Shown: piece after piece, positions 1 to 21,042 of the stretch | How positions within the stretch are numbered: the first letter of the stretch is position 1 | Layout of the letters: the number at the start of each line of letters is the position of its first letter | IMG/VR virus record: IMGVR_UViG_3300032092_000313 | Location: 1-21,042 of that record | Strand: one strand, 5' to 3' | Length of the DNA: 21,042 bases | From: a virus | Translations under genes and position numbers: made by a program | The notes under the pieces: generated by a model | Told to the model about the DNA's origin: nothing | The model's database searches: none | The model's input: only the letters and a program-made list of their open reading frames with translations

Positions 1-1
1 G

Positions 2-205
2 ATTGGTGGCAATCACTACAAGACACAGATCCAGCCTTGGGATGTCTTCCTTGATTGGGAGATGGACCCTTGGCTGTGTAATGTGATTAAGTATGTGCAG
101 CGTCACGCTAAGAAGAACGGCAAAGAGGACTTGGAGAAGGCAAAGCATTATCTTGAGTTTGCTATCGAGAACTACGACAAGATAAAGACTGTGTACTACA
201 AATGA
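2..205 (+). CDS. DUF3310-family phage protein (C-terminal part, cut by window edge)
   Basis: The open frame enters from the left edge and gives 67 residues to a TGA. It begins with GGNHYK, then has QPWDVF, an NVIKYVQRH segment and KKNGKEDLEKAKHYL. This order of motifs (HYK, then Q-P, then N-x-I-K-Y-x-x-R, then K-N-G-x-E-D-L-x-K-A) is the signature of the small DUF3310 phage proteins, which are often labelled 'nucleotide kinase' on thin grounds. I see no Walker motif, so an enzymatic role is not supported here. The N-terminus is missing but is probably short, because the family domain is almost complete. Its stop overlaps the next start (ATGA), so it is translationally coupled to the glycosyltransferase. 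Confidence 0.8.
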   Translation: MGGNHYKTQIQPWDVFLDWEMDPWLCNVIKYVQRHAKKNGKEDLEKAKHYLEFAIENYDKIKTVYYK

Positions 206-1110
206 GTCAGCGTGATCTTGATAGGGCCTACGGCTTACTGAAGGAGGCTGAGTGGAGCAAGGGATTTAACCTGTATGAGTGCCGTGAAGTCCGTAGGGTT
301 AAGTTCTCCCTTGGTATGAAGACACCGCTGTCTAGGTCCATCATTTGGGAACCAGGGTATGATGTCAGAGACCGACACTTGATAGTCACTAACGAGCAAG
401 GCGTTGGTGACACAATCATGTTCTCTCGCTTCATACCTCTGCTCAAAGAGTTGCCAGTCAAGTCTGTTAGTGTCTATATGCAAAAGCCACTGATGAACCT
501 GATAGCCTCTCTGGAGGGCGTGGATGGTGTCCTGACTGATGAGAACTGTCCTGTGCCTGCAATGCGTGTCAAGGTGATGTCTATACCGGCACTGTTGATG
601 CAGTACAACAAGTTCCCTATGAATGACGGCGATCCTGTGTACAAGAGCGATGGCTACTTCAAGTTCAAAGGCATCAGGAAGACTAGCCAGATAGGGTTTT
701 GCTGGTACAGCGATAACGACTCCTGGAATGCTAGTGCCAAAGTAATACCTAGAAACTTAGCAGAAAAGTTCTATAATCAGTTGACAAAGAAGCACAAAGT
801 GGTATCATTACAGATTCAGCCCGATTTTATGCCAGAGCACTTAGATGGTAGAAGTTGGCTTGAAACGGCTAAGAAGATACAGTCATTGAAGGCAGTCGTT
901 ACTGTTGACACTGGTGTAGCACACTTAGCAGGAGCACTTGGGGTAAGGACATTGAACTTAGTTGGCTCTACATCAAAAACGGGGTGGTTTTATCTCCCTG
1001 CTGTTAAAGACAAGACTAATTGGTACGACTCAATGGAACTTATACGTTATGAACCTTATACTAACTGGGAGGCAGGGCTTAATGAAGCACTGAAGAGATT
1101 ATGTCGTTGA
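202..1110 (+). CDS. GT9/GT41-like (TPR-type) glycosyltransferase
   Basis: This is a 302-residue soluble protein with no signal peptide. Residues 18-27 (WSKGFNLYEC) match the G-x-x-x-YE segment that precedes the catalytic part of bacterial TPR-containing glycosyltransferases. NEQGVGD at 64-70 followed by TIMFSRFIPLL is the glycine-rich acceptor-side loop. VTVDTGVAHLAGALG at 233-247 is the sugar-nucleotide-site motif shared with ADP-heptose LPS heptosyltransferases (GT9) and O-GlcNAc-transferase-like GT41 proteins. The tail GWFYLP...NWYDSMELIRY...TNWE follows the usual 'dWRW...WYPsmrLfRQ...gdW' pattern. It most likely transfers a sugar from a nucleotide donor to a protein, glycan or DNA base; the acceptor cannot be read from the sequence. 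No TPR array is present, so the acceptor may be recognised differently from bacterial homologues. The ATG overlaps the upstream stop. Confidence 0.72.
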   Translation: MSQRDLDRAYGLLKEAEWSKGFNLYECREVRRVKFSLGMKTPLSRSIIWEPGYDVRDRHLIVTNEQGVGDTIMFSRFIPLLKELPVKSVSVYMQKPLMNLIASLEGVDGVLTDENCPVPAMRVKVMSIPALLMQYNKFPMNDGDPVYKSDGYFKFKGIRKTSQIGFCWYSDNDSWNASAKVIPRNLAEKFYNQLTKKHKVVSLQIQPDFMPEHLDGRSWLETAKKIQSLKAVVTVDTGVAHLAGALGVRTLNLVGSTSKTGWFYLPAVKDKTNWYDSMELIRYEPYTNWEAGLNEALKRLCR

Positions 1111-1265
1111 CGATTAGAGATATAATGGAACGAATGAAGAAGTTAGACGAAATTACAATCTTGGAAGTGCTAGATATTTCTTCAGAAGAGTTAATAGAAA
1201 AGTTTGCAGATAAGATAGAAGATAAATTTGATGAATTGGAGATAGACTTAGATGACACCCTATAG
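1101..1265 (+). CDS. Small acidic helical phage protein, 54 aa
   Basis: The ATG at 1101 lies inside the last codons of the glycosyltransferase gene, and the TAG at 1263-1265 lies inside the start of the reductase gene, so this short frame overlaps both neighbours. The product begins MSLTIRDIMERMKKLDE, continues ITILEVLDISSEELIEKF and ends in the acidic run DKFDELEIDLDDTL. It is predicted to be all helix and strongly acidic at the C-terminus. GAAGAG stands 5 to 6 bases upstream as a possible ribosome binding site. The double overlap and the sensible amphipathic composition argue that it is real. I recall similar short proteins beside replication genes in aquatic podoviruses, but the function is unknown. 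Confidence 0.65.
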   Translation: MSLTIRDIMERMKKLDEITILEVLDISSEELIEKFADKIEDKFDELEIDLDDTL

Positions 1266-3141
1266 CACCTTTATTGCCAAAAGCCGGTACAGCCGTTACT
1301 TGAATGACAAGAATCGGCGTGAGCACTGGAATGAGACTGTGTCTCGCTACTGTACTTTTATGTGGGCACACCTAAAAGACAAACACAATTACACCATCGA
1401 TGACAAGCTGGCAGCAGAGATTCAGTCTGCCATTGTTAACCTTGAAGTAATGCCTTCTATGAGGGCTATAATGACCGCAGGCAAGGCCCTTGATAGGGAC
1501 AACACCGCAGGCTACAATTGCAGCTACTTGCCTATCGATGACCCCAAAGCCTTTGACGAGGCTATGTATATCCTACTCTGTGGCACAGGCGTAGGCTTTT
1601 CTGTGGAGCATAAATATGTCGATCAATTGCCTGAAGTCCCGGATCAGTTGTTTGATTCTCAGACTACTATTTCGGTTGCGGATTCAAAAGAAGGGTGGGC
1701 CAAAGCACTACGCCAACTCGTGGCTCTACTATATTCTGGGGAAGTTGCAAAATACGATCTTAATAGAATTCGACCTGCAGGAGCCAGGCTCAAAACTTTT
1801 GGAGGACGTGCCTCTGGTCCCGGACCTTTGGATGAACTTTTTAAGTTCACTATCGCCAAGTTCAGAGGAGCAGTGGGTAGAAAACTTACATCAATCGAAT
1901 GTCATGATATTCTCTGTAAAATCGGGGAAGTTGTTGTTGTCGGTGGAGTACGAAGATCTGCAATGATTTCTTTGTCGGACCTCGAGGATGACCGTATGCG
2001 GTCTTGTAAATCTGGAAACTGGTGGGAACAAAATGCACATAGGGCACTCGCTAACAACTCGGCAACTTATAACTCTAAACCAGACATTGGACAGTTTCTC
2101 CAAGAATGGACTAGCCTCTACAACAGCCACTCTGGAGAGCGGGGAATCTTCTCAAGGGAAGCAAGTAAAAGCCAAGCTGCAAAGAACGGCAGACGTGATT
2201 CTAGTTTTGACTTCGGAACAAACCCCTGCTCAGAAATCATCCTCAGACCCTACCAGTTCTGTAACCTCACGGAAGTCGTTGTACGGGCCGAGGACACCGT
2301 TGAATCATTATCTAAAAAGATACGAATAGCAACGATTATGGGCACGTTCCAGTCTACGATGACTAACTTCCCTTACCTGCGTAAGGTGTGGCAGAAGAAC
2401 ACAGAAGAGGAGCGCCTCTTAGGTGTATCGTTGACAGGTATCTTAGATAACAAATGGATGGGAGAGGTAAGTGACAGCACTGCGAAGGCTCTTGAACAAT
2501 TACGGAAAGTCGCCGTTGATACCAACGCTGACCTTGCAGCACAGTTGGGAATTCCTCAGTCTGCTGCGATTACTTGTGTCAAACCTTCTGGCACTGTCTC
2601 TCAACTTGTTGATAGCGCCTCTGGTATTCATGCTAGACATAGTCAGTATTATATTCGCCGTGTTCGTGGAGATAAGAAAGACCCTCTCTCGGCGTTCCTG
2701 ACCTCTGCTGGTGTGCCTGCCGAAGATTGCGTAATGCGACCAGACAGCACAGTAGTCTTCTCATTTCCGATGAAGGCCCCTGAAGGAGCAAGACTGCGTG
2801 ATGATCTAACAGCAATTGAGCACCTCGATGTCTGGATGATGTATCAGCGTCACTGGTGTGAGCATAAACCGTCTGTGACCATCTCAGTCAAAGAAGATGA
2901 ATGGATGGATGTCGGGGCTTGGGTGTTTAGGAACTTCGATGAAATCTCTGGTGTGTCTTTCCTGCCTTGGGCTGGTGGCACATACCGACAGGCTCCTTAT
3001 GAGGAATGCACTAAAGAGCAGTATGAAGAAATGCTCTCTAAGATGCCTAAAGAGATCAAATGGGACGACTTAGTCGAGGTAGAAGACAATGTCGAAGGTG
3101 CACAAACATTAGCCTGCGTTGCTGGGCACTGCGAGATATGA
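1252..3141 (+). CDS. nrdJ: Class II (adenosylcobalamin-dependent) ribonucleotide reductase
   Basis: The product (629 aa) reduces ribonucleotides to deoxyribonucleotides for phage DNA synthesis, using a thiyl radical made from coenzyme B12. Visible catalytic elements are C90 (in AGYNCSYLP) and C337 (in FCNLTEV), which form the redox pair, and NPCSEI at 324-329 with the radical-bearing C326 and acid E328. KPSGTVSQL is the conserved phosphate-binding loop. The tail ACVAGHCEI carries C622 and C627, the CX4C shuttle that re-reduces the active site. The compact single chain, the WWEQNAHRALANNS block and the lack of an nrdB-type partner nearby fit the monomeric Lactobacillus-type enzyme (about 740 aa) in a shortened phage form. 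A GGAG sequence sits before the ATG. Whether the substrate is NDP or NTP is not certain; class II monomers usually use NTP. Confidence 0.93.
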   Translation: MTPYSTFIAKSRYSRYLNDKNRREHWNETVSRYCTFMWAHLKDKHNYTIDDKLAAEIQSAIVNLEVMPSMRAIMTAGKALDRDNTAGYNCSYLPIDDPKAFDEAMYILLCGTGVGFSVEHKYVDQLPEVPDQLFDSQTTISVADSKEGWAKALRQLVALLYSGEVAKYDLNRIRPAGARLKTFGGRASGPGPLDELFKFTIAKFRGAVGRKLTSIECHDILCKIGEVVVVGGVRRSAMISLSDLEDDRMRSCKSGNWWEQNAHRALANNSATYNSKPDIGQFLQEWTSLYNSHSGERGIFSREASKSQAAKNGRRDSSFDFGTNPCSEIILRPYQFCNLTEVVVRAEDTVESLSKKIRIATIMGTFQSTMTNFPYLRKVWQKNTEEERLLGVSLTGILDNKWMGEVSDSTAKALEQLRKVAVDTNADLAAQLGIPQSAAITCVKPSGTVSQLVDSASGIHARHSQYYIRRVRGDKKDPLSAFLTSAGVPAEDCVMRPDSTVVFSFPMKAPEGARLRDDLTAIEHLDVWMMYQRHWCEHKPSVTISVKEDEWMDVGAWVFRNFDEISGVSFLPWAGGTYRQAPYEECTKEQYEEMLSKMPKEIKWDDLVEVEDNVEGAQTLACVAGHCEI

Positions 3142-3142
3142 T

Positions 3143-3265
3143 ATGACAATACTACTGCACATCATCGGTGGCTGTATGGTTGGGTTTGAATATGTGGATG
3201 ACTTTGAAGAGGAACACTGTATCGTTATCGACCTGTTCATCTTGAGGATAATGCTTTTTTGGTAG
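3143..3265 (+). CDS. Hydrophobic mini-protein downstream of the reductase, 40 aa
   Basis: It starts two bases after the reductase stop and ends 20 bases before the terminator stem, so it is the last gene of the rightward unit. The product begins MTILLHIIGGCMVGFEYVDD, has an acidic centre (DDFEEEH) and ends IVIDLFILRIMLFW. Two hydrophobic stretches flank a charged middle, giving either two short membrane-associated helices or beta-strands of a tiny globular fold. The ribosome binding site is weak (GAGAT), consistent with coupling to the reductase. I do not recognise a function. Its position between a stop codon and a terminator with no slack supports a real gene. Confidence 0.55.
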   Translation: MTILLHIIGGCMVGFEYVDDFEEEHCIVIDLFILRIMLFW

Positions 3266-3285
3266 TCTAGGGTGTAGAACTTAAC

Positions 3286-3311
3286 AGGGCCTCTTTGGAG
3301 GCTCTTTTTTT
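3286..3311 (+). terminator. Rho-independent terminator of the rightward arm
   Basis: An 8-bp stem AGGGCCTC / GAGGCTCT (one G-T wobble) with the loop TTTG is followed by seven T residues. It stands 20 bases after the 40-aa gene and next to the stop of the convergent endolysin gene. On the other strand the hairpin is not followed by a T run, so it should act mainly on rightward transcription. Confidence 0.88.
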
Positions 3312-3786
3312 ATCCTAGGTACATTGCTTTCTCATGCTTACGGCGTTTGACAAGGCCAGGGAGTTCTTTACCCCCTGCCTTAGTCCAAGCCAGAAAAGCC
3401 TCCGCAGCGCCATCAAAGTCGCCACGGTTATGCTTCATTCTTATTGTGCTTCTTTGGAGGTTGCCGAGGCCAACGTTGAAGCTAAAGCTGACCAATGCGT
3501 CAAAGCGGCCTTGGGTAAGTCCTTGAGGGCATAGTCTAAGCACGCCTCGTTCAAAGATAACCAAGTCTGCTGCCAAGATTCCATCGACTTCTGCCATTGA
3601 GAGAGTTCGATCCCACCCATCAGGGATTGCAAGTCCTTTACGTTCATCTAGTTTCACCTTTATATGATTAGGGTCAATAACATGACCAACACCAACAGTC
3701 CACAGTAAAGCAGGACAGCGATAGGGACGAAGTCGTATTCCTTCATCCTTCTTGATGCCCTCTATACACTCTTTTGATACATTCAC
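3310..3786 (-). CDS. Endolysin, GH24 lysozyme (T4/P22 type)
   Basis: The 158-aa muramidase cleaves the glycan strands of peptidoglycan at the end of infection. The N-terminal catalytic pattern E-x8-(D/C)-x5-T is present as E15, C24 and T30 (in KDEGIRLRPYRC...LLWT), followed by VGVGHV. Later come the helical block LTQGRFDALVSFSFNVGLGNL and the family-typical C-terminus GLVKRRKHEKAMYLG. There is no signal peptide or N-terminal membrane anchor, so export needs a holin. The start is GTG at 3784-3786; it overlaps the holin stop (GTGA), and no in-frame ATG lies before the catalytic glutamate. Length is normal for the family (about 150-165 aa). Confidence 0.93.
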   Translation of the reverse strand: MNVSKECIEGIKKDEGIRLRPYRCPALLWTVGVGHVIDPNHIKVKLDERKGLAIPDGWDRTLSMAEVDGILAADLVIFERGVLRLCPQGLTQGRFDALVSFSFNVGLGNLQRSTIRMKHNRGDFDGAAEAFLAWTKAGGKELPGLVKRRKHEKAMYLG

Positions 3787-4286
3787 TTCTTACCCCACTG
3801 ACGAGAACCAAACCAGAAAGCAATGATTCCTGACAGCAAAGCCATTTCATCTTCAGAGAAGATAACATCCGTAGCTGCGATAAACTGCTCTACGTTCATA
3901 CTGCCTAACCCGCCCTGTAGTAGGAAGTAGGTTAGACCAATATTGATTAAGACCAGTTCAAGCACAAATATAAAGGTCACTGCTGGCCTTACGATGCCAT
4001 TAAGATTAACCACCCACTTAGAGGCGTTGTTCATGATGGCCTTGTCGTGCTCTAAAGCAGCCCCCTGGCGCTCTGCATCGGTCTGGAGGGCAATCTGGTC
4101 TGTCCTGATCTCTTCGACCTTCTGCTGGGCTATAAAGCCCCTCTCAGCCAGTGCTAGTTCACGCTCAGTCTGCATTTGGACTAGTTTAAGTTCTTGTGCT
4201 TTATCTGCCCTGTCTTGGAAGAAGTTCAGGACCTGTGGCAGTCCAGAGGCAAAAAAGCCAATAGCGGAGGAGATTAGGGATAGCAT
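3783..4286 (-). CDS. Putative holin, GTA-type three-transmembrane family
   Basis: The 167-aa protein has an N-terminal hydrophobic segment (residues 1-20), a long charged helical region rich in Glu, Gln and Ala (about 24-90), a clear membrane span starting IVRPAVTFIFVLELVLINI (about 99-123) and a last hydrophobic segment LLSGIIAFWFGSRQWGKK. The arrangement (amphipathic N-terminus, coiled coil, R-P-x-x-x-x-F span, terminal FWFGSR) is that of the GTA_holin_3TM proteins. Its stop overlaps the endolysin start, the usual holin-endolysin pairing. It would form the inner-membrane lesion that lets the endolysin reach the wall. The family match is from motif memory, but context supports it strongly. 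AAGGA precedes the ATG. Confidence 0.78.
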   Translation of the reverse strand: MLSLISSAIGFFASGLPQVLNFFQDRADKAQELKLVQMQTERELALAERGFIAQQKVEEIRTDQIALQTDAERQGAALEHDKAIMNNASKWVVNLNGIVRPAVTFIFVLELVLINIGLTYFLLQGGLGSMNVEQFIAATDVIFSEDEMALLSGIIAFWFGSRQWGKK

Positions 4287-4294
4287 AGGGTTCC

Positions 4295-4735
4295 TTAGGG
4301 TTTATAACCGACTACATAGGCAAAACTAACTAGCACCAAAGCAGCTAAGAAACAATACAACTTTAGTTCAGCCAACTTCTTTAGGTCTCTGCCATACTCG
4401 TCAGTCAGGGTTTTATTATCTTTTAGTATGCGCTCTTTAATGACTTCTATCTCAGCCCAAGCCGCAGGGCCGTGCTTCTCGATGATGTCATGCTTGAGTT
4501 CTTCTTCTATCTTTTTAATTTCATAGACTCCACGCCATTCTTCAACGGCAGAAAAGACGGAGGTATCCTTTGGCCTGTTTAACTGCTTCTTGCGGAAGGC
4601 GGCTCTGGCCTGCACCTCAGACTTGCCAAGTTCTTGGATGTCCTTAGTGACTGACTCCAGTTCCTTGCCAACAGCCAAAGCCTCTTTGATGCCAGCGACA
4701 GCAGCCTTGGCAACTTGAGTGACTGGTTCGCTCAT
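4295..4735 (-). CDS. Tail-anchored coiled-coil membrane protein, 146 aa
   Basis: Residues 1-120 are almost all charged helix (for example KELESVTKDIQELGKSEVQ and EEELKHDIIEKHGPAAWAE), followed by one hydrophobic span LYCFLAALVLVSFAYVVGY and the terminal KP. The protein is therefore predicted to be anchored by its C-terminus. It lies between the ejection-protein candidates and the holin with gaps of a few bases. It could be an accessory lysis protein or a virion component that enters the membrane during DNA ejection. It is not a normal i-spanin, because those have an N-terminal anchor with a periplasmic coiled coil. I do not recognise a named family. Confidence 0.7.
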   Translation of the reverse strand: MSEPVTQVAKAAVAGIKEALAVGKELESVTKDIQELGKSEVQARAAFRKKQLNRPKDTSVFSAVEEWRGVYEIKKIEEELKHDIIEKHGPAAWAEIEVIKERILKDNKTLTDEYGRDLKKLAELKLYCFLAALVLVSFAYVVGYKP

Positions 4736-4736
4736 A

Positions 4737-6257
4737 CTATTCCAACGGAGGGTTTAAGGCAGACGAGAGTACTCCACGATAAGCAAGACTTTGTGGGTCT
4801 GGTGCTGTTTGTCCTGATGCAATCCGATTTATAGCCTGTTGTGCTGCCCTGCGACGTAAGACAGATTGTGTATAGTCTGCTAATAAACCAGTCCCAGCCG
4901 CTGTGGTTGCAATGACAGGACTTTGTGAGAAAGTATAAGCACCACCAGCCGCTGCTAATTTAGACCTTAATGGGCTAAACTGTGCTGCAAATGTAAGAAG
5001 CGGATCTAATGCGCCTCCTTTAGCCACAGATTTGATAATGTTTTGCTCTTCTTTATTGAACAATTTCATTTTCTCTTTGCTGGCGGCAATGTTAATAAAT
5101 CCACGTCGAATCAATTCACTATCTGATGCCTTTGGATCTAACGATTTTGCTTCAGCAACATTAAGAGCATCATCTAGTACTTGAGCACGACTAGCATTAC
5201 GCCAGTCTTTTCTAGCGCCTACAATTGTTTTTACAGCCTCGTCAATACCGCCTTTTCCTGCAACAATGTCTTTTGTGGTGAGTCCTGTTATAAAGTCATC
5301 TACTCTGGTTGCAGCTACACCGCCTAACCTTCTAATGTCAGGATCTCTGCTTGTCTTTAAATCGCCTATAATTCCTCTTACTTTGTCTAATGTAGAAAAA
5401 GACATTTGAGGATTCTGTTCAATAATAGAATCAATCTGCGCTAAACGAGAATTGATTTGATTTGCTTGATCTGTGCCAGGAACCATTCTAGCGTCATCTA
5501 AGTCGGACCTAATATCTCCAACCATCTTTTTAACACTAGCATCTTTTAAAGTTATTCCTGCTTGGTCAACTTCATTATATGCATTAGATGCACGTTGTTT
5601 TACTTGTTGAGCCGTGTATAAAGGTATCTTTCTTTGCTCAATAGCAGATATTGTTTTTCCAACACCAGAAGCAGAAAGAGCACCAACACCGACTCCAGCG
5701 ATGGTAGCCGCTAAGTCACTACCAGTTACTTCTTTAACAGCCTCAGCAGCAGGCTGTGCTGTTAATCCAGCAACACCAGCAGCAGGAACTTGTCTCTGTA
5801 GATCCGCAGCCATAGCTGGGATATTTGGAAGCATTTTTGCAGTAGCCGCTGTTCCAGCCATTGCTTGAGTACCTGCCTGTACCGCCCTTTCAACGCCGGT
5901 CTCTGGCTCTGGTAATCCTAACGCCGTCAACCCTTTTGCTTGCTCTTGATAAAAGGAAGGTAAACGGCTTTGAGAACCGACAGCCTCAGACGCTAAATTA
6001 TAGGCACCTCTACCAGCCTCTAAAACAGCCGTAGCAGGGGCTGTAAAGGCTTCATAGCCTGCCCTAGCAGTAAGGCCTAGTTGCCTAAATATTTCCTGAC
6101 CTATTGACCGCTTTGGCTCTTCTTTAGCCGGCTGTGCAGGTGCAGGTTGCCCAGGAGCAGAAACTCCTAAACTACTCTGAATTTTTGCTATGGCCTGCTC
6201 ATTAGATAAACCATCAGGCAAACTATAGTACTTACCTTCGTATTGATATACAGGCAT
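4737..6257 (-). CDS. Putative internal virion / DNA-ejection protein, 506 aa
   Basis: The N-terminus MPVYQYEGKYYSLPDGLSNE with the following QAIAKIQSSLG resembles a short motif found at the start of large virion proteins in many podoviruses. A Pro/Ala linker follows (about 33-48), and then a long Ala-rich helical body with small hydrophobic Gly/Ala stretches such as TIAGVGVGALSASGVGK and, near the C-terminus, VIATTAAGTGLLADYTQ. No lysozyme, transglycosylase or protease motif is visible. Position after two other Ala/Gln-rich proteins and before lysis genes matches the T7 gp14-gp15-gp16 or P22 gp7-gp20-gp16 ejection block. AGGAA lies before the ATG. The role is inferred from composition and position. 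Confidence 0.62.
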   Translation of the reverse strand: MPVYQYEGKYYSLPDGLSNEQAIAKIQSSLGVSAPGQPAPAQPAKEEPKRSIGQEIFRQLGLTARAGYEAFTAPATAVLEAGRGAYNLASEAVGSQSRLPSFYQEQAKGLTALGLPEPETGVERAVQAGTQAMAGTAATAKMLPNIPAMAADLQRQVPAAGVAGLTAQPAAEAVKEVTGSDLAATIAGVGVGALSASGVGKTISAIEQRKIPLYTAQQVKQRASNAYNEVDQAGITLKDASVKKMVGDIRSDLDDARMVPGTDQANQINSRLAQIDSIIEQNPQMSFSTLDKVRGIIGDLKTSRDPDIRRLGGVAATRVDDFITGLTTKDIVAGKGGIDEAVKTIVGARKDWRNASRAQVLDDALNVAEAKSLDPKASDSELIRRGFINIAASKEKMKLFNKEEQNIIKSVAKGGALDPLLTFAAQFSPLRSKLAAAGGAYTFSQSPVIATTAAGTGLLADYTQSVLRRRAAQQAINRIASGQTAPDPQSLAYRGVLSSALNPPLE

Positions 6258-6265
6258 TTTTATTC

Positions 6266-7414
6266 CTATTTTAAGATAATTGGATTTTCCATAGAACCAA
6301 GAGGGCTACCAGAAGTTCCAAAGTAACTTTCAACACCTTGTGATTTACGCCGAGAATCTATTCTTGTTTGAACACGACCTTTTGCTTTTTCAACGGCTTC
6401 GTTATACCGTTTAAGAGCCTCTAAAGTTGCTTGTGTATCGTTTCGTCCAAATGCGGCAATTAGGGCATTAGCAAAACGAAGAACGTCTTTATCTGTTTGG
6501 ACACCCTTTTCAGCACTAACCTGTAAGTTTACTGCGGTATCAACGGCAGATTTAAGCGCCTCGTATGCACGACTTTCCTCAGTTGAATTACCAGATAAGT
6601 TCTGAGCGGCATATTTTAAGTTCTTTGCTGGCCCTAACTCTAGTTTTCGAGCACCTTTAGAATCTGCTGTAAGATTTAGTATTGACGGTTTTAATGCCTC
6701 TGATTGAGCAGTAAAACTATCAATTGTTTCTAGGTCTTTTAATTCATCTTTCTGCAAACCAGCAGGCAACATCGATGCTTTTTGTGCCCTTAGTGCGGCT
6801 GTTTGTGCCTTCTGAAGACGAACATTTTCAGCGTTTTGTAGAACTTGTAAAATCTTATCTGGAGACCCATACTTTGTTACAACATTGATAATATCTTTTT
6901 CTGTTGCATTAGGACCCAAAGCAGCTAACTCTGTTCTTAACTTCTCTTCTTGTGCTGCACTAAACTCTGCTTTTTTAATTCTTGCCTCAATCTCACCAGC
7001 CTGTGCCTTTCGACCTGCTGTTAAGGACTCTTCAGATTCCAACTTAGCAGCTTGTTGAGCCGCCTGTTGAGCTAAGGTAGTTACACCTAACTTAGCCGCC
7101 GAAGAAGACAACCTCTTAAAGAATGCCGGTGAAGAAGCATCACCGCCTGAAAGTTCTAAGGCTTCTTGGTAGGCTTGTTGACCCAACTGAGCCTGCTGTA
7201 GTCTTGGGTCCTGTACTGGGGCATTACCAAATAAACTACCAACAACACCGCCTAGGGCACCGCCTAACTGCTGACCAGCCCTAGCAGCGCCAAGCATTGT
7301 AACCTGCTGTGGAGTTAACTTAGCCTGCTCTAGTAATCCACGCTCACGTTCAGCCTCGATAGCCTGCTGTATCAACTGAGGGCTATATGAACCAAATAAT
7401 GTTTGCTCTGCCAT
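6266..7414 (-). CDS. Putative internal virion protein, Ala/Gln-rich, 382 aa
   Basis: The sequence is mostly helical and rich in Ala, Gln, Leu, Glu and Lys. A short Gly-rich hydrophobic stretch, AGQQLGGALGGVVGSLFGNA, lies near residues 46-66, flanked by Gln-rich helices (AQQAAQQAAKLESEESL). The C-terminal half has a longer helical bundle (SAVDTAVNLQVSAEKGVQTD, then NEAVEKAKGRVQTR). No enzyme motif is seen. It is the middle gene of three adjacent leftward genes of similar composition, with a good ribosome binding site (AAAGGAAA). A structural role in the particle core or in the ejected tube is likely but unproven. Confidence 0.6.
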   Translation of the reverse strand: MAEQTLFGSYSPQLIQQAIEAERERGLLEQAKLTPQQVTMLGAARAGQQLGGALGGVVGSLFGNAPVQDPRLQQAQLGQQAYQEALELSGGDASSPAFFKRLSSSAAKLGVTTLAQQAAQQAAKLESEESLTAGRKAQAGEIEARIKKAEFSAAQEEKLRTELAALGPNATEKDIINVVTKYGSPDKILQVLQNAENVRLQKAQTAALRAQKASMLPAGLQKDELKDLETIDSFTAQSEALKPSILNLTADSKGARKLELGPAKNLKYAAQNLSGNSTEESRAYEALKSAVDTAVNLQVSAEKGVQTDKDVLRFANALIAAFGRNDTQATLEALKRYNEAVEKAKGRVQTRIDSRRKSQGVESYFGTSGSPLGSMENPIILK

Positions 7415-7425
7415 TTATATTTCCT

Positions 7426-8481
7426 TTACCTAGGGTCGTAACCGCCACTCATATCTTCAAAGCCTGAAGAACTTCCGTAATAACCGCCTGATGTATCAAT
7501 GTCAGGATTATAAGCAAAACCGCTACCGCTACCTGTTCCCATTGGATAGTATGCAGATGCCGTAGATTGTGGTGCTGGTGCTTGTTTCTGACCAAACCCA
7601 AGATTCTTAAAGAAACTGTTCATTAGGTTCTGGCCTGCTAACTGATTAGCGGCAATCTGCTGTTGTCTGCCACCAAGTTGAGTAGATGCCGCAGCCATTC
7701 CTCCCTGTAACAGAGCTTGACCAGCCTGTGCGCCAGCAGTGGCTGATCTACCGCCCAACTGAGCACCGATGTCCAGAGGCTGTAGTGCTGCCTGCTCAAG
7801 CAATTGAGACACACCAAACTGAGTCTGGAACGGTGCCAACGCTGATGTCTGTAATCTACCGGCTTCACCAAACAATCCAGTGCCGTAAGCAATACGGTCC
7901 CTAGCAGCCTGCTCTGCCTGTGCAGCTAGTTGAAGGTCTTGTGTACGTCTTGCTGTAGCCAACGCAGCCAACTCAGGCTGACCAATGTCACCAATGTTGA
8001 GGCCTGCACGACCACGACCAAACACAGAAGCCCCTAATCTTGCCTCTTCACGTTGACGAACAGGTTCAATCATTGCATACTGTTCTTGCAGATACTTGTT
8101 CCGGGCCTGTTCTGGTGTCTGTGCAAGGTACTGTTGACCTAGACCAAACAATGTCTCAGAAGGCGCTACAGCACGTTCAGCAAGCCCTAGACTGTCTCCA
8201 TAGAGTGCAGATAGCCTTTGTTGAAGTGCCTGTACCTCTGGCGATGCAGCATAACTAGCGCCGCTAAGACGGCCTTCAGGACCATACTGGAACTGTGATT
8301 GACCAAACCTAGTAGAGATCCCTACAGGCCGAAAGCGAGCCTCTTCAGCCGCTATTCGTGCAGCTTCCAACTGAGCCTGAGCCGCTTCTCTACTCGCAGC
8401 AGCTTGCTGTTTAGCCGCTGATCTAGAGGCACTTGCCCCTATTAAACTACTACCTATCGCTGCTGCAGCCATGAAAGGCAT
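7426..8481 (-). CDS. Putative internal virion protein (gp14/gp7-like), 351 aa
   Basis: The N-terminus MPFMAAAAIGSSLIGASASR is a small hydrophobic Ala/Gly segment followed by an alanine-rich amphipathic helix (QQAAASREAAQAQLEAARIA), the usual opening of small ejection proteins that insert in the host envelope. The body has repeated short helices and Gly-rich turns (GASVFGRGRAGLNIGDIG). The C-terminal 55 residues are low complexity and rich in Ser, Gly and Tyr (YYPMGTGSGSGFAYNPD, GGYYGSSSGFEDMSGGYDPR), probably disordered. AAGGAG precedes the ATG. I recall this N-terminal arrangement from marine podovirus structural proteins. Function is inferred from composition and position. Confidence 0.65.
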   Translation of the reverse strand: MPFMAAAAIGSSLIGASASRSAAKQQAAASREAAQAQLEAARIAAEEARFRPVGISTRFGQSQFQYGPEGRLSGASYAASPEVQALQQRLSALYGDSLGLAERAVAPSETLFGLGQQYLAQTPEQARNKYLQEQYAMIEPVRQREEARLGASVFGRGRAGLNIGDIGQPELAALATARRTQDLQLAAQAEQAARDRIAYGTGLFGEAGRLQTSALAPFQTQFGVSQLLEQAALQPLDIGAQLGGRSATAGAQAGQALLQGGMAAASTQLGGRQQQIAANQLAGQNLMNSFFKNLGFGQKQAPAPQSTASAYYPMGTGSGSGFAYNPDIDTSGGYYGSSSGFEDMSGGYDPR

Positions 8482-8485
8482 AATA

Positions 8486-8779
8486 TTACTCCTTAATTAA
8501 AACTTCATCAATGTTGTTAATGTCTGTTTCGTTGGTAGCATGGATACAGTACCAAACACAGTCCTCTAATGCTAAGACACCATGATGTTTATCGGCTTTG
8601 ATATTAAAACAATGTGGTGCTTCAATATCAAAAACTTCATCATCTACTACAACTTTTACCTTGCCCTTAGCAAGAATAGACAGATGGTCATATTTATGCT
8701 TGTGCTGAATAATCTGTGTACCCTTTGGAAACTGTGTTTCCTTAGCATACAAGTTATCTGAAAAATGATGTGTAATCAT
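8486..8779 (-). CDS. Small single-domain cupin protein
   Basis: The 97-aa product has a cupin motif 1 written as G20-x5-H26-x-H28-x3-H32-x5-G38 (in GTQIIQHKHKYDHLSILAKG), with His32 in place of the usual Glu, and a weak motif 2 around APHCFNIKADKHHGV with H65/H66. These histidines could hold one divalent metal. Predicted strands fill the length, giving one complete small barrel. The start overlaps the stop of the collar-fibre gene (TAAATG), so the two are coupled. It may bind metal in the virion, modify a fibre or act as a small enzyme on a sugar or acid; the substrate is unknown. Confidence 0.72.
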   Translation of the reverse strand: MITHHFSDNLYAKETQFPKGTQIIQHKHKYDHLSILAKGKVKVVVDDEVFDIEAPHCFNIKADKHHGVLALEDCVWYCIHATNETDINNIDEVLIKE

Positions 8780-9424
8780 TTAAGCCTTCATAATATATGC
8801 AAGTGCATAATATGGAGGAAGGTTAGCGTTGGTTCCAGAAACACCAGAAGAAGCAATGCTTATGCCAGTTGTTTGACTTCCAGTGGTGGCGCTTGCATTA
8901 GCAGTAAAACACTGAGTAGCACTTCCCGACTGTGGTGCTGTATTTGTTGCTTTGTCATAAGTATGGGCGTGGCCTGGGTCAGTTATACTGTGTGTATGGC
9001 TTACAACAACAGCATTAGCAGACCCGCCAGTAGCCGCTACAGAATAAGTAGAGCCAGCGCCGACAACAAACCTATCTCTTAGGTCAGGGGTTCCGTTAGA
9101 ACCATTACATAAATACCACCCAGAAGGAACAGATGCTACGGAGCCTGACCAAATAATGATACCGCCACTAGGAAAAGATGCTGCTATAGCGGTAGTAACA
9201 AAGGCTGTACTAGCAATTTGAGTTGTGTTAGTACCAGCAGAGGCTGTAGGCGTTAACGGAGTACCTGTTAAGGTAGGGCTATTGCTGTCTGCCTTGGATG
9301 ATATAGCAGAGGAAATAGCGGTGTATTCAGCATCAATCTCAGTGCCTTTGATGACCTTTGCTGGATTACCAGTGCTAAGACTGTCTTTAGATGCAAAGTT
9401 AGTTGCTTTCGTGTAATTGCTCAT
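8780..9424 (-). CDS. Tail fibre / collar-domain protein, 214 aa
   Basis: Residues 1-60 (TKATNFASKDSLSTGNPAKV, then IKGTEIDAEYTAISSAISSK) match the N-terminal stalk often seen on podovirus fibres. After a Thr/Ser/Ala linker, GGIIIWSGSVASVPSGWYLC and the NGTPDLRDRFVVGAG segment form a phage tail-collar (microcin-type) domain: P-x-G-W-x-x-C-(D/N)-G followed by P-D-L-R-(G/D)-R-F. The His-rich VVSHTHSITDPGHAHTY segment and the terminal NLPPYYALAYIMKA are also typical of this class, where histidines bind ions along the fibre axis. It is likely a trimeric fibre tip or collar attached to the tail. Overlap ATGA with the nozzle gene. Confidence 0.85.
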   Translation of the reverse strand: MSNYTKATNFASKDSLSTGNPAKVIKGTEIDAEYTAISSAISSKADSNSPTLTGTPLTPTASAGTNTTQIASTAFVTTAIAASFPSGGIIIWSGSVASVPSGWYLCNGSNGTPDLRDRFVVGAGSTYSVAATGGSANAVVVSHTHSITDPGHAHTYDKATNTAPQSGSATQCFTANASATTGSQTTGISIASSGVSGTNANLPPYYALAYIMKA

Positions 9425-11286
9425 ACTGTTTTCCCTTGTGCGACATAGACATCGATTTTCTGAATAGAAAGAGGATCACCATTTAATTCTGCTTCTAAAC
9501 CCAACTGTAGAACAGCCCCGTTACCGCCTGCATTGATCTGGAACTGGTCTAGGACAACACCGTTGGAGAACTCAGCAATGTTGTATTCCCCGACATTATA
9601 CTCGTAAACTGTGCCGGTGTCAAGTAATTTCGTCTCACTATTGTAATTTTCTTTGTAATCAAAGCCCCATTTAATGGCTACGGCATCGCCAGAGCCTCCA
9701 ATAACCACAAATCCTATCTTTTTAAGGACTTTTAAGGCTGTTGGGCTACCAAAGTCAAAGTAGTTGGTGTAATACTGTAGACGGTAGGTAGCGGCATTAT
9801 CTAGGTGTCCAAAGTATTTACCAATATACCCAGGCTTGCCTAGCAGCAGTTCCTTAGATTGATTGACAAACAAGGCCTTTGGATCAAGGCTATCCCATAT
9901 AGTGACACGGGCAGAGCCGTCCTGTAGGGCACCCCTCATATCAAAGCAGTAAGTAGCCTTGGTTGCTGGCAGGGTAAGCAGGTAAAAGGCATCCCGGTCA
10001 TAATAGACAGACTTGATGGTGCTGGCTGTCTCTGAGGCTACAGCGGCAATGAGGTCATCACGGACATTCTTAGACACATCCCGCATAGGTAGGGACTTCT
10101 CTTGGATGACCCGCTGGAGACTACGCACGCCAGAGTCAGACAAGAAGATAATATCCGTGCCTGTGTTCTGCACAGAATCCCTAGCAATACAGCCTACATT
10201 GGGGATAAAGTCTGCCAAGGCCAAGGAAGTGACATCTATGGGGTTGCTATAGATAGCAATGTTGTTCCTACCAAAGATGATTAGGAAGCCGTTGTGGGCC
10301 GCTAGAGCGATAATCTGGTCATTATTAGGGAACACAGAATTGATCGATAGAGAACCTGAATCACCGCCTTGGAAGTCAGAGCCATCCAAGAGCCTGCTAA
10401 AGTACACAGTCTGCCTGTCGCCAACAAGGTCTGCCATCCAGATACGACCATAGGCAGCCAAGGCACAGTTAGGCTTAAAGTCTGCTATAGAGTAGCCTGT
10501 TGGCAACGTACCAATGTCTCCTAACTGCTGAAAGCCAAAGGAGCCAGAATGTGAGTGTGGATTAGCAATAGTGGTCACTGTGCTGGTCAAAGAATTACCA
10601 ACTGTGTAACCTGTGCCCGGAGTAGAGACTGTTACAGTGGCAATGCCGGTACCACTTAAGGTTGCTACAGTCAGTTCAGCACCAGCGCCAGAACCGCCTG
10701 CTAAGGTCAATATATCGCCTACATTGTATCCAGAACCAGCAGTAGTCACCGTTACAGTCGCTATTGGACCAGTACCGCCACCACCGCTAATCGTAGCCAC
10801 AGAAAAGGCAGCACCAGTGCCCGGAGTAGGCAGGTTGTGGTAGACCAGTACAGGGTGTCCTGTCTGTACCATATAGGCATGGGAAACAGCGTCAGCACCG
10901 TCACCATAGGGCAGAGCCGCAGCTTGCCAGTTATTTCCTGTTATCGTGTAAGACACATCAGCGGTATTGGCCTGTGTTCTGACAGTCTTGGTGGTCATGG
11001 TTGTGGTGCCAGTAAACAGTTTATTGTTACCGGCACTGATGGTCTGGTTACCACCAACGTCAATCATCTCAAATATAAACTCTACAGGGTTAGCAGCACC
11101 TAAGTCTGTGTTGACTGCCGAGTTTACAGGAGTCCAGCCACGCCTTGCACCAATACGACCATACCTATCGATAACACAGTTCTGTGCCTTCAGAGCATAG
11201 CCTGAAGACAACTGAATACTGCTTTCTTGCGTGTTTAGGCCTAGAAAGCCTGGAGCAGCAATAGTAGCGGTCTGTATTCTTTTCAT
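9421..11286 (-). CDS. Tail nozzle protein (T7 gp12 / P22 gp10-like)
   Basis: The 621-aa protein should form the hexameric nozzle that closes the short tail below the adaptor ring. The N-terminal part, with FLGLNTQ, LSSGYALKAQNCVIDRYGRI and GARRGW (residues 14-51), is the conserved start of podovirus tail tubular B proteins. Blocks such as YGRIWMADLVGDRQTVYFSR, NDQIIALAAHNGFLIIFGRN and RDSVQNTGTDIIFLSDSG are beta-propeller blades typical of this fold. An extra Gly/Thr/Val-rich repeat region (about 156-240) with two GxGYxVGxxLT units interrupts the N-terminal half. Its ATG shares a base with the stop of the adaptor gene (TAATG). Confidence 0.85.
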   Translation of the reverse strand: MKRIQTATIAAPGFLGLNTQESSIQLSSGYALKAQNCVIDRYGRIGARRGWTPVNSAVNTDLGAANPVEFIFEMIDVGGNQTISAGNNKLFTGTTTMTTKTVRTQANTADVSYTITGNNWQAAALPYGDGADAVSHAYMVQTGHPVLVYHNLPTPGTGAAFSVATISGGGGTGPIATVTVTTAGSGYNVGDILTLAGGSGAGAELTVATLSGTGIATVTVSTPGTGYTVGNSLTSTVTTIANPHSHSGSFGFQQLGDIGTLPTGYSIADFKPNCALAAYGRIWMADLVGDRQTVYFSRLLDGSDFQGGDSGSLSINSVFPNNDQIIALAAHNGFLIIFGRNNIAIYSNPIDVTSLALADFIPNVGCIARDSVQNTGTDIIFLSDSGVRSLQRVIQEKSLPMRDVSKNVRDDLIAAVASETASTIKSVYYDRDAFYLLTLPATKATYCFDMRGALQDGSARVTIWDSLDPKALFVNQSKELLLGKPGYIGKYFGHLDNAATYRLQYYTNYFDFGSPTALKVLKKIGFVVIGGSGDAVAIKWGFDYKENYNSETKLLDTGTVYEYNVGEYNIAEFSNGVVLDQFQINAGGNGAVLQLGLEAELNGDPLSIQKIDVYVAQGKTV

Positions 11287-11945
11287 TAAATTGAACCCCA
11301 GATGAGTTCTTCAGGGTAACGGTTAGCCTCAGCAGCTATGTGGTCTGACAGAGACTGGCGATACAACTCATAAGCCTCGGCGCTATTGAGACCGTTGTCC
11401 TCACCACGCTCATTCAAGGCCTTGGCGTAGGCTAGGAAGATCACAGGCTCTGATGGAACCTTGATCTGTGTAGCAGAAGCAGTAAACTCTGCCTGTGGCT
11501 TGATAACGTTAAAGTAGATGTTATAGGCACCATCAGGGATAGGATATAGGTCTACCTGTGTGTCTCCGTTGGAGTCTACGCCGTTAAAGTTATAACGGTC
11601 AGGAGCACCAACTAAGACTGTTCCGCTGTTCAAGAACAGTTCATCCATCTTCCTAGTTGTCTCATAGTTTAAGAACCAGTCAGACTCTGAGTTAATAACA
11701 TCGATGACCTTAAACCGCTGACCGATACCAGTTAACACATAGTTAAACAAGTTAGCAGAGGTAGTCACCGTCAGTGTCTCAGACAGAGCATTCCAAGTGT
11801 AAGAATCCTCAACCTGCCGTTTAGCATCGTTGACGAACCTACCGATAAGTTTAGAATAGGCGTTGTCAGTAACGGCAGTAACCTCTGGCTCACGCAAGCG
11901 AACCAAGGTTTCATTGACAAGTTCTAAGTAAGTTTTGTTGGCCAT
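11286..11945 (-). CDS. Tail adaptor protein (T7 gp11 / tail tubular A-like)
   Basis: The 219-aa product starts with helices (YLELVNETLVRLREPEVTAV, then SKLIGRFVNDAKRQVEDSYT) and continues with WNALSETLTVTTSANLFNY, a beta-rich middle and PSEPVIFLAYAKALNERGED near the C-terminus. This arrangement, a helical adaptor plus a beta insertion and a length near 200, is that of gp11-type head-to-tail adaptors, which form a 12-fold ring between portal and nozzle. Adjacency to the nozzle gene, as in T7 (genes 11 and 12), supports it. It is the clearest sign of podovirus morphology in the window. Confidence 0.88.
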   Translation of the reverse strand: MANKTYLELVNETLVRLREPEVTAVTDNAYSKLIGRFVNDAKRQVEDSYTWNALSETLTVTTSANLFNYVLTGIGQRFKVIDVINSESDWFLNYETTRKMDELFLNSGTVLVGAPDRYNFNGVDSNGDTQVDLYPIPDGAYNIYFNVIKPQAEFTASATQIKVPSEPVIFLAYAKALNERGEDNGLNSAEAYELYRQSLSDHIAAEANRYPEELIWGSI

Positions 11946-12191
11946 TTAACAGTCCCATTTCTTTAGTGCTAGAGCCTTCCTTGTTGGTCTGCCTTTGGAG
12001 TCCTTCATAGGGCCAGGAACACCACTCATACGAGCACAGAAAGACTTCCTACGAGCAGCCTTCTTAGGAGACTTTGCAGCCTCTTTAGAAGACACTGGAG
12101 GCTTCAGGTTAGCGCCTTCCTTGTTCTTAAAGTATGCCCTGCCTTTGGCATTTAAGCCACCTTCTGGGTTCTGATATACTTTTTTTACCAT
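11946..12191 (-). CDS. DUF6321-like basic protein, 81 aa
   Basis: The protein carries NPEGGLNAKGRAYF near the start, RRKSFCARMSGVPGPMKD in the middle and GRPTRKALALKKWDC at the end, an order of motifs I associate with DUF6321 proteins of aquatic phages. Roughly 30% of residues are Lys or Arg, and two cysteines (C52 and the terminal C81) are present. The high charge suggests nucleic-acid contact, perhaps as a packaged DNA-binding protein or a late accessory factor. The ATG shares its last base with the stop of the upstream mini-gene (TAATG). No function is known to me. Confidence 0.75.
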   Translation of the reverse strand: MVKKVYQNPEGGLNAKGRAYFKNKEGANLKPPVSSKEAAKSPKKAARRKSFCARMSGVPGPMKDSKGRPTRKALALKKWDC

Positions 12192-12334
12192 TATTTTTTC
12201 GCAGTCTTCTTAGCTTGTTTGAACGCCTTAGCTGTAGGAGCACCTTTGGAGCCGACCTTACGCATCTTCTCACCACTGCCTGCAGCTATCCGTTTACGTT
12301 TTGCATTGATATTGGCATAGAGTCCGGGCTTCAT
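12191..12334 (-). CDS. Basic mini-protein, 47 aa
   Basis: The product starts [20 protein letters not shown] and continues [20 protein letters not shown]. Of its 47 residues 15 are Lys or Arg. Its stop shares a base with the next start, and its own ATG overlaps the stop of the gene before it (ATGA). The regular pattern GEKMRK(P/V)G..GAPT recurs in small phage proteins as I remember them, so I consider it real although it is short. It is predicted to be helical and to bind nucleic acid or an acidic partner. The function is unknown. Confidence 0.72.
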
Positions 12335-12471
12335 TTCTTAGCCTTTGTCTTTGCTTTCCGAGCCGTAGACAGAGCAATCGCAATAGCCTGCTTCTGCGGC
12401 TTCCCAGACTTCATCTCTTTACGAATGTTCTCAGAGACGGTCTTTTGTGAGTAACCCTTCTTGAGTGGCAT
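12331..12471 (-). CDS. Basic mini-protein, 46 aa
   Basis: The product starts [20 protein letters not shown], then [20 protein letters not shown] and KTKAKK. Thirty percent of the residues are Lys or Arg. The pattern 'MPLKKG.S.KT(I/V)SENI..E...GKPQKQA(I/V)AIAL' is one I know from many phage and bacterial mini-proteins of unknown role. Overlaps on both sides (ATGA downstream, TAATG upstream) show that it sits in a coupled string of small genes. A helix-turn arrangement is likely; DNA or RNA binding is a guess. Confidence 0.75.
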
Positions 12472-12641
12472 TATTTCATCCTCTTTGCTTTTTTCTCTTT
12501 TGCTTCCATAGCTTTAGTCTCTTTGCCTTCGTGCATCTTCATGCCCTTGGCAGACTTGTAGCCTTCTTTCTTAGCATAGGACTCGGCGGCTTTTTTACCT
12601 TTAGAGGTATATGGGAACTTCTTCTTTCCGACCATTGGCAT
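12471..12641 (-). CDS. Basic mini-protein, 56 aa
   Basis: The product starts [20 protein letters not shown] and continues [20 protein letters not shown], with 19 Lys or Arg residues of 56. The 'GKKKFPYT..G...A' opening is a recurrent feature of small phage proteins. It is first of the four coupled basic genes and has its own strong ribosome binding site, AAGGAG, which overlaps the stop of the gene before it. The C-terminal half is a charged helix of alternating Lys and Glu. No function is known. Confidence 0.72.
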
Positions 12642-12647
12642 ACTATT

Positions 12648-12653
12648 CTCCTT
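12648..12653 (-). promoter_or_regulatory. Strong ribosome binding site overlapping a stop codon
   Basis: AAGGAG on the leftward strand lies six bases before the ATG of the 56-aa basic gene and shares bases with the TAA of the upstream gene (TAAGGAG). It should let ribosomes that finish the upstream gene start the basic mini-gene string efficiently. Confidence 0.7.
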
Positions 12654-13008
12654 AAATGTTAAATTGTACTGCGCTCTTTGGTGTAACCTCTAAAGTAATA
12701 ATGTAGGTAAAACTAGAACCAGTTTCAGATAGCAATCTAATCTCATCGCCCTCTTCAAGCACAACATTTTCATTTGTGCCGCCACCAAACTGTAATGTCT
12801 TTTTAGCATCCACATTAACTGCATCAAAAATAGTTACTTCAGTATTATTGTGTTTGTTATACCACCAAGCACTAATTGATTTATTACTTCCAAGATGATT
12901 AGATAAAAACAATAGTTGCCAATAAGCAGAGTTCTTTGTAGGAACTGTGTATACTGTTGTTTTTGTATTTGGTGTTAGAGCACCGCCAGCACTTATTTTT
13001 CTGCTCAT
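12652..13008 (-). CDS. Small beta-rich virion-type protein, 118 aa
   Basis: The sequence, MSRKISAGGALTPNTKTTVY, TVPTKNSAYWQLLFLSNHLG and later VVLEEGDEIRLLSETGSSFT, alternates polar and hydrophobic residues in short predicted strands and looks like one beta-sandwich. Proteins of this type occur among late genes of marine phages and may be head or fibre decoration subunits. The start lies two bases after the stop of the XhlA-like gene, inside the same coupled string. I do not know a named family, and no catalytic residues stand out. Confidence 0.6.
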   Translation of the reverse strand: MSRKISAGGALTPNTKTTVYTVPTKNSAYWQLLFLSNHLGSNKSISAWWYNKHNNTEVTIFDAVNVDAKKTLQFGGGTNENVVLEEGDEIRLLSETGSSFTYIITLEVTPKSAVQFNI

Positions 13009-13009
13009 C

Positions 13010-13177
13010 TTAACCTACTTTAAGAACTAAACTGAGTAACAGAATTACGATGAAACCAGTAGTCCCAAGCAGGATCTGTTCTAGTCTCTTTAGCCTAGCA
13101 TTGATGCCTGCATAGCGTTCAGCGCAGACTGCTTCATGGGTGTCAAGTTGTCCTTTAACTTGGTCTATTGGTGACAT
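13010..13177 (-). CDS. XhlA-like small membrane protein, 55 aa
   Basis: The product starts MSPIDQVKGQLDTHEAVCAE, has an amphipathic helix (RYAGINARLKRLEQILLGTT) and ends in one membrane span (GFIVILLLSLVLKVG, about 41-55). A charged helix with a conserved Glu/Arg pattern followed by a single C-terminal span is the layout of haemolysin XhlA-type proteins, which act with holins in lysis. It is remote from the holin-endolysin pair by about 9 kb. It starts three bases after the oxygenase gene ends. An alternative is an anchor for virion assembly. Confidence 0.68.
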   Translation of the reverse strand: MSPIDQVKGQLDTHEAVCAERYAGINARLKRLEQILLGTTGFIVILLLSLVLKVG

Positions 13178-13179
13178 CA

Positions 13180-13752
13180 CTATCTCCACTTTGGTCCTTC
13201 CATCCAGGCTACTAGCGAGTGTCTAGTGCCTTTGGTGACTGGGTTTACCTTATGAACTACGAAGGAAGGAAACACTAAAACAGTTCCTTGTGTTCTTAGG
13301 TGCTCTTGTTTGGGGCTACCGAGATGTAACGGCTGCATCTCAAACTCACCGCCTTCATACTCTTCTGGGCTAGACAGTTGGCACACCAGAGATAACTTCC
13401 TGTGTACTTGTCTACCATCATCCCAATTTACATCATTGTGCCAATTATAATAACCTTGGTCTTCTGCGTTGTACTCTGTAAACTGAATCTCGTTTAAGTG
13501 CCACAACTCAGATCCAAAGGCATTATGATTAGAAACATGAAACAGATTAGTTAGTTCATGGTACAGCCAACCAAGATCTTTATTGTCTCTAGTAATCCAC
13601 CTAACCTTACTTCTACGGATCTTGGTGTCTACGTTAGAGCCTTGGAAACCAACTATTGCATCCTGCGGTTCTATCTCTTTTGCCTGCTCTACTATAGTGC
13701 TACAAAGTTCTTTAGTGTACCTCTGTTGCCACATCTGCCACATTGCATTCAA
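13180..13752 (-). CDS. 2-oxoglutarate/Fe(II) dioxygenase, prolyl-4-hydroxylase type
   Basis: The 190-aa enzyme would use 2-oxoglutarate, O2 and Fe(II) to hydroxylate a protein side chain or similar substrate. The metal triad is visible: H105 and D107 in YYNWHNDVNW, and H167 in FPSFVVHKV. R177 in TKGTRHSLVAW binds the 2-oxoglutarate carboxylate. RKLSLVCQLSSPEEYEGGEF and GTVLVFPSF are the double-stranded beta-helix strands typical of prolyl 4-hydroxylases and P4H-like phage enzymes. Start: TTG at 13750-13752 is chosen because an AAAGGAAA sequence lies six bases upstream; the in-frame ATG at 13741-13743 would be too far (15 bases) and shortens the protein by three residues. It reads in the same direction as the collagen-like fibre gene, about 3.4 kb downstream of it; a role in hydroxylating that fibre is inference. 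Confidence 0.85.
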   Translation of the reverse strand: MNAMWQMWQQRYTKELCSTIVEQAKEIEPQDAIVGFQGSNVDTKIRRSKVRWITRDNKDLGWLYHELTNLFHVSNHNAFGSELWHLNEIQFTEYNAEDQGYYNWHNDVNWDDGRQVHRKLSLVCQLSSPEEYEGGEFEMQPLHLGSPKQEHLRTQGTVLVFPSFVVHKVNPVTKGTRHSLVAWMEGPKWR

Positions 13753-14280
13753 TTAGTTTCCTTTAGGCCAGTCCTGTGAGCCTACCACAGCAATTAAGGC
13801 TTCTACGTCTGTGCATGCAGTGATAGCAACTTCAAGCCTGTCGCACTCGGCCACGATATCCGCACGCTTTGTGACCACATCTGCGGGGATAGCGACATTG
13901 CGTTCAGCCTTCCTGACCACCATCCAATCAGTCTGGGCAAGCATCTTACCAGCCGTGTCTTTGACCTGTGCGGTCCATTGGCTCTTGAGTCCCTTTGTTA
14001 CTAGACGCTCTGCTGAGTCAACCATAGCTGGTTTACCATCAACCACGCCTAAGACTTTAACATAGAGAGGGTTACCCTGCTCGTCAGACTCCTCACGGTC
14101 ATTCAGAAGTTTAGGATTGCCTACGCCCCAATAAAATCTTTGATCGTAGTCAGGTGCGTCTGCTACCTCAGTCACGCCTAACTGCTCACGCAGGGCTGGG
14201 TCTCTAAGGTGCGGGTAGCGAATGCCACCGATGACTTGTTCAGAGTCGATTGAGATTACTACGTTATTGAGTAAAAACAT
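13753..14280 (-). CDS. Fibre/tail assembly chaperone-like protein, 175 aa
   Basis: The N-terminal half (GGIRYPHLRDPALREQLGVT and YDQRFYWGVGNPKLLNDREE) is a small domain often found in proteins encoded next to fibres. The C-terminal part (MLAQTDWMVVRKAERNVAIP, then TKRADIVAECDRLEVAITAC and a final DWP) follows the 'L..tDW...R......P......R..i' pattern of phage tail assembly chaperones and DUF4376-like proteins. Position directly after the large adhesin gene, with its own AGGAG site, matches the usual fibre-chaperone pairing (as in T4 gp38 or lambda Tfa). It probably helps fold or trimerise the adhesin and may not be in the virion. Confidence 0.68.
   Translation of the reverse strand: MFLLNNVVISIDSEQVIGGIRYPHLRDPALREQLGVTEVADAPDYDQRFYWGVGNPKLLNDREESDEQGNPLYVKVLGVVDGKPAMVDSAERLVTKGLKSQWTAQVKDTAGKMLAQTDWMVVRKAERNVAIPADVVTKRADIVAECDRLEVAITACTDVEALIAVVGSQDWPKGN
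13757..13764 (-). promoter_or_regulatory. Ribosome binding site that selects a TTG start
   Basis: AAAGGAAA on the leftward strand lies at the right distance (six bases from AGGA) from TTG 13752-13750 of the oxygenase gene, but 15 bases from its first in-frame ATG. This supports the TTG start. Confidence 0.6.
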
Positions 14281-14289
14281 TTGTTGCTC

Positions 14290-16746
14290 CTATCGGGCGA
14301 GGGAGTATTTAAACGGCGATTCGGCAAAGGCTGCATAAATTACCGTTCCTGAATTAGATGCTGAACTTGTAGAACGAATTTTAAAACCGTTTGACAAAGC
14401 ATCGCAAAGGTTTGCATAGTCACCAGTAGTGCCTTCTGCATTTGAATAGTTTGGAAACAAAACATTTCCCATTACATTATAAGTAGACCTTGCGGTATCC
14501 ACTATTTCCCACGCTGATACACCATCAGACCTCTTAAACATAATCCACCTTGGCCTAAACCCTGTGTACACAAAAGGCCCGTCCGTAGAACCATTGCCCG
14601 TGTAACTACCAAAGGCAGAATAGCCAGCCACGGCATCAAAACAATATGCTACATAGGTAACACCACTTGCATTTGCTCTATCAGATGATCCAAGCGTAAT
14701 TAGTGTGCTAGACGGAGCAGTACCGTTCCATGTTGTAAAGTTGGTTGAATCTTGTCCCGCAGTTGAGTTTAGTGACAATGTGTATGAGGCGCTTGGAAGA
14801 TTTCTGTTGTAAATAATCCAATCTTCGCCGCTTGATGACCTTTGCTTTGCAATCACCATATCAGGTGCTACACCAAGACCATGTCCAACTGTTGCGCCAG
14901 CAGAACCGTTGCCCGTATAAGTAACAATCGAGAACCCGCTAGTAGTGCTTGCGCTGACTGTGCTGGTAATAGAGCCATCCGTGTTAGAGGAACCTGTGCC
15001 ATTAGCTCTCCATAGCCAAGCAACGTGGGTTGCTCCTGTATTTCCATTCCAGACACCAGAGCCAGATCCACTACCAACTAACGTAAAACCATCTGAATCA
15101 AAACTTTCTACACCGTTGACATTGGTTGCTTCTGCTCCAGTGGTGTCAGAATAAAGTTCTTTTGTAACACCACGCACTGCATCAACTAATACGTTACTAT
15201 CCGCAGCAGAACGCTTTTTGCCCCAAATCAAACTTGGTTGAAAACCTACTCCAGTAAGAACATTTCTTGCTCCAGTAGCAGTCCAAGTTTTTACATTAAA
15301 ATAATCATTCGCCTGTGTCGTGCTAGTAGCACCGATAGTCGGCGTAGGCAGATTCTGTGTGCAGAGTGCTTTGAAGCCAGAGGGGGCGGTGTAGGCAAAG
15401 GCTCTTTGACCGAAGTTCCAAGCAGTTACAGCACCGTTCTGTGTAGCCTCTGGCATCCATGAACCAGTCAAACCAGTATAGGCAGCATTAGTGCCAGCAA
15501 CTGGGTCACCAGACGCTTGGAAGGTTCCATTCTTAGACCAGTACACTTTACCGTTATCAAGGTCTAAAGCACACCCAATTACATCGCCGTTGGTGTAGGT
15601 ATTGCCGTAACTTGCGTTTGTGTTTTCGTTGTATTTAAGTCCAGTAGTGGCGTAACTTCTCGAACCAGACCCAGCCTGCCAAGCAAGTTTATTAGAAGAA
15701 CTTGGTGTGATTGACGTAATTGCAGTCCAAACTGTATTTGACCCAGAAGAGTGTCCCGAAACAACAGTCATCTCCCAGTACCATTTACCGCTTGATACAG
15801 AGATTGTGCTTCCCATTGCGGCATCGTTACTAACAGAAAAGTCTAGGTTCCCATTAGCAGAAGAGCCAGCCGCCGCATAAGTAGCCGGTTCGTCAAGCGG
15901 ATTCAGCGTAGCATAGTTGCCTCTGACGGTACCACCAACACCAGTATCGGTTCCGTAGGATGTGGGCGAATCTACTAAGGAGTCATTGCCAGCACCAGCG
16001 GTTACAGAGAAGTTATTAGGTGTCCAGTTGTTACCGTTGCCTGAACTGTCCTTGCCTAGTGTTGCAGCAGTGGTGTTGCTGTTGTCAGCAAACTTGAGGT
16101 AAAAGCCGTTAGTGCCGTATGTGCCTGTGTAGGCTTTAGGCTTCCATACACCTGTGTTGGTATCTGTTTCACCAAAGTCTGATGGGGTTAGGGCTTGACC
16201 GTCTATGTTGTAAAACTCGGTCAGATACATTCCCGCATAAGAATCAGGGGTTGTACTTGAACCAATCCTATGAACGTTAGCGCCATTCCAATCTGTATTT
16301 AAGTTTTGAGTTGGATAAGTAGCCGTGCCAAACGCAGTAATTTGAGAGCCGTTTACATATACTTTTACACGATTAGTGCTTGTTGCTTGGGTTGTATCAA
16401 TGGCAATGACAAAGTGATACCAAGCAGAAGGGTCACGAAATAACTGTGTCGTTTCTATTGTGAACTGGGTAGCACTTCCATCAATATGCCTGATATTTAA
16501 TTTTCCACCATTAAAAGAAATAGGTGTTCTATCAGTTGATGAGTTTGTGCTTGCCTCTGCAATATAATGGTCAAAGTTACCTGTTGACGTTTTGAACCAA
16601 AAAGATAAAGTCCAAGTTTGCTTATTACCAGCAGATGCTGGAGTTCTACTTAGAGAGGCCGAGTCTGCGCTATTGAACCTGAGACTGCGTTCAATCTGAT
16701 AGCCGCCATTGGTGGCAGAGCCAAAGCCAGTAGGTAGAACAGCCAT
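14290..16746 (-). CDS. Large modular adhesin (LamG + SPRY + triplicated C-terminal repeat), 818 aa
   Basis: Residues about 20-190 form a laminin-G/concanavalin domain (SLRFNSADSASLSRTP, WTLSFWFKT, WYHFVIAID, VKVYVNGSQI). Residues about 318-450 form a SPRY domain (GKWYWEMTVVSG, then GDVIGCALDLDNGKVYWSKN). The rest carries three repeats of about 105 residues starting near 487, 605 and 711. Each has a strand with T-x-x-G or YTGNG, then G(V/L/F)-x-P-x-x-(I/V)-(I/M)-x-K(K/Q/R)R; the set is of the DUF7483-like type seen in marine phages. These are carbohydrate- and protein-binding folds, so a host-surface adhesin or fibre tip is likely. A chaperone-like gene follows. Length and repeats suggest recombination between modules. 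Confidence 0.8.
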   Translation of the reverse strand: MAVLPTGFGSATNGGYQIERSLRFNSADSASLSRTPASAGNKQTWTLSFWFKTSTGNFDHYIAEASTNSSTDRTPISFNGGKLNIRHIDGSATQFTIETTQLFRDPSAWYHFVIAIDTTQATSTNRVKVYVNGSQITAFGTATYPTQNLNTDWNGANVHRIGSSTTPDSYAGMYLTEFYNIDGQALTPSDFGETDTNTGVWKPKAYTGTYGTNGFYLKFADNSNTTAATLGKDSSGNGNNWTPNNFSVTAGAGNDSLVDSPTSYGTDTGVGGTVRGNYATLNPLDEPATYAAAGSSANGNLDFSVSNDAAMGSTISVSSGKWYWEMTVVSGHSSGSNTVWTAITSITPSSSNKLAWQAGSGSRSYATTGLKYNENTNASYGNTYTNGDVIGCALDLDNGKVYWSKNGTFQASGDPVAGTNAAYTGLTGSWMPEATQNGAVTAWNFGQRAFAYTAPSGFKALCTQNLPTPTIGATSTTQANDYFNVKTWTATGARNVLTGVGFQPSLIWGKKRSAADSNVLVDAVRGVTKELYSDTTGAEATNVNGVESFDSDGFTLVGSGSGSGVWNGNTGATHVAWLWRANGTGSSNTDGSITSTVSASTTSGFSIVTYTGNGSAGATVGHGLGVAPDMVIAKQRSSSGEDWIIYNRNLPSASYTLSLNSTAGQDSTNFTTWNGTAPSSTLITLGSSDRANASGVTYVAYCFDAVAGYSAFGSYTGNGSTDGPFVYTGFRPRWIMFKRSDGVSAWEIVDTARSTYNVMGNVLFPNYSNAEGTTGDYANLCDALSNGFKIRSTSSASNSGTVIYAAFAESPFKYSLAR

Positions 16747-17159
16747 TAAGCTAGTGCTCCAGAGTTAACCACAAATACGTTAGTACCATCAGAGAAGTAA
16801 CTAAGTAGGTATGTGCCGGTGGCTGATAAGGTAGTCAAAGCACCAGTGGCTACCTTGGTATTAGCATGAGCAGATACTGTATAGTTAGATCCGTTGACTA
16901 ACAGGATAAACCCAGACTGACCAGCAGTGATGTTAGTAAAGGTCAGGGTTATAGAGCCTGTGGGAGTACACTTGAAGTTGTTAGTGACGTTCATGTCAAA
17001 CGAACCATCGTTGTCAGTAGTGACAGTACCACGCTGTGAGGCTGAGAAGGTCTGTGCAGAGGCAGTCTCAGCAAAACCAGTTAAACCAGTTAGCGTGTCT
17101 GCTGATTGAAGTTCCTGAACAGTAGTGCCATTTAGAACTAAAGGATACCTAGTTGCCAT
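16746..17159 (-). CDS. Small beta-rich fibre-associated protein, 137 aa
   Basis: The product starts MATRYPLVLNGTTVQELQSA and continues with a Thr/Ser/Asn/Gly-rich stretch of predicted strands (FSASQRGTVTTDNDGSFDMN, then GSITLTFTNITAGQSGFILL). The N-terminal 'YPLVLNGT.VQELQ..D.L' is a start I know from phage fibre proteins, where it attaches to the tail or forms the first trimer contact. The rest resembles a fibre knob or short fibre segment. It lies between the collagen-like fibre and the LamG adhesin, coupled to the latter (TAATG), so a shared fibre complex is likely. Confidence 0.65.
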   Translation of the reverse strand: MATRYPLVLNGTTVQELQSADTLTGLTGFAETASAQTFSASQRGTVTTDNDGSFDMNVTNNFKCTPTGSITLTFTNITAGQSGFILLVNGSNYTVSAHANTKVATGALTTLSATGTYLLSYFSDGTNVFVVNSGALA

Positions 17160-17167
17160 GTTTTATC

Positions 17168-18139
17168 CTATACAATAGATACTTGAATTGTTGATCCTGC
17201 TCGATTAGTAACAGGAAGATAGCCGTTTGCTAGTGATACATCAGTGGTTGTACCAGCACGAACTAGGATCTGTAACTTCGTTGGTATCGCAGCCCAGTAA
17301 GTGTCATAATCTGTAGAACTGTTTTTCCTTAATACCTGCCCAGTAGTGCCTCCAATTACTACTCCTGCGCCAGTAGCCCCAGTCGGTCCAGTTGGGCCTG
17401 TTGGACCTGTAGCGCCTGTCGGACCAGTCGGCCCTGGTGGGCCATTGGCTCCGGTTGGGCCTGTTGGACCTGTAGGAATAGTAAAGTCAAAGATTGCCGC
17501 AGAGGATGAACCACTATTCGTTACAGAAGCTGAACCGCCAGCAGGACTGGTAGTCGTAGTTCCTACAGCAATAGTAGCCGCAGTGCCTGTCGGTCCAGTT
17601 GGACCCGCTGGTCCTGTTGTACCTGTCGGTCCAGTTGGCCCTGTAGGTCCTGTTGGGCCGGTAGGGCCAGTTGGAATGGTAAAGTCAAAGACCGCCGCAG
17701 AAGATGAACCACTGTTGGTTACAGATGCGCTGCCACCAGCAGGGCCAGTGGTTGTGGTGCCTACAGCAATCGTAGCTGCTGATCCAGACGGACCTGTAGG
17801 TCCAGTTGGGCCGGTAGGTCCTGTCGGGCCTGTTGGACCAGTGCCACCAGGAGCACCAGTTGGGCCTGAAGGGCCTGTAGCGCCAGTAGTGCCGTCAGGA
17901 ATACCAAACGCTATCGATACAGATGTAGAGTTATAAGTTACAGTTGGTGTAGAGCCAGAAGGCAACGAAGACGCTGTTACATCTAAGTCAGTAGTAAAGT
18001 CAATTGTGCTTTGAGCAGATGTAGCAGCAGCAGAAGCACTAGCAGCAGCTTGGTTAGCATAAGTAAGTGCTAACTGTGCTGTGTTTGCTTGATCGGCTGT
18101 TGCATCGCCGGGACCACCGGGACCACGATATATCGCCAT
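17168..18139 (-). CDS. Collagen-like tail fibre protein with Gly-Pro-Thr triplets, 323 aa
   Basis: The N-terminus ([20 protein letters not shown], then an Ala/Ser helix to about 45) is the phage fibre attachment stalk. Three Gly-X-Y collagen blocks lie at about 83-119, 158-186 and 224-258, mainly GPT triplets, with one GPP (233-235). Between them sit two nearly identical 35-residue beta modules ([10 protein letters not shown][10 protein letters not shown]...FDFTI at 122-155 and 188-221); a divergent relative ([20 protein letters not shown]) precedes block 1. The end, [20 protein letters not shown] plus a terminal beta segment, is a common fibre C-terminal element. It should be a trimer with collagen triple-helical segments. 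Pro at X and Thr at Y differ from animal collagen and resemble bacterial collagen-like proteins such as BclA. The start has no clear ribosome binding site and is likely coupled to the gene before it. Confidence 0.88.
17481..17788. repeat. Duplicated fibre module (two copies, 198-bp period)
   Basis: Copies at about 17481-17590 and 17679-17788 begin with the same GTAAAGTCAAAGA sequence and encode the same 35-residue beta module with conservative differences (AIFDF versus AVFDF, TTTTSP versus TTTTGP). Surrounding Gly-Pro-Thr triplet DNA provides further homology for slippage and unequal crossover. Confidence 0.85.
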
Positions 18140-18140
18140 G

Positions 18141-18443
18141 TTAGTACCAGATTGGAATGTAACCGCTTGCGTCTGTTGACCAAGCCTTGGTTAATGTAGC
18201 GTCTTCGTAGATATTGATATAGTCCCTGCCTGCGACTTTACCTGTGAGGCTAGCAAGAACATCTACGAACATAGCACCACTGTTATCATAAGTGTTGTAC
18301 TGTGCTGGGGCAGAACCTAATTTCTTTGTGGGAATGTAGTCAACCCACGCAGTTAAGCCAGTAGTGCTTGCAAGCGAGTTTACGACTAATTTAGTTGTAC
18401 CATTTGCGGTTGCATAGGTAGTAGGGTAGCAGCGAGGTATCAT
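18141..18443 (-). CDS. Small protein between capsid and fibre modules, 100 aa
   Basis: The product starts [20 protein letters not shown] and ends [20 protein letters not shown] followed by GYIPIWY. Short predicted strands and many aromatic residues near the C-terminus suggest a compact beta fold. It is the first gene after the terminator-like region and has its own GAGGAA ribosome binding site. The last base before the collagen-like fibre start is two bases away, so the two are probably coupled. It may be a fibre-attachment or capsid-decoration protein. I do not recognise a family. Confidence 0.6.
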
Positions 18444-18460
18444 ATTATTCCTCTATTTTA

Positions 18461-18497
18461 TTTTCTATAGCAACCTCAGCGAAGATGCTATAGAAAA
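18461..18497. repeat. 12-bp perfect inverted repeat
   Basis: TTTTCTATAGCA at 18461-18472 pairs exactly with TGCTATAGAAAA at 18486-18497 across a 13-base loop. It lies in the only sizeable gap between the capsid and fibre modules and its right arm supplies the U run of the adjacent terminator hairpin in leftward mRNA. It may be an RNA processing hairpin or a protein-binding palindrome. Confidence 0.7.
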
Positions 18498-18511
18498 GCC
18501 TCCTAAGAGGC
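18494..18511 (-). terminator. Terminator-like hairpin after the capsid module
   Basis: In leftward mRNA, GCCTC-TTAG-GAGGC is followed by UUUUCU. The 5-bp stem is short, so termination is probably partial, giving less transcription of the fibre and tail genes than of the capsid genes. It begins 14 bases after the 104-aa gene stop. Confidence 0.6.
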
Positions 18512-18524
18512 AAAACCGTAAGGT

Positions 18525-18839
18525 TTAGAACGCTGGACGAACTACAATAAAATCTACAATAGCGGCAGCATGGTTTACAGCGCCAGCAGTGTTATTTAGA
18601 AGCGTCAGAGTAACCGTATTAGCAGCAGTTACTGCACCAGCGATAACGGTGTCTATCGTGTCTAAAGCAATAGAGACACCCATAACGATATCACCAAGAG
18701 CAACACCAGGAACTGTTACATCAACAGATGCAAACGTACCTGAGCCGGTAGCAGCATTGCCAAAGTCAACAGACTCAGAAACTGCCCACATCTCAGAGAA
18801 CAAGCCCTGAAACTGGGAACGACCTTGAGAAACAGCCAT
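18525..18839 (-). CDS. Capsid-module small protein, possible decoration protein, 104 aa
   Basis: The product starts MAVSQGRSQFQGLFSEMWAV and has hydrophobic strands in GDIVMGVSIALDTIDTVIAG and AANTVTLTLLNNTAGAVNHA, ending VDFIVVRPAF. The repeated small hydrophobic residues suggest a beta-rich trimer or a capsid-surface protein. It follows the capsid gene in the same unit and is closed by a terminator-like hairpin, so it is likely made in large amounts. AAGGAG precedes its ATG. A cement or head-decoration function is inferred from position only. Confidence 0.62.
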   Translation of the reverse strand: MAVSQGRSQFQGLFSEMWAVSESVDFGNAATGSGTFASVDVTVPGVALGDIVMGVSIALDTIDTVIAGAVTAANTVTLTLLNNTAGAVNHAAAIVDFIVVRPAF

Positions 18840-18863
18840 AATAATCTCCTTAAGTGGTTAGAA

Positions 18864-18890
18864 GGGGACCAGCCTTGTGAGCCAGTCCCC
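18864..18890 (-). other. Strong hairpin between capsid gene and the next gene
   Basis: GGGGAC and GTCCCC (in leftward mRNA) form six perfect pairs, extended by wobble and G-C pairs around a short loop. No U run follows, so it is not a standard terminator. It could protect the 3' end of capsid mRNA or be a processing site; it ends about 25 bases before the next start. Confidence 0.6.
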
Positions 18891-18905
18891 GATTGTTATT
18901 CCTGA

Positions 18906-19820
18906 TTAGGCAGGAACAGCAAGAGCCACAGCAGAGGTATCACGCAACTCGCCAACACCGTAGAGCGTGTCAGCAGTCAACAGGGTACCGAGGTACTCTT
19001 GTTTGTACTGGGTCTGAACACGAACACCAAGCTGGTCAACCAGAACAAATGCCTCTGGGTGTGCCAACAGAGCGATACGGGTGGTCGTTGTCGTTGCTGT
19101 ATCAGCGTTGGTCGTTACAAAGACCTTAACGCCGTATACGTCACCAATCTGACCGTTACGGATGGTAGCGCCATCACCCACGAAAGCCTGCTCAGTAAAG
19201 CGAGCAAGACCCATCATGGTGTTGCGGGTCGAAGGAGGAACGATCAAGAAACGTCCATCCATCGGAACATCGCTGTCATCCAAACGCTGGATTGCACGGC
19301 GAAGGCCAGCATCCGTCAGAGCCGTACCTACGTTGGTGCCGTCAACATACAGCGTTGAACCATCACCAGCAAGATATGCTTTGGTGTAAGCTGCTGTGCC
19401 AGAACCGGCTTGAGCACCACGACCAAGTTCGATCAACGAAGTGTCGATACGGGTAGCAAGAGCGTAACCAGCGTCATCCGTGTAGAAACGACGCAGTGAG
19501 GACAGAGCCTGAACTTCAGCAAAGTCTTCGATCAAACGGCTGTACTCATAGTGCTGGTTAATCGTGACAGTCTTCTCAGTGCCACTCTCAGCAATCAGAG
19601 TAACCTGCGAAGAAGCAGTCTTAACAGCAGCAGAGCCACGAGCAGGTGACGGGAAGTGCATAACATCGCCCTTCTTACCCTTCATGGACATCTTCTTGAA
19701 CAGATTAGCTGCTACTAGGTTCTTCTTGTAAGCAGCGATGATTTCATCAGACCATACCTCAGGAATAAAACCTGCGGTGTTGACTGTCGATTGTACTACG
19801 TTATTGGTACCTAAAGGCAT
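18906..19820 (-). CDS. Major capsid protein (HK97 fold)
   Basis: The 304-aa product is the main shell protein. The N-terminal arm ends with TAGFIPEVWSDEIIAAYKKN and LVAANLFKKM, the usual start of the capsid core in podoviruses. Further on are the E-loop-like region (GKKGDVMHFPSPARGSAAVK), HYEYSRLIEDFAEVQALSSL, the spine-helix region and the P-domain (PMDGRFLIVPPSTRNTMMGL). GQIGDVYGVKVFVTTNAD near the C-terminus is a common block of phage coat proteins. The preceding gene is a scaffold, which agrees. Length is short to normal for the class, and no protease is seen, so maturation probably uses the separate scaffold. AAAGGA precedes the ATG. Confidence 0.9.
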   Translation of the reverse strand: MPLGTNNVVQSTVNTAGFIPEVWSDEIIAAYKKNLVAANLFKKMSMKGKKGDVMHFPSPARGSAAVKTASSQVTLIAESGTEKTVTINQHYEYSRLIEDFAEVQALSSLRRFYTDDAGYALATRIDTSLIELGRGAQAGSGTAAYTKAYLAGDGSTLYVDGTNVGTALTDAGLRRAIQRLDDSDVPMDGRFLIVPPSTRNTMMGLARFTEQAFVGDGATIRNGQIGDVYGVKVFVTTNADTATTTTTRIALLAHPEAFVLVDQLGVRVQTQYKQEYLGTLLTADTLYGVGELRDTSAVALAVPA

Positions 19821-19849
19821 GATAAATTTCCTTTGTTAAAGTTGTTAAG

Positions 19850-20647
19850 TTATCGGACTCTGCCCTCTCGGTAAGCAGCCATGATTTCGTTTTGCATCAT
19901 GTCATACTTGTCAGGGTCCGTTTGCATGAGTTTAATAATGTCTGCACGACGGTAAATCTTCTTAGAAGGTGCTTCATCACTGCCCGAAGACACTGTGGTA
20001 GTGGCTGCTTTTACGGCTTGGCTACGGACCTCTTTCTCTGCTGACACTGTCTGCTGTGCTGCCTGTCTACGCTCTTTCCAGATAGACAACAACTCATCAC
20101 CAGCATCAAAGTCAAAAGAACGGTCTGCACGAACAAACAACTCTGCCCTCACTTTGGAGGCTGCAACCCAATTCTGGAATGCAGGATCGGCAACAACTTC
20201 TTGAAAGTCAGGATGCCGTGCTTTTAGTTCGTTAAACGCCTTTGCCGCTGCCATCTCAGAGGAGAGTTTTTCAGCCTCTCTAATCTTTGGATGGTTTTCA
20301 ATCGCCTTCTCTACCGCACGTTTAGGATCAGCGAAGAAATCAACTTCTTCGTCAGGTTCCGCTTGCAGTTGCTGTTTTGTTGTAGTTTGGGTCTTGATGA
20401 AGTCATCCACAACACGCCGTAACTCACCAACTTCACTGCCTTGTCTACCGATTAACTTCTCGGCTTCCATGTGCATCTGAGCAATCTCTTTGGCGCTTTT
20501 ACCCCGATACTTCTCAGGAACGTCCTCTTCAACTTGCTCTTGAACAACCGGCTCTTCTGCTTTCGCTTCTGGTTCGGATGTGCTAATGTCAGTCAATACT
20601 TCGTTAGGATCTACTTCTTCAACGCCTTCTTCAATAAAACTAGCCAT
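19850..20647 (-). CDS. Capsid scaffolding protein
   Basis: The 265-aa protein begins with an acidic, low-complexity region (residues 1-45, rich in Glu, Val and Pro), followed by long charged helices (KSAKEIAQMHMEAEKLIGRQ, VGELRRVVDDFIKTQTTTKQ, KLSSEMAAAKAFNELKARHP) and a basic C-terminal helix pair (KKIYRRADIIKLMQTDPDKY, then MMQNEIMAAYREGRVR). A basic helical C-terminus that binds the coat protein and an acidic N-terminus are the hallmarks of T7 gp9 or P22 gp8-type scaffolds. It lies immediately before the capsid gene and has a GGGAG ribosome binding site. Confidence 0.85.
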   Translation of the reverse strand: MASFIEEGVEEVDPNEVLTDISTSEPEAKAEEPVVQEQVEEDVPEKYRGKSAKEIAQMHMEAEKLIGRQGSEVGELRRVVDDFIKTQTTTKQQLQAEPDEEVDFFADPKRAVEKAIENHPKIREAEKLSSEMAAAKAFNELKARHPDFQEVVADPAFQNWVAASKVRAELFVRADRSFDFDAGDELLSIWKERRQAAQQTVSAEKEVRSQAVKAATTTVSSGSDEAPSKKIYRRADIIKLMQTDPDKYDMMQNEIMAAYREGRVR

Positions 20648-20710
20648 CTATTGTCTCCCGTGCCTCAACAGCATTAAGAAAGAACACTTATTACGTTTGA
20701 GGGGGTTCTC

Positions 20711-20953
20711 TTATCCCTCGGAAATACCAACTTTACGTTCATATTTCATGTGCGACTCTCGCCGCTTCTCCCAGGCTCTGCTTGCAGAAGGAAAATCTCC
20801 TGTGATGCCTTCTAAAGAGATTCTAGGAGCAGAGATCAGCCTTGTAGCGTCATTTGTACAGTGTGGGCACTGTATGACTGTTACTGACTCATCTACATAC
20901 TTTTCGCTTATGTGCGCTTTGGCACAGCGGAATTCAAATATTCTTTTCGCCAT
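20711..20953 (-). CDS. FmdB-like zinc-ribbon protein, 80 aa
   Basis: The product begins MAKRIFEFRCAKAHISEKYV, where a Cys and a His precede the second pair CPHC in VIQCPHCTNDATRLISAPRI, so one zinc can be bound by C-x3-H and C-x2-C. The rest, SLEGITGDFPSASRAWEKRR, matches the C-terminal extension seen in FmdB-type proteins of phages (G-x-x-G-D-F-P-x-A-x-x-x-W-x-x-R). Such genes often stand between portal and scaffold in aquatic phages. A regulatory or assembly role is possible; the exact role is unknown. A GAGGAA sequence lies before the ATG, which is inside the end of the upstream gene. Confidence 0.82.
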   Translation of the reverse strand: MAKRIFEFRCAKAHISEKYVDESVTVIQCPHCTNDATRLISAPRISLEGITGDFPSASRAWEKRRESHMKYERKVGISEG

Positions 20954-21041
20954 TTTGCAGTTCCTCGTAAGTTTGCTGTGACAAGTCTTTTAGACCAATG
21001 ATGTAGTCTAAAATGTCTACCTGTCCTTTTCTAAACTCTAG
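20934..21041 (-). CDS. C-terminal end of an unidentified gene cut by the window edge
   Basis: The leftward frame from the right edge gives 35 residues: LEFRKGQVDILDYIIGLKDL, then SQQTYEELQNGEKNI and a TGA. It is helical and amphipathic, with no motif I recognise. The stop overlaps the zinc-ribbon start by about 20 bases, so the two are coupled. From gene order in related phages the upstream region would hold portal or head-completion genes, but this segment is too short to say. Confidence 0.6.
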   Translation of the reverse strand, partial: LEFRKGQVDILDYIIGLKDLSQQTYEELQNGEKNI

Positions 21042-21042
21042 G

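Follow-up and report, generated by a model that had tools for sequence, protein, structure and literature searches.

A gene upstream of a ribonucleotide reductase (RNR) gene in the window, the whole 21042-nt stretch of viral DNA that was analysed, was predicted to encode a glycosyltransferase (GT) of the GT9 superfamily, and among related phage contigs it was mostly found together with a collagen-like fibre of the Gly-X-Thr type. The link between the GT and a Thr-bearing fibre in this phage group is suggestive, and the explanation preferred here, tentatively and at somewhat less than an even chance, is that the GT9-type enzyme glycosylates Thr residues of the fibre, possibly beside prolyl hydroxylation. 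The features concerned are given in Table 1.

Table 1. Predicted features of the window that bear on the GT and its candidate acceptor
Feature	Coordinates	Strand	Basis or remark
DUF3310 protein, upstream of GT, truncated at its 5' end by the window edge	2..205	+	PF11753, E 2.6e-11; synteny
GT9-superfamily TPR-less glycosyltransferase (GT), 302 aa	202..1110	+	ATG start, TGA stop; Pfam, homologues, model
Small acidic ORF, ~54 aa	1101..1264	+	Begins within the 3' end of GT, reaches into the RNR start
Class II-like (adenosylcobalamin-type) RNR, 629 aa	1252..3141	+	phrog_367, E 1e-189
2OG-Fe(II) oxygenase, prolyl-hydroxylase fold	13180..13752	-	PF13640, E 2.3e-15; fold matches; co-occurrence
Collagen-like fibre, proposed acceptor, 323 aa	17168..18139	-	PF01391, E 6.7e-11; phage tail fibre PHROGs

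The GT ORF was confirmed, by comparison with its relatives, as a real gene under purifying selection. In IMG/VR, 24 loci were found to carry the GT at 92-98% identity; the 22 complete copies have no internal stop, and dN/dS between the GT and its near relatives was 0.07-0.13 (0.08-0.19 for the adjacent RNR gene), indicating a gene that is being maintained rather than a chance ORF. The RNR scored 332.8 bits against TIGR02505, slightly below the cut-off of that model. The ATG of the GT overlaps the stop codon of the DUF3310 gene (AAATGAG at 200-206), the ATG of the next small ORF lies inside the 3' end of the GT gene, and from this arrangement the GT is translationally coupled with DUF3310, the small ORF and RNR. 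It is therefore part of a cluster of nucleotide-metabolism type and not of a fibre operon. The small ORF, which links the GT to RNR, has 45-100% identity in most relatives and is kept with or without the GT. A terminator-like hairpin (3286-3305) separates the plus-strand GT/RNR block from the minus-strand lysis and virion block, and a promoter scan gave a signal no higher than in shuffled sequences. The GT had no match at 1e-5 in GenBank phages, where six weak matches were found (E 4e-5 to 0.2), and a pattern search of genome contigs returned 45 pattern matches, none of them a relative, so that no host or prophage was identified.

A first-pass annotation of this DNA had described the product as a GT9/GT41-like glycosyltransferase with motifs of TPR-glycosyltransferase type and no TPR array. 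The quoted motifs (NEQGVGD, VDTGVAHLAGALG and NWYDSMELIRY) were all found in the GT ORF, and in an alignment of 67 viral sequences, comprising the window GT and 66 viral homologues, the core residues were near-fixed (D70, R76, K/R180, H241 and W274-Y275 in 67/67, and D236 in 66/67), position 180 being K in the window protein and R in many relatives. Pfam Glyco_transf_9 (PF01075) matched the GT with 30.2 bits (cut-off 22; E 3.7e-7), the match being limited to the C-terminal donor motif at residues 221-262 (profile positions 176-217 of 247). PHROGs gave no match for the GT, and phmmer against the PDB gave chance matches only. The AlphaFold2 model has a GT-B fold (pLDDT 92.4, pTM 0.91) preceded by just two helices (residues 3-14 and 18-28), in agreement with the reported lack of a TPR array. 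The best solved matches to this model were 3tov (a GT9 enzyme), TibC, WaaC and WaaF (E 7e-6 to 1e-4; TM ~0.5), and hhalign against E. coli WaaC, WaaF and WaaQ aligned the DTG motif. The catalytic Asp, the donor-phosphate Lys and the (D)(T/S)G..H donor motif of GT9 enzymes were all found, D70 and K180 corresponding to WaaC D13 and K192 by motif order only.

The structure comparison that the annotation had proposed thus pointed to an enzyme of heptosyltransferase type and not to OGT or HMW1C, structures of which were not among the 50 best PDB fold matches. Only the GT9 half of the earlier assignment was retained; membership of GT41/OGT was rejected, as no GT41 Pfam family was matched at E <= 1 and there is no N-terminal TPR superhelix. 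The BAHT (TibC/Aah) are defined by a four-Cys iron finger (PMC4358343), and membership of this family was also rejected, as the GT has no such finger and a helical N-terminus instead of the N-terminal beta-barrel. Its four Cys residues (27, 116, 167 and 301) are isolated, with no CxxC pair.

Homology to the TPR-glycosyltransferases of Azospirillum and others spans the whole catalytic module (27-31% identity over 92-100% of the query). Judged by sequence and model, the GT is a soluble, presumably catalytic GT-B enzyme of the GT9 superfamily that corresponds to the catalytic module of the TPR-glycosyltransferases with one helical hairpin, and the enzyme itself is of a known kind. As this fold serves envelope glycans (WaaC) as well as repetitive proteins (TibC), the acceptor is not chosen by sequence alone. 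On an Azospirillum ramasamyi plasmid (locus L026, 3518-7216), a TPR-GT homologue was located near pseB, an aminotransferase gene and an aspartyl/asparaginyl beta-hydroxylase gene, so that a GT is again found near a hydroxylase.

Relatives anchored on the RNR gene were found to share the order DUF3310 - small ORF - RNR whether the GT is present or absent, and many of them have no GT at this site. Where the site is occupied, the GT alleles are 34, 39, 58-61, 73 or 92-98% identical to the window GT, making the GT, on gene order, an optional cargo gene. The 73% allele (locus L039, 198-1103) is flanked by neighbours of 93-100% identity, and its dS relative to the window is 1.1, compared with 0.24 for RNR, a sign of an apparent allele replacement at the GT site. 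Among the contigs, the virion genes g6266 and g7426 and a large tail protein gene (minus strand of the window, 4737-8481 and 14290-16746) show 25-92%, 38-88% and 41-100% identity, respectively, and differ sharply whether or not the RNR of the contigs is >90% identical, which suggests modular exchange of tail genes.

The fibre gene of the window encodes 20 GPT and 32 GXT triplets. Co-occurrence was counted in 28 contigs readable both at the GT site and in the fibre region, of which 16 carry the GT and 12 do not. A Gly-X-Thr collagen-like fibre was found in 14/16 contigs with the GT and in 1/12 without it. In the 14, the fibre is of GPT type (G000, G001, G002, G003, G014, G070, G096 and G099) or of GAT type (G081, G084, G085, G086, G090 and G098). 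The two exceptions, in which a GT is present without a collagen, are G015 and G100, both with the GT39 allele. Of the contigs lacking the GT, only G021 carries a GAT fibre; in three others the collagen is short and charged, with Thr at the Y position no more than once, and no collagen is present in the rest. Fisher's test gave p 5.4e-5 for the raw count over the 28 contigs and 0.03 within the clade with RNR of at least 78%. However, in RNR and major capsid protein trees, made before G100 joined the contig set, the GT and fibre traits change 3-5 times, leaving at most three well-supported independent contrasts, nearly all in one direction, and the association is therefore not significant once relatedness is respected.

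The RNR and capsid trees conflict in the placement of G085, G086 and G090, indicating that modules recombine while the GT and the Thr-bearing fibre mostly stay together. The link is common to two GT alleles (the window type and the 34% type) and to capsid backgrounds of 55-100% identity, and, being seen with GAT as well as GPT fibres, it goes with Thr rather than Pro. The narrower proposal, in which the GT would belong to GPT fibres alone, was rejected because some contigs with the GT have GAT fibres. The broader one, in which the GT would accompany collagens of any kind, was also rejected, as no collagen was present in any flank fetched for distant GT homologues; any role at the fibre would therefore belong to this phage group.

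The predicted minus-strand oxygenase has invariant residues of an HxD...H iron site and a 2OG-binding Arg (H105, D107, H167 and R177), and its model (pLDDT 78) matched Pseudomonas P4H, human PHD2 and PBCV-1 vCPH (E 2e-9 to 1e-7) and also PiuC-type oxygenases. A GPT collagen was found at each oxygenase locus that extended 4 kb or more towards the fibre, down to an oxygenase identity of 48%, and contigs with GAT, charged or no collagen have no oxygenase wherever the site was covered. In contigs with a capsid protein of only 53-58% identity, identity of the oxygenase is 93-94%. From these distributions the oxygenase appears to follow Pro at X and the GT mostly Thr at Y, with the oxygenase tracking the fibre more tightly than the GT does. 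The two genes are not a single cassette, as contigs with the GT and a GAT fibre have no oxygenase and G027 has a diverged oxygenase and no GT. Separately, two adjacent 2OG oxygenase genes were found just downstream of the tail fibres in the marine cyanomyophages S-PRM1, S-CAM9 and S-8S53 (L432, L433 and L434), in which the fibres have 55-59 collagen triplets, including GPT blocks, and the genes are recorded as 'hypothetical' or 'tail fiber'. No 2OG gene was present beside such a fibre in the stretch read of ACG-2014a and S-SCSM1.

In the preferred explanation, the GT would use a nucleotide-activated sugar as donor, either ADP-heptose or another one from the host, and pass the sugar on to a protein of the phage virion, the likeliest acceptor being Y-position Thr of the collagen-like fibre. 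D70 would act as the base, with K180 and D236 holding the donor, and glycosylation of the Thr hydroxyls would take place in the cytoplasm, either ahead of trimer folding or in the course of it. In GPT-type fibres the oxygenase may hydroxylate X-position Pro of the same repeats, and the benefit could be stability of the triple helix or surface masking. The first-pass annotation had raised fibre Thr as an acceptor by analogy with Thr glycosylation of collagen-like repeats in Bacillus BclA and in Riftia cuticle collagen. What speaks for it is the intact gene, the confident GT-B model, the conserved D70, K/R180, D236 and H241, and the co-occurrence, which is real but not decisive. By analogy, TibC, with the same type of fold, glycosylates a repetitive protein, although on Ser and not on Thr (PMC4358343). 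As the oxygenase tracks Pro of the same fibre, enzymatic modification of the fibre is plausible in this group. Against it stand the small number of independent contrasts (about three at most), the exceptions G015, G100 and G021, the position of the GT in a nucleotide-metabolism cluster away from the fibre gene, and the distant homologues with no collagen in the fetched flanks. The fuller proposal of a phage-made modified collagen, in which the oxygenase hydroxylates X-position Pro and the GT glycosylates Y-position Thr of GPT triplets, each enzyme coming and going with its target residue, is rather doubtful.

The main rival, itself somewhat unlikely, is that during infection the GT modifies a glycan of the host cell envelope (LPS core, O-chain or capsule), for instance in blocking superinfection or in keeping progeny off receptor fragments, with the diversity of alleles reflecting the diversity of host surfaces. 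Phage GTs are commonly interpreted in this way (PMC7029224), and the WaaC-like fold, the early-type gene cluster, and the optional nature of the gene, whose alleles at this site are strongly diverged and include the apparent swap in L039, are all consistent with it. However, no membrane segment and no neighbouring LPS gene was seen, and decoration of the envelope does not predict the Gly-X-Thr association unless fibre and surface types change together, which is possible as both concern adsorption. It is less probable that the acceptor is another protein, for instance one of the host or a tail or capsid protein rich in Thr/Ser, with an indirect link to collagen type. The two GT39 carriers that have no collagen fit such an acceptor (the fibre-region proteins of G015 are 14-19% Thr), as do TPR-GT relatives that adjoin structural genes in other phages, but the Gly-X-Thr link of the remaining alleles would be left unexplained.

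Glycosylation of phage DNA bases or of a nucleotide, which the first-pass annotation had kept in view, is now highly improbable. The coupling of the GT with the RNR and DUF3310 genes would favour it, but relatives with no GT retain the same RNR cluster, and the fold matches transferases for protein and LPS and not DNA glucosyltransferases. In the near-complete relative G001, a scan of ORFs that took in some of the smaller ones revealed no base-hydroxymethylating, hypermodification or nucleotide-sugar enzyme; the scanned ORFs upstream of the GT encode a polymerase, a primase/helicase, exonucleases and a DNA methyltransferase. There is equally little reason to regard the GT as what is left of a TPR-glycosyltransferase after decay or loss of catalysis, as the short protein and the confined Pfam match might suggest, given the low dN/dS and the invariance of the putative active-site residues.

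In a 2012 study of phage-borne collagens, bacteria and viruses were stated to lack the prolyl hydroxylases by which animal collagen is stabilised (PMC3368898), and viral prolyl hydroxylases were described as being of cryptic use in a survey of viruses from the Baltic Sea (PMC9301287). Here, an oxygenase of prolyl-hydroxylase fold and a GT each track their own candidate residue in phage collagen-like fibres. In the literature on phage collagen with a hydroxylase or GT, of which coverage was incomplete, no report of such a fibre-modification set was found, and the combination of a GT with a collagen-tracking oxygenase may, on these sequences, be new. If the proposal is true, phages would possess a collagen modification of their own, which could explain how short phage collagens keep folded or masked, and they would offer compact enzymes with which modified collagen could be produced in bacteria.

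The closest entry to the window GT is A0A6J5PAN8 from an uncultured Caudovirales phage (BFVD/UniProt), which, at 302 aa, 97% identity and TM 0.97, is the same gene; it carries the automatic name 'Glycosyl transferase, family 9', and the entry gives no function or link to a fibre. The TPR-containing glycosyltransferases of bacteria (Azospirillum and Caballeronia) and of phages (S-SRM01 and BUCT-ZZ01) have a homologous catalytic module (21-31% identity) but include TPR arrays in a protein of 450-620 aa, whereas the window GT retains one helical hairpin; most of the bacterial and phage relatives in that identity range are of this TPR-containing kind. The founding GT9 enzymes act on LPS. One of these relatives, the LPS heptosyltransferase I WaaC, shares the GT-B fold and DTG motif with the window GT, although identity in the fold alignment is ~12% (TM ~0.5). 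TibC, a bacterial autotransporter heptosyltransferase, is the second-best solved fold match, and differs in having the iron finger and N-terminal beta-barrel. For the oxygenase, the PBCV-1 viral collagen prolyl hydroxylase (5c5t) is a fold relative (E 5.6e-9). PBCV-1 is a virus of algae, and in the phage fibre, the putative substrate of the phage oxygenase, Pro is mainly at the X position. The phage oxygenase co-occurs with this collagen-like protein.
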